Below, piece after piece: positions 1-64,000 of a DNA stretch of 64,000 bases. The position numbers were made by a program, and so were the translations under genes. This stretch comes from Bacteroidota bacterium. Its GTDB lineage: Bacteria > Bacteroidota > Bacteroidia > Sphingobacteriales > Sphingobacteriaceae. The DNA is taken from NCBI GenBank assembly GCA_018266915.1, contig JAFDZM010000045.1:124001-188000 (forward strand). Reading direction: 5' to 3'. How positions within the stretch are numbered: the stretch's first letter is position 1; every line of letters begins with the position of its first letter. Below the pieces are notes generated by a model. That model saw only the letters and a list, made by a program, of their open reading frames with translations. It searched no databases and was not told where the DNA came from.

Positions 1-886
1 CACCAGGATAAGCCTCACGACCCGGTGGGCGACGTAACAATAAGGACACTTCGCGATAAGCAACAGCCTGTTTTGACAAGTCATCATAGATGATTAGAGC
101 AGGACGTCCGGTATCGCGGAAGTACTCGCCGATAGCAGCACCGGCAAATGGCGCGAAGAACTGCATTGGAGCAGGGTCGGCAGCACTTGCAGTAACAACG
201 ATGGTATAAGCCATAGCGCCGTTTTCTTCCAGTGTACGTACGATGTTAGCAACGGTAGAAGCTTTCTGACCGCAGGCTACATAGATACAGATAACCGGTT
301 GACCGGCTGCATAAAATTCCTTCTGATTGATAATAGTATCGATACAAACCGCAGTTTTACCTGTCTGACGGTCGCCGATTACCAGCTCACGCTGACCGCG
401 GCCGATTGGAATCATCGCGTCAATAGCTTTGATACCGGTTTGCAAAGGCTCAGTTACCGGCTGACGGTAAATTACCCCCGGAGCTTTACGCTCTAAAGGC
501 ATTTCGTAAGTTTTACCTGTAATAGCGCCTTTACCATCAATTGGCTGACCTAATGTGTTTACCACACGGCCAAGCATGCCTTCACCTGCGTTAAGCGAAG
601 CAATCTTATTGGTACGTTTGATGGTATCTCCTTCTTTCACCTCATCTGAAGGGCCCAACAATACCACACCCACATTATCTTCTTCAAGGTTCAATACGAT
701 ACCCTGTAAACCATTATCAAATTCAACCAGCTCACCTGATTGAACTTTTGTTAATCCGTAAACGCGGGCAATACCATCACCCACCTGAAGTACAGTCCCT
801 ACTTCTTCTAATTCAGATTCTGATTTGAAGCCCGATAATTGCTGGCGCAATATTGCTGATACTTCGTCTGGTCTAACCTCTACCAT
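1..886 (-). CDS. atpA: ATP synthase F1 subunit alpha, N-terminal part (cut by window edge)
   Basis: Non-catalytic nucleotide-binding subunit of the F1 head, cytoplasmic face of the inner membrane. About 295 N-terminal residues are present; the family is usually near 525, so the C-terminal part lies outside the window. The start at 886 gives [20 protein letters not shown], the usual amphipathic N-terminus that contacts the delta subunit. The P-loop GDRQTGKT is encoded around 345-375. It follows atpH on the same strand with a 30-base gap, so it is part of the atp operon; atpG is expected to follow beyond the edge. Confidence 0.97.
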
Positions 887-916
887 TTTTTATCTATTTA
901 GAGTTTTGTTTTTTAA

Positions 917-1465
917 TTATTGATTTACCCCGCGGGTAAAATCCTGTTTCAATTTATTCAAGCTGGTTGATATACTGGTATCTACCTGCATATCGCCTAC
1001 CGTAAGTACAAATCCGCCTATGAGTTTCGGATCAACTTTGGTATGCAGTTCAATAGTACCTTTGGTTGCTGCTTCCAGTTCGGCAACAATCTTCTTTTTG
1101 TTTTCTTCAGACAACGGAGTAGCCGAAGTTACATAAGCCCTGATAATGTGTTTGATCACATTATATTGGTTAATAAACTCCTTCGCAGTAGCATATAATA
1201 TCTCCGAACGGCTTTTGTTGATCATGATCTTGAAGAAAGAATCGGTAAGCTTGCTTACTTTGGCACCAAAGATGGCTTCCAGTATCTTGATCTTCTTGGC
1301 ATGAGCAACGATAGGGTTTGCCAAAACTGCCTGAAGCTGGTAATTGGCCTTTAATGTTTGCGAAAAAAACACCATATCCTTTTTCGTCTCTTCGAGGGAT
1401 TTTTGTTCCATCGCAAGATCGATCAATGATTTGGCATACCTGGTTGCAACTGTTAATTCAGACAT
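917..1465 (-). CDS. atpH: ATP synthase F1 subunit delta
   Basis: Subunit delta (OSCP homologue) clamps the b-subunit stator to the top of the F1 alpha/beta hexamer. The protein is 182 residues, a normal family length. It starts MSELTVATRYAKSLIDLA, the conserved N-terminal helical-bundle motif, and has the C-terminal LIGGFVLTVGDMQVDTS strand motif, which matches the family GG(F/V)..(I/V)GD..(I/V)D.S pattern. It lies between atpF and atpA on the same strand. The 108 bases separating it from atpF are filled by a word-array inverted repeat. Confidence 0.96.
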   Translation of the reverse strand: MSELTVATRYAKSLIDLAMEQKSLEETKKDMVFFSQTLKANYQLQAVLANPIVAHAKKIKILEAIFGAKVSKLTDSFFKIMINKSRSEILYATAKEFINQYNVIKHIIRAYVTSATPLSEENKKKIVAELEAATKGTIELHTKVDPKLIGGFVLTVGDMQVDTSISTSLNKLKQDFTRGVNQ

Positions 1466-1476
1466 ATCTTCTTTTT

Positions 1477-1573
1477 AGATATGAGATGTGAGATATGAGA
1501 TGTGAGACTTGAGACTAAGGACACAAATGTTCGCTTTTCTAATCTCATATCTCATATCTCACATCTCCTATCT
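1477..1573. repeat. Two-armed word-array inverted repeat between atpF and atpH
   Basis: The left arm (1477-1516) is built from variants of GAGATATGA/GAGATGTGA repeated about five times. The right arm (1541-1573) carries the reverse complement words (TCTCATA, TCTCACA). The array ends directly against the atpF stop codon. A transcript of the atp operon would fold this into a long imperfect hairpin about 10 bases upstream of the atpH start. There is no T-run, so it does not look like an intrinsic terminator. Confidence 0.8.
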
Positions 1574-2068
1574 CTATTTCAATTTCACTTCCTTTAAAAG
1601 GTCAGATACTAATTGGTCTTGTTTCTTTTGATCTTCAAATTGTTTACGCAAGATCTTCTCAGCAATATCTATCGATAAGGTAGCTACCTGGTTTTTTACG
1701 TCAGCCATAGCTATTGCTTTCTGGTTTTCAATCTCGATGCGGGCGCGTTCTATCATGCGGCCTGCTTCTGCATTGGCAGCGTCTTTTGCTTCGCCGATGA
1801 TCTGGTCTTTAACCTTTTTAGCTTCACGCAGGATGTTATCGCGTTCGATACGTGCTTGTTTCAAAAGCTCGTCGTTTTCGCTGGTCAAACGTGCCATTTC
1901 TTCTTTGGCAGCTTCGGCCATTGAAAGGGCGCTTTCAATTGATTTTTCACGTTCGCTGATAGCGGCCAGGATCGGTTTCCAGGCAAACTTTCCTAAAATG
2001 AATAATAGAATTGCGAAACAAAGTGTCGTCCAGAAAACTAAACCAATGCTGGGGGTTACTAAATCCAT
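1574..2068 (-). CDS. atpF: ATP synthase F0 subunit b
   Basis: Stator stalk subunit of 164 residues. One N-terminal membrane helix (about residues 8-28, IGLVFWTTLCFAILLFILGKF) is followed by a long charged helix rich in Ala, Glu, Lys and Arg that forms the right-handed coiled coil reaching delta. Length and layout are typical for a bacterial b subunit. It is separated from the upstream atpE by an intrinsic-terminator-like hairpin, so its expression is probably lower than that of the c subunit. Confidence 0.96.
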   Translation of the reverse strand: MDLVTPSIGLVFWTTLCFAILLFILGKFAWKPILAAISEREKSIESALSMAEAAKEEMARLTSENDELLKQARIERDNILREAKKVKDQIIGEAKDAANAEAGRMIERARIEIENQKAIAMADVKNQVATLSIDIAEKILRKQFEDQKKQDQLVSDLLKEVKLK

Positions 2069-2106
2069 AGTATATTTCTATAATAAATTAATTCTGTTCA
2101 AATGTT

Positions 2107-2142
2107 AAAAAAAAGCCCGGAGCCAATCGCTCCGGGTATCTT
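2107..2142 (-). terminator. Intrinsic terminator/attenuator between atpE and atpF
   Basis: On the minus strand, an 8-bp perfect GC-rich stem (CCCGGAGC with GCTCCGGG, loop of 5) is followed by eight T residues. It starts directly after the atpE stop codon and precedes atpF by about 40 bases. Because atpF, atpH and atpA follow in the same direction without an obvious new promoter, it probably acts as a partial terminator that raises the c-subunit message above the rest. Confidence 0.85.
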
Positions 2143-2144
2143 TT

Positions 2145-2411
<267 letters not shown>

Positions 2412-2431
2412 TTAATAAAGATTAATTCAGA

Positions 2432-3505
2432 TTAATGGTGCTCCTCGATAGCCATCCCGATAAACAGGGATGAAAGAAGCGTAAAAATGTAAGCCTGCAG
2501 GAATGCCACCAGTAACTCGATGCAATCCATAAACACCACAAACACAACCGAAACAGGCGAAACTGCCAGCGATTTAAATATAAAGATCAGCGATATTAAG
2601 CTCAGGATCACAATGTGACCCGCGGTGATGTTTGCAAACAAACGTATCATCAATGCGATAGGCTTTGAAAATATCGACACGATCTCAACCGGTATCATTA
2701 TAGGGAACAACCACCATGGGTTTGGCACAAAAATGTGTTTCCAGTAATGTTTGTTACCATTCAGGTTTACTACAAATAATATAATAACAGATAAAGTAAG
2801 TGTTACCGCAATGTTACCTGTGAGGTTATAACCACCCGGGAAGAATGGGATCATTCCAAACAGGTTATTGATCAGGATAAAGAAAAATATGGTTAGCAGC
2901 AAAGGCATAAACCTTACATACTTATGGCCCATATTAGGGATCGCGATATCATCGCGAACAAAAACAATCAATGGCTCAAGCCATGATTGAAGACCTTTCG
3001 GAGCTTTACCAACACGCTTGGCATAGGCAGATGAAATGCTTAAGAATACAATCAGCAGCAGCGCAATCGCCATAAACATACTAACCACGTTGCGGGTGAT
3101 TGAGAAGTCTAACACTTTTTTGCTACCTGCTTCATCAACAGTACCAGAAGCATCTACTACTTTAATTTTATTAGCCTCGAGCTTGTAGCTGTTTTTACCG
3201 CTGCTATATACTGTGCCTTCAGGATACAAATTACCTGAGGAGAAAACATCCAGGCCTTTATCGGTATAAAGTATAACCGGAAGCGGAATATGTTTTTCTT
3301 CTACAAAAGGCAAAGCGAGCGGCCAGGAGTGCGAATCGCTGATGTGTTCTAATATTACGTCTTTGGGCTCAAACTTCTTTTCTGTGTTTTCTGAGGTGTT
3401 TTCCTGGCTCATTGCTAACTTTGGAAATCCGCCCAGAATCAAAAAAAACGCGCAAATCAGGGAAATTCTAAAAATTTTTGAGTTCAAAATCGTGCCGTTT
3501 GTCAT
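2432..3505 (-). CDS. atpB: ATP synthase F0 subunit a with long N-terminal extension
   Basis: Proton channel subunit of 357 residues, about 100 longer than the E. coli protein. A signal-like hydrophobic stretch (about 12-32) and a roughly 100-residue polar region precede the first conserved membrane helix near residue 135. The essential arginine is Arg288 in IALMIRLFANITAGH, and the last two helices are well conserved. The extension is common in Bacteroidota a subunits and probably sits in the periplasm, but its role is not known to me. It is followed by atpE at a 44-base distance. Confidence 0.95.
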   Translation of the reverse strand: MTNGTILNSKIFRISLICAFFLILGGFPKLAMSQENTSENTEKKFEPKDVILEHISDSHSWPLALPFVEEKHIPLPVILYTDKGLDVFSSGNLYPEGTVYSSGKNSYKLEANKIKVVDASGTVDEAGSKKVLDFSITRNVVSMFMAIALLLIVFLSISSAYAKRVGKAPKGLQSWLEPLIVFVRDDIAIPNMGHKYVRFMPLLLTIFFFILINNLFGMIPFFPGGYNLTGNIAVTLTLSVIILFVVNLNGNKHYWKHIFVPNPWWLFPIMIPVEIVSIFSKPIALMIRLFANITAGHIVILSLISLIFIFKSLAVSPVSVVFVVFMDCIELLVAFLQAYIFTLLSSLFIGMAIEEHH

Positions 3506-3519
3506 CTAATTGAAGTTTT

Positions 3520-3906
3520 CTAGCTTAAATTTTTGTGCCGCAAGTTACGCAACAAAACATAAACTTCAAAGACCATATTTAATAAATATACATAAAAAAA
3601 ATCGGCCAGAAAAACGTACTTATTTACCTTATTTTTTGCCAGAAAAATGAATATGAAAACCAAACAGGCCAATATTTTTACCGTGGTACATACCATGAAC
3701 GCCTGGATGTAATATTCCTTGTTTTTTTGTTGCACCAGCAGGATGGCGGTAATTACTAAAAAGGTAAGGCCCGAAAGGAAAAAGAATATCAGCCAGAAAT
3801 TAGCTACCAGCCAATCAGCATAACCATTATGCTGCGCGGTAACCGGCATTATGGCCAGCAACAGCACAAATACGATGTAAGCAAATATTGATGGAAGGAC
3901 TTTCAT
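3520..3906 (-). CDS. Small membrane protein of the atp operon
   Basis: 128 residues from the ATG at 3906. I prefer this to the in-frame start 93 bases upstream because the longer form would overlap the previous gene, and MKVLPSIFAYIVFVLLLAIM gives a clean N-terminal hydrophobic segment. About four membrane helices are visible (roughly 5-23, 34-54, 67-88, 98-116). It lies between the AtpZ/AtpI-like gene and atpB, where other phyla have atpI. That position suggests a role in assembly of the F0 sector, but I recognise no family and the function is inferred only from place. Confidence 0.75.
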   Translation of the reverse strand: MKVLPSIFAYIVFVLLLAIMPVTAQHNGYADWLVANFWLIFFFLSGLTFLVITAILLVQQKNKEYYIQAFMVCTTVKILACLVFIFIFLAKNKVNKYVFLADFFYVYLLNMVFEVYVLLRNLRHKNLS

Positions 3907-3923
3907 TGTGATAACCGTTTGAA

Positions 3924-4148
3924 TTATTTTTTCAAAGATACGATAACTATATATAATGAGATAAAAACTCCGATGAGCGACAATAAGGCGGTTACCCATT
4001 TTACCTGGTGATGGGCCGACTCATCAATCTTATACCCGGCGAAGGCAAACACCCCGATAACTGCAATCATCTGGAAACCAAGTCCGCTATATTTTACATA
4101 AGCGTTCATTGGACTTTCGTCATTACCATCCGGTTCATTTTTAGCCAT
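3924..4148 (-). CDS. AtpZ/AtpI-like small membrane protein
   Basis: 74 residues from the ATG at 4148 (MAKNEPDGNDES). A charged N-terminus is followed by two membrane helices: GLGFQMIAVIGVFAFAGYKI and ALLSLIGVFISLYIVIVSL. The first helix with the following GYKIDE turn is the hallmark of the AtpZ/AtpI family. Members of this family assist c-ring assembly or Mg/Ca handling next to F-type ATP synthase genes. It is the first gene of the atp run and is divergent from sprE with 71 bases between them. A TAAATTTG box at 4152-4159 lies too close to the start to be a convincing promoter. Confidence 0.85.
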   Translation of the reverse strand: MAKNEPDGNDESPMNAYVKYSGLGFQMIAVIGVFAFAGYKIDESAHHQVKWVTALLSLIGVFISLYIVIVSLKK

Positions 4149-4219
4149 CTGCAAATTTATTAATCCTATTCCATACAATTTAGTAAATTAGCAATGCTTT
4201 TCTTAACCTGGGTTTTATT

Positions 4220-7063
4220 TTGAAGCATATTTCCAAAACGTCTGTATCACAACGAGTCACCTTAATAATATTTGTGCTTTTGGTGGCGGGGTGCGCACTT
4301 CAAAAACAAACCGCCGTTAATCGTGGGCTTCAAAACCTGACAGCCCATTACAACATTCTTTTTAATGCGAATGAAATTTTAAGGCAAAAGCAGGATGCTT
4401 ACGCTTTATCTTTTGTCGACTCTTATAATGAAATATTAAGCGTATACCAGGATACTACTCCGCAATCCTCAACACCCGATAAGGACCTTGCTGAGGCGAA
4501 AGCAAAAGCCAACAAGATCATCAATATAAAAGAGCAAAGCCATTATATAGGCGATGCTTACCTGGTTTTGGGCAAGGCCAGCTTTTTGGGTGGGGATTAT
4601 TTTTCGGCGCTGGAGTATTTTAATTATGTGACCCGATCATTCCCCGATAAGCCGGCATTAGTGCAACAGGCTTTATTCTGGAAGGCACGTTCGCTAATGT
4701 ATCTGAACCAGATGCCAAAGGCGAAACTGGTGATCGACACTGCCATACAAAGCATCAAGCCCAAAAAGAAAACTTACCTGGCTGATATCTACGCTACTAA
4801 GCTACAGTATGATATTAATGTGCAGGAATATGCGGATGCTGAAGAATCAGCAAAACAAGCCATTCATTATTGCCATACTAAAATACAACGCCTGCGCTGG
4901 ACATTCATACTGGCACAGATACAGGAGCTGAATAATAAAAATGCCGACGCGATAAAAAACTATATCCGTGTGGCAAACAGCAATGCATCTTTTGAAATGG
5001 CCTTTAATGCCAATCTGAACCGCATCCGGATTGAAGATATGGCAAATGGCGTTAAGGTAAATCGTATCGACCGATTGAGGGCTCTGATCAAGAATGAAAA
5101 TAATAAGGACTTTATCGATCAGATTTATTTCCAAATAGCTGAGTTGTATTTCGCGAATAAGGATATTGATAACGCCATAAAAAACTATAAGCTATCCGTT
5201 CGTAAAAGCACAAAAAATCAAAATCAGAAAGGGCTCTCCTATCTGCGTTTGGCTGATATTGATTTTAAGAATAAGGCAGATTACATAGGTGCAAAAAAAT
5301 ATTACGACAGTACTTTGATGAGCCTGTCAACTAACTACCCCGGATATCAATCTGTTCAAAAGAAAAGAGACAATTTGCAGGTGCTGGCCGATAAGTATGG
5401 CATTATAGACCGGGAAGATACCCTGCAAATGCTTGCCCAATTGGATGAAAAAGCCAGAACAGCCAAAATAGATGCAATAGTTCAAAGGCATATTTTCCAA
5501 TTGCAGGCAGCCGCAGCGCCACCTGTACAAGGCACTGGCAATAGCGCCGGTACTTTGGGAAGTTCGTCCGGAAACAGCAGCTTCTATTTTTATAATGCAA
5601 ATGCCATCAGCATAGGCATAAACGATTTTAAACGGCAGTGGGGTAACCGCAAACTGGAAGATAATTGGCGGCGAAGCAATAAAGGTATAGTCGGTGGTAG
5701 CACGCTGGGCAATGCACAAAGTGTTGATCCGGATGCACCATCGGACCAGGTGGTCGCAAATGGCGGCAAAGCACCTGTTTCGGCAGGGAATTACAGGCAA
5801 CAGTTAATTAAAGATCTACCGCTTACACCTGAACTTTTAGCACAATCAAATCTTCGCATCTATAATGCCTATTTTGACATAGCAAATTTTTACCGCGATA
5901 TATTAGGCGACAAAAAAGAAGCTATAGCTATTTATGAACTACTGCTGACGCGTTTCCCTAACTCGAATGATAAGGCTGCTATTTACTATAACCTGTACCG
6001 CTTATATACTGATCTGCCTAACATACCCAAAGCAGAAGAATATAAAAACCTGGTACTGAAAAACTATCCTGAAACGGTATTTGCAAAAACGATTATCGAC
6101 CCTGAATATGGTAAAAAAGTTACTGATGCTGATGCCGGGCTTAACGGCATGTATAACGCAGTGTACGATAATTACTCGAAGAAAAAATTCAAGGATGTAA
6201 TTAAAGGTGTAGATTCTTTAATGGGTGTATATCCTAATAACAAACTTTCGTCGCAATTAGCTTATTTGCGTGCAATTGCTGACGGTCATTTGGAGCGGTT
6301 CGCACCGTTTAGGGAGGAACTGGTTCAGATAGTTACTAAATATCCTGATGACAAACTGATCACTCCGTTGGTTAAACAACATTTGATTTATATGGATGCC
6401 CACATAGCCGAAATGACAACCTATCCATTTGCGCTGACTAATAATGACACGACTGAGGTTCCGTTTAAACAAGAGCCGACAATACAGGATAAAATTGCAG
6501 CCTATAACAATTCCCAATTGGTTCGCCAGGTTGCGCAAAAAAGGATAGAACCAAAAAAGGAGCAGAAAAAGCCGGATAGTGCAGCATTAAAATCTTCGGT
6601 TACTAATCCGGCACAAGAAAACAAACCGGTAACTGCAGCTAATCCTCCGGCAAATAATCCGTCTGCGACAGAAGCTGTTAAAACAAAACCTAAGTCGTCT
6701 ATTTTCTCCATGAGCGATAGCACCGATTATTATTTCGTAGTGAATGTGGGTACAGCTACCACCAACCTGGCGTCATCGCGCTTTGGTATCGGCCAATTTA
6801 ACCGGGCCAACTTCCAGGAGGGCGCGATAATGCACCAGCTGAAAGATGTTGGCGATGACAACCAGTTGATTTATGTGGGCCGATTCTATAGTTTGGATGC
6901 TGTAAAAGCATATGCACGAGCTATTATTCCGTTAATGCCGGATATTATGAAGGTGCCGAAGGATAAATACAGTTTTTTCATTATCACCAAACAAAATTTA
7001 GATAAGCTAAACAATAAAAATTTGCTGGATAGTTATATAGAATATTACCAAAGCAATTATTGA
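4220..7063 (+). CDS. sprE: Type IX secretion / gliding TPR lipoprotein SprE (PorW)
   Basis: 947-residue outer-membrane-associated lipoprotein. The start is TTG at 4220; no upstream in-frame ATG exists, and this start gives a complete lipoprotein signal ending LLVAGC with the acylated Cys25. The next segment (GLQNLTAHYNILFNANE) is the diagnostic N-terminal motif of SprE/PorW. Many degenerate TPR units follow (about 100-420 and 540-740), broken by a low-complexity Gly/Ala/Ser/Asn region near 430-530. A Pro/Lys/Ala-rich linker near 760-830 leads to a compact C-terminal domain. In Flavobacterium johnsoniae SprE is needed for gliding and T9SS secretion. It is followed 37 bases later by a class A PBP. 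Confidence 0.85.
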   Translation: MKHISKTSVSQRVTLIIFVLLVAGCALQKQTAVNRGLQNLTAHYNILFNANEILRQKQDAYALSFVDSYNEILSVYQDTTPQSSTPDKDLAEAKAKANKIINIKEQSHYIGDAYLVLGKASFLGGDYFSALEYFNYVTRSFPDKPALVQQALFWKARSLMYLNQMPKAKLVIDTAIQSIKPKKKTYLADIYATKLQYDINVQEYADAEESAKQAIHYCHTKIQRLRWTFILAQIQELNNKNADAIKNYIRVANSNASFEMAFNANLNRIRIEDMANGVKVNRIDRLRALIKNENNKDFIDQIYFQIAELYFANKDIDNAIKNYKLSVRKSTKNQNQKGLSYLRLADIDFKNKADYIGAKKYYDSTLMSLSTNYPGYQSVQKKRDNLQVLADKYGIIDREDTLQMLAQLDEKARTAKIDAIVQRHIFQLQAAAAPPVQGTGNSAGTLGSSSGNSSFYFYNANAISIGINDFKRQWGNRKLEDNWRRSNKGIVGGSTLGNAQSVDPDAPSDQVVANGGKAPVSAGNYRQQLIKDLPLTPELLAQSNLRIYNAYFDIANFYRDILGDKKEAIAIYELLLTRFPNSNDKAAIYYNLYRLYTDLPNIPKAEEYKNLVLKNYPETVFAKTIIDPEYGKKVTDADAGLNGMYNAVYDNYSKKKFKDVIKGVDSLMGVYPNNKLSSQLAYLRAIADGHLERFAPFREELVQIVTKYPDDKLITPLVKQHLIYMDAHIAEMTTYPFALTNNDTTEVPFKQEPTIQDKIAAYNNSQLVRQVAQKRIEPKKEQKKPDSAALKSSVTNPAQENKPVTAANPPANNPSATEAVKTKPKSSIFSMSDSTDYYFVVNVGTATTNLASSRFGIGQFNRANFQEGAIMHQLKDVGDDNQLIYVGRFYSLDAVKAYARAIIPLMPDIMKVPKDKYSFFIITKQNLDKLNNKNLLDSYIEYYQSNY

Positions 7064-7100
7064 AAATAGTTAATATTGACCCTGAATTAAAATTTGATAA

Positions 7101-9359
7101 ATGGCAGTTAAAGCAGTTAAATTAACTCAAGAGGATATAAAAAGATACAACGGTTACATTTGGAAATTCGTTGCCGGTTGTTTTTTGTTTGCAATACTGG
7201 TTATTACAGCTACTTACCTGGGCGTGTTTGGCCCTTTGCCCACCTTCCGCGATATAGAAAATCCGAAAAGTAACCAGGCATCTGAGATCATCTCTTCAGA
7301 CAAGCAGGTGCTGGGCACTTATTATGTAGAAAACAGATCGAATGTAACCTATAAGCAGATTTCACCCAATGTGATCAATGCGCTTATCGCGACTGAGGAC
7401 GAACGGTTCAGGGAGCATTCGGGTATAGACTTCCGGCGAATGTTCAGCATTGTGTTTCTGAATATCTTTAAAAAGCAGGGAGGCAGTACCATTACGCAAC
7501 AATTGGCTAAGCTCATTTTTACCGAGCAGCCATCCCATAATAAAATTGTCCGTATCACGCAAAAGTTTAAAGAATGGATCACGGCAGTACAGCTGGAAAA
7601 ACATTATACCAAGGATGAGATCATCACCATGTACCTGAATAAAGTTGATTTTGGTGCATATAATACTTTTGGCATTAAATCAGCAGCGCGTACTTATTTC
7701 AGTACTACACCGGATAAATTAACTCCTGACCAGGCGGCTTTATTAATGGGAATGATCAATGCTCCAAGCACCTATTCGCCAATAAAACATCCTGACAGGG
7801 CTTTGGGTCGTCGAAACAATGTTGTACTACCCCTGATGGCCAAACAGGGCTTTATAGCCGAGGGCGATTTAGAAAAATACAGAAGCATGCCGCTTGGTTT
7901 GAAGTTTAACCCCATAAACCATACAGACGGTCCGGCGCCATACTTCAGAGCGGTGCTTAAAAAAGAAATACAGAAGATATTCGACCAGGAATCTATCACC
8001 AAAGCCGACGGCACTCCTTATGACCTTGACAGGGACGGCCTGAAAATTTATACTACCATTAACTATACCATGCAGCAATATGCCGAGGAGGCACAGGCTG
8101 AATATATGAGAAAGCTGCAGATTCAGTTTAACGATCACTGGCACGGGTATAAATTATCAAAAAGCATTGCAAACTTCAAGCTGCTGATCGATCAGGGTAT
8201 GCACCGCTCGGATAGGTATAAAGCTGATACTGCCCAGGGCATGTCTGAGGAAGAAATCAGGAAGGATTTTAATACACCAACAAAGGTCGATCTGTTTACA
8301 TGGAAGGGAGATACCACCATGACTATGAAGCCAATCGATTCTATTGTATATTCAAAAATGTTGTTGCGCAACTCCTTAATGAGTATGGATCCCAAAACAG
8401 GTTACATTAAAGCCTGGGTAGGTGGTATCAGTTTTGAACATTTTAAGTACGACCAGGTTAAAGACGGTACCCGCCAGGTAGGATCGACTGCAAAACCGTT
8501 TACTTATGCAGAAGCTGTAGACAATGGTTATTCGCCTTGTATGAAAGTAAATAATGTGCCAGTGGAGATTGACATTCCAGGACAAGACCCGTGGATTCCA
8601 AAACAATCCCAATATGACCTGCAGCCGGGAATGATCACCTTGCGTACCGCATTGGCTTACTCACAAAACTATGTGACGGCTTACTTAATGAAAGAAATTG
8701 GACCAGTTCCGGTAGTGAACCTGATCAAGAAAATGGGTGTAACGTCCCCAACGGTGCAACCTTATCCTTCTATTTGTTTAGGCGTGTTTAATGCTTCAGT
8801 GTATGATATGGTGGGTGCTTACTCCGTATTTGCCAATCATGGTATATGGACCGAACCGACTTTTATTACGCGAATAGAAGATAAAAAAGGCAATGTGCTT
8901 TACACCCATAAACCAAGAGTAAGCCAGGCTATGAGTGAGCAAACCGCTTATGTGATGACTTACATGATGAAAGGGGTAATTGAAAATGGCACCGGTTCGA
9001 GATTAAGATATACTTATCATATTAATAACCCAGTGGCCGGCAAAACCGGTACCCCGCAGGACAACTCTGACGGTTGGTTCATCGGGATGGTACCACAATT
9101 GGTAACCGGCGTATGGACAGGCTGCGAGGACCGCGATTTCCACTTCAGGTCGACCAGGCTCGGTGAGGGTGCCAACACCGCTTTACCTATATTTGCACTG
9201 TTCATGCAAAAAGTGTACGCCAATCCGGAGTTAGGCATCAAAAAAGATACTGATTTCGATGCGCCTAAAACTCCGTTAACAATCACTATCGATTGCAGCG
9301 CATACGACCAGCAGGAACAGGGCACACCGAATGAGGTGGATAAAAAACTAGACTTTTAG
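7101..9359 (+). CDS. Bifunctional class A penicillin-binding protein (PBP1a type)
   Basis: Periplasmic peptidoglycan polymerase and cross-linker of 752 residues, anchored by one N-terminal helix (about 22-43). The GT51 glycosyltransferase domain carries ATEDERFREHSGID with catalytic Glu99, then GGSTITQQLAK. The transpeptidase domain has all three penicillin-binding motifs: Ser462-Thr-Ala-Lys465, Ser521-Gln-Asn523 and Lys648-Thr-Gly. Length and domain order match PBP1a. It lies 37 bases after sprE and may be co-transcribed. The C-terminal tail is short and has no added domain. Confidence 0.95.
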   Translation: MAVKAVKLTQEDIKRYNGYIWKFVAGCFLFAILVITATYLGVFGPLPTFRDIENPKSNQASEIISSDKQVLGTYYVENRSNVTYKQISPNVINALIATEDERFREHSGIDFRRMFSIVFLNIFKKQGGSTITQQLAKLIFTEQPSHNKIVRITQKFKEWITAVQLEKHYTKDEIITMYLNKVDFGAYNTFGIKSAARTYFSTTPDKLTPDQAALLMGMINAPSTYSPIKHPDRALGRRNNVVLPLMAKQGFIAEGDLEKYRSMPLGLKFNPINHTDGPAPYFRAVLKKEIQKIFDQESITKADGTPYDLDRDGLKIYTTINYTMQQYAEEAQAEYMRKLQIQFNDHWHGYKLSKSIANFKLLIDQGMHRSDRYKADTAQGMSEEEIRKDFNTPTKVDLFTWKGDTTMTMKPIDSIVYSKMLLRNSLMSMDPKTGYIKAWVGGISFEHFKYDQVKDGTRQVGSTAKPFTYAEAVDNGYSPCMKVNNVPVEIDIPGQDPWIPKQSQYDLQPGMITLRTALAYSQNYVTAYLMKEIGPVPVVNLIKKMGVTSPTVQPYPSICLGVFNASVYDMVGAYSVFANHGIWTEPTFITRIEDKKGNVLYTHKPRVSQAMSEQTAYVMTYMMKGVIENGTGSRLRYTYHINNPVAGKTGTPQDNSDGWFIGMVPQLVTGVWTGCEDRDFHFRSTRLGEGANTALPIFALFMQKVYANPELGIKKDTDFDAPKTPLTITIDCSAYDQQEQGTPNEVDKKLDF

Positions 9360-9360
9360 G

Positions 9361-9446
9361 GTTGTATTAGTTGAAGTGGTTGTAATGGTTGTAGTAGTTT
9401 GGCGTGGATTATTCACTATTCACCAATGACTATTGACTAATGACCA
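9361..9446. repeat. Single-armed word array upstream of uvrC
   Basis: This is a run of near-repeats directly after the PBP1a stop. It begins with GTTGTATTAGTTG/GTGGTTGTAATGG words and continues with ATTCACCAATGA, CTATTGACTAATGA and CCAATGAC words up to the uvrC start region. No long complementary arm is visible. It resembles the other word arrays in the window in period (about 7-9 bases) and in starting at a stop codon. Confidence 0.55.
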
Positions 9447-9458
9447 ATGACAATATCT

Positions 9459-11270
9459 ATGGAGAAGTTTGATTACAGGGCGGCATTAAAGAAAATACCT
9501 CATAAACCGGGTGTATACCAGTATTGGGATTCGGAAAACGAATTGATCTACATAGGCAAGGCTAAAGATTTGCGCAACCGTGTCAATTCCTATTTCAATA
9601 AGGATCTCAATGTAAATGCCAAAACGAGGGTCTTGGTATCGAAGATCCGCAACATCACTTTTACCATTGTTGACTCCGAAGTAGATGCATGGCTGCTGGA
9701 AAATGCTATGATCAAAAAGCATCAGCCGAGGTATAATGTGATGCTGAAGGATGATAAAACCTACCCCTGGATCATCATCAAAAACGAAAACTTTCCCCGT
9801 ATTTTCTGGACAAGACGCATCATACGCGATGGTTCAAAATATTTAGGCCCATATGCATCTGTTAGCATGATGCACGCTATACTCGACCTGATTAAAGAGA
9901 CCTACCCTCTTCGTACCTGCAACCTGGCATTGACTCGACAAAATATTGACGCCGGAAAATTTAAGGTATGCCTCGAATACCAATTAGGAAACTGCAAAGG
10001 GCCTTGCCAGAACTTTCAGACCGAAGAAGATTACGCTCATAATATTGAAGAAATAACAGACATACTGAATGGTAAGATTGGCTCTGTGGTGCGTAACCTT
10101 AAGTCAGATATGGACAAGGCTGCGTCTGACCTGAATTTTGAATTAGCCCATCGGCTAAAAAGGAAATTCGACCTGTTAGAGAATTATCAAAGCAAGTCCA
10201 CAGTAGTTAATTCGTCCATTACTGACGTGGATGTTTTCAATATAGCTTCAGATGAGAAGTATGCCTTTGTGAACTTCCTGAAGGTGATGAACGGCACCAT
10301 TATCCAAACCCAAACTATCGAGTTAAAGAAACGATTGGATGAGGATGATGAAGAACTATTATCATTGGCTATTTCTGAGTTCAGATCGAGATATAACAGT
10401 CACTCTAAAGAGGTGATTGTACCATTTGATATTCATATCGATGATCCTGATATAAAATTCACTGTACCTAAACTGGGTGAGAAAAAGAAATTGCTCGATC
10501 TGTCGCATAAGAATGTGCAATTCTTTAAGAAAGAGAAGATCGATCAGTATGAAAAACTAAATCCGGAGGTTCGTACAGAGCGTTTACTGACGCAGATGAT
10601 GAAAGACCTGCGCATGAACCAATTGCCACATCACATCGAATGCTTTGATAACTCCAACTTCCAGGGTAAGTACCCCGTATCGGCTATTGTGGTATTTAAG
10701 GATGCTAAGCCTTCTAAAAAGGATTACCGGCATTTTAATGTAAAGACCGTTGAGGGGCCGAATGATTTTGCAACAATGGAAGAGGCTGTTCACCGTCGTT
10801 ACCGCCGTATGTTAGATGAAGGCACGGAATTGCCTCAACTGATCATTATTGACGGTGGCAAAGGTCAGTTATCAGCCGCATTGAAAAGCTTAAAGCTATT
10901 GGGCATTGATAAGCAAGTCACTATTATCGGTATCGCCAAACGTTTGGAAGAATTGTACTATCCCGGCGACCAATATCCGCTATACCTTGATAAAAAATCG
11001 GAGACTTTAAAGATCATTCAGCAGTTGCGCGATGAGGCCCACCGTTTTGGTATCACCTTCCACCGTAAAAAACGCGATAAAGGCACCCTCGCCACCGAGT
11101 TGGAACTGATAGAAGGCATTGGCAAAACCTCCGCTGAAAAGCTCTTGAAATACTTCAAATCAGTAAAAAAGATTCGCGAAGCAAGCGGCGAAGAATTGCA
11201 GGAAGTGGTGAATATTAAGCAGGCGAATGCTATTTTGAGCTATTTCAGGGAGAAGGTGGTGGTGGAATAG
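9459..11270 (+). CDS. uvrC: Excinuclease ABC subunit C
   Basis: Nucleotide-excision repair nuclease of about 603 residues that makes both incisions around a lesion in the UvrB-DNA complex. The GIY-YIG domain is at the N-terminus (GVYQYWDSENELIYIGKAKDLRNRV). A UVR motif that contacts UvrB lies near 200-235, the RNase H-like endonuclease domain with IECFDNSNFQG and DGGKGQ motifs is in the middle, and helix-hairpin-helix DNA-binding motifs are at the C-terminus (LIEGIGKTSAEKLL). I chose the ATG at 9459 (MEKFDYRAALK) because an ATG 12 bases earlier lies in the repeat-derived sequence; that earlier start cannot be excluded. Confidence 0.95.
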   Translation: MEKFDYRAALKKIPHKPGVYQYWDSENELIYIGKAKDLRNRVNSYFNKDLNVNAKTRVLVSKIRNITFTIVDSEVDAWLLENAMIKKHQPRYNVMLKDDKTYPWIIIKNENFPRIFWTRRIIRDGSKYLGPYASVSMMHAILDLIKETYPLRTCNLALTRQNIDAGKFKVCLEYQLGNCKGPCQNFQTEEDYAHNIEEITDILNGKIGSVVRNLKSDMDKAASDLNFELAHRLKRKFDLLENYQSKSTVVNSSITDVDVFNIASDEKYAFVNFLKVMNGTIIQTQTIELKKRLDEDDEELLSLAISEFRSRYNSHSKEVIVPFDIHIDDPDIKFTVPKLGEKKKLLDLSHKNVQFFKKEKIDQYEKLNPEVRTERLLTQMMKDLRMNQLPHHIECFDNSNFQGKYPVSAIVVFKDAKPSKKDYRHFNVKTVEGPNDFATMEEAVHRRYRRMLDEGTELPQLIIIDGGKGQLSAALKSLKLLGIDKQVTIIGIAKRLEELYYPGDQYPLYLDKKSETLKIIQQLRDEAHRFGITFHRKKRDKGTLATELELIEGIGKTSAEKLLKYFKSVKKIREASGEELQEVVNIKQANAILSYFREKVVVE

Positions 11271-11287
11271 TAATAAAGTCCCATGAG

Positions 11288-11415
11288 TATGTCATTGCGA
11301 GGCGCAAGGCGGGTGGTGTGAGCCGCGCAACGAAGCAATCGCTTGCTATACAGGGCGAAGATGCATAGTTCGCGATTGCTTCTTCACCGCAGCGCCCGTT
11401 CATCGCAATGACATA
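11288..11415. repeat. Palindromic element with TATGTCATTGCGA ends
   Basis: 128-bp element with perfect 13-bp terminal inverted repeats (11288-11300 and 11403-11415) and a second internal inverted pair AGCAATCG/CGATTGCT (11334-11341 and 11373-11380). It sits between the convergent uvrC and gldN genes. The GTCATTGCGA end sequence is one I know to recur between genes in many bacteria. There is no open reading frame inside, so if mobile it depends on functions supplied elsewhere. Confidence 0.85.
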
Positions 11416-11433
11416 ATCGGTATTTTCTTTTCA

Positions 11434-11473
11434 AAACAAAAAAGTCCCGGGCAAACACCCAGAACTTTTCTTA
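11434..11473 (-). terminator. Intrinsic terminator of the gldKLMN operon
   Basis: Read on the minus strand, AAAAGTTCTGGG and CCCGGGACTTTT pair over 12 positions (two of them G-U) around a six-base loop, followed by a T-rich tract. It lies about 25-60 bases beyond the gldN stop. Because the stem ends in A and T runs, it may also stop transcripts coming from uvrC on the other strand. Confidence 0.8.
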
Positions 11474-11496
11474 TAACTTCAGACTTACAACTTAAC

Positions 11497-12459
11497 TTAG
11501 TACGACCACAGGTTAAGCTCCCAATCCATTAATTGTTTCTTTATACGCTCAGCTTCGTAAAGCTTGTCGATACCCTGGGCGTAGTCTTTGATACGCTCAT
11601 CCTTATCATTAGATACTTTTACGATATAGCTGGTAAATATTCTTTTCATGAACACGTCGTCAAAGCTTAGGCCGGTAGCATCACTGTTTCTGCTGACAAC
11701 CTCTTTGGTAGCCAGTACCTGGCGTGCATCAGGGAAGTAGATCCAGAATGCAGGCTGGTAATCGCCTTCCACACCGCCAACTTTGATCCTGATCATTGGT
11801 GCAATACCTACAATGCGCGGTTCAAAAACAGAACGCTGCCTGTCGAATATCCAGTCTTCCTTGATACGGAATTTAACAATACTATCAGGGTTAAACTCTC
11901 CGGCTTTTAGGGTCGATCCTACTTTATCACCATTCTTATCGAATTTGTCTACTACAACGCTGTCAGCCATTTTGTTTCTGGCCTGAGCGGCGGTTAAGGG
12001 GTGTGCAAATTCATCACCATTGATATCATCCTTTTGACCAGGGGTTGCATCGTATGCGGTTAATTCACCAGCCTGTATAGCATCCATGAACACATCGATC
12101 AAACGTCTTTTAGGCGAAGAAAGATACTGGTTCATTTTTTCGCGGGTGTCTATCTCGCGCCAAACGCGTTTAGCATACGCCACATCCGATTCGCGCAGAT
12201 TCGGGTACGGAGTAACCTTCGCACTCAGGATATTGGTCTTTTTATAGTAACCGTCAAGTGGCCTGTCAAACGGTTTGGCAGGTTTGGCGCTTGCTACCTG
12301 TTTCTTTGTAGTGTCAACAGTAGTTTGCGTACCTGCGTTTGAAGGTGCGTTTTGCGTAGTTGTTGCAGGTTTCTTGGCTGTTGTCCTTTTCTTACGCTTT
12401 TGCGCATATCCGGCCAAACATGCCAGGCACAGTACAATTACTAAAATCTTCTTCTTCAT
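11497..12459 (-). CDS. gldN: Gliding motility / T9SS protein GldN
   Basis: Periplasmic T9SS core component (PorN homologue) that partners GldK in the ring under the outer membrane. About 320 residues from the ATG at 12459, chosen because it gives a clean Sec signal (MKKKILVIVLCLACLAGYAQ) and starts just after the gldM stop instead of overlapping it. A Lys/Thr/Pro-rich linker (about 20-65) precedes the folded domain, which contains the family motif ADVAYAKRVWREIDTREKMN-like segment near 80-100 and an IKEDWIFDRQRS motif. It is the last gene of gldKLMN and is followed by a strong terminator. Confidence 0.95.
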   Translation of the reverse strand: MKKKILVIVLCLACLAGYAQKRKKRTTAKKPATTTQNAPSNAGTQTTVDTTKKQVASAKPAKPFDRPLDGYYKKTNILSAKVTPYPNLRESDVAYAKRVWREIDTREKMNQYLSSPKRRLIDVFMDAIQAGELTAYDATPGQKDDINGDEFAHPLTAAQARNKMADSVVVDKFDKNGDKVGSTLKAGEFNPDSIVKFRIKEDWIFDRQRSVFEPRIVGIAPMIRIKVGGVEGDYQPAFWIYFPDARQVLATKEVVSRNSDATGLSFDDVFMKRIFTSYIVKVSNDKDERIKDYAQGIDKLYEAERIKKQLMDWELNLWSY

Positions 12460-12466
12460 AATGCTA

Positions 12467-13999
12467 TTAATTTGCACTTAATATAATATCATCCAATCCG
12501 CGCTGACCGCCTGGGCCAGTTGCTATAATGTTACTGAATATCACTTTTGTACCCGGGCCTATAGAATTTAACGCTTGCTTCATCTGCGATGTTAATTCAC
12601 TGCTCGAGCTGTTCATGATGATCGCATCCTGGCGCGGTTTCATAATGTACATAGTAAATCTACTCACAGTAAAATTGATATCGAAATAAAAATTCTCCAG
12701 TTTAGCGAAAAGTCTGTCCTGTGCCTTTAAGTTAGCAGAACTGGTTGAACCACTGCTCTTTCCTGCAAATTGTGCTTTAGGGTCAGGTATACGTTTAATC
12801 CTGAACATAGTTGAGCCTAACACCTGAGTTTTACCACCCAGCTCACCTGATACGGTAATTGTTGCTTCGCCTGGTGCACTTACAGTAGCTTCATATTTTC
12901 CGTTCGATCCGCTCAGTGAGCCATTTGATATGCTCACATGCAGTTTCTCTTTCGGAACGCCTGGCGCTGATACCGATACCGGGTTTGCAACACCAATGAA
13001 CAACACGTTCATTTTATCCGGTGATACAACCGCCGATGGGCGTGCTACCTGGTAAGTTTGTGGTGCTGTTTTATATTCTTTAAAGGTGCCATCAGTCTGT
13101 TGAACCCTGATAGTGCCGGTCCAAGTGTGCATACCTTCGCTACTTGTGCTGCCTGAATATTTACCTACGCCGGCGTCAGTTGGCAATGTTGATCCATCCA
13201 CAGTAATGGTCGGTTTTGAGTGTGAATCAGATGCGGTTAGGAATACTTGTGCAGTATAAGGCTGACCTACTAATACGTAGCTTGTTGGAGCAACTGCCAC
13301 TGCCTGGAACTTGTCCAGGTTAACAACTGCCTGGTCAACTTTACCTAATATCTTTTTAACTACTTCGTTTTCCGAGTTCTTTACGTCTGATTGTATTTTG
13401 ATCAAAGAAGTCATTGCAGCACCCATTGGTATACCTTCCCCAAAGTTTGCCTGCTCCCAGTCTTTAGTTGGGAAACCTGCACGCGGTTTTGGAGGAGTAG
13501 TATTTAACGCCAGATTTACACCTACACGATCTCTTGGATCCAATAGCGCTAAAAGTTGACTTTTTGTTGAATCGATTCTTTTAGCTAGTTCATAACCATT
13601 TTTCCTTCTCTCCACCATCAGGTCAACAGCAAAGTCCATTCCTTCACGACCAGCATAATCACCGGTAGATTCACTCATACCTCCTGATTCTTTAATCAAA
13701 GTAGTTTTCAAACTTTCAATATATGAGTCCAGGTCATCTGCCAGTTTCTTAGCTTTTTGAGCTTTCTCATATATAGGCTGCGCCCTTTCTTTTTGTTCAA
13801 CAAGCTTGGTCTTTTCAAATGCTGTAAAAGTATTATCTATACCAACCTGAACGTTCTTTTTTGAAGAGTTCAAGCTATCGCTTATATTTTTAAATGCGTC
13901 CAGCAAATTCTCCGGTACTTCCAGGGCAATCAAGCCTAGTAGTACCAGGTATAGGATACCTATCATTCGCTGTCTAGGGGTTTCTTTACCTCCGGCCAT
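12467..13999 (-). CDS. gldM: Gliding motility / T9SS motor protein GldM
   Basis: 510 residues. A short cytoplasmic tip and a single N-terminal helix (RMIGILYLVLLGLIALEVPE, about 11-30) are followed by a large periplasmic part. The residues after the helix (NLLDAFKNISDSL) match GldM closely. By established knowledge, GldM passes through the GldL helical bundle and transmits torque driven by the proton gradient to the GldKN ring; its periplasmic part forms four domains. Length is normal. It sits 45 bases after gldL and seven bases before gldN. Confidence 0.96.
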   Translation of the reverse strand: MAGGKETPRQRMIGILYLVLLGLIALEVPENLLDAFKNISDSLNSSKKNVQVGIDNTFTAFEKTKLVEQKERAQPIYEKAQKAKKLADDLDSYIESLKTTLIKESGGMSESTGDYAGREGMDFAVDLMVERRKNGYELAKRIDSTKSQLLALLDPRDRVGVNLALNTTPPKPRAGFPTKDWEQANFGEGIPMGAAMTSLIKIQSDVKNSENEVVKKILGKVDQAVVNLDKFQAVAVAPTSYVLVGQPYTAQVFLTASDSHSKPTITVDGSTLPTDAGVGKYSGSTSSEGMHTWTGTIRVQQTDGTFKEYKTAPQTYQVARPSAVVSPDKMNVLFIGVANPVSVSAPGVPKEKLHVSISNGSLSGSNGKYEATVSAPGEATITVSGELGGKTQVLGSTMFRIKRIPDPKAQFAGKSSGSTSSANLKAQDRLFAKLENFYFDINFTVSRFTMYIMKPRQDAIIMNSSSSELTSQMKQALNSIGPGTKVIFSNIIATGPGGQRGLDDIILSAN

Positions 14000-14044
14000 T
14001 TTGCTATATTTCTATATATACTATTAGTATCTTCTGTTAATTAT

Positions 14045-14845
14045 TTATACACGTGGTTGGCTCATTGCTGATAACATGTTACCATAAATTGAGTTTAGTG
14101 AACTCAGGTTCTTAGCCAAACGTGCTACTTCGTTCTTAAACTGTTGCGAATCTTCCAGTGACTCGTTAAAGTTCTGCATAGTGGTAGCCATGCTGTGGTA
14201 GAACTTGTTCATCGATTTCAAATGTGCGCTCGAATCCTGTAATTCTAATTCGTACACTGCATTTAAAGCTGACAGGTTCTTCGCCAGGTTATTCACTTGT
14301 TCGTGATATGCTTTTGAATCGACATTTGAGTTTGCCATTTCCTGCAGGTTTGCAGATGCCTGGTCAAATGCAGAGCTTAATTTATCGTAGCTTGCACTTG
14401 CAGTTTTTACTTTCGAAGTAAACTCGTTAGTAGCAGCGCCTGCATCAGCAACTTTTGAAATGTTTGCTACTTTGTCGCCAAAGGTTCTTAAACCATCACC
14501 AAGGCTTCCGATCAGTTCAGGACCGATCTTGGCATCATCCAGCATTTTATCTAACGCTGCAGTGCTTGATGATCCACCTACGCCACGTACAGTAGCTTTT
14601 GGCAGCTCACCTTTAAAATCTTCGCTTAATTCAGGATAAACGCGAGTCCAGTCTATATGTGCTTCTTCGTTTTCTCTCTGGAAACCCAAAAGGAAGAACA
14701 AAGCAGCTTCTGTTACAAGCCCGGCAGAGATAAACAAGCCGCCATAAGGCCAGTGCTGAATTTTAAATAATAGACCGATGATTACAACGGTTGCGCCCCA
14801 GGATACAATATTGGTAATACCGTAAGGTTTTTTCTTCCCAGCCAT
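14045..14845 (-). CDS. gldL: Gliding motility / T9SS motor protein GldL
   Basis: 266 residues with two membrane helices (about 11-28 and 35-54) and a long cytoplasmic, coiled-coil-prone tail. The second helix holds Glu46 (GLVTEAALFF), at the place of the conserved membrane glutamate that is essential for proton-driven rotation in F. johnsoniae GldL. The motif KIQHWPYGGLF between the helices is characteristic. Five GldL copies surround two GldM helices in the known complex. It lies between gldK and gldM on the same strand. Confidence 0.96.
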   Translation of the reverse strand: MAGKKKPYGITNIVSWGATVVIIGLLFKIQHWPYGGLFISAGLVTEAALFFLLGFQRENEEAHIDWTRVYPELSEDFKGELPKATVRGVGGSSSTAALDKMLDDAKIGPELIGSLGDGLRTFGDKVANISKVADAGAATNEFTSKVKTASASYDKLSSAFDQASANLQEMANSNVDSKAYHEQVNNLAKNLSALNAVYELELQDSSAHLKSMNKFYHSMATTMQNFNESLEDSQQFKNEVARLAKNLSSLNSIYGNMLSAMSQPRV

Positions 14846-14890
14846 AATAGTTTTTTAATAAAATGAGTGTAATGATTGTTGTTAATTAAA

Positions 14891-16213
14891 TTAGTGTTTG
14901 TCTTTTATATCTCGTCCTAAATAGTGTGTTACACAGCGAAAACCGATGTATGACTTAGCAGTGTCCTGGTATTCATACGTACGGGTTGAGTTTTGAAGGA
15001 AGTAACCAACGTCTTTCCATGAACCACCGCGTACCACTTTACGTTTCAGCACTGGCGGGTCATTTGGTTTAGCTTCATAATCAAAACTGGGGGCAAGATC
15101 ATGAACAAATGTAGAAGCGGATTCGTCGAACGCTGAAGCAGTCCATTCAGCTACGTTTCCAGCCATATTATATAGCCCATAGTCGTTAGGGAAATATGAG
15201 CGAACATTTACAGTGTAGGCACCACCGTCATCGGCATAATTACCGCGACCTGGTTTAAAGTTTGCCATCAGACATCCTTTGGCATTTTTGATATAAGGGC
15301 CACCCCATGGATAATCGGTACCGATCCTGCCGCCACGAGCTGCGTATTCAAATTCAGCTTCGGTTGGCAATTCGTACCGGCCTCTTGGAGGTAAGCCGCG
15401 TGATTCTTTATAAGCTTCGTTATAACGTGTGCGCCATACAGTGAAAGCTCTTGCCTGGCGCCAGGTTACACCCACAACAGGATAGTTGCGGTATGCAGGG
15501 TGAGAGAAATAGCTCTCAACCATTGGCTCGTTGGCCGCATAAGAAAAGTCGCTTAACCAAACCAGGGTATCAGGATAAACCGGAACAGTATCGCGGTAAA
15601 TAAAGTCTGATCTCTTTTTGGTTTTGTCGTTTTTATAGTCAGCTGCGTCGCGCAGTTTAAATAATGCGTAGTTATATTTTAGCAGACGTACATCCAGTTC
15701 GTTTTTATCAAACACCCTGTCATCGCCCTGGTAATACATCCCCTGCAACTTGGCAGCGTGGGCGGCATTACCTTTTTTGCTGGCATTGAATGAAAGAGGA
15801 TAATGTTTTACGTAGTTCCAATTGATATATTTTTTACCGTTGGCAGTTTTCTGGCCTTTTGCAGGCTTCAGGTAGTATTTATCGTCGTGGAGGTAATTGG
15901 TGATAGCAATTGAGTCGCGTACCCAGTTTACAAATTGCCTGTACTTCGAGTTGGTAATCTCGGTTTCATCCATGAAGAATGCGTTTACAGTAACTTGTTT
16001 GGTTTGGGCAATTTGGGCAAATGTAACGTCCTGGTCGGTTTGGCCCATCAAAAATGAGCCTGCAGGTATGTAAACCATACCGTACGGGACCTCGGCTCTG
16101 AATGACCTTTGCGCTACACCGGTCACCTCACCTCTGTCGCCCCCTCTGCTACAGCTGCTTAGCAGCATAACTCCACCGGCCAAAACTGTTAATAAATAGT
16201 ATATCTGCTTCAT
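14891..16213 (-). CDS. gldK: Gliding motility / T9SS lipoprotein GldK
   Basis: 440-residue lipoprotein (PorK homologue). Signal MKQIYYLLTVLAGGVMLLSS is followed by acylated Cys21. The rest is a formylglycine-generating-enzyme-like fold (GMVYIPAGSFLMGQ near 45, ELPTEAEFEYAARGG near 290, VRGGSWKD near 395). The paired active-site cysteines of true FGE enzymes are not apparent, which agrees with a structural role in the ring with GldN below the outer membrane. It is the first gene of the operon; a consensus Bacteroidota promoter lies about 120 bases upstream. Confidence 0.96.
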   Translation of the reverse strand: MKQIYYLLTVLAGGVMLLSSCSRGGDRGEVTGVAQRSFRAEVPYGMVYIPAGSFLMGQTDQDVTFAQIAQTKQVTVNAFFMDETEITNSKYRQFVNWVRDSIAITNYLHDDKYYLKPAKGQKTANGKKYINWNYVKHYPLSFNASKKGNAAHAAKLQGMYYQGDDRVFDKNELDVRLLKYNYALFKLRDAADYKNDKTKKRSDFIYRDTVPVYPDTLVWLSDFSYAANEPMVESYFSHPAYRNYPVVGVTWRQARAFTVWRTRYNEAYKESRGLPPRGRYELPTEAEFEYAARGGRIGTDYPWGGPYIKNAKGCLMANFKPGRGNYADDGGAYTVNVRSYFPNDYGLYNMAGNVAEWTASAFDESASTFVHDLAPSFDYEAKPNDPPVLKRKVVRGGSWKDVGYFLQNSTRTYEYQDTAKSYIGFRCVTHYLGRDIKDKH

Positions 16214-16335
16214 TTTTAATTTCTAATCAGTTATCTGGATATAACGAAATTATGCCCTTTTATATATAAAATTAGTTCACGTTATTTAGAACACAAATAT
16301 GTTGTTTAGTTGTAAAAACAACAAGCGAATCATAA

Positions 16336-16368
16336 CAAAAGTATAAATTAATAGTTTACCCGTGCAAA
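16336..16368 (-). promoter_or_regulatory. Bacteroidota-type promoter of gldKLMN
   Basis: On the minus strand, a -33 TTTG box (16368-16365) is followed after 21 bases by TACTTTTG (16343-16336). This fits the Bacteroidota consensus TTTG-N19-22-TAnnTTTG. Expected transcription start is near 16330, leaving a leader of roughly 115 bases before gldK. Confidence 0.65.
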
Positions 16369-16428
16369 ACATATTAACTTATAAATTAATTAGTTACTAA
16401 TCGCAGCTAATTTAATACAAGGCATTAT

Positions 16429-16460
16429 ACGTCCTGCAGCTAGAAAATGTTGCAGGACGT
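16429..16460. other. Perfect 10-bp inverted repeat downstream of hemD
   Basis: ACGTCCTGCA (16429-16438) and TGCAGGACGT (16451-16460) form a perfect stem around a 12-base loop, about 20 bases after the uroporphyrinogen synthase stop. No T-run follows, so it may be a transcript 3'-end stabiliser or a protein-binding site between hemD and the gldK promoter. Confidence 0.6.
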
Positions 16461-16480
16461 TATCATAAAATGTTTAAAAA

Positions 16481-17239
16481 TTATTTGTTAACCATCTTGA
16501 CATATTGCTCAAGGGCCATAGTCATTGATGGGGCGCCGGGAGTTGGCGCAGGGATGTCTAAAATTAAACCGGCATCTAAAACTGCCTTATGTGTAGTAGC
16601 GCCAAAAGCAGCTATACGGGTGTTATTTTGCTTAAAATCAGGGAAGTTCTTGTAAAGTGATTGGATGCTCGACGGGCTGAAGAAAGCCAGAACATCATAA
16701 AATACATCAGCCAGATCTGACAAGTCGCTGCAAACAGTACGGAACAATACCGCTGGAGTAAAGTTATAGCCGTTATCCAGCAGGAATTTTTGCGTTTCTT
16801 CCGCAGCTACATCTGAACATGGGTAAAGGAACTTTTCGCCCGAATGCTTTTTCAATACTTCAGCTAAATCAGCCGCGGTTTGTTTGCCAAAGAATATCTT
16901 TCTTTTACGATACTGTATATACTTTTGAAGATATAAGGCAATCGTCTCAGAAAGACAGAAGTACTTCATTTCAACCGGTACTTCAAAACGCATTTCTTCG
17001 CAAATGCGGAAGAAATGATCGGCTGAATTGCGGCTTGTAAAAATAACGGCAGTAAAATCAGATAAGTTGATCTTTTCTTTTCGGAAATCTTTCGCCGGCA
17101 CACCCTCTACATGGATAAAAGATCTGAAATCGATCTTCAAATTGTACTTCTTAGCCAGTTCGGCATAAGGGTTTTTATCATTCTCGGGCTTTGGTAAGGT
17201 AACCAGTATACTTTTAACCTTTTTCTTTCTTTCTTCCAA
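16481..17239 (-). CDS. hemD: Uroporphyrinogen-III synthase family protein
   Basis: 252-residue cytoplasmic enzyme that closes and inverts ring D of hydroxymethylbilane to give uroporphyrinogen III in heme synthesis. The family is poorly conserved, but the two-domain alternating layout is visible: an N-terminal SILVTLPKPENDKNPYAELA segment, VIFTSRNSADHFF near 85, and the second-domain signatures FFSPSSIQSL and IAAFGATTHKAVLDAGL near 185-225. The position after a DUF4271 gene is common in Bacteroidota. It ends about 95 bases before the gldK promoter region and is on the same strand as gldK. Confidence 0.85.
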   Translation of the reverse strand: MEERKKKVKSILVTLPKPENDKNPYAELAKKYNLKIDFRSFIHVEGVPAKDFRKEKINLSDFTAVIFTSRNSADHFFRICEEMRFEVPVEMKYFCLSETIALYLQKYIQYRKRKIFFGKQTAADLAEVLKKHSGEKFLYPCSDVAAEETQKFLLDNGYNFTPAVLFRTVCSDLSDLADVFYDVLAFFSPSSIQSLYKNFPDFKQNNTRIAAFGATTHKAVLDAGLILDIPAPTPGAPSMTMALEQYVKMVNK

Positions 17240-17266
17240 AATCTTTAAAATATAAAAATCTAATAC

Positions 17267-18244
17267 CTATATATTTAGCGCCTTTATCAAAATTAAGACG
17301 GGGCAAATTTCGAGGGCACAAAGATAGACAATTAAATAGAACTTATGAAATAGAATGTTAGAAACGATTTCTACGCTGCTGCGCAAATACTGCCATATAA
17401 ATATTACTATAGCTAAAACCAGCGCTATCCATAAAACGTAATTGATGAGCTCGGCAGCAAGTAAACAAAAACACACTGTAACCGGCAAAAAAACAAAGCC
17501 TATATTAAAATAGGTAAGGTATAGTGTCGACAGGTATTCGGTAACCAGTTTGTTTATATTGAAAACAAAGCCCAGAAATTTTACGATTAAAAATTTAATA
17601 GCCAAAGCTGCCAGGATGATCAACGAGAACGATACAAAAAGCCGCACGCCGTTAATACTATAGTAAACTCCTTTATACTGTGCTAACTGATACAGGAACA
17701 AACCAAATATCAACCCAAAAAGCAAAAATAAGGCGATAAAAGTCCAGGCATTAATGATGCTGTCCTCCTTCCCTGCCGCCGATAAAACGCGTTTGCTATA
17801 GAACGATTGCCATACGCTTTCAACATCCTTGCTCATGACCCGGTTAAGCAGGCCGGTATATAGTAACAAGCCGATAATGGTAACAATCACCCACTGATCA
17901 CGGGTTTTGCGGGCGTGGCCTTCTTTTAGCAGATTTTTTGACTCATGAGGTATATCAAGGAAGTTATTACTCCCCTTGTATAAATTCATTTTCAACAGTG
18001 TATCTACCAACAGATTACGACGCAATGGATTGCCAGGACGGACATAAATAGTAGCCAGTGAGTCGGAAACAAACTGATCCCTTTGTTGCATGGCCAAAGC
18101 TACAGAATCGAGAAATGGAAGACGATTTGGATTACCGCCAGATATAGAGGTATCATCGCTTTGCTGTACCGGTGCATCCTGTTGCGCGTGCGCATTACCT
18201 GCCAGAAAAGTAAAAAACAACAAGGCTATGGTAATAATGCGCAT
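17267..18244 (-). CDS. DUF4271 membrane protein
   Basis: About 325 residues from the ATG at 18244, which gives a Sec signal (MRIITIALLFFTFLAGNAHAQ). A polar periplasmic segment of about 110 residues follows, then six or so membrane helices to the C-terminus. I assign it to the DUF4271 family on its overall form and its place before hemD in Bacteroidota. No catalytic motif is visible and the function is unknown. The 27-base gap to hemD supports co-transcription. Confidence 0.75.
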   Translation of the reverse strand: MRIITIALLFFTFLAGNAHAQQDAPVQQSDDTSISGGNPNRLPFLDSVALAMQQRDQFVSDSLATIYVRPGNPLRRNLLVDTLLKMNLYKGSNNFLDIPHESKNLLKEGHARKTRDQWVIVTIIGLLLYTGLLNRVMSKDVESVWQSFYSKRVLSAAGKEDSIINAWTFIALFLLFGLIFGLFLYQLAQYKGVYYSINGVRLFVSFSLIILAALAIKFLIVKFLGFVFNINKLVTEYLSTLYLTYFNIGFVFLPVTVCFCLLAAELINYVLWIALVLAIVIFIWQYLRSSVEIVSNILFHKFYLIVYLCALEICPVLILIKALNI

Positions 18245-18353
18245 ATACGATACCAGGAGCGAATCAAAATCCTGGCGCAAAGTTACCTGAATATTTTATT
18301 GTTTCATAAATGGATATTTACTTTAGTGTTAAACAAAAAATATTAATTGCCGA

Positions 18354-18734
18354 ATGAACACCAATCCAATAAACCTTGCAGTGCGTTTTTTATTAGAAAT
18401 TGCTATGCTGATAGCATTAGGCTGTTGGGGCTGGCATTTAAACGGAATATGGCGATATATTGGAGCTGCAGGCTTACCGTTGACAGCTGCCACTTTATGG
18501 GGAATATTCCGCATTCCTAATGACCCCAAACCGGCGCCTATAGTTATTCCCGGTATGCTCCGTTTGATATTGGAATTGGGCTTGTTTGGTTTGGCAAGCT
18601 GGGCTTTGTATGATCTTGGTTATTTAACATTGAGTTTAATAATGACAGTGATCGTTATAATACATTATGCGGTGTCTTATGACCGAACATGGGTTATGTT
18701 GCAGAACAAACCGTACAAGGGCTTTGTAAAATAA
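18354..18734 (+). CDS. YrdB-like DUF2568 membrane protein
   Basis: 126 residues with four membrane helices (about 8-26, 32-50, 66-84, 88-106). The sequence LGCWGWHLNGIWRYIGAAGLP followed by LWGIFRIPNDP matches the YrdB/DUF2568 family, small integral membrane proteins of unknown function. It is a single gene, divergent from the DUF4271 gene (109 bases between starts) and followed 80 bases later by hemW. Confidence 0.85.
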   Translation: MNTNPINLAVRFLLEIAMLIALGCWGWHLNGIWRYIGAAGLPLTAATLWGIFRIPNDPKPAPIVIPGMLRLILELGLFGLASWALYDLGYLTLSLIMTVIVIIHYAVSYDRTWVMLQNKPYKGFVK

Positions 18735-18791
18735 AGCTGCTACATCTGCTGCCAGTTGTCTTAAAAATTCACATTTAACGTCCTGTTAACT

Positions 18792-18799
18792 TATTTTTG
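18792..18799 (+). promoter_or_regulatory. Possible -7 box for hemW
   Basis: TATTTTTG matches TAnnTTTG exactly and lies 16 bases before the hemW ATG. No TTTG box is found at the expected upstream distance, so support is partial. Confidence 0.35.
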
Positions 18800-18814
18800 T
18801 GCCACAATAATCTT

Positions 18815-19936
18815 ATGGCCGGTATTTATATTCATATCCCCTTTTGCAAACAAGCCTGTCACTACTGTGATTTTCATTTCAGCACGTCGCTGACTTATAA
18901 AACCGAGCTGTTAAAGGCGTTGCAGCAGGAAATCCAGCTTCAAAAAAATTTCCTGAATGGTGAGACCATAGAAACCGTCTATTTTGGAGGAGGAACGCCT
19001 TCACTTTTAGAAGGAGAAGAAATAAGTCAGTTGATAAATACCATTACTGACCTTCACGCGGTATCGTCTGATGCAGAGATCACGCTGGAAGCTAACCCGG
19101 ATGATCTCGATTCAAAAAAATTAAATGCCTTAAGACAAACACCTGTCAATCGTTTCAGCATAGGCATACAATCATTTTTTGATGATGATCTGATATGGAT
19201 GAACCGGGCGCATCGTTCAAATGAGGCAGAATCATCGGTAAAAAGAGCACAGGATGCTGGCTTTGAAAATATTACCGTCGACCTGATCTATGGTTACCCC
19301 CTGCTGACTGACGCCAAATGGAAGTTTAATATGGATAAGGCTTTCGAGCTACAGGTTTCGCATGTATCGGCTTATTCTATGACGGTTGAACCGCGTACGG
19401 CGCTGGCATCATTCATCAAAAACAAAAAGCAAGCCCCGATGAACGAGGAACAAAGTTCGGACCAGTTTATTCAACTGATGGAAGCTATGCAAGCAGAGGG
19501 TTTTGAGCATTACGAGATATCTAACTTTTGCAAACCCGGGCATTATTCAAGACACAATACCAATTACTGGAAAGGCGTAAAATACCTGGGGATAGGTCCC
19601 TCAGCACATTCTTATGATGGCGAAAAACGCCAGTGGAATATTGCCAATAACACCAAATACATCCAGGGTATTGAGAAAAAGGCGATTCCTGCGGAAATTG
19701 AACTATTGACCGAAGAAAATCGCCTAAACGAATATATCATGACCTCGCTCCGCACACAATGGGGATTAAAACTGGAGCAGTTAAACGCGATTGCAAAAGG
19801 CGCTTCGGAACCATTGTTAAAAGAAGCCGAAGAGTTTCTTGAAAAAGGATGGGTCACTCAAAAAAATCAAACTCTCTACCTCACTCAAACCGGGAAATTA
19901 TACGCGGATCACATAGCGTCTGAATTATTTTTCTGA
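18815..19936 (+). CDS. hemW: Radical SAM family heme chaperone HemW
   Basis: 373 residues from the ATG at 18815 (MAGIYIHIPFCKQACHYCDF); an upstream TTG would add six residues and break the family N-terminus. The radical SAM cluster ligands are Cys11, Cys15 and Cys18. FGGGTPSLL (about 55-63), SIGIQSF and the IGPSAHSYDG motif are typical of HemW and distinguish it from true oxygen-independent coproporphyrinogen oxidase HemN, whose longer N-terminal signature is absent. HemW binds heme and passes it to respiratory proteins, which fits the heme-rich respiratory block in this window. Confidence 0.93.
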   Translation: MAGIYIHIPFCKQACHYCDFHFSTSLTYKTELLKALQQEIQLQKNFLNGETIETVYFGGGTPSLLEGEEISQLINTITDLHAVSSDAEITLEANPDDLDSKKLNALRQTPVNRFSIGIQSFFDDDLIWMNRAHRSNEAESSVKRAQDAGFENITVDLIYGYPLLTDAKWKFNMDKAFELQVSHVSAYSMTVEPRTALASFIKNKKQAPMNEEQSSDQFIQLMEAMQAEGFEHYEISNFCKPGHYSRHNTNYWKGVKYLGIGPSAHSYDGEKRQWNIANNTKYIQGIEKKAIPAEIELLTEENRLNEYIMTSLRTQWGLKLEQLNAIAKGASEPLLKEAEEFLEKGWVTQKNQTLYLTQTGKLYADHIASELFF

Positions 19937-20144
19937 TATAGCCGCCTATTCAATAAATTATATCTTTCTGTATATCAATAATATATACAACATTTTAATA
20001 TACTCAAAATCCATCCTATCCCAAGCCACGTATCTTCCATCAAATAACTTACAATCAAAAAATAAATGAGCCTGCCATTTAGCTGCAGCACAAGAAATTT
20101 CTCCTGGCAGGATCATTTAACAAATTAAAAAACAAACAATTAAA

Positions 20145-20693
20145 ATGAAAAAAATCATTTTCGCAGTCATTGCAATGGCAGCTGTTGCAATCGCTCCTAA
20201 AACTCACGCTCAAACCAAAATGGTAGGAGGCGCGGCTATGTACCCTACAAAAAACATTGTAGAAAATGCTGTTAACTCAAAAGACCATACTACGCTGGTT
20301 GCCGCTGTTAAAGCAGCCGGATTGGTAGAAACTTTAGAATCACCCGGACCATTTACAGTATTTGCACCTACCAATGAAGCTTTTAATAAGCTACCTGCCG
20401 GAACCGTTGATAACCTGGTAAAACCTGAAAATAAGGAAACCTTGACTAAAATTTTAACTTACCACGTGGTTCCGGGACGTTTAAGCTCTGAAGAACTGTG
20501 GGCCAAAGTTAAAGCAGGCAATGGCAAAGCGGAATTGACCACTGTTCAAGGCGGCAAGCTTACCGTGATGGCAAAAGGTAAAAAATTATACCTCGTAGAT
20601 GAAAAAGGCGGCAAATCATGGATCACCATCGCGGATGTGAATCAAAGTAATGGCGTCATCCATGTGGTAAACACTGTGCTGATGCCGAATTAA
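20145..20693 (+). CDS. Secreted fasciclin-domain protein
   Basis: 182 residues with a Sec signal (MKKIIFAVIAMAAVAIAPKTHAQ) and one FAS1 domain covering most of the mature part. Family motifs are clear: VAAVKAAGLVETLESPGPFT-like H1 region, FAPTNEAFNKLP, LTYHVVPGRL and the C-terminal NGVIHVVNTVLMP. FAS1 domains mediate adhesion to matrix or other proteins; in bacteria the ligand is usually unknown. It stands alone and is followed directly by a word array and then a terminator. The 208 bases upstream are AT-rich, with a TATCTTTC near-match to the -7 box but nothing firm. Confidence 0.92.
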   Translation: MKKIIFAVIAMAAVAIAPKTHAQTKMVGGAAMYPTKNIVENAVNSKDHTTLVAAVKAAGLVETLESPGPFTVFAPTNEAFNKLPAGTVDNLVKPENKETLTKILTYHVVPGRLSSEELWAKVKAGNGKAELTTVQGGKLTVMAKGKKLYLVDEKGGKSWITIADVNQSNGVIHVVNTVLMPN

Positions 20694-20698
20694 TAAAG

Positions 20699-20773
20699 TT
20701 GGCAGTTCTTAGTTGGCAGTTGGCATTTATTTAATTCTACTGCAAACTGCTAACCGCGCACTGCAAACTGAAT
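20699..20773. repeat. Two-armed word array after the fasciclin gene
   Basis: Starts five bases after the stop codon. The left arm repeats AGTTGGCAGTT-type words three times; the right arm (about 20742-20770) has CTGCAAACTG words in the complementary sense. It lies just upstream of the intrinsic terminator hairpin. Confidence 0.65.
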
Positions 20774-20809
20774 AAAAGCCCGGAGCGCAAAGCTGACCGG
20801 GCTTTTTGC
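20774..20809 (+). terminator. Intrinsic terminator of the fasciclin gene
   Basis: AAAAGCCCGG (20774-20783) pairs with CCGGGCTTTT (20797-20806), with a short inner AGC/GCT extension, followed by a T tract. It is about 80 bases after the stop codon. Confidence 0.85.
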
Positions 20810-20872
20810 TTATAAAACCGTACCTCTTATATAAATGACGAAAATATTAATGTCTATAAATCGTTATCTTGC

Positions 20873-20880
20873 TATCTTTG
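20873..20880 (+). promoter_or_regulatory. Possible -7 box for the cupin gene
   Basis: TATCTTTG matches TAnnTTTG and lies 66 bases before the start at 20947. A TTTG -33 partner is not evident. Confidence 0.4.
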
Positions 20881-20946
20881 ACGAATATTGCCTAAAAGGG
20901 CCCTTTCCTGACGGCTAATATTTAAAAGTGATTTGAGACAATTCAT

Positions 20947-21828
20947 ATGAGTTTTATCCTCCGCCCTATTGATACTGTAGATACGATCAGTCCTGCAGAT
21001 TTCACCGAAAACTATTTAAAACCCCGTCGCCCTTTAATTATAAAAGGCCTGACCAAAGACTGGCCCGCAGTTAAGAAATGGACGCCGGAATACCTGAAAG
21101 AGGTAGTCGGTAATAAAGTGGTGCCATTATATGATAATTCAAAAGCTGATCCTTCAAAACCCATTAATGCAAAGGCGGCGGAGATGCCTTTTAATGAATA
21201 TATCGATCTGATCAGAAGTCAGCCTACAGAGCTTCGTATCTTCTTCTTTAACATCTTCAAACAGGCACCGGAGTTAGTCAATGACATTATTTTACCCAAA
21301 GACCTGATGGGTGGTTTTATTGAAAGCATGCCAGCCATGTTTTTTGGGGGATCGAACTCGGTAACTTTTTTGCATTACGACATTGACCTTCCGCATATTT
21401 TCCATACACATTTTGTCGGTCGCAAGCATGTGATCCTGTTTGAAAATAAATGGAAGCGCCGTTTATATTGCCTGCCGAATGCCACTTATGCTTTGGAGGA
21501 TTATGATGTATTGAACCCTGATACAAAAAGGTTCCCGGCATTAGAAGGAGTGGAAGGTATAGAAGCTTTCCTTGAACATGGCGATACTTTATTTATGCCG
21601 ACCGGCTGGTGGCATTGGATGAAATACCTTGAAGGTTCTTATTCACTAAGTCTTCGCGCCTGGGATGCTTCGTTTACACGGAAAGCTGCAAGTTTATACA
21701 ACCTGGCTGTAAAAGGCGGTATTGATAGTTTGCTTAAAATGACTTTTAAAGGTGATTACGCCCGTTACCGCGAAAAGGTGGCTATTAAATGGGCGAACCG
21801 GGCTTTAGCGGCGGGAAAACCGTATTGA
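20947..21828 (+). CDS. Cupin-like (JmjC-related) oxygenase
   Basis: 293 residues, cytoplasmic. It matches the cupin_8 family of Fe(II)/2-oxoglutarate-dependent hydroxylases: the opening ENYLKPRRPLIIKGLTKDWPA, then the iron ligands His143-x-Asp145 (FLHYDID) and distal His223 (PTGWWHWM) are all present, so it is probably active. The usual 2-oxoglutarate-binding Lys/Arg region around HVILFENKWKRR is also there. Substrate is unknown; relatives hydroxylate protein side chains or small molecules. It is a single gene flanked by repeats. Confidence 0.88.
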   Translation: MSFILRPIDTVDTISPADFTENYLKPRRPLIIKGLTKDWPAVKKWTPEYLKEVVGNKVVPLYDNSKADPSKPINAKAAEMPFNEYIDLIRSQPTELRIFFFNIFKQAPELVNDIILPKDLMGGFIESMPAMFFGGSNSVTFLHYDIDLPHIFHTHFVGRKHVILFENKWKRRLYCLPNATYALEDYDVLNPDTKRFPALEGVEGIEAFLEHGDTLFMPTGWWHWMKYLEGSYSLSLRAWDASFTRKAASLYNLAVKGGIDSLLKMTFKGDYARYREKVAIKWANRALAAGKPY

Positions 21829-22000
21829 GAAGTCGTGAGTTCTGAGTCTTGAGTCAAAAGTTATTTTCATAAAATGTGATGGCAAGTGCGATTCCTTCCT
21901 TGGGGAAGGTAGGTAGGGGTTCTGCAATAATGCAAACCGTACAAACTCATCCCTGCTACTTCACATTTCAGCCGCACTCCTCCCCAAGGAGGGAATTCAA
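21829..22000. repeat. Word array and inverted repeat between cupin and esterase genes
   Basis: Directly after the cupin stop comes a short word array (GAGTTCTGAGTCTTGAGTC, 21829-21857). It is followed by an inverted repeat whose arms are GATTCCTTCCTTGGGGAAGG (about 21890-21909) and an imperfect complement in CTCCCCAAGGAGGGAATT (about 21979-21998). This resembles the CCTCTCC/GGAGAGG elements elsewhere in the window. Nothing coding is seen here. Confidence 0.6.
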
Positions 22001-22008
22001 AGCAAAAT

Positions 22009-23220
22009 TTATTTTTGTTTCTTTAATTCATTTAGTTTTTGACGTGTGTCTGGTACTTCCTGCAGGCTTAATGCCTTAGTAAAAGCTTCAATAGCTTTTT
22101 GCTTATCCCCTACTGCTACGTAATAATCGCCCAGGCTGTCAAATACATTAGTGCTATTAGGATACATTTGTGTGTTGCGGATAAACAGTTTATAGGCCAC
22201 GGCCATTTTGTGATTTCCCATACAACTATAAGCCAGTTCATTCACAGTGTTTTCAGTTGGCAGTACGGTATAGCCCATTCTTTCAGAAACCATTTTATAG
22301 TGAGCTCCTAAAACAGAATCCTCATTTAATTCAGGGTGACCATCAAACTGGCTAGTTCTGAACGGGTAAAAATCAAACAGGAAACGCAGCGCGTTATATT
22401 CCGAGATCAATTCAACCGTGCCGTGACGTTCGTTAGGGTAAAACTTTGATGACCAATTCAACCCAGCCGGCTTCTTATCTCTCAAAAAATAGACAAAAGG
22501 CAATACCGCTTGTGTAACCGGCGCTACCATACCAGTAGTGTCTTTCAAAATGGATATGGTATCCATCCCCGGCGGAATATTATTGGCGATGCCTACAAAA
22601 AGCGACTTATTTTTAAGATCGAGCTTAGAAAACCCACCCTCTTGCTTTTTGATCCATTTCTGCTGATCCCACCACAAGCTGGGGTCTAAAGCAATATATG
22701 AATTGAACAAACTGGTATGATTGAAAAATGCTTTTACTACTGCTAATCCACCTAAAGAATGCCCGCTGATCATCCGGTAGCTGGCAGTTGGGTATTTTGA
22801 ATCGATATAGGGGATTAGTTCTTTTTCTATAAAACTGAAAAAAGTTTCACCTCCACCTGACAACCTTGCATCGCCGGCATTTACTATAGCACTGGGATTA
22901 ACTTTGGTTGGTGTCAGGTCGCGTTCACGGAAGCTGTGCCCCATGTTATCAACCCCTACAACGATCATCGGTGGGATTAAACCGCTCATTTGTTCAGATA
23001 TAGCCACTGCCGACTGAAAATGATCTTCACCGTCAAGTATATAAAGTACAGGGTAACGTTGATTTTTATCACCTTCAGGTACATGAACCCGGATGGTGCG
23101 CTTTTCATTCAGAATTTTTGAGGAAATCGTATCTACAGTACCAATAACAATACGGTTATCTTTCTGAGCATAGGCTGACAGGCCACCCAATAAGAATACC
23201 AGGAATAGTAATTTTTTCAT
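22009..23220 (-). CDS. Secreted alpha/beta esterase with C-terminal TPR
   Basis: 403 residues from the ATG at 23220, chosen because it gives a Sec signal (MKKLLFLVFLLGGLSAYAQ) and starts next to the preceding stop codon. The main part is an esterase D/enterochelin-esterase-like hydrolase: YPVLYILDGEDHFQSAV near 55 and nucleophile motif SGHSLGGLAV near 145. About 90 C-terminal residues form TPR-like helices (NVFDSLGDYYVAVGDKQKAIEAFTKAL). Likely substrates are small esters or siderophore-type compounds, but this is not shown by the sequence. It is probably co-transcribed with the hydrolase upstream. Confidence 0.88.
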   Translation of the reverse strand: MKKLLFLVFLLGGLSAYAQKDNRIVIGTVDTISSKILNEKRTIRVHVPEGDKNQRYPVLYILDGEDHFQSAVAISEQMSGLIPPMIVVGVDNMGHSFRERDLTPTKVNPSAIVNAGDARLSGGGETFFSFIEKELIPYIDSKYPTASYRMISGHSLGGLAVVKAFFNHTSLFNSYIALDPSLWWDQQKWIKKQEGGFSKLDLKNKSLFVGIANNIPPGMDTISILKDTTGMVAPVTQAVLPFVYFLRDKKPAGLNWSSKFYPNERHGTVELISEYNALRFLFDFYPFRTSQFDGHPELNEDSVLGAHYKMVSERMGYTVLPTENTVNELAYSCMGNHKMAVAYKLFIRNTQMYPNSTNVFDSLGDYYVAVGDKQKAIEAFTKALSLQEVPDTRQKLNELKKQK

Positions 23221-23221
23221 T

Positions 23222-24670
23222 TTAATAAGCTTTAACTTTTTTACCATCGGGAACTACCGGACTAAATGGATGCGCCAGGAATGCAGCAAGCAACTCATCA
23301 CCTTCCTTTGTATTCAACAGCGGACCATGAGTTTTATCCGTAAACAGCAACCGCTGGCTATTAGGCATATAATGATGGATAAGATCGTTATAATAAGGCC
23401 TGCAATATGGATCAGTATCACCTGAGCTCAACAACACTGGGAGATGTGAATACACAGGTGTCTTGGCTATCGGATCGACTGATCTTACCTTCCAGCAATC
23501 ACATATCGGGTGATTGGCATCGTTAAAATGATACCCGGCAAAATACGGGAACATTACATTTTGTTCGTCGATTACTTTCTGATTGGCATAGTTGATCTGC
23601 TCAGAGCAATACATCGAAAAGCGCATACCTTGGGTAGAAGTTCCGGAACCAAACACGCCGTCGAAATATTCCGTCATATAGCCTTTTTGATTTCCCGCCA
23701 TTAACTGGGTGATGGTATAAGGCACATTTTTCAATTCCCGGTTGGATTGAAGCTTATTCATTAAAACATCGATCAATTCATCGCGGGTATATTTAATGCG
23801 GATGCTGTCTGGTTTATCTTTCTCCTTGTAGTTCAGGTAGAAGGTTTTGTTGGTTATTGAATTTAGATAATCATGAAAGCGCTGACGGAGGTCTCCGTAT
23901 TTAACTCTATCTGTCGAGTCCCGGTCGCAATTGCTGAATATTTTATCGAATGCCTCGTTGATGCTAAACATTGCATCTTCCTCATAATTAACAAATCCAG
24001 GCAGTGCAGAATCCAATACCACCGAGCGGATATGCTGTGGAAAATTGCGCATTACCGTCATCATTAATCCGCCGCTATAAGATATGCCAACAAGATTTAT
24101 GGAATCGATTTTTAATGCACGGCGCAAATCTTCTATATCAGCGGCATTTTCTATGGTGTTATAAGCATCCAGATCGATGCCTTCGCTTACTAATCTTTTA
24201 CGACAGGCTTTTACCGCCAGTAATATCATGCTGTCGCGATTTAATCCTTTGCGATAGGATTCTTTAATCGCTTCGGGTATTTCAGTACAATTTAACCAGG
24301 GTTTCGCGTTATAAGTGCCGCGCTGTTCGAAAGCAATATAATCACGGTCCTTTATAAAAGCGCGGTTATGAATAAACGTTACACCATGCAGGGAACTTGC
24401 ACCAGGGCCACCTGCGGTATATAGTACCGGATCCTTATGCTTATTGGGGTTTTTACTTTCTACATAAATGAACGGAAGCTTGATGGTTTTGCCGTTAGGT
24501 TTATTCCTGTTTTCGGGCACTATTAGGTAGGCACAGCGGGTTTTAAGGCTGGTATCAGCTTTGAAGGCACATTCGCAGGGTTCAATTTTGGGCGTATATG
24601 CCTTTTGTTGCGCAGAGCCTATTTGCTGAAAGAGAATAAAAACTACAATTAATGATATCAGGTATTTCAT
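23222..24670 (-). CDS. Secreted alpha/beta hydrolase (TAP-like, S33 family)
   Basis: 482 residues from the ATG at 24670, which gives the signal MKYLISLIVVFILFQQIGSA. CECAFKADTSLKTRCAYLIVP and VLYTAGGPGASS (oxyanion loop) are typical of S33/TAP-type exported peptidases or esterases. The nucleophile lies in GISYSGG, the acid in SSGDTDPYC and the catalytic His in TDKTHGPLLN, so the triad is complete. The stop codon is one base from the start of the next esterase gene, so the two are surely one transcript. Confidence 0.88.
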   Translation of the reverse strand: MKYLISLIVVFILFQQIGSAQQKAYTPKIEPCECAFKADTSLKTRCAYLIVPENRNKPNGKTIKLPFIYVESKNPNKHKDPVLYTAGGPGASSLHGVTFIHNRAFIKDRDYIAFEQRGTYNAKPWLNCTEIPEAIKESYRKGLNRDSMILLAVKACRKRLVSEGIDLDAYNTIENAADIEDLRRALKIDSINLVGISYSGGLMMTVMRNFPQHIRSVVLDSALPGFVNYEEDAMFSINEAFDKIFSNCDRDSTDRVKYGDLRQRFHDYLNSITNKTFYLNYKEKDKPDSIRIKYTRDELIDVLMNKLQSNRELKNVPYTITQLMAGNQKGYMTEYFDGVFGSGTSTQGMRFSMYCSEQINYANQKVIDEQNVMFPYFAGYHFNDANHPICDCWKVRSVDPIAKTPVYSHLPVLLSSGDTDPYCRPYYNDLIHHYMPNSQRLLFTDKTHGPLLNTKEGDELLAAFLAHPFSPVVPDGKKVKAY

Positions 24671-24739
24671 TGCTAACAGTTCTTTCCAACAAAATAAAAG
24701 CTTTGCAATAATGGAATTTAGTAAAAAACGGACAATTTG

Positions 24740-24820
24740 CCTCACCTAAATCCTCTCCAAAGGAGAGGACTCGAATGAAATGCTTTTACTCCCTCTCCAT
24801 TGGAGAGGGCGGGGGTGAGG
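24740..24820. repeat. CCTCACC-type double-hairpin repeat
   Basis: 81-bp element starting CCTCACCTAAATCCTCTCC and ending GGTGAGG at 24820, directly against the stop codon of the AraC gene. It holds two small hairpins (CCTCTCC/GGAGAGG and CCCTCTCC/GGAGAGGG) inside an outer CCTCACC/GGTGAGG pair. Its first 30 bases are identical to 44834-44863. Confidence 0.85.
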
Positions 24821-25633
24821 CTAAGCCGCCGAATGTTCCACAAGTTTCTTACCCGTAAAGCGCACCACTTCTTTATAAAAGTGGCTCATATCATAATAGC
24901 CAAAACCGTAAGGATTAAAGCCCTCCTTGTGATTAACATAGTGTGTTAAAGCAGTCCGTGCACGCAAAACCGTGAAATAACTTTTAGGCGAAATACCCAC
25001 TACCCTGTTAAAATATCTATTAATGGTTTTAGAGGTAACGAACATTCTTTCTGCGAGCTCTCCGGTATTCAATTGCATATCTGACACGCCATAATTATCA
25101 ATGCAATCCAGCACAAAGCGGAGGTAATGATCTTTTTGTTGACGCTCTTTGAATAGGCTTAGGAGGTAATCCTGCATCAGTTCGCATCGCTCGATAAAGG
25201 TTATCGACTTTTTTATTTGAGCAAGGAGTTTTGCAGGTAAAACAGTTCCCAGATCAACTATTCTATCAACACACTTAAGCTGACTTATACCTAAGATCGC
25301 CTCCAATCCGCCGGGATAAAACTTGACGGTGAAAATATTATCCGACGGCGTATTAAACCGCTCGACAATGGAATCACGTAAGATCAAAATGTCCTGTTTA
25401 GCATTAATATAATGTTGCTGCTGACCGACGGTTATCAGGTAAGGCGCACCAAGATTAATGTAAAAAGTCGGCGTCCAACTCGGGAACATCTTCACTGAGA
25501 AATTGGAATTGCCTATATATTTCTGAGTAGATTCAATAGAAGATTCTGAGAAAAACTCAATATGCTCTGCCAGCTCAGGACAAGCCTCCGTAAAGGTGTA
25601 TATCTTGCGTATGTTATCGAATATCTCAACCAT
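24821..25633 (-). CDS. AraC-family transcriptional regulator
   Basis: 270 residues. The N-terminal part (about 15-160) is a small sensor domain of the DUF6597 type (FTEACPELAEHIEFF, then VKFYPGGLEAILGIS). The C-terminal 100 residues form the double helix-turn-helix: LNTGELAERMFVTSKTINRYFNRVVGISPKSYF and GFGYYDMSHFYKEVVRFTGK. The last segment is the diagnostic AraC second-HTH signature. It is upstream of two secreted hydrolases on the same strand, separated from them by a repeat, and may control them. Confidence 0.93.
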   Translation of the reverse strand: MVEIFDNIRKIYTFTEACPELAEHIEFFSESSIESTQKYIGNSNFSVKMFPSWTPTFYINLGAPYLITVGQQQHYINAKQDILILRDSIVERFNTPSDNIFTVKFYPGGLEAILGISQLKCVDRIVDLGTVLPAKLLAQIKKSITFIERCELMQDYLLSLFKERQQKDHYLRFVLDCIDNYGVSDMQLNTGELAERMFVTSKTINRYFNRVVGISPKSYFTVLRARTALTHYVNHKEGFNPYGFGYYDMSHFYKEVVRFTGKKLVEHSAA

Positions 25634-25676
25634 CGATTATAAGACGTGAGCAAAAGGTCAATAGTTACACCATTCT

Positions 25677-25710
25677 GTCTCAAATCTCATATCTAACATC
25701 TCAAATCTCA
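25677..25710. repeat. Single-armed word array at the NTF2-like gene stop
   Basis: Repeats of TCTCAAA/TCTCATA/TCTAACA words, overlapping the stop codon of the following minus-strand gene. It uses nearly the same words as the right arm of the atpF-atpH array. Confidence 0.6.
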
Positions 25711-26127
25711 GGAAGTATGGTCACAAACTATCTTCCACTCACCATTAATTTTCCTAAACCAAAGCGTAAAATAACCTCCCGGATTATCCTTTTCCCGCTT
25801 CAAACGCCAGCCGCCTAAAACAAAGGCATTATTTTTATCCAGAATCTTCACTTGCATAATATCAAAAGTTAGCTGGCCCATTGCGGCTTTATCAGGGTAA
25901 GCTTTTTTATAGCGATCTATTGTTTTTTGCCAGCCATATACAGGAGCATTCTTTCCAACAAAAACAAGGGAATCTGATTTCCAGTAGCCTTGCATAAAAC
26001 CGTTGATATCGCCCTGGTTCCAGGCTTGTTGCTGATCTGCCAATACTTTGGTAACAGACTCTTTATCCTGTGCGAATAACGGGCAGGAAAACAGAAACAA
26101 GGCAAAAAAGGTTATTATTGTTTTCAT
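25708..26127 (-). CDS. Secreted NTF2-like (DUF4440/SnoaL) protein
   Basis: 139 residues from the ATG at 26127 with signal MKTIITFFALFLFSCPLFAQ. The mature part is a single cone-shaped NTF2-like domain: VTKVLADQQQAWNQGDINGFMQGYW and the C-terminal GYFTLWFRKINGEWKIVCDHTS are typical of DUF4440/SnoaL-like proteins. Such domains bind small molecules or act as ketosteroid-isomerase-like enzymes, but the ligand cannot be read here. It is divergent from the kinase gene, with 48 bases between starts. Confidence 0.88.
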   Translation of the reverse strand: MKTIITFFALFLFSCPLFAQDKESVTKVLADQQQAWNQGDINGFMQGYWKSDSLVFVGKNAPVYGWQKTIDRYKKAYPDKAAMGQLTFDIMQVKILDKNNAFVLGGWRLKREKDNPGGYFTLWFRKINGEWKIVCDHTS

Positions 26128-26150
26128 AACCGAAAATAGCAAAAAGCTTT

Positions 26151-26158
26151 TAGCTTTG
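26151..26158 (+). promoter_or_regulatory. Possible -7 box for the PfkB kinase gene
   Basis: TAGCTTTG matches TAnnTTTG and lies 17 bases before the start at 26176. A nearby TTG lies about 30 bases upstream, longer than the usual spacing. Confidence 0.4.
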
Positions 26159-26175
26159 TTATAAACCCCGATGCT

Positions 26176-27051
26176 ATGAACACTGTATTATGCTTTGGCG
26201 AGATCCTTTGGGATACTTTTGAAGACGGCAAAAAAGCCGGCGGCGCACCGATGAATGTCGCCATGCACCTGAAACAGCAAAAAGTTGATGTTGGCTTCGC
26301 CAGCAGTGTAGGCAGTGACAGATCCGGGGATGAATTGGTGGAGTTTTTAAAAAAGAATGACCTGTTCTCAGACAGCCTGATACAACATAGTGACAGATAT
26401 CCAACTTGTGAGGTAACCGTCGAACTAGATGCAAATCAGCACGCAACATACATCATTCCTCAACCTGTTTCATGGGACGATATTGAATTAAGCTCTTTTT
26501 TGGAGCATGCGGCTGTTCACGCTTCAGCAGTGATTTTCGGCAGTCTTGCATGCCGGAGCGAAGTTAGTCGCGATACTTTGCTAAATCTGCTCGACGAAAC
26601 CCAGGCGTTAAAGGTATTTGATGTAAACCTTCGGGCACCACATTATACTCTTCAAACCATTGAGACCCTTACAGCGAAAGCTGATGTAATAAAGATGAAC
26701 GAAGACGAAGCCGATCTGCTGATAGGCGGCGGCAATGGTCATCTTCGCGAAAAGATCGAAGAATTCCGTTCAAAATATCATCCAAAAACCATCTGTGTTA
26801 CGCGCGGCGAACATGGCGCTATCGTATGGCACGATCATGAATTTTATGAAAGTCCGGGATGCCCGGTGCAGGTGGGCGATACCGTTGGGGCAGGCGATTC
26901 CTTCCTGGCCACATTCGTAGCAGGCCTGCTCAAAAATGAGCCCATGCAGCAATTGGTTGATAAGGCCTGCTCTGTCGGTTCCTTTGTAGCCAGCCAGCGG
27001 GGGGCTAATCCACCGTATGATGATAAGATTAAGAAGTTACTTGGGTTATAG
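26176..27051 (+). CDS. PfkB-family carbohydrate kinase (fructokinase-like)
   Basis: 291-residue cytoplasmic ribokinase-fold kinase. The N-terminal GGAPMNVAMHL motif binds sugar; VGDTVGAGDSFLATFVAGLL near 235-255 is the PfkB signature 2 with the catalytic Asp of GAGD and the anion hole. The opening CFGEILWDTFEDGKKAGGAP resembles bacterial fructokinases closely, so fructose is the likeliest substrate. It stands alone between a divergent NTF2-like gene and a word array. Confidence 0.9.
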   Translation: MNTVLCFGEILWDTFEDGKKAGGAPMNVAMHLKQQKVDVGFASSVGSDRSGDELVEFLKKNDLFSDSLIQHSDRYPTCEVTVELDANQHATYIIPQPVSWDDIELSSFLEHAAVHASAVIFGSLACRSEVSRDTLLNLLDETQALKVFDVNLRAPHYTLQTIETLTAKADVIKMNEDEADLLIGGGNGHLREKIEEFRSKYHPKTICVTRGEHGAIVWHDHEFYESPGCPVQVGDTVGAGDSFLATFVAGLLKNEPMQQLVDKACSVGSFVASQRGANPPYDDKIKKLLGL

Positions 27052-27130
27052 TGACCGGTTAACCAGTGATTCGTTAGCCAGTTGATTCATTAAACCTGAT
27101 AACTGATCACCGGTTAACTGATAACTAACT
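27051..27130. repeat. Two-armed word array after the kinase gene
   Basis: Begins at the kinase stop codon. The left arm has GTGACCGGTTAACCAGTGATTC and related words; the right arm has CTGATAACTGATCACCGG and GTTAACTGATAACTAAC in the complementary sense. GACCGGTTAACC near 27053 and CACCGGTTAACTG near 27108 are the core of the pair. Confidence 0.65.
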
Positions 27131-27227
27131 CCCTATTGTCATCCTTCCCTAACATTTTAGGTTCACTGGACCTATATCTAAACTTTTAACAGAATTAATC
27201 CGTTATTTTATATTCGAAAGGATAATT

Positions 27228-28325
27228 ATGCGTGGCTACGGATTTTCCAAGTTCACACCCAGGCAGATCCCACAGGGCGGATTTGACGAATTACTAAAGC
27301 TCTTCCTCGAACTGCTGAACTATACAGCGGGCGACGCGGGCGAAGCTTTGGCCTGGATGAATGAACTGGACAAACAATATAATGTTACCAATGACGAATA
27401 CGGCATGGGTGATTTTATTGATGAATTAAAGCAAAAAGGCTATTTAGACGAAGATAAAGGCAATGGCGAGTTTAAGATCACTGCCAAAACTGAACAGGGT
27501 ATCCGGCAATCCGCTTTAGAGGAAATCTTTGGCAAACTGAAGAAATCTGGAAAGGGTAACCACCGCTCACCGCAATCAGGGCAGGGTGATGAGAAAAATG
27601 CCGAACGTCGCGAATATGAGTTTGGTGACAGCCTGGATCAGATTGATATGACGCAGTCGATCCACAATGCACAGATTAACCATGGTATCGGAGATTTTAC
27701 AATGACCGAACGCGACCTGGAAGTGGAGGAAATGGATTATAAAACGCTTACCTCTACTGTGCTGATGATCGATATTTCGCATTCGATGATCCTGTATGGT
27801 GAGGACCGTATCACTCCGGCTAAAAAAGTAGCGATGGCATTGGCAGAGCTGATCAGAACAAAATATCCGAAAGACACTTTAGATATTGTAGTATTCGGTA
27901 ATGATGCCTGGCCGATAACTTTAAAGGATTTACCTTATTTACAAGTCGGCCCATATCATACCAATACCTATGCCGGACTTGAACTGGCTACCGATCTGCT
28001 TCGTCGCCGCAAAACGCACAACAAGCAGATATTTATGATCACCGATGGTAAACCTACTTGTTTGAAAGAGGGTAACCGATATTATAAAAACAGCATCGGC
28101 CTCGACCGTAAAGTAGTGAACAAAACGCTGAATATGGCGGCGCAATGCAAAAGATTGAAGATACCGATCACCACCTTTATGATTGCACGCGACCCCTACC
28201 TGCAGCAGTTTGTACGTAAATTTACTGAGACAAACGGCGGCAAAGCGTTCTATAGTTCGTTAACCGGCCTGGGAGAATATATTTTTGAGGACTACATCCG
28301 CAACCGGAGAAGAACGGTGAGATGA
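27228..28325 (+). CDS. VWA-domain protein partnered with AAA ATPase
   Basis: 365 residues, no signal peptide. The C-terminal half is a von Willebrand A domain with an intact metal-site motif: Asp182-Ile-Ser184-His-Ser186 (MIDISHSM), a downstream Thr, and TDGKPTC near 275. The N-terminal half is charged and helical. This is the arrangement of ChlD/CoxE-like partners that dock to MoxR or magnesium-chelatase-like ATPases. It lies 61 bases before the AAA gene, and a purine-rich AAAGGA sits eight bases before its ATG. It is the first gene of a four-gene plus-strand run. Confidence 0.88.
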
Positions 28326-28386
28326 TGTGCAAATTTGCTGATGTGCAGATCTGCAAATTCTACCAATAACTAATGACAATTGACAA
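28326..28386. repeat. Short word array between VWA and AAA genes
   Basis: GATGTGCAAATTTGCT, GATGTGCAGATCTGCAAATT and CTAATGACAATTGACAAATGAC words fill the 61 bases between the two coding regions. The internal GCAAATTTGC is itself palindromic. Confidence 0.55.
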
Positions 28387-29892
28387 ATGACTAAAATAAT
28401 AGATATAAAAACTTTAGGCGAGTTAAAGAAATCGGCATATAAAAGCCGCTCGGTTAAAGATGAATTAAGACAAAACCTTATCCTGCAACTGCAAAAAAAA
28501 GAAGGTGGATTTGAAGGCATTATTGGCTTTGAGGATACCGTAATTCCTGACCTGCAGACCGCTATTTTATCGCGCCATAATATATTATTGCTGGGTTTAC
28601 GCGGTCAGGCCAAAACGCGGATTGCGCGCCTGATGGTGAACCTGCTGGACGAATATGTGCCTTATATTGAAGGATCGGAATTATTTGATGATCCGTTCAA
28701 CCCTATCTCATGGTACGCCCATAATGAGCTAAATACGAAAGGTGATGCTACGCCAATAGCCTGGCTACACCGCTCTGAAAGATACACTGAAAAACTGGCT
28801 ACGCCTGACGTGACAGTAGCTGATTTGATCGGTGATGTCGACCCGATTAAGGCAGCTACTATGAAGCTGCATTATTCGGACGAAAGGGTTATCCACTTTG
28901 GATTGATCCCGCGTGCGCATCGCGGAATATTCGTTATCAACGAATTGCCCGACTTGCAAGCCCGTATACAGGTATCGTTATTCAATATCCTTCAAGAAAA
29001 AGACATTCAGATACGTGGCTTTAAACTTCGTTTGCCTTTGGATCTGCAATTTGTATTTACTGCCAACCCAGAAGATTATACCAATCGTGGTTCTATCGTT
29101 ACGCCATTGAAGGACCGTATCGAAAGCCAGATATTGACGCATTATCCACGTTCGGTAGAGATTTCGCGCAAAATCACTCAACAGGAAGCTTTATTATCTC
29201 CAGAACAGAAAACTTCTATTGAGATTGACGGTCTTGTTAAAGATCTGATAGAGCAGATTGCTTTTGAGGCGCGTAATTCTGAGTACATCGATAAAAAATC
29301 TGGCGTATCGGCACGTTTAACTATTTCTGCTTTTGAGAACCTGGTGAGCAATGCCGAAAGACGCATGATCATCAACGGCGAGTCTTCCACTGCAGTGCGT
29401 ATCACCGACTTTTTAGGGGTTATCCCTGCTATAACAGGTAAAATAGAATTGGTTTATGAAGGCGAACAGGAAGGTCCGGCCAAAGTAGCCAATATGATGA
29501 TTGGCAAAGCAATAAAAACCCTGATGCTCCAGTTTTTCCCTGATCCTGAAAAGGTGAAGAAATCAAAAGCGCCGAACCCATATGCCGAAATCATTAACTG
29601 GTTTGGTGATAGTAATACCATTCTGCTGAATGATGATCTGCCACTGGCAGAATATAAAAAGTCACTTAATTCGGTTGCCGGATTAAAGGATTTGGTTAAG
29701 AAAATCCACCCAAAACTGAGCGAAAACCAACAACTATTGCTGATGGAATTTGTACTGCATGGCCTTGCTGAGTTTTCTCAACTCAATAAAGGCTTTCTTG
29801 ATAATGGCTTTGCATTTTCAGACATGTTCAACAGCCTGTTCAACCTTGAACCCGACGAAGACGACCTGGATTTAGATGATGACCGTTATTAA
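28387..29892 (+). CDS. AAA+ ATPase, magnesium-chelatase/MoxR type
   Basis: 501-residue cytoplasmic ATPase. The nucleotide site has a variant P-loop GLRGQAKT (residues 70-77), Walker B GIFVINELPDL with Asn-Glu in place of Asp-Glu, and sensor 1 in FVFTANPEDYTNRG. The DVTVADLIGDVDPIKA insert is typical of ChlI/MoxR-like clades. An acidic tail (EPDEDDLDLDDDRY) ends the protein. Together with the upstream VWA gene it probably forms a chaperone-like remodelling pair; the substrate is unknown. Nine bases separate it from the metallophosphoesterase gene. Confidence 0.88.
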   Translation: MTKIIDIKTLGELKKSAYKSRSVKDELRQNLILQLQKKEGGFEGIIGFEDTVIPDLQTAILSRHNILLLGLRGQAKTRIARLMVNLLDEYVPYIEGSELFDDPFNPISWYAHNELNTKGDATPIAWLHRSERYTEKLATPDVTVADLIGDVDPIKAATMKLHYSDERVIHFGLIPRAHRGIFVINELPDLQARIQVSLFNILQEKDIQIRGFKLRLPLDLQFVFTANPEDYTNRGSIVTPLKDRIESQILTHYPRSVEISRKITQQEALLSPEQKTSIEIDGLVKDLIEQIAFEARNSEYIDKKSGVSARLTISAFENLVSNAERRMIINGESSTAVRITDFLGVIPAITGKIELVYEGEQEGPAKVANMMIGKAIKTLMLQFFPDPEKVKKSKAPNPYAEIINWFGDSNTILLNDDLPLAEYKKSLNSVAGLKDLVKKIHPKLSENQQLLLMEFVLHGLAEFSQLNKGFLDNGFAFSDMFNSLFNLEPDEDDLDLDDDRY

Positions 29893-29901
29893 TTTTTTCT
29901 A

Positions 29902-31176
29902 ATGGAGCAACAAGCCCCTTCTATACTTTTAATATGCCTCGGCTTTTTATTAGCCGATTTTTACTTTATCGGCGGTGTGCGTACCGGACTAAAAAAATGG
30001 AAGTTCGCCCAATCCAAGACTTTCACCAAGCTATACTGGTTAATCTCTACCGTACTTATTGCCGGGGTATTCTTAAGCATTTTCCGGCACATGGGTTTGG
30101 GTGTGCGCGCTGTTTTCCTGCTGGGCTTTTTTTTGATGGCAATAGGCAAGATCATGTTTTTGCCGTTTATACTGATCGATGATATCCGCAGGTTAATCAT
30201 TTGGTTCAGGAATAAAACCCAAAAGGAAGAAAAACCGGAGAGACAGCCCGGGCCGAATGATATTCCACGTTCCGAGTTCCTGATGAAGGCCGGCTTACTA
30301 GCGGGTTCTATCCCATTGGGTGGTATTGTTTATGGAACCATTAACGGCGTGTATGATTACCAGGTGAAGCACCGTACCTTGTATTTACCGAATCTTCCAA
30401 AAGCATTTGATGGAATAAGACTTGGGCAGATATCAGACATACATTCCGGCAGTTTCTATAATAAGAAAGCTGTGACCGGCGGCGTAGAAATGCTGATGAA
30501 GGAAAAACCTGATTTCATCTTCTTTACCGGGGATTTGGTGAATAGTCGCACCAGCGAAATGAGCGGCTACCAGGATATTTTTAGTAAAGTAAAGGCCCCG
30601 CTGGGTGTTTATTCTTCTTTAGGCAATCATGATTATGGGGATTATGCTTACTGGCCAACTGACGAAGCCTGGCAAAAAAACTTCCAGGACATACTGGATA
30701 CCCACAAAAATATGGGCTGGGATTTGCTGCGGAATGAGAACCGCAGACTGAAAGTTGATGGTGAAGAGATCGGTATTTTGGGTGTGGAAAACTGGGGATC
30801 TTTAAGCCGCTTCCCAAAACGCGGCAGGCTTGACCTGGCTACAAAAGACACACAAGACCTGCCTGTAAAGCTACTGCTCTCGCACGACCCATCGCACTGG
30901 CGGGCACAGGTATTAGACTATCCGGATATAGACGTGATGTTTGCCGGCCATACTCACGGCATGCAATTTGGCGTTCAAACCAAATATTTTCAATGGAGCC
31001 CGATCCAGTATATTTATAAGGAATGGGCCGGGTTTTACCGCGAAGGCAAGCAGCAATTGTATGTAAATGTGGGTTACGGATTTTTAGGTTATCCCGGAAG
31101 GCTTGGAATGTTGCCGGAGATTACGATATTTGAGCTGAAAGCAGCCGCTGACCCTGCATTATCAAAAAAGGCTTAA
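29902..31176 (+). CDS. Membrane-anchored metallophosphoesterase
   Basis: 424 residues. Three N-terminal membrane helices (about 5-25, 42-62, 69-92) and a further hydrophobic stretch near 130-148 precede a calcineurin-like domain. All metal-ligand motifs are present: QISDIHSG (D-x-H), FTGDLVN (GD), LGNHDYGD (GNHD), LLSHDPSHW and FAGHTHGMQFG (GHTH). The layout resembles YkuE/YaeI-type phosphodiesterases. The substrate cannot be told from sequence. It is tightly linked to the AAA gene upstream. Confidence 0.9.
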   Translation: MEQQAPSILLICLGFLLADFYFIGGVRTGLKKWKFAQSKTFTKLYWLISTVLIAGVFLSIFRHMGLGVRAVFLLGFFLMAIGKIMFLPFILIDDIRRLIIWFRNKTQKEEKPERQPGPNDIPRSEFLMKAGLLAGSIPLGGIVYGTINGVYDYQVKHRTLYLPNLPKAFDGIRLGQISDIHSGSFYNKKAVTGGVEMLMKEKPDFIFFTGDLVNSRTSEMSGYQDIFSKVKAPLGVYSSLGNHDYGDYAYWPTDEAWQKNFQDILDTHKNMGWDLLRNENRRLKVDGEEIGILGVENWGSLSRFPKRGRLDLATKDTQDLPVKLLLSHDPSHWRAQVLDYPDIDVMFAGHTHGMQFGVQTKYFQWSPIQYIYKEWAGFYREGKQQLYVNVGYGFLGYPGRLGMLPEITIFELKAAADPALSKKA

Positions 31177-31201
31177 GACCAGCGGACTTTTTCATTTGCC
31201 G

Positions 31202-32092
31202 ATGAAAAAACTATTGCAGCCCGTTATTGATTTCGTGCTCTTCAGCAACGTCTTTATGTCATTATGTGCCGTGGCGCAGGGCTTGCTCACCTTTTATCTT
31301 ATTGATTCAAAACCCGTCTATTCTGTTTTGGGGCTGCTATTTACATCGACGCTGGGTATCTACAATTTCTGTATCCTCATCAGTAAGCCCAAAAACCCGG
31401 AGCAATCACCTTACAGGCGTATACGCTGGTTTTTTTCGCATTACCGGCTGATGGTTACGCTTACCATTGTATCGATGCTGTCGCTGATCCCGTTATTCTT
31501 CCTGATTTCTACAGGTTCAAAAATATTACTGATCTTCCTTGCTGTATTATCATTTGGTTACGGGCTGCCTTTATTTTCGATCGGAGAGCAAAAATTCAGC
31601 CTGCGTAATATTCCCGGTTTAAAGCTGGTGATGATCACTTTGGTATGGACCATGAGTTGTGTATTGCTGCCTATATTAGAAGCTCAGGCAGGGCAACTGG
31701 CTACCATTTCTATGCGTGATACAGCCATCCTCATTGCCAAACGCTTTCTTTTCATTGCAGCCTTAGCAATACCATTTGACATCCGCGACCTGTTTGAGGA
31801 CAAGCAATTGGGCCTTAAAACTATCCCTGTTGCCTGGGGAGAAAAAAATGCTTACCTGTTTTGCCAGGTGTTGCTGATTGGATATGTAATATTGCTATTC
31901 CTTTTCCGCGACAGGGGTTTTACCACTGATTTCTGGGCATTAACCCTAAGCGTAGTACTTACCGGCTGGCTCATATTTAAATCCAAATGGGAAAAGAATG
32001 AGTATTACTACTTCTTTTATATGGATGGCGTATTGATATTGCAATACCTTTTTGTAATTGCATTTAATGGGATAAGCCACCTGATCTCGTAA
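31202..32092 (+). CDS. UbiA-like membrane prenyltransferase homologue
   Basis: 296 residues from the ATG at 31202, with eight or nine membrane helices. The second UbiA-type Asp motif is visible as DIRDLFEDKQLGLKT near residues 195-210, but the first, normally N-D-x-x-D-x-x-x-D, is not: the equivalent loop reads CILISKPKNPEQSPYRRIRWF. It may therefore be a divergent or inactive member. It ends a plus-strand run of four genes with short gaps (VWA, AAA, phosphoesterase, this). Confidence 0.7.
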   Translation: MKKLLQPVIDFVLFSNVFMSLCAVAQGLLTFYLIDSKPVYSVLGLLFTSTLGIYNFCILISKPKNPEQSPYRRIRWFFSHYRLMVTLTIVSMLSLIPLFFLISTGSKILLIFLAVLSFGYGLPLFSIGEQKFSLRNIPGLKLVMITLVWTMSCVLLPILEAQAGQLATISMRDTAILIAKRFLFIAALAIPFDIRDLFEDKQLGLKTIPVAWGEKNAYLFCQVLLIGYVILLFLFRDRGFTTDFWALTLSVVLTGWLIFKSKWEKNEYYYFFYMDGVLILQYLFVIAFNGISHLIS

Positions 32093-32119
32093 CGTAGTCC
32101 CAACAAGCCATCGGAGATT

Positions 32120-32356
32120 TTAAAAATTATCCTGATTGCGCTTTTTAAAAAATTTGACTACAAAAATTACGATCTGTGATAACACAAATAATCCAATAAT
32201 AATCCATACAATTGTATCGCCAAATTTGGACTGTACAAAGAAAAGGGACTGACTAATAATTATCTTGACAATATTAATAAATATAAAAATAGCCACTATT
32301 AATAGAATAACCTTTATAGCTAATCTAAAGAGTACACCTTTTTCATCTGATCTCAT
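32120..32356 (-). CDS. Small membrane protein of unknown function
   Basis: 78 residues with two membrane helices (about 10-32 and 47-66), a charged N-terminus (MRSDEKG) and a basic tail (KFFKKRNQDNF). No family is recognised. It is convergent with the UbiA-like gene, 28 bases away, and lies just downstream of the CocE-type hydrolase gene start-to-stop direction as a separate minus-strand unit. Base composition and lack of overlap make it a plausible real gene. Confidence 0.6.
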   Translation of the reverse strand: MRSDEKGVLFRLAIKVILLIVAIFIFINIVKIIISQSLFFVQSKFGDTIVWIIIGLFVLSQIVIFVVKFFKKRNQDNF

Positions 32357-32401
32357 TAGTCCGGATTTAAATGTTTAACAGTTCTTATCCCTCATCAATA
32401 C

Positions 32402-34243
32402 TCACTTCACCACCGGCAAACTAATACACGATGCCGCCCCTGCAGTATGATAGATCATCTCCGTTGCCTTCTGATAATCAGCTGCTGTTGCCTTAAAAAT
32501 ATTCGGCACATATTTCTGCGGATTGCGGTCGATGATGGGGAACCAGGTACTTTGCACCTGCACCATGATGCGGTGGCCTTTCTTAAATACATGGTCAACG
32601 CCATGCAGGTCGATGGTATATAATTCCTCCTTATTCGGCGTCATTGGCTCGGGCTTTTCAAAACTCTTTCTGAACCTACCCCGGAATACATCATCCGCTA
32701 TCATCAATTCGTAGCCAGACATTTTAAGTTCTTTTTTATATTCCTGTGGGTATACGTCGATCAGCTTTACTATCCAGTCTGCATCCGTGCCGGTAGTTGC
32801 AGCAAATAGTTTAGCCAATGGGTTTCCGGTTACGGTAATATCTTCCGTCAACGTATCGGTTTCCCAACTCAGCACATCCGGGCGGTTCTGCACAAAACGC
32901 TGATCTTCGGTCAGCCATGGATACCAGCGCGATCCCGGCCCGTAAGTTTCTTCAACCGGTCTTGCCCGGTATGGAACCGGTTTAGCCGGATCAGATACAT
33001 AGCTATCAAACTTGGTTTCTGTTGATGATGGAGCATCAAATGATAATTTACCATTTGCATGCAGGTAAATATTTTTATTGGTCGCTTCTTTTGGTGGCCA
33101 TGCAGTATAGTTCTTCCACTGGTTCGAGCCTGTTTGAAAGCTGATAACCTCGGCAAATTTACCATCGCCTTTTCCTTTCAGGTACCAGGCAAACCATTTG
33201 GCCTGTATCTCTTTCCTGAAATAGACAGCTGTTTCCTGGTCGTCAAATTTTATATTGCCCAGACTTTTGCCTGTACCCCCTGCCCAGCCACCGTGATTCC
33301 ACGGACCCATCACAATAAAATTCTTATGATTCTTATCATGTTTTTCCAACACCTTATAAGCATCCTGCGGACCCACCATATCTTCCTGGTCCCACCAGCC
33401 ACTTACGTGCTGTGTGGCTATTCTTGGCGTATCTAAGCGATAGGCCAATGATAGTTTCTTCCAGAACTCATCATAGTTCGGGTGTTCAATAAAATTATTC
33501 CACGTTGGCAATGTGCCACGCGCATATTTTTTATTGATGTTGGAGAGCGGGCCAAGTTTCAGGTACCAGTCGTAGGTATCATACTCACCAAAATTATAAA
33601 GCGAATCGGTTTTAGCAGCCTCCGTCAGCACTGAATATTCAAAGCCATAACTCAATCGGAATGCGCCATTATGATGAAAATCATCGTTCATAAACATATC
33701 CGACGGTGTAGCCTGTTCCGAAACAGCTACCATAGCCGGATGTGGATCAGTAGCGGCAATAATGGTTGTCCAGCCATCATAGGAGATGCCGTACATACCT
33801 GCTTTACCGTTATTATCGGGAATGTTTTTAAGCAGCCAGTCGATGGTGTCATAGGTATCGCTGCTTTCGTCAATCGCTTTCGGATCCTTTTTATCACGGC
33901 TGAAGCGCTGCATTTTGAAAGTACCTTCTGATAAATATCTTCCCCTGATATCCTGGAAAACGAAAATATATCCGTCTTCGGCCATGTCCCTTATATAACC
34001 CTGTCTTTCCGGACTTGGATAACCCTTTACACCGTATGGCGTCCGCAGCATCAGGAAGGGCAGCTTTTCTTTCTGATCCTTCGGTGTGTAGATCACTGTA
34101 AACAGCTTCACCCCATCCCGCATTGGGATCATCACTTCCTGGCGGTTATATTTATCGTCAGGTTTGGTTTGTTGTGCGGATGATGCAGATGGATTGAAAA
34201 GTATAATGACCAGGACTACAAAACAGGAAAGGATTGTTTTCAT
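32402..34243 (-). CDS. Secreted CocE/NonD-family hydrolase
   Basis: 613 residues from the ATG at 34243, giving the signal MKTILSCFVVLVIILFNPSASSAQ. The N-terminal alpha/beta-hydrolase domain has RDGVKLFTVIYTP near 35, FVFQDIRGRYLSEGTF near 90 and nucleophile motif GMYGISYDGWTT, as in cocaine esterase and X-Pro dipeptidyl peptidase (S15). MGPWNHGGWAGG carries the catalytic His. The C-terminal jelly-roll is present from about residue 400 to the end. Periplasmic ester or peptide hydrolysis is likely; the exact substrate is not readable. Confidence 0.92.
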   Translation of the reverse strand: MKTILSCFVVLVIILFNPSASSAQQTKPDDKYNRQEVMIPMRDGVKLFTVIYTPKDQKEKLPFLMLRTPYGVKGYPSPERQGYIRDMAEDGYIFVFQDIRGRYLSEGTFKMQRFSRDKKDPKAIDESSDTYDTIDWLLKNIPDNNGKAGMYGISYDGWTTIIAATDPHPAMVAVSEQATPSDMFMNDDFHHNGAFRLSYGFEYSVLTEAAKTDSLYNFGEYDTYDWYLKLGPLSNINKKYARGTLPTWNNFIEHPNYDEFWKKLSLAYRLDTPRIATQHVSGWWDQEDMVGPQDAYKVLEKHDKNHKNFIVMGPWNHGGWAGGTGKSLGNIKFDDQETAVYFRKEIQAKWFAWYLKGKGDGKFAEVISFQTGSNQWKNYTAWPPKEATNKNIYLHANGKLSFDAPSSTETKFDSYVSDPAKPVPYRARPVEETYGPGSRWYPWLTEDQRFVQNRPDVLSWETDTLTEDITVTGNPLAKLFAATTGTDADWIVKLIDVYPQEYKKELKMSGYELMIADDVFRGRFRKSFEKPEPMTPNKEELYTIDLHGVDHVFKKGHRIMVQVQSTWFPIIDRNPQKYVPNIFKATAADYQKATEMIYHTAGAASCISLPVVK

Positions 34244-34334
34244 GACAATGGTGTTTGAAGGCATTGCATTAAATATAGCAATACTCCAACGCATTATGGA
34301 ATTAAAAAACTATTCTTGCTTTTCAAAAAAACCA

Positions 34335-34475
34335 ATGTCATTTCGAACGAACTGAAGAGGCAGCGCGAAGGGGTGAGGGAGAAATCTTATACGGCATACA
34401 TAGCTCGCCTTGCAAGTCGTATAAGATTTCTCTTCGCGGCTTGACTTCAGTCTTGGCTGCTCATCGAAATGACAT
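34335..34475. repeat. Palindromic element with ATGTCATTTCGA ends
   Basis: 141-bp element with perfect 12-bp terminal inverted repeats (34335-34346 and 34464-34475) and a perfect 15-bp inner pair, GAGAAATCTTATACG (34379-34393) with CGTATAAGATTTCTC (34418-34432). It fills the promoter region of the methyltransferase gene, ending 23 bases before its ATG. There is no coding sequence inside. Confidence 0.88.
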
Positions 34476-34498
34476 GGAGGTATATTTGTTAAATCTCT

Positions 34499-35125
34499 AT
34501 GGCCGCTAATTATGATAACTCCGCCTGGTTTTATGACCGCCTCTCGAGGCTGGTTTATGGCAAAGCGTTGGTGAAGTCACAAGTTTATTTGTTAAAGCAC
34601 ATTCCCGAAAATTCTGGAATACTAATTGCAGGTGGAGGGACTGGATGGATACTGGAAGAGATAGCAAAAGTTCATCCTTCGGGCTTGACTATCACTTATG
34701 CTGAGATATCATCCAATATGATGGCCCTGTCCAAAAAGCGAAAAATAGGAGATAATAAAGTAATTTTCATCAATGAGCCGGTTGAGAATATTGAAGAGAA
34801 TCGGCTTTACGATATTGTGTTTACGCCATTCCTCTTCGATAATTTTACCGAGAAAACATTGCTAAATGTTTTCTCTCATCTTCATAAAAGGCTAAAACCC
34901 GGCGGCATGTGGCTGAATACTGATTTCAGACTGACTGGCAAATGGTGGCAAAGCTTTTTGCTTAAATCGATGATTGTGTTTTTTAGGTTGATTTGCCGCA
35001 TCGAAGCAAAGAAACTACCTGATATTGAGAGGCAATTTGAGCAACATCAATATGAGGTAATTGATCAGAAATCGTTTTTTGGAGAGTTTATTTTGTCGAC
35101 AGCTTACCAAAAGACTGGACTATAA
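34499..35125 (+). CDS. Class I SAM-dependent methyltransferase
   Basis: 208-residue cytoplasmic protein. Motif I is ILIAGGGTGWILEEIA (about 40-55), followed by an acidic end to strand 2 (TYAEISSNM) and motif IV-like YDIVFTPFLFDNF near 105. KRLKPGGMWLNTDF is the typical post-I loop of ubiquinone/menaquinone-type methyltransferases. No substrate can be assigned. It starts 23 bases after a palindromic element and is followed by a further repeat. Confidence 0.85.
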   Translation: MAANYDNSAWFYDRLSRLVYGKALVKSQVYLLKHIPENSGILIAGGGTGWILEEIAKVHPSGLTITYAEISSNMMALSKKRKIGDNKVIFINEPVENIEENRLYDIVFTPFLFDNFTEKTLLNVFSHLHKRLKPGGMWLNTDFRLTGKWWQSFLLKSMIVFFRLICRIEAKKLPDIERQFEQHQYEVIDQKSFFGEFILSTAYQKTGL

Positions 35126-35130
35126 TAACT

Positions 35131-35219
35131 TCTCTGTGCACTTTGTGAAAATCTCAGTGCACTTTGTGGTTGATTTTTACCACAGAGAACACAAAGAGAA
35201 AGCACAAAGTTCACAGAGG
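35131..35219. repeat. Inverted repeat with CTCTGTG...CACAGAG arms
   Basis: TCTCTGTGCACTTTGTG (35131-35147) pairs with CACAAAGTTCACAGAGG (35203-35219), with further CACTTTGTGG and CCACAGAGAACACAAAG copies between. It starts six bases after the methyltransferase stop. A different word but the same architecture as the other arrays. Confidence 0.75.
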
Positions 35220-35227
35220 AATAGCTG

Positions 35228-35273
35228 ACGTTTGACTATAATCTAAATCGTAAATCGTAATTCTAAAATCCAA
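35228..35273. repeat. Short word array beside the response-regulator stop
   Basis: Repeats of TAATCTAAATCG, TAAATCG and TAATTC words end at the stop codon of the minus-strand response-regulator gene. Only one arm is visible. Confidence 0.45.
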
Positions 35274-35966
35274 TCACCCTTCGTAAACAAACTTATACCC
35301 TATACCCCTTACGGTTTGCAGGTAAGTTGGCGAATCAGGGTTGTTTTCGATCTTTTTACGCAGGCGCACAATGTGCATATCCAGCGTGCGGGTATTTACA
35401 TCGGCGTTGTAACCCCAAACTTCCATCATCAGCTCTTCACGGTTGATCACCTTATTTTTATTCTTGAGGAAGTAGAGTAATATGCGGTTTTCCAAAATGG
35501 TTAACTCCACCTTACGGCCATCCCGTATCAGCAGGTGCGTATTAGGGTGATGCTCCATATTGGCGAACTTATATGCTTCAGGCTTTTCACTGTTCAGCGA
35601 GAATTTGATTTTATTGTCGATCAGCGCCACCAATACATCCATATTAAATGGCTTGGTAATGTAATCCGAAACGCCAAAGTTGTAAGCTTCGATCTTGTCT
35701 ACATCCTGTGCCTTAGCCGTCATCATGATCACCAATTTATCAAAGCCTTGTTCTCTTACAGCACTACATACCTCACCGCCTTGTTTGCCGGGCAGCATCC
35801 AGTCCAACAACACAATGTGCGGCTGCTCTTCCAGTATCATTGTCTCGGCATCATCGCCGTTATCAGCTTCAAGCACTTTGTAGCCTTCCGATTGCAAACG
35901 CTCGGCTACCAGAAAACGCAGGTTTTCATCATCTTCAACCAGCGCTATTTTTATTTCTTTTTCCAT
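35274..35966 (-). CDS. OmpR-family response regulator (RprY-like)
   Basis: 230 residues. The receiver domain has the acidic pair Glu11-Asp12, the phosphorylated Asp55 (IVLLDWMLPG), the Thr/Ala switch near 83 and Lys in YITKPFN near 105. The C-terminal winged helix (about 130-228) ends in LQTVRGIGYKFVYEG, the OmpR/PhoB signature. Its histidine kinase gene is 16 bases upstream on the same strand. Size and pairing match the Bacteroides RprXY system, though the inducing signal is unknown. Confidence 0.93.
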   Translation of the reverse strand: MEKEIKIALVEDDENLRFLVAERLQSEGYKVLEADNGDDAETMILEEQPHIVLLDWMLPGKQGGEVCSAVREQGFDKLVIMMTAKAQDVDKIEAYNFGVSDYITKPFNMDVLVALIDNKIKFSLNSEKPEAYKFANMEHHPNTHLLIRDGRKVELTILENRILLYFLKNKNKVINREELMMEVWGYNADVNTRTLDMHIVRLRKKIENNPDSPTYLQTVRGIGYKFVYEG

Positions 35967-35982
35967 AATTCAATTTTGATCA

Positions 35983-37629
35983 TTATTCGGCACTTACATA
36001 AGGCAGCGTGACAATAAATTCCGAACCTTCATTCACTTTTGAATTTACTGTTATTTCTCCGTTCATAAAATTAACCAGTTCCTTACAGAATGCCAAACCC
36101 AGCCCCACGCTTCCATCCTGGTTATATTGATTTTCTATCCTGTAAAATTTCTTAAATATATTTTCCATCTCCTCGCGGGCTATCCCGATGCCTTTATCCT
36201 TAAATGAGAAGAGGATATTGTTCCGTTTCCCCTGGGCAATTTTAATATGCATCTCCCTCTGCCGGGGATTGGAATATTTGTAAGCATTTTCCATAAGATT
36301 CTGAAACACACTACCCAGCAACACCGGATCGGTATAAAAGTTTGTAACCTTATCAATTTTATAATCCAGCTTAAAATCAGGGTATTTTATCCGGAAGGTA
36401 TCTATATATCCTTTTGTGAAATCTTCCAGGTTTACCTCTTCTCTTTTAATGCTTATAGACTTATTCTCAATCTGAGTGAACGATAGCAATTTGGTCATCA
36501 GGTCGTTCAGCTTGTCGGCTTCTTCATCCAATATTTTACCGTAATGCTTGAGCTGCCGTTCGCTCAGGTTACTGTCGCCGCGCAGGTTTGAGCCGGCAAT
36601 TTTTATTACGCTGATGGGTGTTTTAAACTCATGTGTCAGGTTATTGATGAAATCATACTGCAGCTTGAACAGCTTCATATTCACATTCAGGTTCCGATAG
36701 ATCAGCCAGCCTATCAAAACCAGGAAAATATAGATCAGCAATACCATCGCAGCAATCGGCATAAACCGGCGGTTGGTTTCTGCAGTCAGGTAATCCAACG
36801 GAGAACTGAAGTATAATTTATAATCTGCAAATCCCCCCGTAAGAGGCACTTCTGTGGTGATTTTGTTCACCGAGTTATCCAGCGGATCATACACTACTGG
36901 CCGCAGGTAGATGTTTTTATATAGCTCGGGATGCGTATTTACCACCTTGAGTGCATGCTGGTTCAAAATGAACGTAAGCATGTTTTGCTTATATTCAGAT
37001 GGTTGGGCTACTCCTTTTTGTATCTCGCGATAACGTTTAACTTCTTCGCGACGCGGAATATTGAGGTAAGTTATTTTCTCCGGCTGTATGTCGTAAAATG
37101 TCCTGAACTTTTCGTCCTGGGTAGGCTCTCTCGATGTATCCGCAAAGGCAACAAAACTGTTCAGCTTTGCCGACATGGATGTAAAATCAATATGGCTTTC
37201 AGGTATCGGCTTCTTTATACCGGCCATAGTTTGGTCTTTTCGTCGCCAATATTCGTATATGGAATTTATATTCACACCCAAACCTTTCTGAGGCGGGGTG
37301 CTGCTACCAATGCTGACATCATAAAATATAATGCGGCGCACAAAAGGATAATCGCTGAAAACTGTTCCTGAGTACTTAGCCGCCGATGTAGAATCCAGGT
37401 AGCCCTGGTAATAAGTGATTTCGGGTATACGATTTGAGAAGAAGTCGTTATAAGGCTTCATCGTCTGCTCCAATACGTCTATCTTTTTTGATGAAAACTC
37501 ATTTTCAACGTAGGTCGAAGTAAGCCCGTAGGCAATAAAAAGCGCGACAATAAATGTTGCCGATATCAGTATCAGGAAGGCAATAATTAATGAGAAGTTT
37601 TTCCGGTAAATACTCTGCTGCGCGGCCAT
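35983..37629 (-). CDS. Sensor histidine kinase (RprX-like)
   Basis: 548 residues. One membrane helix near 13-35 and another near 287-308 enclose a periplasmic sensor region of about 250 residues with no recognised fold. The phosphoacceptor is His333 in NNLTHEFKTPISVIK. The catalytic domain has the N box (NLMENAYKYSNP), G1 (DKGIGIA), F box and G2 (GLGLAFCKELV). No HAMP domain is evident. It is co-transcribed with the response regulator that follows. Confidence 0.93.
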   Translation of the reverse strand: MAAQQSIYRKNFSLIIAFLILISATFIVALFIAYGLTSTYVENEFSSKKIDVLEQTMKPYNDFFSNRIPEITYYQGYLDSTSAAKYSGTVFSDYPFVRRIIFYDVSIGSSTPPQKGLGVNINSIYEYWRRKDQTMAGIKKPIPESHIDFTSMSAKLNSFVAFADTSREPTQDEKFRTFYDIQPEKITYLNIPRREEVKRYREIQKGVAQPSEYKQNMLTFILNQHALKVVNTHPELYKNIYLRPVVYDPLDNSVNKITTEVPLTGGFADYKLYFSSPLDYLTAETNRRFMPIAAMVLLIYIFLVLIGWLIYRNLNVNMKLFKLQYDFINNLTHEFKTPISVIKIAGSNLRGDSNLSERQLKHYGKILDEEADKLNDLMTKLLSFTQIENKSISIKREEVNLEDFTKGYIDTFRIKYPDFKLDYKIDKVTNFYTDPVLLGSVFQNLMENAYKYSNPRQREMHIKIAQGKRNNILFSFKDKGIGIAREEMENIFKKFYRIENQYNQDGSVGLGLAFCKELVNFMNGEITVNSKVNEGSEFIVTLPYVSAE

Positions 37630-37640
37630 TATAAACGTAT

Positions 37641-39539
37641 TTAGTCCCTTACATGCATATTAGCATCCAGAAACTTTTCTATTTCAGTATACATTTCCAT
37701 ACGGTTACGTTCATTTCTGAAAGGTTTACGTTCATTTGATTTCAGGAAATAGGTGACACTTACCCCTTGTTTTTTCAACTCGCGGACAAACTGGTTCATT
37801 TCGCTTATGTTCGCAGATTCATCCTTAGCCCCCTGGAAAATCAATAAAGGCGCCTTAATTTTATCCGTATGGAAAACGGGAGAGATCGCCCTTAATTGTT
37901 CTGCATCCGTTTCAGGGTTGCCTATCATCTCATACATCATCTGTAACCGTGGTTTTACATAAGGCGGAACATCTTTTATATAAGTAAAAAAGTTGATCAA
38001 CCCGTACTGCACTACTGCACAGTTATATAGCTCGTGATGATTGGCAACGCCATACAATGCACAAAAACCACCAAAACCACCACCCAGAATAGCTATCTTT
38101 TTAGGATCAGCAGTACCCCGTTTGATCAGCCAGTTAACACCATCTGTTATATCATCCTGCATTTTTGCGCCGGCCTGTTTAAAGCCTGCGCTGAAAAAAT
38201 TCTTTCCGTATCCGGTAGAGCCCCTATAATTTATCTGGAATACAGCATATCCCCTGTTGGCCAGGAATTGCACTTCATCGCTGTATCTCCAGTTATCCCG
38301 GTTGCGCCACGGCCCGTCATGCGGTAATACCACTACCGGCAAATCGGTAGTCTTAGCTTTTTTTGGCAAGGTAAGATAACCATTAATCTCCAACCCGTCC
38401 CTCGATTTAAAACTGACAGGCTCCATCGTGCAAAGATCTTCCGGTTTGATGGATGAATTGATATTCCCCAGGCTGGTTATTTTACCATTATTCCGCTGGT
38501 ACAGGTAATACGTACCAGGATTCCGGTCGGTATAGCTAAAGAAGATGAATTTATTTTCGGCACTATCCCGGCTAATGATATCTATTTGCGTACCATGCAG
38601 AAATTGGGACAATGTATCGTAAATAAGTTTAATCCCAGGGTCTATAAAATGTTTTTTAGGCTTCGCTTCCTCGCAAGTTGCAGTTTCCAACTGGTGCTGG
38701 TCTCTTGAGTAGTCAACTCTTCCTATATCGGTTTTATCACATGAAAATACCACCCTTTGCTCCTTACCCGTTTCCGCGTCAATTTCTACCAGTGCCGATT
38801 TATCACGTTCTACATTCGACAATGCATAAAAGTTGCATTTTTCACCTGTAAAAGCTATCGGCTGCACTCTGTTCACAAAGTTATTTTTGATGATGGGCTT
38901 AAAGGGCATATTGTCATTTGCCCGGTACAGGATGGTTTCGTCCACCCCATCCGACGATTTTACGAGTCGTATTTTACCGTCATCGTCGGGGAACCACTCC
39001 GTTATATTACCGGGATTGATCAAATAAGGCTTTAGCTGCCCGGTTTTTACGTTTAGTTGATAGATATCAAAATTTGCCGGGTCACGTTTATTCATGCTGA
39101 TGGTCACCACGTCGGGTTCGCCCTTATTGCGGTTATTCAGTATATTTATACGCCCCTGATCCAGTGTCAATATTTCACGCAATTTAAGCTCGGGAACATC
39201 TATTGCGTACATTTTATACTGATCAAGCGAAATCACATCCTGTATGATAACGAGCTGGTTATTGTAGGTCCAGGAGTAATTGCGTACGGAGTAATCATCA
39301 AAAGAAGTAGCCATTTCCTCCTTCCCGTTATCCAGCGATTTGATGAAAAGGTTTTGGCGTCCCTTATAGGGTTTCAGATAAGAAACATACTTTCCATCAG
39401 GCGATAGCCTGAAGAAACTCTTCTCAGCAGTTTTGAAAAAATCGCTAATAGGTATTTGCTTTATATGCTCTTCCTTACACGTTGCAAGTAAGCATATAAT
39501 TAAAATGGACAATAAAATTCGCAGCCTGGTCAGCATCAT
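37641..39539 (-). CDS. S9-family alpha/beta hydrolase homologue lacking catalytic Ser and His
   Basis: About 632 residues; start ATG at 39539 (39536 is also possible) gives a lipoprotein-like signal ending LLATC. The N-terminal two-thirds is a beta-propeller-like region; the C-terminal hydrolase domain has HDGPWRNRDNW, FQINYRGSTGYGKNF and DDITDGVNWL, typical of prolyl oligopeptidase/S9C enzymes. The nucleophile elbow, normally G-G-S-Y-G-G, reads GGGFGG with Gly488 in the Ser place. The Asp remains (QGAKDES). The His, normally in GHGFR, is Lys605 in RKPFR. With two of three triad residues gone it is probably not a peptidase; a binding or regulatory role is possible. It lies 12 bases upstream of the kinase gene, in the same direction. 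Confidence 0.85.
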   Translation of the reverse strand: MMLTRLRILLSILIICLLATCKEEHIKQIPISDFFKTAEKSFFRLSPDGKYVSYLKPYKGRQNLFIKSLDNGKEEMATSFDDYSVRNYSWTYNNQLVIIQDVISLDQYKMYAIDVPELKLREILTLDQGRINILNNRNKGEPDVVTISMNKRDPANFDIYQLNVKTGQLKPYLINPGNITEWFPDDDGKIRLVKSSDGVDETILYRANDNMPFKPIIKNNFVNRVQPIAFTGEKCNFYALSNVERDKSALVEIDAETGKEQRVVFSCDKTDIGRVDYSRDQHQLETATCEEAKPKKHFIDPGIKLIYDTLSQFLHGTQIDIISRDSAENKFIFFSYTDRNPGTYYLYQRNNGKITSLGNINSSIKPEDLCTMEPVSFKSRDGLEINGYLTLPKKAKTTDLPVVVLPHDGPWRNRDNWRYSDEVQFLANRGYAVFQINYRGSTGYGKNFFSAGFKQAGAKMQDDITDGVNWLIKRGTADPKKIAILGGGFGGFCALYGVANHHELYNCAVVQYGLINFFTYIKDVPPYVKPRLQMMYEMIGNPETDAEQLRAISPVFHTDKIKAPLLIFQGAKDESANISEMNQFVRELKKQGVSVTYFLKSNERKPFRNERNRMEMYTEIEKFLDANMHVRD

Positions 39540-39691
39540 CAACAAATAGTTCGGAATCCTATATTAGGTTAAACTTAGTTAAATTACTTATTCCTTACAA
39601 AATGTCACTACAATTTTACCGCATTCCGTCGTTATAGTAAGTAGCCTTCCGGATACAATAATATTGGCTTTATTTGATTATTTTTGATTTA

Positions 39692-41500
39692 ATGAAGAGG
39701 ATTTTCGTTATATTTTTCTTTTTGATTTGTTGCGGAGCGATAGCTTTTGGGCAAGGTAACGATCTGCAGTTGGCACGGCAATATTCAGCTAATGGCGAAC
39801 CTCAAAAAGCTTTGGATATTTACCAAAAGCTATATAAACAGGATAACGATGCATACTTTATTTATTACCTGAATGGTTTATTAAGCCTGAAGAAGTTTGA
39901 CGAGGCGGAGTCTGTTTCAAAGAAAATGCTTCGCAAGCACCCCACTGAATATCAGTACAGCATATGGCTTGGTCGTGTGTATACGCAAAAAGGAGATACT
40001 GATAAAGCAAATGCCATTTATGACGACCTGATCAAAAATTTGCCTCCCGATGCAGGCGCCATTACCAACCTTGCCACACAATTTTACCAGGCCGAAAATG
40101 TTGACTATGCCATCAAAATATTTCTGCAGGGCCGCAAGTTATTACATAATGATAACCTGTATGCCTTTGAGCTGATCAATCTATACCGTTTTAAAAGAGA
40201 CAAGGCAGCACTTACTGAAGAGTACCTGAGCTTCTTGCCGACTAACCCCGCGTTTATTACACAGGCAGAAAATACGCTTTCATCGGTATACGAGGGTGAG
40301 GATGACTATAATATGCTTAAAGTTGCCTTATTTAAACGTATCCAGAAAGATCCACAGCAGATAGTTTATATCAATCTGCTTACCTGGCAATTTTTGCAGC
40401 AAAAGGAATTTGATCAGGCTTTAGACCAGGCGCTGGCATTGAGCCGGAGGCAAAACGACGATGGCAACAGCATTTTTGAATTATGTCAAACGCTTATCTC
40501 CAACGAGGCTTACGATGCTGCCATCCGCGGTTATCAATACATCATTAGCAAAGGGCGTGACAACCCGCTTTATATTCCAGCAAAAATTGAGCAGATCAAC
40601 ACTAAAAACTTATTGGTTACAGCCGGCAAATACACGCAGGCTGATCTATTGGGCCTGGAGAAAGATTACCTTGATTTGATAGGGGAATTCGGCAAGAACA
40701 GCAATACGGCTTTCGCCATGCAAAAACTGGCCAACCTGGAAGCCTTTAAATTGCACAAGCTGGATGATGCCCAAAAGCTGCTTGAAGAAACCATAAAAAT
40801 ACCCGGATTGCGGGCCAATCTGCTGAATAGCTGTAAGCTTGACCTGGGTGATGTTTACCTGATGAACAAGCAGCAATGGGAAGCCACATTGCAATACAGC
40901 CAGGTGGAAACCGCCTACCCGAATACTTCCATCGGCCAGGATGCAAAATTCCGCAATGCGAAACTGGCTTATTATACAGGTGACCTTGATTTTGCAAAAA
41001 GAGAACTGGATGTATTGAAGGCAGCCACCTCACAGCTCATAGCCAATGACGCGCTAAACTTATCGCTTCTTATCACCGATAATCTATTCGCTGATACGTC
41101 AGGCAATGCCCTAAAAATGTACGCCCGCGCTGATCTGCAGATATTTGCCGAACAGCCAGAAAAAGCTGTCACAATTCTGGACAGCATCGATGTAAAGTAT
41201 CCGGGCAATAATCTTAGTGATGATATCCTGATGGCTAAAGCACGTATACTGATCCAGCAGAAAAACTTTAATGATGCTGTTGCTCCTCTAAAAAAGATCG
41301 TGGATGAGCACCCCAATAACCTCTGGGCCGATGATGCTGTTTTTATGCTTGGTGACCTCTATGAAAACCACCTGAATAACAAAGAGCAGGCAAAAAGCTT
41401 TTACCAAAAAGTAATCACCGATTATCCCGGCAGCTTGTGGATCAATGAGGCCAGGAAACGGTTCAGGCTATTAAGGGGCGATAAACCGGACGCATCTTGA
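39692..41500 (+). CDS. Secreted TPR-repeat protein
   Basis: 602 residues from the ATG at 39692, with Sec signal MKRIFVIFFFLICCGAIAFGQ. The mature protein is almost entirely helical TPR repeats: QKALDIYQKLYKQ near 40, YQYSIWLGRVYTQKGDTDKA near 95 and a C-terminal group (QAKSFYQKVITDYPGSLWINEARKR) resembling YbgF/BamD-type repeats. It probably acts as a periplasmic scaffold; no specific complex can be assigned. A TATTTTTG box lies only six bases before the start and is therefore doubtful as its promoter. It is followed at its stop by a word array. Confidence 0.85.
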   Translation: MKRIFVIFFFLICCGAIAFGQGNDLQLARQYSANGEPQKALDIYQKLYKQDNDAYFIYYLNGLLSLKKFDEAESVSKKMLRKHPTEYQYSIWLGRVYTQKGDTDKANAIYDDLIKNLPPDAGAITNLATQFYQAENVDYAIKIFLQGRKLLHNDNLYAFELINLYRFKRDKAALTEEYLSFLPTNPAFITQAENTLSSVYEGEDDYNMLKVALFKRIQKDPQQIVYINLLTWQFLQQKEFDQALDQALALSRRQNDDGNSIFELCQTLISNEAYDAAIRGYQYIISKGRDNPLYIPAKIEQINTKNLLVTAGKYTQADLLGLEKDYLDLIGEFGKNSNTAFAMQKLANLEAFKLHKLDDAQKLLEETIKIPGLRANLLNSCKLDLGDVYLMNKQQWEATLQYSQVETAYPNTSIGQDAKFRNAKLAYYTGDLDFAKRELDVLKAATSQLIANDALNLSLLITDNLFADTSGNALKMYARADLQIFAEQPEKAVTILDSIDVKYPGNNLSDDILMAKARILIQQKNFNDAVAPLKKIVDEHPNNLWADDAVFMLGDLYENHLNNKEQAKSFYQKVITDYPGSLWINEARKRFRLLRGDKPDAS

Positions 41501-41602
41501 GAGAAGAGAATCAAGAGCCAAGAACCAAGAATCAGGACAGAGTAGCAAACGCACATGATTCTTTCTCTTATCTTGATTCCTGACTCTTGTATCTTGATTC
41601 TA
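41499..41602. repeat. Two-armed word array after the TPR gene
   Basis: The left arm (41499-41540) is made of AGAATCAAGAGCC, AAGAACC and AAGAATCAGG words. The right arm (41557-41600) is made of the complementary GATTCTTTCTC, TTATCTTGATTCC and TGTATCTTGATTC. The array begins at the TPR stop codon and ends about 18 bases before the next start. Confidence 0.75.
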
Positions 41603-41619
41603 TTAACTACATTTACCGC

Positions 41620-41925
41620 ATGTTAGTTTACAACGAGACCTTTATTGTCGACGACGCCATTGTAACCGAATGGCTCGAATGGATAAAAACCAATCATATA
41701 CCTTCTATACTGGCTACCGGCGGTTTTGATGGCTATAAAGCATTAACCGTGCTTGATTCGCCCAACGAGGGGATTACTTATTGCATCCAGTATCATACGA
41801 ATTCGATTGAGCGCTACAGCGATTTTTTCTACAAGCATTTGGAGAAAATCCACCAGGCGCATAACGCACAGTTTGAGGAACGCTTTGCGCTGTTTCATAC
41901 TTTGATGGAGGAGATTGAGTTGTAA
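41620..41925 (+). CDS. DUF4286 family protein
   Basis: 101 residues from the ATG at 41620 (MLVYNETFIVDDAIVTEWLEW). The upstream in-frame start would lie in the repeat array, so the shorter form is preferred. The pattern of an N-terminal YNET-V strand, WL-WM helix, then TYCIQYHT and a C-terminal H-x-x-F--RF-LFHTLMEEI helix matches DUF4286, a small ferredoxin-like-fold family in Bacteroidota of unknown function. It is followed 20 bases later by a palindromic element. Confidence 0.82.
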   Translation: MLVYNETFIVDDAIVTEWLEWIKTNHIPSILATGGFDGYKALTVLDSPNEGITYCIQYHTNSIERYSDFFYKHLEKIHQAHNAQFEERFALFHTLMEEIEL

Positions 41926-41945
41926 ATAAAAAATATAAAAACCAA

Positions 41946-42083
41946 TGTCATTTCGATGAGCCAATGGCGGCTGAGGTTCGGGGGCGAAGAGAAATCTTTT
42001 ACGCCTTGCAAAGTCTGCGAGTCGCACGTATAAGATTTCTCCTCACTCCATCACTCTTCCCATGCTGGTTCGTCGAAATGACA
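41946..42083. repeat. Palindromic element with TGTCATTTCGA ends (second copy)
   Basis: 138-bp element with perfect 11-bp ends (41946-41956 and 42073-42083). Inner AGAAATCTTTTACG and CGTATAAGATTTCT arms are an imperfect pair. It shares ACCAATGTCATTTCGA at its left end with the copy at 34335. It lies between convergent DUF4286 and phosphoesterase genes, eight bases from the latter's stop. Confidence 0.85.
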
Positions 42084-42090
42084 GAGCTTT

Positions 42091-42852
42091 TTAATCAATC
42101 CTCAACTCCTTCGGCATCCTTCCCCACAATAAATATTGAGCCCATTTTTTATTGCCATTTTTTTGTGCTGCCTCTGAGGCTTTGTGCCAGTCATAAGCGC
42201 AGAGCACTTGTTCTATGCTGATATTTTCGCCATCGGCAGTTACGATAGCATATTTGGCATGTGGCGTCATTGATTCCATGGCAAAACGGTGTTCGCCTGT
42301 GCCGAGGTAGGCAGGTAAGCCCACGCTGCCCGGGTTTAAAACGATCTTATCATTTGAGAGATAAATTACTCTGTTTACATGCGAGTGCCCGCATAGTATG
42401 ATGCGTTCTTTTATGTGAGCTGTTTTCGCTATCAGTTCTTCATCATTGTAAACAAATACGCCATGCGGAGTTACTTTTTCAAGCAAATATTCATCGTCGC
42501 TTTCGGGCGTGCCGTGACAAACGAAAAACAATCCGTCACAGGTTGAGATCTTTTGCAAAGTACGTAACCATTGTATACTTTCTTCGGACAGATCAGCCTT
42601 TACCCTATCCATACCATCTTTGGTGAAATCGCCATCAATGGACTGCAATATCTCACGATCGGTATTGCCGCTGATGCAGAGCATTGGATTAACGCGCATC
42701 ATTTCAGCAACCTTCTCCGGTTCCAGCGCCCCAAAAAAGTAATCGCCCAGGTTGATGATCGTTTCAATCCCCCGCGATTTGATGTCTTTCAAAACAGCTT
42801 CAAAGGCGAGCGAATTGCCGTGTATGTCGGATATGATGGCGTATGTTTTCAT
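42091..42852 (-). CDS. YfcE/MJ0936-type metallophosphoesterase
   Basis: 253-residue cytoplasmic calcineurin-like phosphoesterase. Metal-ligand motifs are ISDIHGNSLAFEAV (D-x-H), INLGDYFFG (GD), CISGNTDRE (GN-D), FVCHGTPESD and ILCGHSHVNRV (GHSH). It matches the metallophosphoesterase_2 family, whose members act on cyclic nucleotides or other phosphodiesters. It starts 15 bases after the terminator of the OmpA gene and is a separate transcription unit. Confidence 0.9.
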   Translation of the reverse strand: MKTYAIISDIHGNSLAFEAVLKDIKSRGIETIINLGDYFFGALEPEKVAEMMRVNPMLCISGNTDREILQSIDGDFTKDGMDRVKADLSEESIQWLRTLQKISTCDGLFFVCHGTPESDDEYLLEKVTPHGVFVYNDEELIAKTAHIKERIILCGHSHVNRVIYLSNDKIVLNPGSVGLPAYLGTGEHRFAMESMTPHAKYAIVTADGENISIEQVLCAYDWHKASEAAQKNGNKKWAQYLLWGRMPKELRID

Positions 42853-42864
42853 AGTGATTTTAAC

Positions 42865-42895
42865 AAAAAAAGAAAGCCCCTTGTTCAGGGGCCCT
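42865..42895 (-). terminator. Intrinsic terminator of the OmpA-lipoprotein gene
   Basis: On the minus strand a 6-bp GC stem (GCCCCT/AGGGGC, 42876-42892) is followed by a TTTCTTTTTTT tract. It begins a few bases after the OmpA stop codon. Confidence 0.8.
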
Positions 42896-42898
42896 GTA

Positions 42899-43720
42899 TT
42901 ATTGTTTGATCAGATTATACAATTCATCCAGCTTTGGCGACAGCACGATTTCTATACGCCTGTTCTTTGCCAATGCATCCGGTGTAGTGCCTGGATCAAT
43001 CGGTTGATACTGGCTTTTACCGGTCGCCGTTAATCTTTTCGGATCGATCTTTTCTACTTCGGTCAGGTAACGGGTTACGGAGGTAGCGCGCAGTACGCTC
43101 AAGTCCCAGTTATCCTTTATCTGGCCCAGGTTGATCACCTTTTTAATATCAGTATGCCCCTCTACAGCGATGTTTATATCCGTTTCTTTGTTCAACACGT
43201 CAGCCAATTGGTTTAATGCTAATTTACCGTGTTCATCAATCACAATACTTCCAGACGGGAAAAGCAGTTTATCAGCCAATGATACATATACTTTTCCGTC
43301 GCGAATATCCACAGTTAAGCCACTGTTCTGGAAACCCAGTAATGCCTGTTGCAGCTTGTCCTTTAGCGCGTTAGTAGCTTCATCGCGTTTCCTTAAGGCT
43401 TCTTCTACTTCTTTTAAACGGGCCTCGCGTTTTTTCAGGTCGCCAGACAATTCAGTAACCTTATTCGAACTGCTGCTGTAGTTATCGTTCAGCTTGTTAT
43501 AGTTGCTGGTTAAATCGCTGTATTTATTCTGCAATTCAGCTATCTGGTGGCGTAAGTGCATTGTATCCGCCTGCAAGCTCGAAACCTGTGCCTCAAGACT
43601 GGTTGTGCGGTTCTGAAGCGAGTCGCGCTCACCAATTGCCATTTTGTATTTTTTCATTGATACGCATGAATGCAAGGTTGCGCATGCGATAAGGACTAAT
43701 AAATAATATTTAATTTTCAT
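42899..43720 (-). CDS. OmpA-family lipoprotein
   Basis: 273 residues. Signal MKIKYYLLVLIACATLHS ends at acylated Cys19. A long coiled-coil-prone region (about 30-135, heptads rich in Leu, Asn, Lys and Asp) spans the periplasm. The C-terminal OmpA domain (about 140-265) binds peptidoglycan: VSLADKLLFPSGS, VEGHTDIKK, LSVLRATSVTRYL and KNRRIEIVLSPK. It thus probably links an envelope membrane to the cell wall. It is followed by a terminator and preceded 21 bases away by the DUF2461 gene in the same direction. Confidence 0.92.
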   Translation of the reverse strand: MKIKYYLLVLIACATLHSCVSMKKYKMAIGERDSLQNRTTSLEAQVSSLQADTMHLRHQIAELQNKYSDLTSNYNKLNDNYSSSSNKVTELSGDLKKREARLKEVEEALRKRDEATNALKDKLQQALLGFQNSGLTVDIRDGKVYVSLADKLLFPSGSIVIDEHGKLALNQLADVLNKETDINIAVEGHTDIKKVINLGQIKDNWDLSVLRATSVTRYLTEVEKIDPKRLTATGKSQYQPIDPGTTPDALAKNRRIEIVLSPKLDELYNLIKQ

Positions 43721-43741
43721 GGTATGGGTAGTTATAAAGAG

Positions 43742-44407
43742 TTAAGCAAGTGCATTTCTTAAAAATACATTAAGCGGATATATTTTGCTGCATATATCTG
43801 CTAATTGTTTCGGAGCATCATCCTTCATCAAAAACTTATCGGTTACGTTGTACATCACGATAAAGCTTTTCAGGCGCAGCAGGTCGATATTTTCATTGTC
43901 AGCAGCATATCCCTGCGGTGCAGTTTTTAACTGTTCCTGGTCACGGAAGTTCCCGAACATCTTCCTGAATTCAGGTTCGTCGATAATCTTTTTCAGATCA
44001 GACGCATTGTAATCTATTTCCTGGCGTATCTTCTTTAACAGGTCAGCTTCAGGCATCCAATATCCTCCCGCGATCATCGACTTGCCTGGCTGAATATGGA
44101 AATAATATTCCACACCTCCGGGTTTTGAGCTCGTGGTAGGAATGCTTACACCAAAGTTGTTTTTGTAAGGGGTTTTGTCCTGTCGGAAACGGATATCGCG
44201 GTAAATCCTTAATACGCATTTCTTAGGATCGGCTTCCTCGTTTACCAATGGATCTACCTTGTGAATTTGTTTTAGTAACTCAGCGGTAAATTCGATCACG
44301 TTCTGGCGGGCGTTGTCGTGTTGGTCTTTGTGTTCCTGGAACCATTCGCGGTTGTTATTTTCTACCAGATTTTTTAAAAAATCGAATGTTTCAGGGTTGA
44401 TCCTCAT
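43742..44407 (-). CDS. DUF2461 domain protein
   Basis: 221 residues, cytoplasmic. The motif set FLKNLVENNNREWFQEHKD at the N-terminus, RIYRDIRFRQDKTPYKNNFG near 70 and GGVEYYFHIQPGKSMIAGGYW near 95 is diagnostic of DUF2461 (TIGR02453). Function is not established; the conserved Arg/Lys/Trp set suggests a nucleic-acid or phosphate-binding surface, but that is only inference. It precedes the OmpA gene on the same strand. Confidence 0.9.
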   Translation of the reverse strand: MRINPETFDFLKNLVENNNREWFQEHKDQHDNARQNVIEFTAELLKQIHKVDPLVNEEADPKKCVLRIYRDIRFRQDKTPYKNNFGVSIPTTSSKPGGVEYYFHIQPGKSMIAGGYWMPEADLLKKIRQEIDYNASDLKKIIDEPEFRKMFGNFRDQEQLKTAPQGYAADNENIDLLRLKSFIVMYNVTDKFLMKDDAPKQLADICSKIYPLNVFLRNALA

Positions 44408-44501
44408 AGATTAAAAACAGCTAGATGGGATGATAGAATAACAAAAGAATCAAGTGTGAATATCTGAAATTTATTCACGAAAGCAAAAAGACAAGTGAGT
44501 C

Positions 44502-44777
44502 TTAGTTCAAATTTAATTTCTCGTGACGAACGTTCAGATCAACATTCTTGCGGCGGTATTTTTTATACCAGATGAAGCCAACAACTGCCACTGCCAGGTA
44601 TGGCGCGGCTAACAAATAAACGATACCGTTATTGAGCCCATGAGTAGTATTACTTCCGCTTTTGTTGTTTGATTCCACCGCAGTGGTACACATAGCACAC
44701 TGGGCCTTCACGCCAACAGAGCCTAAGATCATCAGGCTGAAAGCAATTGAAACCAGGAAAATTCTAATGCTTTTCAT
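44502..44777 (-). CDS. Small Cys-containing membrane protein at the end of the oxidase block
   Basis: 91 residues from the ATG at 44777. The N-terminal signal or anchor (MKSIRIFLVSIAFSLMILGS) is followed by a CAMC pair near residues 26-29 and then one membrane helix (VYLLAAPYLAVAVVGFIWYKK). The order signal, C-x-x-C, helix recurs in small proteins encoded next to Bacteroidota cytochrome oxidase genes. A role in copper or thiol chemistry during oxidase assembly is possible but not shown. It is separated from the DUF420 gene by a CCTCACC repeat. Confidence 0.7.
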   Translation of the reverse strand: MKSIRIFLVSIAFSLMILGSVGVKAQCAMCTTAVESNNKSGSNTTHGLNNGIVYLLAAPYLAVAVVGFIWYKKYRRKNVDLNVRHEKLNLN

Positions 44778-44796
44778 GACCACAAAACTACATATT

Positions 44797-44833
44797 AATT
44801 TCGGATTTCGGATTTTCGATTTCGGATTTTTAA
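44797..44833. repeat. Short TTTCGGAT word array
   Basis: Four to five tandem variants of TTTCGGAT/TTTCGAT, single-armed, placed between the small Cys protein start and the CCTCACC element. Confidence 0.55.
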
Positions 44834-44920
44834 CCTCACCTAAATCCTCTCCAAAGGAGAGGATTTGAACTAATGTTGTTATTTAAAGCCCTTCTCCTTT
44901 AGAGAAGGGTTGGGATGAGG
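44834..44920. repeat. CCTCACC-type double-hairpin repeat (second copy)
   Basis: 87-bp element. Its first 30 bases are identical to those of the copy at 24740. It contains CCTCTCC/GGAGAGG and CCCTTCTCC/AGAGAAGGG hairpins and ends GATGAGG four bases from the DUF420 stop codon. Confidence 0.85.
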
Positions 44921-44924
44921 CTAT

Positions 44925-45500
44925 TTATCTAAAAGGATAATACGGCGCGATCATAAAGTAAACTACCACACCAGTAATGGTCACGTATAGCCAGATCGGG
45001 AAGGTCCATCTTACCAACTTTTTGTGCTTCTCTACCTGCATCTGTAATCCGCGGTAAAAACTTAGCAATACCAGGGGCAATACAGTTGCTGCCAGTATGA
45101 TGTGCGAAGTTAAGATCACATAATAGACGTAACGGATATTCCCTACAGCGGCTTTTTCTTCGGGCGATAGAATACCGTCGCCGTTCAAATCACCAAATCT
45201 TGTTTCAGGGTTCAGGTAATGGAACAGGATATAAGAAACGAGAAAAAGGGACGACAAACAAAACGTAAGGATATTGATCCTTTTATGAACTGTGATATTC
45301 CCCTGTTTAATAAAGTAAAACGATGTCAACAGCAAAACACTGCAAGTGCCATTCAATATTGCATTCAGCTTAGGCAGATAAACAATGAATGACGGAATAG
45401 TTGCCGGGGCAGGTATTAAATGCCTGTTCAAAATAACCACCACCAAAAACACAAATATGGATACGGCTGCAACGAAACGGAATATGAATTTATCAGTCAT
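44925..45500 (-). CDS. DUF420 membrane protein with an EF-hand-like loop
   Basis: 191 residues with five membrane helices (about 8-24, 48-65, 76-94, 122-146, 168-186). Family DUF420 proteins are encoded with cytochrome oxidase and SCO genes and are thought to aid oxidase assembly. Conserved membrane histidines are visible in ILFHYL and TSHIIL. The loop between helices 3 and 4 holds Asp104-x-Asn106-x-Asp108-Gly-x-Leu-Ser-x-x-Glu115, which fits a canonical 12-residue EF-hand calcium loop. It follows the SCO gene, separated by a word array. Confidence 0.88.
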   Translation of the reverse strand: MTDKFIFRFVAAVSIFVFLVVVILNRHLIPAPATIPSFIVYLPKLNAILNGTCSVLLLTSFYFIKQGNITVHKRINILTFCLSSLFLVSYILFHYLNPETRFGDLNGDGILSPEEKAAVGNIRYVYYVILTSHIILAATVLPLVLLSFYRGLQMQVEKHKKLVRWTFPIWLYVTITGVVVYFMIAPYYPFR

Positions 45501-45509
45501 CTTTTTTAA

Positions 45510-45600
45510 TTAGTGATTTAGTGAATGAGTGAATTAGCGAATTGAGCTGATCGATTATAAAAGAAAATCACTCATTCACTAACTCGCTAATTCACTCATT
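45510..45600. repeat. Two-armed word array between SCO and DUF420 genes
   Basis: The left arm (45510-45546) has AGTGATTTAGTGAATGAGTG and AATTAGCGAATTGAG words. The right arm (45567-45600) has CACTCATTCACTAACTCGC and TAATTCACTCATT. The right arm runs into the SCO stop codon. It folds into a long hairpin in the operon transcript. Confidence 0.8.
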
Positions 45601-46297
45601 AATAAAGCGGCGTATCTTTCGCCAGTAATTCTTCTGAAATAAGTACCTTAATCTCATCGTTCAGACGAAGCACATCGGGCATTGACGCGCCGGAATAATA
45701 ACCTCTTATTCTTTTATGCGAATCGATCAGCATTAGTTTATCTGAATAGATGAAATTATCTTTATCTACTTTTAATGCATTTACCAAAAAACCTTTACGC
45801 GCTAATGGATAAATAGTACTTGTATCCCCTGTCAGGAAAAACCATTTAGCCGATCCCGGAAATTTCTTTGAATACTCTTTCAATACCGGCGCAGTATCCC
45901 TATCGGGGTCAACTGTTATAGAAGCAAAGTACACCATTTTGTTTTTCACCCAGGCTCTCGATAAGCTATCCATATTGGCATTCATGGTGGTGCAAATATT
46001 GGGGCAATGGGTATAAAAGAAATTGGCAATAAATATTTTATCGTCGAATGTTTTGAGGGATACTGGCTTTCCGTCCTGATCGGTCAATTTGAAGTCGCTC
46101 AAGGTATGATAAATGGTATCCGGAACATCCTTTCCCTTAACCCGGTGAGTTGTCTTCGCTATCTCCTTCGGGCCAAATTTCGCCAGTGCGTGATAGCGGT
46201 TTTTACCCTTTACGGTCAGTAAATAATATAAAAATCCCGGTAAAGCTAAGATCAATACCAGGATTAATATTTTTTTTATTAAGCTTAATTTGCCCAT
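45599..46297 (-). CDS. SCO-family copper chaperone
   Basis: 232 residues, anchored by an N-terminal helix (about 6-26), thioredoxin fold outside. Copper ligands are the CPNIC pair (FYTHCPNICTTMNAN) and the distal His in LIDSHKRIRGYY. SCO proteins insert copper into the CuA site of oxidase subunit II, which is encoded upstream in this run. Its start overlaps the stop of the subunit IV gene as TAATG, implying coupled translation. Confidence 0.94.
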   Translation of the reverse strand: MGKLSLIKKILILVLILALPGFLYYLLTVKGKNRYHALAKFGPKEIAKTTHRVKGKDVPDTIYHTLSDFKLTDQDGKPVSLKTFDDKIFIANFFYTHCPNICTTMNANMDSLSRAWVKNKMVYFASITVDPDRDTAPVLKEYSKKFPGSAKWFFLTGDTSTIYPLARKGFLVNALKVDKDNFIYSDKLMLIDSHKRIRGYYSGASMPDVLRLNDEIKVLISEELLAKDTPLY

Positions 46298-46650
46298 TAA
46301 AATGCTCTCAGATCAATCCAGTGGTGGCTTTCATTTGTAAGCACCAGGATCAAACCGATGATAAACAAAACAGGGACTATAATGGCAAACACTAAACCAA
46401 TTCTTTCGAATTTTAAGTGCATAAAATATGCAACAATAAAGAAAGCCTTAAACAGTGTCAGCACAATATAAATTGGATTTGCTGCAGTAACCGGAATATG
46501 ATGCTGAGGTACAAGCCACAATGCAATAATGAACTCGATTACCGTTATGCCCAATAAGATGAAAAATACATTCCAAATTCTTTTTTTGGTCATGGTGTCA
46601 TGCTCGGCATGATCATCATGATGTTCTGTATGGATAGTTTCTGATGACAT
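46297..46650 (-). CDS. Cytochrome c oxidase subunit IV family protein
   Basis: 117 residues. A His-rich N-terminus (SSETIHTEHHDDHAEHD) is followed by three membrane helices (about 26-46, 58-78, 85-106). The middle helix and loop NPIYIVLTLFKAFFIVAYFMHLKFE is the signature of the COX4_pro family (CtaF/CoxD type). It is a small structural oxidase subunit. It lies ten bases after subunit III and overlaps the SCO gene by one base. Confidence 0.93.
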   Translation of the reverse strand: MSSETIHTEHHDDHAEHDTMTKKRIWNVFFILLGITVIEFIIALWLVPQHHIPVTAANPIYIVLTLFKAFFIVAYFMHLKFERIGLVFAIIVPVLFIIGLILVLTNESHHWIDLRAF

Positions 46651-46660
46651 ACAATAATTT

Positions 46661-47371
46661 TTAAACTAGGTAAAAGAAAGTAAATACGAATACCCAAACC
46701 AGGTCTACAAAGTGCCAGTAAAGGCCAACTTTCTCTACCATTAAATAGCTGCCGCGTTTCTCGTAAGTACCCTTTAAAACGTTGATGGTAATAATGATAT
46801 TGATCACCACACCACTGAATACGTGGAAACCGTGGAAACCTGTTATGGTAAAGAATAGGTTTGCAAATTGATGTGCGTAAGTGGTTGACGGTGCTCCGTG
46901 GAAAAGCTCTTTCAGCGTTTCCATATTCGGTATCGCTCCCCACCAAAAGCCCTCGCTGTGTAAGTGTGACCACTCCAGCGCCTGGCAGCCCAGGAACATT
47001 AAACCACCGATAATGGTTCCGATCATCCATCCTATTACTTCCTTTTTAGCGTTACGGTGACCGGCTTCAACCGCCAATACCATGGTAACGGAGCTCATGA
47101 TCAGGATAAAGGTCATTAAACCCACAAACACCAGTGGTGCGCCATGCTCAATCATTCCAGGTACCGACTGGAAAACCAGGTCCGGTGCAGGCCATGCATT
47201 TGAACTGAAACGTAACGCTCCGTAAGAGATCAGTAATGAAGAAAAAGTAAAGGCATCCGATAGAAGGAAAAACCACATCATCATTTTGCCGTACTCTACA
47301 GCGAAAGGTGATCTGCCACCCGCCCAGGGTGTTGTTTTAACTTCGTCTATTGGTGATACAGTTGTACTCAT
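46661..47371 (-). CDS. Cytochrome c oxidase subunit III
   Basis: 236 residues with seven or so membrane helices. GMWFFLLSD-like motif reads KMMMWFFLLSDAFTFSSLL near residues 28-46; EGFWWGAIPNM and TGFHGFHVFSGVVINI are typical subunit III sequences, and the C-terminus ends YWHFVDLVWVFVFTFFYLV. It is the second of two adjacent subunit III family genes, which is usual for Bacteroidota oxidase operons (split or duplicated subunit III). Confidence 0.93.
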   Translation of the reverse strand: MSTTVSPIDEVKTTPWAGGRSPFAVEYGKMMMWFFLLSDAFTFSSLLISYGALRFSSNAWPAPDLVFQSVPGMIEHGAPLVFVGLMTFILIMSSVTMVLAVEAGHRNAKKEVIGWMIGTIIGGLMFLGCQALEWSHLHSEGFWWGAIPNMETLKELFHGAPSTTYAHQFANLFFTITGFHGFHVFSGVVINIIITINVLKGTYEKRGSYLMVEKVGLYWHFVDLVWVFVFTFFYLV

Positions 47372-47392
47372 TTGTACTTAATTGTTGGGTTA

Positions 47393-47977
47393 TTAATGTT
47401 GGTTCAAAAGTAAAAAAACATATAGATATATCCATATAATATCAAGAAAATGCCAAAATATTGAGGATATTTCCATTCGGTATAAGTTTATAGCCTGTGG
47501 ATTATTGCGATAGCTTGTTATCAATGCTCCTAACAAGAACATCAAACCCGCAAAAATGTGCAAAATATGCACACCGGTCAGTATATATATAAAAGAACGT
47601 GCGGCATTCGGGTTAACAAAATAGATTCCCATTTTGTTAGTCAGGATGTACCAACCATCAAATTGTATAGCGCAAAAGACAATGCCTAAAGCAAATGTCA
47701 ACCACAAAAAAAGGCGTTGTTTTCCAAATTCCAACCTTTTTGCAGCTCTCGACGCTAAAAACAATGTTACACTGCTGATGATAATTACCGCTGTGCTATA
47801 TCTGAACACATCCGGTAATATCACATTTACTCCGTGCCCTTTGCCGCCTACGTATACGATGAACCCGCTTGTAAAAGCAGCAAAGATCATGAACGAAGCG
47901 AATACAAACAGCCACATTACAAATTTTTTCGGTGCCAGGTCTAACCTGTCTTTCTCTCGTTGTATTTGAGCCATCAT
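47393..47977 (-). CDS. Cytochrome c oxidase subunit III-family protein (first copy)
   Basis: 194 residues, five membrane helices. KKFVMWLFVFASFMIFAAFTSGFIVY opens the protein, and SFIYILTGVHILHIFAGLMFL and SIFWHFLDIIWIYLYVFLLL close it, both typical of subunit III. It starts MMAQIQREKDRLDL at 47977 (47974 is possible), one base after the heme-o synthase stop. It and the next gene probably both belong to the oxidase complex. Confidence 0.92.
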   Translation of the reverse strand: MMAQIQREKDRLDLAPKKFVMWLFVFASFMIFAAFTSGFIVYVGGKGHGVNVILPDVFRYSTAVIIISSVTLFLASRAAKRLEFGKQRLFLWLTFALGIVFCAIQFDGWYILTNKMGIYFVNPNAARSFIYILTGVHILHIFAGLMFLLGALITSYRNNPQAINLYRMEISSIFWHFLDIIWIYLYVFLLLNQH

Positions 47978-47978
47978 C

Positions 47979-48848
47979 TCACTTTCCTAAAAAATCAAAT
48001 AAAAACATTAACTGTACTATCGGTAAATAAAAAAACGAACCAAACATCAGCTTCTGTGCCGATTTGATGTCGCGCTTAATTAAAAGCATAAAACCGAGGT
48101 ACAAAAATACTAAACTGCACGCTAATGACACGCCAAAAACCCAATATCCTCCATAACCATAAATAGTTGGCAGCAAACTAACCGGCAGCATAATCACTGT
48201 GCTAATAAAGGTGATAATAGCGCTGCCTAAATCACGCTTCCCTGTAGGTAATAATCTGAAGCCCGCCAATTTATAATCGTCATCTAAAACCCAGGCAATA
48301 GCCCAGAAATGCGGGAACTGCCATACGAACTGGATTCCAAAAACGATCAGTGCGATCTGATCTACAGTACCGTAACCGGCTACATAACCAATAAACGGCG
48401 CCAACGCTCCGGGTATAGCTCCTACAAACACAGCAATTGGTGAAACACGTTTTAGCGGCGTGTAGGCAAAAGCATAAAATAAAATTGAGAAAACTGATAA
48501 TAAACCAGTCGTTAAGTTAAGGCTGCCTAATAAATAGGTACCGGCTATTGCCATACCTAAACCAAGAATCAGCGCTTGTCCGGTAGTCATGTGACCTGCC
48601 GGGATGGGGCGATCTTTAGTCCGTTTCATTAGTTTATCATAGTCTTTCTCTATGATCTCATTAAAGCAGTTGGCAGCGCCTGTTACCAGGAAGCCACCCA
48701 CGATCAACATGGCCCAATGTGTCCAGTTGATGTGGCCATGGTTTTGTGCATTGGCTTTACTCCCGATCAAAAAGGTAACTGATGCAGAGAAGACCACAAG
48801 GAATGTCAGCCTGAATTTGATCAGTTTTGAAAAATCCTTCCATTTCAT
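47979..48848 (-). CDS. cyoE: Heme o synthase (protoheme IX farnesyltransferase)
   Basis: 289-residue UbiA-family membrane enzyme that adds farnesyl to heme b, giving heme o. Nine helices are visible. The first Asp motif is NCFNEIIEKDYDKLMKRTKDRPIP and the second is WVLDDDYKLAGFRLLP, both with the heme-o-synthase pattern. It overlaps the ctaA stop by four bases (ATGA), so heme o and heme a synthesis are translationally coupled and feed the oxidase encoded next to them. Confidence 0.95.
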   Translation of the reverse strand: MKWKDFSKLIKFRLTFLVVFSASVTFLIGSKANAQNHGHINWTHWAMLIVGGFLVTGAANCFNEIIEKDYDKLMKRTKDRPIPAGHMTTGQALILGLGMAIAGTYLLGSLNLTTGLLSVFSILFYAFAYTPLKRVSPIAVFVGAIPGALAPFIGYVAGYGTVDQIALIVFGIQFVWQFPHFWAIAWVLDDDYKLAGFRLLPTGKRDLGSAIITFISTVIMLPVSLLPTIYGYGGYWVFGVSLACSLVFLYLGFMLLIKRDIKSAQKLMFGSFFYLPIVQLMFLFDFLGK

Positions 48849-49903
48849 CTACTTACCCCCTGTCCGTTAGCCGACCTGTACAGGTTCAGCATTAAATAAA
48901 ATTGTGCTCCAAACATTAAGCTGGCTAGCAAGATATGTGATGCCTGCGCTAACGGCGGCAGCGACAGGTACGAAAGAATAATACCCGTTACAATCTGCAG
49001 CATAATGATCAAAAAATTAAAGCTCATTAATTGCTGCTGAACCGAATGCCTGCTAAAATGGCGACGGATTAATGCATAAAGCATTACGTTAACCGCCAAT
49101 ACCAATAGCGCTACATCACGGTGCTCTAAGAAAATCTGACCGGCACTATTCACCCAGCCATCACGATAGCCGCGCAAACGGGTGGATACTGCGTCGATCT
49201 TTTCCCTTACTTCAGTACCAAACACAATCTGTGCTACAGATATTACTACAGCGATCAGCGTAATGATATGAATAATAGGTGTAGTGTTTAGTTTCGGTTT
49301 GCCATTGGTTTTGGCCATATGGTAAGTCAGTATGGCTATTGCCAATATAGCCAATGCCAGCATCATGTGTACAGTTATGGTCCATGCCACCAAATTGGTT
49401 GCAACTACTATAGAACCGAACCATGCCTGGAAGCCTACCAGTATTACGTTAAAAATACTGAGCGCTACTATCGTCTTGCTTACCTTTCTGTAACTGAATG
49501 CGTAGATAGCTGTGATCAGCAAGGCCATACCAGTTATCTCGCCCAGCAACCTGTTAATGTACTCTACCCAGGTCTTGGCTGCGTTAAACTCTTCAGGTAC
49601 TAATATGGATTTGTCCTGGCGTAAACGGGTAGCGAGGTCGCTGAACCCAAATAGATCTAACGTTTTAGCAAAACGTTGATTTTTTGCTAATCTCCCGGCA
49701 AGATATTTCTGTTTGTAATCTTTGGGAAGCTGCGAAACGTTGGTTGGCGGTATTACGCACCCGAAACATTTCGGCCAATCGGGGCAACCCATTCCTGAGC
49801 CTGTGCTTCGTACAACTCCTCCGGCAAGTATCAATACAAAAAGCAGAACAATTGTGATAAGATTGATCTTTTGGAACCTTTTTTGGGATACTGCTATATT
49901 CAT
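48845..49903 (-). CDS. ctaA: COX15/CtaA heme A synthase
   Basis: 352-residue membrane protein with eight helices. LAGGVVRSTGSGMGCPDWPKC at the N-terminus holds the Cys pair of the loop typical for CtaA, and paired histidines appear in helices (EYINRLLGE region, TVHMMLALAI, EHRDVALLVL, ASHILLASLM). It oxidises the heme o methyl group to give heme a for subunit I. The Cys loop CPDWPKCFGC has an extra Cys compared with Bacillus CtaA. A 112-bp palindromic array lies just upstream. Confidence 0.94.
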   Translation of the reverse strand: MNIAVSQKRFQKINLITIVLLFVLILAGGVVRSTGSGMGCPDWPKCFGCVIPPTNVSQLPKDYKQKYLAGRLAKNQRFAKTLDLFGFSDLATRLRQDKSILVPEEFNAAKTWVEYINRLLGEITGMALLITAIYAFSYRKVSKTIVALSIFNVILVGFQAWFGSIVVATNLVAWTITVHMMLALAILAIAILTYHMAKTNGKPKLNTTPIIHIITLIAVVISVAQIVFGTEVREKIDAVSTRLRGYRDGWVNSAGQIFLEHRDVALLVLAVNVMLYALIRRHFSRHSVQQQLMSFNFLIIMLQIVTGIILSYLSLPPLAQASHILLASLMFGAQFYLMLNLYRSANGQGVSR

Positions 49904-49919
49904 TTATATATTCTAAAAA

Positions 49920-50031
49920 TTTAGGGTACCTGTTGTTTAGTCTTAAGTTCTGAGTCTGAAGTCTTGAGTCAAAAAACTTTCGACTTAGGACTTTTGACTT
50001 AATACTTAGGACTCTTAACAGATACCCTAAA
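49920..50031. repeat. 112-bp long inverted repeat between ctaD and ctaA
   Basis: The outer arms TTTAGGGTACCTGTT (49920-49934) and AACAGATACCCTAAA (50017-50031) pair with one mismatch. Inside, AGTCTTAAGTTCTGAGTC and GAAGTCTTGAGTC words face GACTTAGGACTTTTGAC and TTAATACTTAGGACTC words in the complementary sense. The ctaD stop codon is 19 bases away and the ctaA start 17 bases away, so the whole intergenic region is one hairpin. Confidence 0.85.
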
Positions 50032-50050
50032 AGCTCAGATCAGGAACCGA

Positions 50051-51937
50051 TTATTTTACTTCTTCGCTTGATCTTTGTGTCTTTGCCCATTCATTATACT
50101 GCTGAAGCCCGGCAGGATTATCTTCGAAATCATGAGGCAAGTTAGAGCTCATAGTTTCTGAAAGCGGAGTAGTCTGCATAATAAAGTCTGCATCATGCCC
50201 TGGCTTGCTATAATCATAAGGCCAACGGTAAACAGTTGGGATTTCTCCAGGCCAGTTGCCATGAATGTGTTCTACCGGAGCAGTCCATTCAAGGGTATTG
50301 GCATTCCATGGGTTCTGTGTAGTTTTCTTACCGAAGAAGATGGAATGTATAAAGTTGTATAAGAATGCGATTTGCGCTAAAGCTGCCGTGATAGCCGCCC
50401 ATGTAATAAAAGTGTTAACAGACAGCCAGCGGTTAAATGCAGGGAACTCAGTCATTGCATAATAACGACGTGGCACACCGTCAAGACCCATAAAGTGCAT
50501 TGGGAAGAACACGAGGTAAGCACAGATGAATGTCAACCAGAAGTGCAGGTAACCCAACTTTTCGTCCATTAAACGGCCGAACATTTTAGGGAACCAATGG
50601 TAAACACCCGCAAGCATACCAAATATTGCTGCAGAACCCATTACTAAGTGGAAGTGAGCTACAACGAAATAAGTGTCGTGCAGATTAATGTCCAGCGCAG
50701 CGTTACCCAGGAATATACCTGTGATACCACCTGAGATGAAGAATGACACCAAACCAATAGCGAACAACATAGCCGGAGTGAAACGGATGTTACCTCGCCA
50801 CAATGTAGCCAGCCAGTTGAAGGTTTTTACTGCCGATGGTACGGCAATGATCAACGTCGTAATCATAAACACACCACCTAAGAACGGGTTCATACCTGTT
50901 ACGAACATATGGTGACCCCATACGATGAACGAAAGCGTAGTAATACCGATCAGGGAATAAACCATCGCGTGATAACCGAAGATCGGCTTGCGTGAGTTTA
51001 CGGCAATAACTTCTGACGATATACCCATTGCCGGCATAATTACGATATATACTTCCGGGTGACCCAGGAACCAGAACAAGTGCTGGAACAGGATTGGACT
51101 ACCACCTTCATACGGCATAATTTTACCATTCAGGACAATGTCTGATAAATAAAAGCTGGTACCAAAACTGCGGTCGAATATTAACAATACCACACCTGCA
51201 ACCAGTACAGGGAATGATAACACACCAAGAATAGCAGTCAGGAAGAAAGCCCAAACCGTTAACGGCATTTTCCAAAGATCCATACCCTTGGTACGCATAT
51301 TCAATACAGTACTTACGTAGTTGATACCACCCATCAGTGATGACGCGATGAAGCATACCATACTGATTAGCCAAAGCGTCATACCTAATTCCGAACCGTT
51401 CATTGCTTTTGGCAAAGCTGATAACGGAGGATAGATAGTCCATCCACCACCTGCAGGGCCTTTCTGAATAAAGAATGATGACAACATGATTACACTGGCA
51501 GTAAAGAAGAACCAGTATGAAAGCATATTGATAAATGGAGAGGCCATATCACGTGCACCAACCTGCAATGGAATTAACAGGTTACTAAAAGTACCGCTCA
51601 ATCCGGCTGTTAACACAAAGAATACCATGATGGTACCGTGGATAGTCACCAGCGACAGATAGAACTGCGGGTCTAAACGACCGTTAGGTGCAAAACGACC
51701 TAATAAAGTTTCCAGTAAAGGAAAGTTTTTATCAGGATAAGCCAGCTGTATCCTGAAAAGGATAGATAACAGCATCGCGATAACCGCCATCGTAATACCT
51801 GTAATCAGGAATTGCTTAGCGATCATTTTGTGATCCTGGCTAAAAACGTACTTGGTTATAAATGTATCATGATGATGATGTTCGTGGTCGTGATCGTGAC
51901 CCGCTACTCCATGATCGTGAACTGCTAATGTTGACAT
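50051..51937 (-). CDS. ctaD: Cytochrome c oxidase subunit I
   Basis: 628 residues, twelve or more membrane helices, the proton-pumping core that binds heme a, heme a3 and CuB. CuB ligands are in HPEVYIVIMPAMG (with the cross-linked Tyr) and WGHHMFVTGM; heme ligands are in DTYFVVAHFHLVMGSAA. The N-terminus carries a His/Asp-rich run (DHGVAGHDHDHEHHHHD, about residues 8-24) not found in textbook subunits, possibly a copper- or zinc-binding tail. Subunit II precedes it by 15 bases. Confidence 0.96.
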   Translation of the reverse strand: MSTLAVHDHGVAGHDHDHEHHHHDTFITKYVFSQDHKMIAKQFLITGITMAVIAMLLSILFRIQLAYPDKNFPLLETLLGRFAPNGRLDPQFYLSLVTIHGTIMVFFVLTAGLSGTFSNLLIPLQVGARDMASPFINMLSYWFFFTASVIMLSSFFIQKGPAGGGWTIYPPLSALPKAMNGSELGMTLWLISMVCFIASSLMGGINYVSTVLNMRTKGMDLWKMPLTVWAFFLTAILGVLSFPVLVAGVVLLIFDRSFGTSFYLSDIVLNGKIMPYEGGSPILFQHLFWFLGHPEVYIVIMPAMGISSEVIAVNSRKPIFGYHAMVYSLIGITTLSFIVWGHHMFVTGMNPFLGGVFMITTLIIAVPSAVKTFNWLATLWRGNIRFTPAMLFAIGLVSFFISGGITGIFLGNAALDINLHDTYFVVAHFHLVMGSAAIFGMLAGVYHWFPKMFGRLMDEKLGYLHFWLTFICAYLVFFPMHFMGLDGVPRRYYAMTEFPAFNRWLSVNTFITWAAITAALAQIAFLYNFIHSIFFGKKTTQNPWNANTLEWTAPVEHIHGNWPGEIPTVYRWPYDYSKPGHDADFIMQTTPLSETMSSNLPHDFEDNPAGLQQYNEWAKTQRSSEEVK

Positions 51938-51952
51938 AATCGCTATTCTTGA

Positions 51953-53140
51953 TTAATTATTTAATGCTATCCTGTTCTCTGCTACCTTGTTTGGCTGTGA
52001 TGCGTCCGCAAGATGCAATTCTTTCTTTATCTGATCGGTCAGGTAAGGCTTTTGCCTTGCTATCCAATTTTCATACTCAGCTTCACTCACTACGCGAACC
52101 ACTTTCTGCATATTGTAGTGACCGCCACCGCATATCTTGTTACAATACAGCAGGTATTCAAATTGCGGATTGTCCAGCCTGTTGCGCATATCGGCAGTAG
52201 TAATGGTCGGTGTAAATTTGAAGAAAGTTGGCAATCCTGGTACAGCGTTCATTTGAACCCTGAAGTGCGGCATGTACACGCTATGGATTACATCCTGGGC
52301 GTGAATATTAATACGAATCTCTCTGTTTACAGGTAATACCAATGTATCTGCCTTTTGATCGTCAAAGCTGTTCCTATCTTTAAAGTTTACGCCAAGTATG
52401 TTATTCGGCGTATACAATTGATAGTTAACTTCACCTAATTTGCCATCTTTTCCGGGGTAACGTATTTCCCATGCAAACTGGTGCCCTGTTATATCAATAT
52501 TAATATCATTTTTTAAGTTGTCGGTGTTTGTAACCGTTCTCCAGGTGAAAAAACCGAACACCACCAATATCGTCAACACGATAGCAGGGATGATGGTCCA
52601 TACCTTTTCAATGGTATTGTTGTGCGGATAATAGTAACCTTTGCGTTTGTCTGAACCGCGGTATTTGAAAAGGAATACCCACAGTAATATCTGGGTGATA
52701 AAGAACACAAACATGGTGATCACTGTAGTAGTCCAGAACATAAAGTCGATCTTGCCACCATGTGCCGATGCCGACTCAGGAAGGATCATATTGCCCTGAA
52801 CAGTGAATGACCAGTAAACGCCGTACATACTTACCACCAGGAATATGAGGCAGATAACACCAATGATGTTATTCCAGTTCATCCCTTTTTTGCCCTGCAT
52901 CCGGAGGCTAAGGTCATATACTCTTAAGATTTTACCTACCACTGCTACGATAACACAAGCCAGTAATACCAATAGTACATAGTAGCCTACGCCAAGCCAC
53001 ATGTCTGCTTTCGACGTTGAATCTGCAGCTTTCGGGTCTGCGCCGGTACCCTGCGCCATCAGTACATTCGTGCCGATCAGCATGAATGCAGCAACAAGCG
53101 AAAGAGCTTTTTTAGAGTTTATTAATTTTTTGAATCCCAT
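51953..53140 (-). CDS. coxB: Cytochrome c oxidase subunit II
   Basis: 395 residues, longer than usual because of an extra N-terminal signal and helix region. Three hydrophobic segments (about 12-30, 48-72, 128-160) precede the periplasmic cupredoxin domain. CuA ligands are all present: HSVYMPHFRVQM, and CNKICGGGHYNM with two Cys, His and Met. There is no fused cytochrome c domain, so electrons probably arrive from ActE/ActA or a separate cytochrome c. It follows actF by 45 bases. Confidence 0.95.
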   Translation of the reverse strand: MGFKKLINSKKALSLVAAFMLIGTNVLMAQGTGADPKAADSTSKADMWLGVGYYVLLVLLACVIVAVVGKILRVYDLSLRMQGKKGMNWNNIIGVICLIFLVVSMYGVYWSFTVQGNMILPESASAHGGKIDFMFWTTTVITMFVFFITQILLWVFLFKYRGSDKRKGYYYPHNNTIEKVWTIIPAIVLTILVVFGFFTWRTVTNTDNLKNDINIDITGHQFAWEIRYPGKDGKLGEVNYQLYTPNNILGVNFKDRNSFDDQKADTLVLPVNREIRINIHAQDVIHSVYMPHFRVQMNAVPGLPTFFKFTPTITTADMRNRLDNPQFEYLLYCNKICGGGHYNMQKVVRVVSEAEYENWIARQKPYLTDQIKKELHLADASQPNKVAENRIALNN

Positions 53141-53185
53141 TTTTAATATCCGTTTGGTATTCTATATCCGTTGTAAAATTAGCAA

Positions 53186-54439
53186 TTATATGTGGTGATG
53201 CAGGCTCTCTTCCAGGAATGGGTGCTTCTTTGGAATAAGTGATTTGTACTTACTCAAAGCAGTCATTACGCAGAAGGTAAATAATCCGGCGAAACCGATG
53301 AAAATACCTGGTTCAAGCAGGCTGAATTCTGTATACCAGTGTTCTTTTGGACCGATAGTTCCTGGCATAATCATTTGCCAGTAATCCAGCCAGTGACCGA
53401 TGATCAGGATAATACACATCACTTTGATAGTTCCTTCATAACGTTTTGAGTCGCGGGACATCAGCACTAATAAAGGCGTTGCAAAGTTGATAATGATATT
53501 CAGCCAGAACCAAGGCATAAATTGTGGTTCCCATCTTCTGAAGAAATAAGCAGATTCCTCAGGAATGTTAGCATAATAAGTTAACAGGAACTGAGCAAAC
53601 CAGGTATAAGTCCAGAAGATAGAGAATGCAAACATGAACAAACCAAGGTTATGGATATGATCAGTCGTGATCCATGACATGTAACCTTGTTTTCTCAGGG
53701 TAAGAATAATCAGCGCCATAACCGCTATACCGCTCACCCACAAGCCTGCCAGGTTATACCAGCCAAACATGGTTGAAAACCAGCGTGCTTCCAGTGACAT
53801 GATAGTATCGAAAGCAAATACCGGAATGCTAAAGCCAAATAATACCAGGAATACTGCAGATATAGTGAAGCTCTTGTTATAGAATTTCATTCCGCCCAGA
53901 TCATCCTCAGTGTTTGAGTATTTAGATAATAAGTAACCGAATATGCTGTAGCAAATAATCATAGCGGCAATACGGCTAATGAAATACGGCTTATTCAGGT
54001 AACCTTCTTTACCGGCTATTACATGATCATATATGCCGCTGCCTTTAATGTGCAGATCTGGTGTTGCCCAACGCGCATATAGATAAGGCTGAACGTGGCC
54101 ATCAACAGTGTGAGTCATTGACAAACCTGCAATGATGATGATCAACAAGATAACTCCTGCAATTGGTAATACCCTGCCGAATGCTTGCGGCACACGCAGT
54201 ATCGAAGCTGACCAGCCTGCCTGTGCTGCATATTGTATAGCGCAGAACATTACACCGGCTGCACATACACAAGTAAAGTAATAGCCTACCAGCAACAGGT
54301 TATCAAAAGTCTGCTCGGCATGGTTTGTTAAAAACCCTGCTATGATGGTAATAACACCTATAACAATAGCAATCAAACTCCCGGTTTTTAGCTTCCCGGT
54401 AAATTGATATTGTTCGTCAAAACTGTTATGAGTCTTCAT
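53186..54439 (-). CDS. actF: Alternative complex III subunit ActF (quinol:cytochrome c oxidoreductase)
   Basis: 417-residue integral membrane subunit of ACIII, related to the C-terminal half of the NrfD-like fold, with about ten helices. Typical signatures include RWATPDLHIKGSGIYDHV, FDTIMSLEARWFSTMFGWYN and FLLTYYANIPEESAYFFRRW. ActF and ActC together make the membrane part; ActC binds quinol and ActF may hold a proton route. It follows actE by 14 bases and precedes subunit II. Confidence 0.93.
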   Translation of the reverse strand: MKTHNSFDEQYQFTGKLKTGSLIAIVIGVITIIAGFLTNHAEQTFDNLLLVGYYFTCVCAAGVMFCAIQYAAQAGWSASILRVPQAFGRVLPIAGVILLIIIIAGLSMTHTVDGHVQPYLYARWATPDLHIKGSGIYDHVIAGKEGYLNKPYFISRIAAMIICYSIFGYLLSKYSNTEDDLGGMKFYNKSFTISAVFLVLFGFSIPVFAFDTIMSLEARWFSTMFGWYNLAGLWVSGIAVMALIILTLRKQGYMSWITTDHIHNLGLFMFAFSIFWTYTWFAQFLLTYYANIPEESAYFFRRWEPQFMPWFWLNIIINFATPLLVLMSRDSKRYEGTIKVMCIILIIGHWLDYWQMIMPGTIGPKEHWYTEFSLLEPGIFIGFAGLFTFCVMTALSKYKSLIPKKHPFLEESLHHHI

Positions 54440-54453
54440 CTAAATACTAATTC

Positions 54454-55029
54454 TTATAAAGTTTGTAAATGGTGTACGTACATAATTACTTTCCAGCGCT
54501 CTTCTGGTGCAAGTTGCGAAGCGTAGGAACCCATTGCGTTCACACCATAAGTAATTGTATGGTATATTTTACCATCGGTCAGGTCTTTCATGGCGCCACC
54601 GCGTGATGATTGTCCGGTTGAATACGATGGCGGCGGCGGGAACCCGTGAGCAACTACCAATCCGTCACCCAGTCCTTTCATACCGTGGCATGGTGAGCAG
54701 AAGTGCTCAAACAATACCTTGCCGTCTTCAAAGTTAGCCTGAGTTTGCGGCAGAGGGTTTTTTACTTCGGTACCAGCCAGTTCATAACCATCTTTGGTAT
54801 TTGGATAATCAAAAGGTACAAATCCAACTGGTATAGTACCCTGAGGTGGTTTTTGTGCCGTCTTGCCGTCCTTAAAGTTAGGGTTAGGCTGATCGGGATC
54901 ATACGCAATATGTTCATACATATTGGGGGCGTATTCCCATCCGGTGCTTCTTTTGTCTTTGCACGATGAAATTACAACCGTAGTGGCAACAGCAACTGCC
55001 GCAATGCCCAATATCTTTATTTTATTCAT
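54454..55029 (-). CDS. actE: Alternative complex III subunit ActE, monoheme cytochrome c lipoprotein
   Basis: 191 residues from the ATG at 55029 (an ATG nine bases upstream is possible). Signal MNKIKILGIAAVAVATTVVISS leads to acylated Cys23. The cytochrome c domain at the C-terminus has heme motif CSPCH and GMKGLGDG, with a distal Met probably in YGVNAMGSYASQL. In known complexes ActE sits on the periplasmic side and passes electrons to the oxidase. Its start overlaps the end of actD. Confidence 0.94.
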   Translation of the reverse strand: MNKIKILGIAAVAVATTVVISSCKDKRSTGWEYAPNMYEHIAYDPDQPNPNFKDGKTAQKPPQGTIPVGFVPFDYPNTKDGYELAGTEVKNPLPQTQANFEDGKVLFEHFCSPCHGMKGLGDGLVVAHGFPPPPSYSTGQSSRGGAMKDLTDGKIYHTITYGVNAMGSYASQLAPEERWKVIMYVHHLQTL

Positions 55030-55558
55030 AGCTAACATATTTTCTGTCGTTATGCTTAATTTCTACTGCCCCTGCTTCTTTTAAAATGTTGGTGATGTCT
55101 TCGTGAGGGATATTTCCTTTGGCATCAATTGCAATTACAAAGCGGTCATCAGTTGCTCTGAAATCCATTACCCTTGGCGCGCGGCCCGGGAAAAGGTGTG
55201 TTGCAAAGAAGAAGGTGATTGTCATACCGAATGCGGTAAACAATACGGTCCATTCGAAGGTTACAGGGATAAAATCCGGCACTGCGAAAGCTGGTTTACC
55301 ACCGATGTTCATCGGCCAGTCGTGTACCAGGAAGTAATAAACCAAACTGAAGATGGTGGTACCACCCAAACATCCAAACATAAAGGCAGCAAAACCTAAG
55401 CGTGATGGCTTAATTCCTAATTTAGCTTCTATACCGTGGATAGGCATAGGTGTATACACGTCGTAAATAGGAACGCTGTTCTTTTGTAATTTGTCAATCC
55501 CGTGCATCATAACATCAGGATCATCAAAAAGACCTAGTATAAATTTAGTACTGCTCAT
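55022..55558 (-). CDS. actD: Alternative complex III subunit ActD (DUF3341)
   Basis: 178 residues. The cytoplasmic N-terminal part (KFILGLFDDPDVMMHGIDKL, VYTPMPIHGIEAKLGIKPSRL) matches DUF3341. Two membrane helices follow (about 57-77 and 100-121), then a short cytoplasmic end. ActD is a structural membrane subunit of ACIII. It starts three bases after the actC stop and overlaps actE. Confidence 0.94.
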   Translation of the reverse strand: MSSTKFILGLFDDPDVMMHGIDKLQKNSVPIYDVYTPMPIHGIEAKLGIKPSRLGFAAFMFGCLGGTTIFSLVYYFLVHDWPMNIGGKPAFAVPDFIPVTFEWTVLFTAFGMTITFFFATHLFPGRAPRVMDFRATDDRFVIAIDAKGNIPHEDITNILKEAGAVEIKHNDRKYVSYE

Positions 55559-55560
55559 TA

Positions 55561-57033
<1,473 letters not shown>

Positions 57034-57056
57034 ATTCTATATCTCTTATCTTATTA

Positions 57057-60000
57057 TTAAGCTTCTAACTCAGTATTAGTATTTCTAACTTTTACCTGGT
57101 AACCAATACCTGGTTGTACGTTCAATTCTTCAAGTACATAGTATGTTCTTTCGCTCTTAAGTGCTTTTGAAACTTCTGAGTTAGGATCATTTTTGTTACC
57201 GAATATGATTGCATTGGTAGGACAGGTTTGCTGGCAAGCCATTTTAACATCACCGTCTTTCAAAGGACGTTTTTCAATCTTAGCCTGCAATTTACCAGCC
57301 TGGATACGCTGGATACACATTGAACATTTTTCCATCACACCACGGAAACGGGTAACCACATCAGGGTTAAGCACCAGGTGCGTATGTTCGTTGATCAGGT
57401 AGTTATCGAAACGTGCGTCGTTCCAGTAATTGAACCAGTTGAAGCGGCGAACTTTGAACGGACAGTTGTTTGCGCAGTAACGGGTACCTACACAACGGTT
57501 ATATGCCATGTGGTTGATACCTTCTGAAGAGTGGACGGTTGCTAATACCGGACAAACTGTTTCGCAAGGTGCGTGATCGCAATGCTGGCAAAGCATCGGT
57601 TGGTACACTACTTGTACATTGTCCAGGTCTTTCAGTTCTGAAATTTCCTGCTCTTCTGTTATTTCTTTACCTTCTTCAACGAAGCTGTAATAACGGTCGA
57701 TACGGATCCAGTGCATTTCACGGCGACGGCGAACCTCGTCACGACCTACAACAGGAATGTTATTTTCGGCGTTACAAGCTACCACGCAGGCACCGCAACC
57801 GGTACAAGCGTTCAGATCGATAGCCATCACCCAGTCGTAGGCAGGACGCTCATAAGCATCCCACAGATCTTCGTATGGTTTATGTTTCCTTTCTTCACCA
57901 CTGCTTGATGAAGGGTCTTTTTGGTATTCTTTGAATGTAGTATCGCGGATCACACTACGACCTTCAATTGAATGGTGCGTTTGTGTTTGCGCCAATACTA
58001 CTATATCGCCAGTTTTAGTCAGAGATGCAGTTGCTGTTCCCTGGAATGTACCGTTAAGGAATGTTTGGAAAGGGAATGCATTTTTACCTACTCCATCAGC
58101 TACAGGGCCACCTTGTGTACGACCGTAACCAACAGCTATTGATATAGTACCTTGCGTCTGGCCTGGTTGTAATAATATAGGAAGTGCAACAGAATACCCA
58201 TGAGCCTCGACAGTTACGATATCGCCCTGAACATAACCTAATTTCTTCATGTCGGTTGGCGACATGGCAACGAAGTTATCCCAGGTAACTTTTGATACTG
58301 GTTCAGGCATTTCCTGCAGCCAGGGGTTGTTGGCACGTTTACCATCACGGATAGCAACGTTCTGGTACAATTCCAGTTCAAACTTGCCATCGCCCGCTGC
58401 AGTGCGGCCGCTTTGGTTAAGTATAGTTTGTGCCACACCGTTCAGATCACGGCTAAATGCATAAGTTCCGGCAGGTTTAGCAGCAGCTTTTACAAAGCCC
58501 GTTTGCAGAACAGCTTCCCAACCTTTAAGTCCTGATGCTAAGCCACCTTTTGCCTGTAATTCTTTATCCCAGGTATTTCTTACGAAAGTATAGTAATCTT
58601 TAACCGCATTGTCAGACCATAACAATAAAGTATGCTCAGCCTGACGGGTATCATATACCGGGTTAATAGTTGGCTGAATTACGGTGTAATATCCTTCAAT
58701 TGCATTTCCATCACCCCATGACTCTAAGTAATAGTGGTTTGGTGCAACTACAGTACAAAGTGATGCAGTCTCGTCATTACGTTCTGAGAACGATACGGTC
58801 AGGCGTACTTTTTTCAAAGCAGCTTTGAAAGCATCAGCGTTATAGTAATCGTAAGCAGGATTTGTATGCAGGAAGAACACCGCGTCAACTTCACCGCGGG
58901 TCATTTCTGCTACAAACTCTACAAACTCAGCATCATTGCCTTTGTATTGATTTGAATAGTTATCCAGATCGATAGTTGCTCCGTAGCTGCCTAATTGCGA
59001 GTTGATAGCGTTTACCAACACCTGGGTAGCTACGTCATTCGATCCGCAAACTACCAGAGCTTTACCTTTTGCCGCTTTTAATTCAGCAGCAACTAATTTA
59101 ATCGCTTTGGCAGCGTTAGTATTTCCTAATGCTTTTGTTCCCGGTAAGGTAGTTCCTGTTATTTCGTTATACAGGTTTACCAATGCAATACCTTGCTCTG
59201 ACGGTTTGATCAGGATACGGGTATCGGCATTTGAACCGGTGTTGCTCATACCAGATTCAAACTGGATATGGCGCGACATCTTTTTATTTTGAAGTGATTT
59301 GTTATTACGGCTCTGAACATATTGGTTCTGGAACTCAACAGGTGAAATCCATGTACCCAAAAAGTCAGCGCCGAAACTTACGATCACATCAGCCTTATCA
59401 AAATTGTAATGTGGTACTACCGCTTTACCAAAGCTGTTCTGGTTAGCCTGGATGATACCAGTATAAGATACAGCATCATAGGTAACGTGTTTGGTATTTG
59501 GATAAGCGCCGATGAAGTCAGCAATTACAGCCAAAGTAGAAGGGCTGTGAATAGTTGATGATACGATCCTGATCTTTTTACCGCCAGCTTTTACAGCAGC
59601 TAATTCATTTTTAACAAAACCATCCAGTTCCTCCCAGGTAGTATCGTTACCGTTGCGGATCGGGTTCTTTAGGCGGTTGTAATCGTACAGATCCAATACT
59701 GAGGCTTGTGCCTGTGCGTTCAAACCACCTTTTGACAGCAAATCGTTCGGGTTACCTTCAACCTTGATAGGACGGCCTTCACGGGTCTTAACCAAAATCG
59801 CATGCCCTTCATAAGAAGATACATAGTAGTTAGGTACGCCCGGAGTCACTTCCTCAGGTTTAATTAAGTAAGGGATAGATTTGTGCACAGGAACTTTCTG
59901 ACAAGCTGCCAGCGTAACTGCACCAACACCAAATCCAAGTGCCTTTAAAAAGTCGCGGCGTGGGGTTTTGGTCGATAAACCACCGCTGCTCAGAACATCC

Positions 60001-60104
60001 TCGATCGGAATTGGCTCGGCAAATTCGTGTTTATTTTTCTCAACAAATTCCGGGTCGTTGTTTAGCTCTTCTAAACCTTTCCAGTATTTCTTATTGCTGT
60101 CCAT
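57057..60104 (-). CDS. actB: Alternative complex III subunit ActB (molybdopterin-like plus 4Fe-4S)
   Basis: 1015 residues. The Tat motif RRDFLKALGFGVG (Arg49-Arg50) ends in a lipobox-like AAC with Cys68, as known for ActB. The large first domain (about 70-720) has the molybdopterin-oxidoreductase fold but no cofactor in known complexes. The last third is a ferredoxin-type domain with four Cys groups: CTGCGACVVAC, CQHCDHAPCETVC, CVGTRYCANNC and CSMC with the final CQQTC. These would bind three 4Fe-4S and one 3Fe-4S cluster that carry electrons from quinol towards ActA. It follows actA by 38 bases. Confidence 0.95.
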   Translation of the reverse strand: MDSNKKYWKGLEELNNDPEFVEKNKHEFAEPIPIEDVLSSGGLSTKTPRRDFLKALGFGVGAVTLAACQKVPVHKSIPYLIKPEEVTPGVPNYYVSSYEGHAILVKTREGRPIKVEGNPNDLLSKGGLNAQAQASVLDLYDYNRLKNPIRNGNDTTWEELDGFVKNELAAVKAGGKKIRIVSSTIHSPSTLAVIADFIGAYPNTKHVTYDAVSYTGIIQANQNSFGKAVVPHYNFDKADVIVSFGADFLGTWISPVEFQNQYVQSRNNKSLQNKKMSRHIQFESGMSNTGSNADTRILIKPSEQGIALVNLYNEITGTTLPGTKALGNTNAAKAIKLVAAELKAAKGKALVVCGSNDVATQVLVNAINSQLGSYGATIDLDNYSNQYKGNDAEFVEFVAEMTRGEVDAVFFLHTNPAYDYYNADAFKAALKKVRLTVSFSERNDETASLCTVVAPNHYYLESWGDGNAIEGYYTVIQPTINPVYDTRQAEHTLLLWSDNAVKDYYTFVRNTWDKELQAKGGLASGLKGWEAVLQTGFVKAAAKPAGTYAFSRDLNGVAQTILNQSGRTAAGDGKFELELYQNVAIRDGKRANNPWLQEMPEPVSKVTWDNFVAMSPTDMKKLGYVQGDIVTVEAHGYSVALPILLQPGQTQGTISIAVGYGRTQGGPVADGVGKNAFPFQTFLNGTFQGTATASLTKTGDIVVLAQTQTHHSIEGRSVIRDTTFKEYQKDPSSSSGEERKHKPYEDLWDAYERPAYDWVMAIDLNACTGCGACVVACNAENNIPVVGRDEVRRRREMHWIRIDRYYSFVEEGKEITEEQEISELKDLDNVQVVYQPMLCQHCDHAPCETVCPVLATVHSSEGINHMAYNRCVGTRYCANNCPFKVRRFNWFNYWNDARFDNYLINEHTHLVLNPDVVTRFRGVMEKCSMCIQRIQAGKLQAKIEKRPLKDGDVKMACQQTCPTNAIIFGNKNDPNSEVSKALKSERTYYVLEELNVQPGIGYQVKVRNTNTELEA

Positions 60105-60142
60105 TTAAGCTATATAAACTGTAATGTTTCTCAAATTATTTA

Positions 60143-61423
60143 TTAATAGTGGCACTTGCCGCACTCTATACCGCCCATCATGGCCTCGGTTACTTTTCCG
60201 CCTTTTCTGATCAGATCGTGAACCTGCTCCATCTTTTCGTAGTAAGCGTTGCCCTTGATGTTGATCTCAGTACGTTTGTGGCACTGGATACACCATTTCA
60301 TGGTAAGAGGTGAGTATTGATAAACTTCTTTCATGGTTTCAACCGGACCGTGGCAAGTCTGGCATTTTAGGCCTTGTACTTTCACGTGCTGTGAGTGGTT
60401 AAAGTAAACCAGGTCAGGCAGGTTGTGAACGCGTACCCACTGGATAGGATGCATTTTAGTGCTATCGTATTTCTGAGTAGCCGGATCATAACCCAATGCG
60501 TCATAGATTTTAGCGATCTCAGCGGATGGCTCTTTCGCTCCCATTCTTGTAGTAATTACCTTGTGGCAATTCATGCATACATTTAACGACGGGATACTTG
60601 CGTTTTTAGATTTATATGCACCAGAGTGGCAGTATTGACAGTTAATCTGCATTACGCCAGCGTGTAAGTCGTGAGGGAATTTAATAGGCTGAACCGGTTG
60701 GTAACCTGTGTGAACGTTAGTATTCCACAAAGTAACCCACGTCCAACTGCTGCAGAATATTGTACCGCAAAGCACTACAAAGAATACAAACTTTTTATTC
60801 TTGATAAGCACTTTGGCCAACAGCATGGCTTTTGAAGGGCCTTCTTCCTCAACTGCAACTTCTTCAGGAGCAAGTGCTGGCCTGTTAGCAACCAAACGCT
60901 CTAAAGTGCTGATTACTTTGTTTAATACCAGGATCACGATGAAGGCAATGATGATCACACCGATCAGACCAAAAACAACCAAATTGCTTGGCCCTGTTTC
61001 TTGTGCAACAGCAGCACCGGCAGCAGGAGTTGCTTCTTTCTCTTTTTTGTACTCGGTACGTACGTAGGCGATTACGTTTGCAACGTCACCATCAGACAGG
61101 TCGCCAAAAACAGTCATGGCTGCCTGGTTGTACTCGTTGTAAATCTTAAGCGCTTTAGGATCTTTAGCCGCGATCAACGCCTGGTTGTTCTGGATCCATT
61201 TGGTGAGCCACTTGTCATCAGTTTCAGTTTCCAGCTGCGGGCCGAGGGCCGGACCGATCACACGCTGATCCAATTTATGGCAAGCTGTACATTTTGCTTT
61301 GAAGATGGCCTCGCCTTTAGAAGCATCTCCCTGGGCATAGGCTGTGAGTCCACAAATAGCAAGACCAGCCATTAAGATAAGCGACCTTGAAAATTGTTTT
61401 AAAATCAATGAGATACTTCTCAT
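60143..61423 (-). CDS. actA: Alternative complex III subunit ActA, hexaheme form
   Basis: 426 residues. Signal at about 1-31. The first domain is a monoheme cytochrome c (Cys45-x-x-Cys48-His, CTACH). A membrane helix near 145-168 and another near 206-230 follow. The C-terminal half holds five further CxxCH motifs (CQYCH, CMNCH, CQTCH, CIQCH, CGKCH), which is the pentaheme ActA body. The extra N-terminal heme makes six in total. ActA takes electrons from the ActB clusters. It is the first gene of the respiratory run, with a promoter upstream. Confidence 0.94.
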   Translation of the reverse strand: MRSISLILKQFSRSLILMAGLAICGLTAYAQGDASKGEAIFKAKCTACHKLDQRVIGPALGPQLETETDDKWLTKWIQNNQALIAAKDPKALKIYNEYNQAAMTVFGDLSDGDVANVIAYVRTEYKKEKEATPAAGAAVAQETGPSNLVVFGLIGVIIIAFIVILVLNKVISTLERLVANRPALAPEEVAVEEEGPSKAMLLAKVLIKNKKFVFFVVLCGTIFCSSWTWVTLWNTNVHTGYQPVQPIKFPHDLHAGVMQINCQYCHSGAYKSKNASIPSLNVCMNCHKVITTRMGAKEPSAEIAKIYDALGYDPATQKYDSTKMHPIQWVRVHNLPDLVYFNHSQHVKVQGLKCQTCHGPVETMKEVYQYSPLTMKWCIQCHKRTEINIKGNAYYEKMEQVHDLIRKGGKVTEAMMGGIECGKCHY

Positions 61424-61506
61424 AAAGCGTATTTGTGCTAAATAGTTTTGTAGTTAATATATGAAAATAGACAAATCAAGTATGTTTTAACCCGCTTTTT
61501 CAGCCA

Positions 61507-61540
61507 CAAAAGTAAAATTTATTACAGTATGGCTGACAAA
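61507..61540 (-). promoter_or_regulatory. Bacteroidota-type promoter of the act-cox operon
   Basis: On the minus strand a TTTG box (61540-61537) is followed after 22 bases by TACTTTTG (61514-61507), the same -7 box as at gldK. Expected start near 61500 gives a leader of about 77 bases before actA. The other 255 bases between actA and the deoxyhypusine synthase-like gene are AT-rich and show no further signal. Confidence 0.65.
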
Positions 61541-61678
61541 TTAATGACACGAATATCTAATTTATAATCGTTCTAAATAAATAGGAGAATTAGCTTTTAG
61601 ATTGAAATTTGGCTGTTTTTGTTTATGTGAAACCAATCAGGTTTGTTAATACAATATTACCTTTTTTTTATAATAAAA

Positions 61679-62659
61679 CTATTGTTTTAATATCCAGGCA
61701 AAAATCAATGGTGCAACAATGGTTGCATCTGATTCGACTATAAACTTAGGTGTATTGATGTCCAGCTTACCCCAGGTTATCTTTTCGTTAGGCACGGCAC
61801 CCGAGTATGAACCGTATGAAGTGGTTGAATCAGATATCTGGCAGAAATAGCTCCAGAACGGGATATTTTCCATCTCCATGTCCTGGTAAAGCATCGGCAC
61901 AACGCATATTGGGAAGTCGCCTGCAATACCGCCGCCTATCTGGAAAAAGCCAATTCCTTTACCTTCTGAGTTCTTTACATACCAGTCGGCCAGCCATGCC
62001 ATGTATTCGATACCGCTCTTCATGGTAGTAGCTTTTATCTGGCCTTTTATCACGTATGAAGCGAAAATGTTACCCATGGTTGAGTCTTCCCACCCCGGTA
62101 CAACTATCGGCAGGTTCTTTTCGGCAGCAGCCAGCATCCATGAGTTTTTAGGATCAATCTCATAGTATTGTTCCAACTCGCCGCTTAACAGAATTTTGTA
62201 CATGAATTCATGCGGGAAGTAGCGTTCACCTTTGTCGTCGGCATCTTTCCATATTTTATGGATGTGTTTTTGCAAACGCCTAAAGGCTTCTTCTTCAGGA
62301 ATACAGGTATCGGTTACGCGGTTGTAATGGTTTTCTAACAAATCCCATTCATCCTGCGGACTCAAGTCGCGGTAATTTGGTACGCGTTTGTAGTGTGAGT
62401 GGGCCACCAGGTTCATGATATCCTCTTCCAGGTTGGCGCCGGTGCATGAAATGATAGCAATTTTATCCTGGCGGATCATTTCGGCAAGCGAGATGCCCAG
62501 TTCGGCAGTACTCATTGCGCCTGCCAGTGTCACCATCATTTTGCCACCTTCGGCCAGATGGGTTTCATATCCTTTTGCCGCATCCATTAATGCCGCAGCA
62601 TTAAAGTGCAGGTAATTTTTTTCAATAAACTGAGAGATTGGTCCTCGTGTGTTACTCAT
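61679..62659 (-). CDS. Deoxyhypusine synthase-family protein
   Basis: 326 residues, cytoplasmic, with the NAD-dependent deoxyhypusine synthase fold. MVTLAGAMSTAELGISLAEMI, SCTGANLEEDIMNLVAHSHY and PIVVPGWEDSTMGN match the eukaryotic enzyme, and Lys298 in ITWGKLD aligns with its active-site lysine (SWGKI). Bacteria lack eIF5A, so the natural substrate is not eIF5A. A role in polyamine synthesis, such as homospermidine formation, is the most reasonable inference. It is monocistronic; a TAATTTTG box at 62683-62690 may be its -7 element, without a good -33. Confidence 0.9.
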   Translation of the reverse strand: MSNTRGPISQFIEKNYLHFNAAALMDAAKGYETHLAEGGKMMVTLAGAMSTAELGISLAEMIRQDKIAIISCTGANLEEDIMNLVAHSHYKRVPNYRDLSPQDEWDLLENHYNRVTDTCIPEEEAFRRLQKHIHKIWKDADDKGERYFPHEFMYKILLSGELEQYYEIDPKNSWMLAAAEKNLPIVVPGWEDSTMGNIFASYVIKGQIKATTMKSGIEYMAWLADWYVKNSEGKGIGFFQIGGGIAGDFPICVVPMLYQDMEMENIPFWSYFCQISDSTTSYGSYSGAVPNEKITWGKLDINTPKFIVESDATIVAPLIFAWILKQ

Positions 62660-62786
62660 GTTTCAGCTGTAATGTGTGGGCGCAAAATTATAGATTTTGT
62701 TTAATCTGACTGTTAAATTTCAAAATTACCTTTCGGGGTAAACAACTATGCCGAATTTGAGTTTTATCTTCGCGCCGTTGCAGCCT

Positions 62787-63929
62787 ATGAAAAAACTATT
62801 TACCGTATTTATTCTTTTCCTTAGCGTATTTCACGCAAATGCCCAGATAAAATGGCTGCCGAAGTTTATCAATAAGATGTATTTTGATAACGACAGCACC
62901 AAGCACAGCAGCTTTGTGGTGTTGCCGGTGATATCATCAGCCCCTGAAACAGGAGTAGAAATAGGCGGAGCAGGGCTCTACTCTTATTATAGTGATACCA
63001 GCCGGACAAGCTTTACCAAAGTCTCTAATATATATGGATACGCGACGGTGACCACCAAAGGACAAAGTCGTTTCAGTTTAAGCACTACTTACTTTTCACC
63101 TGCGAATGAATGGCATGTTTATTCAGCGGTGAATTATATCCATTTTCCTTTTAATTTTTATGGCATTGGTAATAACACCCGCAAAGCTGATGGTGAACTG
63201 GTAGATGAAAAGCGTTTCAAATTCAACCTGGATGCGGAGAAATTGATCACAAAGCAATTATATGCCGGTATAGTCGCCGGAGGCTTTAATTATAAATATG
63301 CCAATGCTGATCCGGCAAGCTCATTTTTTGAGACCGATCCTCAGGTGCAGGACAGGTCGGGAGGTGCAAGCGTATTTATCGGACCAAGTTTGATATTCGA
63401 CACCCGCGACAATAATACTTATACTACCAAAGGCGCCATCATCACCGCATACTACAACCTGATGCATGGTATTTTAAGCAATAACAATTATGTAGGTGGA
63501 TTTTTGAATATCGAATATTCCCAATTTTTCAAACTGAGTAATAAGTTTATTCTGGCAGTAGACATACAGGAGCAAAGCCTTACCGGCGGACAGTCTCCAT
63601 TCTATCTGCTTCCGGAGCTAGGCAGCGACGAGATGATGCGCGGTTATTACAATGGCCGTTACCGCGACCGCAATTTTATTGCAGGGCAAACCGAACTACG
63701 TTACCGCATCTGCAACCGCATCGGCATTGTAGGTTTCCTGGGAACCGGGGAAGTGGCCCACGGTGATTTCTCTATCAATTCTTTAAAACCAAATTATGGC
63801 GGTGGCGTCCGTTATTTCTTTGATACGGAAAAAGGACTGAGCATCCGTGCAGATTATGGTATCGGCGAAAAAGTAGCCGGCGAAGCAAGGCAAAGTGGGT
63901 TTTATATTGGGTTAGGGCAAGCGTTCTGA
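62787..63929 (+). CDS. BamA/TamA-family outer-membrane barrel protein
   Basis: 380 residues from the ATG at 62787, which gives the signal MKKLFTVFILFLSVFHANAQ; an in-frame ATG 39 bases upstream would spoil it. The mature part is a C-terminal Omp85-type (surface antigen D15) barrel without visible POTRA domains. SSAPETGVEIGGAGLYSYYS, GPSLIFDTRDNNTYTTKG and the repeated aromatic-ended strands are typical, and it ends in Phe (GLGQAF), the usual outer-membrane targeting residue. It is divergent from the deoxyhypusine synthase-like gene. Cargo or function is unknown. Confidence 0.85.
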   Translation: MKKLFTVFILFLSVFHANAQIKWLPKFINKMYFDNDSTKHSSFVVLPVISSAPETGVEIGGAGLYSYYSDTSRTSFTKVSNIYGYATVTTKGQSRFSLSTTYFSPANEWHVYSAVNYIHFPFNFYGIGNNTRKADGELVDEKRFKFNLDAEKLITKQLYAGIVAGGFNYKYANADPASSFFETDPQVQDRSGGASVFIGPSLIFDTRDNNTYTTKGAIITAYYNLMHGILSNNNYVGGFLNIEYSQFFKLSNKFILAVDIQEQSLTGGQSPFYLLPELGSDEMMRGYYNGRYRDRNFIAGQTELRYRICNRIGIVGFLGTGEVAHGDFSINSLKPNYGGGVRYFFDTEKGLSIRADYGIGEKVAGEARQSGFYIGLGQAF

Positions 63930-63933
63930 TTGT

Positions 63934-64000
63934 CTATTCCTCTAAATCTTCCAACTTTTTAACACCCCAGTAATCCAGCATTGATTGGATATATGAACAG
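63934..64000 (-). CDS. C-terminal end of an unidentified protein (cut by window edge)
   Basis: The last 21 residues of an open frame end at the TAG at 63934-63936: CSYIQSMLDYWGVKKLEDLE plus a final Glu. The charged amphipathic ending and the four-base distance from the barrel gene's stop (convergent arrangement) suggest a real gene, but the piece is too short to identify. Confidence 0.5.
   Translation of the reverse strand, partial: CSYIQSMLDYWGVKKLEDLEE

Follow-up and report, generated by a model that had tools for sequence, protein, structure and literature searches.

The DNA considered here, which we will refer to as the window, is a stretch of 64,000 nucleotides from a genome of 5.17 Mb. 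On its minus strand, it contains an open reading frame for a protein of 632 aa, which starts with an ATG at 39539, terminates at 37641-37643 and is free of internal stop codons, as the first-pass annotation of this DNA had also found. A significant part of this protein (residues 419-630, in the numbering of the Pfam search, which is shifted by +2) is matched by the Pfam Peptidase_S9 family with an E value of 5.5e-39. The gene is followed by those for a histidine kinase and a response regulator, and the main features of this locus are summarized in Table 1. The ATG of the kinase gene is at 37629, 11 bp from the stop codon of the S9 gene; the strand and the order of these genes were as previously described, but not their spacing, which had been given as 12 bases.

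Table 1. Predicted genes, domains and important residues at the S9/kinase locus (window coordinates).
Feature	Coordinates	Strand	Basis
S9-like pseudo-peptidase, predicted lipoprotein	37641..39539	-	ORF; Pfam PF00326; AlphaFold2 mean pLDDT 94.8; Foldseek 5l8s, TM 0.81
Cys21, predicted lipobox cysteine (LLATC)	39477..39479	-	Nearly invariant in alignment
Beta-propeller domain, residues about 31-360	38460..39449	-	AlphaFold2 secondary structure
Alpha/beta-hydrolase domain, residues about 372-630	37650..38426	-	Pfam and AlphaFold2
Gly488, replacing the catalytic Ser	38076..38078	-	Ser in 61/61 outgroup sequences
Asp573, triad Asp still present	37821..37823	-	Asp in 139/144 dead copies
Lys605, replacing the catalytic His	37725..37727	-	His conserved in all 61 outgroup sequences
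Membrane histidine kinase, 548 aa, HisKA and HATPase_c	35983..37629	-	Pfam; H-box HEFKTP invariant in 66 orthologues
Periplasmic sensor domain of the kinase, about residues 36-289	36763..37524	-	Flanked by two predicted membrane helices
Predicted phospho-acceptor of the kinase, His333	36631..36633	-	Invariant in kinase alignment (66 orthologues)
Response regulator of OmpR/PhoB type, 230 aa, with Asp55 as predicted acceptor	35274..35966	-	Response_reg and Trans_reg_C

When compared with what is expected of an active S9 peptidase, the window protein retains the triad Asp (within the sequence FQGAKDES), but it lacks both the Ser of the GxSxGG motif and the catalytic His. Its nucleophile elbow reads ILGGGFGGFC, and the sequence SNERKPF is found where EGHGF is expected. 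These two replacements, their codon positions and the retention of the Asp had been recorded by the first-pass annotation exactly to the base. Equal losses are present in the orthologue from Mucilaginibacter sp. BT774, the nearest named relative in our scan (90% identity for the pseudo-peptidase), and throughout the genus the two sites are likewise altered, but to other residues; hence, chance or a sequencing error is excluded as their cause.

The homology of this protein to the Peptidase family S9 is supported by its combination of a beta-propeller and an alpha/beta-hydrolase fold. An AlphaFold2 model based upon 111 aligned homologues was of high confidence (pTM 0.92), and a Foldseek search with this model identified 5l8s as the first match, followed by other S9 enzymes, due to which the S9 fold is predicted to be intact. 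The structure 5l8s, a cold-adapted acylaminoacyl peptidase, is also the best solved relative of the protein (full-length homology, E 5e-43). With the S9 acylaminoacyl/acyl-peptide peptidases (5l8s and its relatives) the window protein shares the two-domain fold, the RGSTGYG motif and the surroundings of the nucleophile elbow, but it differs from them in the absence of the triad Ser and His, in its predicted lipoprotein nature and in its coupling to a kinase. Its N-terminus reads as a lipoprotein signal, LLATC/KEE, where the lipobox was identified by eye. The protein had previously been called secreted; its export is indeed indicated, probably to the periplasm, but in view of the LLATC motif and its nearly invariant Cys21 it is better described as a putative exported lipoprotein. 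The sequence CKEE at this position differs in most orthologues, and the KEE, a candidate surface-export motif, is thus not conserved.

To the extent that genus and family assignments could be inferred from named records, matches to the S9 protein (E <= 1e-30) were present in 118/118 good Mucilaginibacter genomes and in 295 of the 300 good Sphingobacteriaceae genomes, the five exceptions being four genomes of the genus g9 and the genome G207. The gene order around the S9 gene, including a divergently transcribed TPR gene, an OmpA-like gene and others, was kept in the 18 long loci that were compared, which indicates that these S9 copies represent one ancestral locus rather than paralogues. The TPR-repeat gene (39674-41500 in the window) is a family-wide conserved neighbour that is retained even where the S9 gene has been lost. 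In all 170 family loci examined, the gene for this same kinase was found downstream of the S9 gene and on the same strand, with a median gap of 8 bp and gaps of less than 50 bp in 169 of them. The association with a histidine kinase/response regulator pair, first noted for the window alone, is thus conserved across the family. No match to the partner kinase was detected in the surrounding DNA examined for the outgroup S9 loci. In genus g14, an additional and distant S9 copy was noted whose triad is intact (L204, L205), and the DNA examined around it also gave no match to the partner kinase.

Whereas the S9 orthologue was not seen without the kinase in the loci examined, the kinase does occur without the S9 gene. 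In the four genomes of genus g9 (about 2 Mb each; L296, L297, L298, and L299), the TPR gene is followed by a short gap, the kinase and the regulator, and the S9 gene is cleanly deleted, with the kinase, its sensor domain and the regulator all retained. In two other loci (L201 and L202, from G264 and G249), the S9 copy is broken and contains internal stops, but the kinase gene next to it is open. The S9 gene is therefore not indispensable to the kinase/regulator pair, and this one-sided association in the loci examined fits an accessory input rather than an obligatory subunit.

The catalytic motifs of the kinase are invariant, and the two-component system is thus probably live. For its periplasmic sensor domain of roughly 250 residues, no Pfam match of note was obtained and profile searches detected no relative in the PDB, and the Foldseek matches to the kinase model were mainly to the cytoplasmic kinase core. 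Searches with both the single sequence and a profile found no match to this domain in about 237 sampled Bacteroidia genomes from outside the family, and a gene-order search for the S9/kinase pairing yielded matches only from the Sphingobacteriaceae. In the genomes sampled, the sensor domain thus appears to be restricted to this family.

The state of the catalytic triad was determined for 231 aligned homologues, comprised of 170 family loci, some of them near-identical and picked partly by their similarity to the query, and 61 sequences from outside the family. The Ser-Asp-His triad is present in 61/61 of the latter, and it is intact in 26 of the family copies and not in the other 144. Within Mucilaginibacter, every copy examined lacks the catalytic His and most also lack the Ser. 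The dead copies contain mostly Gly at the Ser site (115 copies; Arg in 17, Ser in 7, and a few others), Gly presumably being an easy replacement at the strained elbow position of the alpha/beta-hydrolase fold. At the His site 16 different residues are found, placing it at the 98th percentile of variability, and the Asp is kept in 139 of the 144. Among the 94 sites that are near-invariant in the outgroup and the intact family copies, retention in the dead copies is at least 90% for 72 sites and below 70% for only five, with Ser488 and His605 being the lowest two. The few Ser residues at the Ser site in Mucilaginibacter are encoded by AGC or AGT codons, one step from Gly, and are not accompanied by the His, a pattern that suggests drift or regain and not the survival of active enzymes.

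A maximum-likelihood tree was constructed for 108 family and 12 outgroup sequences after removal of the catalytic columns, using a quick search without full bootstraps. On this tree, the triad state changes at least 11 times by Fitch parsimony, and 14 losses are required if regain is forbidden (Dollo); taken individually, the Ser site changes 13 times and the His site 10 times. When all of the dead copies were forced into one clade (49-row set), the cost was 1020 log-likelihood units (p-AU 1e-58). A single loss of the triad is thus rejected, and the loss has been repeated at least eleven times within the family. Outside of Mucilaginibacter, loss of the Ser with retention of the His is seen in at least five lineages of the tree (L143, L153, L157, L165/L042, and L200), whereas the opposite combination, Ser without His, was observed only within the Mucilaginibacter clade, which was dead already. 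Although these numbers are small, they suggest that the nucleophile is lost first.

Selective constraint on the dead copies is similar in strength to that on the intact copies and on the kinase. Between the window and BT774, the dN/dS value is 0.042 for the pseudo-peptidase (a rough value, as dS exceeds 1), 0.041 for the kinase and 0.010 for the regulator, and in other pairs it ranges from 0.016 to 0.091 for dead and from 0.038 to 0.087 for intact copies, with the more diverged pairs yielding no estimate due to saturated dS. Simple decay of the S9 gene is rejected by these values. The protein thus combines the loss of catalytic residues with a predicted fold that is kept and with purifying selection, the properties of a maintained pseudoenzyme, which is how the window copy had been interpreted earlier; the genus-wide loss of the catalytic residues at a dN/dS of about 0.04 bears out this view. 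Intact orthologues together with relaxed selection on the dead copies had been considered as contrary evidence. Intact family members do exist, but no relaxation is seen in the dead ones. Of the two features that were to be checked in a clade of close orthologues, purifying selection is observed, but fixation of the Gly and the Lys is not, as both of these positions vary among non-catalytic residues within the genus.

Based upon these results, the most likely role of the S9-like protein is that of a sensing partner and not that of an enzyme, and we assign a probability of about 0.6 to the proposal that this catalytically dead lipoprotein is an accessory or co-sensor dedicated to the downstream histidine kinase. 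The evolutionary pattern is solid and unusual; for the mechanism, we infer physical contact with the kinase, binding of a ligand and the direction of the effect. A dead S9-type (acylaminoacyl-peptidase-like) lipoprotein would be exported to the periplasm, where the cleft between its propeller and hydrolase domains would probably bind a ligand, either a peptide or some other envelope-derived molecule, or the protein might merely dock. The first-pass annotation had likewise suggested that it may sense or present a peptide for the kinase/regulator pair. It would then touch the periplasmic domain of the kinase and tune phosphorylation of the response regulator. A non-cleaving binder is made plausible by the conserved surroundings of the cleft and by the Ser-first order of losses, although an intact cleft is by itself no proof of binding. 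At the ancestral locus, the gene coupled to that of the kinase apparently encoded a peptidase that was still active, with cleavage becoming dispensable later in many lineages. More tentatively, and with somewhat less than even odds, a protein that formerly trimmed or degraded the ligand of the kinase may have been converted into a non-cleaving receptor for this ligand, in parallel in many lineages and with the nucleophile lost first. If this is true, the living intact and half-dead copies represent naturally occurring steps in the transition of an enzyme to a sensor.

The proximity of the S9 and kinase genes may reflect co-expression alone, and a shared operon is no proof of contact. Hence, it is conceivable, though rather unlikely, that the pseudo-peptidase is a structural protein or a chaperone/carrier of the envelope, sharing no more than a transcript with the kinase, and perhaps a target or stress-relief product of the system and not its input. 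The persistence of the kinase and regulator in genus g9 would accord with such a role, but the S9 orthologue was never found apart from the kinase in the 170 family loci and the sensor domain of this kinase is family-specific in the genomes sampled. A doubtful alternative is that the protein serves as an inactive partner of other proteases in the manner of DPP6/DPP10 or the iRhoms, by binding to or competing with S9 enzymes that are active, or with the substrates of these. Inactive DPP10 is among the S9 homologues that were matched, and the iRhom pseudoproteases are reported to regulate signalling. However, no close S9 paralogue was found in the window genome, where the other matches are distant hydrolases, and the coupling to the kinase is left unexplained. 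It is quite improbable that migrated or alternative catalytic residues confer some hydrolase activity. Some annotated pseudoenzymes have proved active, as is reported for USP53/54, and the cleft and Asp573 are retained in our protein, but in the Mucilaginibacter set no Ser, Thr, or His has become newly conserved, the only conserved Cys is that of the lipobox, and few positions of the protein are as variable as the His site. Lastly, that the gene is becoming a pseudogene under relaxed selection, as the few genomes with broken or missing copies (the g9 deletions and the fragmented copies in G264 and G249) might suggest, is scarcely credible and already contradicted for the window copy, given the low dN/dS values, the full-length frames in nearly all genomes and the presence of the gene throughout Mucilaginibacter.

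The closest working analogue of the proposed co-sensor is QseG, an outer-membrane lipoprotein of E. coli encoded by the qseEGF operon, which binds to and activates the kinase QseE via its periplasmic loop (PMC6075780). The QseE-QseG-QseF system resembles the present locus in combining a lipoprotein, a kinase and a regulator in one operon, the operon being predicted here from gene order and gaps, and in the periplasmic action upon a kinase, which is established for QseG and only proposed for the window protein; the likeness is thus functional, and no relationship in sequence or fold is claimed. Another parallel is provided by YycH/YycI, accessory proteins that act outside the cytoplasm to tune a kinase by stimulating WalK (PMC7355866). 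An S9 fold with a dead active site is also seen in human DPP6/DPP10 (PDB 4wjl), in which the active site was lost independently. The DPP6/DPP10 proteins, inactive S9 homologues that serve as binding partners, are single-pass membrane proteins of animals that act upon potassium channels. The YycH/YycI proteins, unlike the window protein, are membrane-anchored, belong to Gram-positive bacteria and lack the S9 fold.

Neither pseudoenzymes nor accessory proteins of sensor kinases are new, and prokaryotic homologues of serine proteases that lack catalytic activity have been counted in a previous survey, the relevant passages of which name no S9/kinase system of this kind (PMC2605481). In the open-licence literature that was searched, we found no report of this locus or of any two-component system associated with an S9 pseudo-peptidase. 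Beyond the single odd copy that was noted initially, the loss of the triad is family-wide and recurrent. With intact, Ser-only-lost and fully dead copies of one syntenic orthologue all lying next to the same kinase, it becomes testable how an enzyme turns into a signalling part, and a probable partner can be assigned to a near-universal Sphingobacteriaceae kinase whose sensor domain is undescribed. The annotation "S9 family peptidase" would be misleading for the majority of the copies examined. In addition to these genes, a CocE/NonD (S15-type) hydrolase, whose GISYDG elbow appears to be intact, is encoded near the regulator (32402-34294 in the window); it was not found in the DNA examined around the BT774 locus, and it is present in some other Mucilaginibacter loci.
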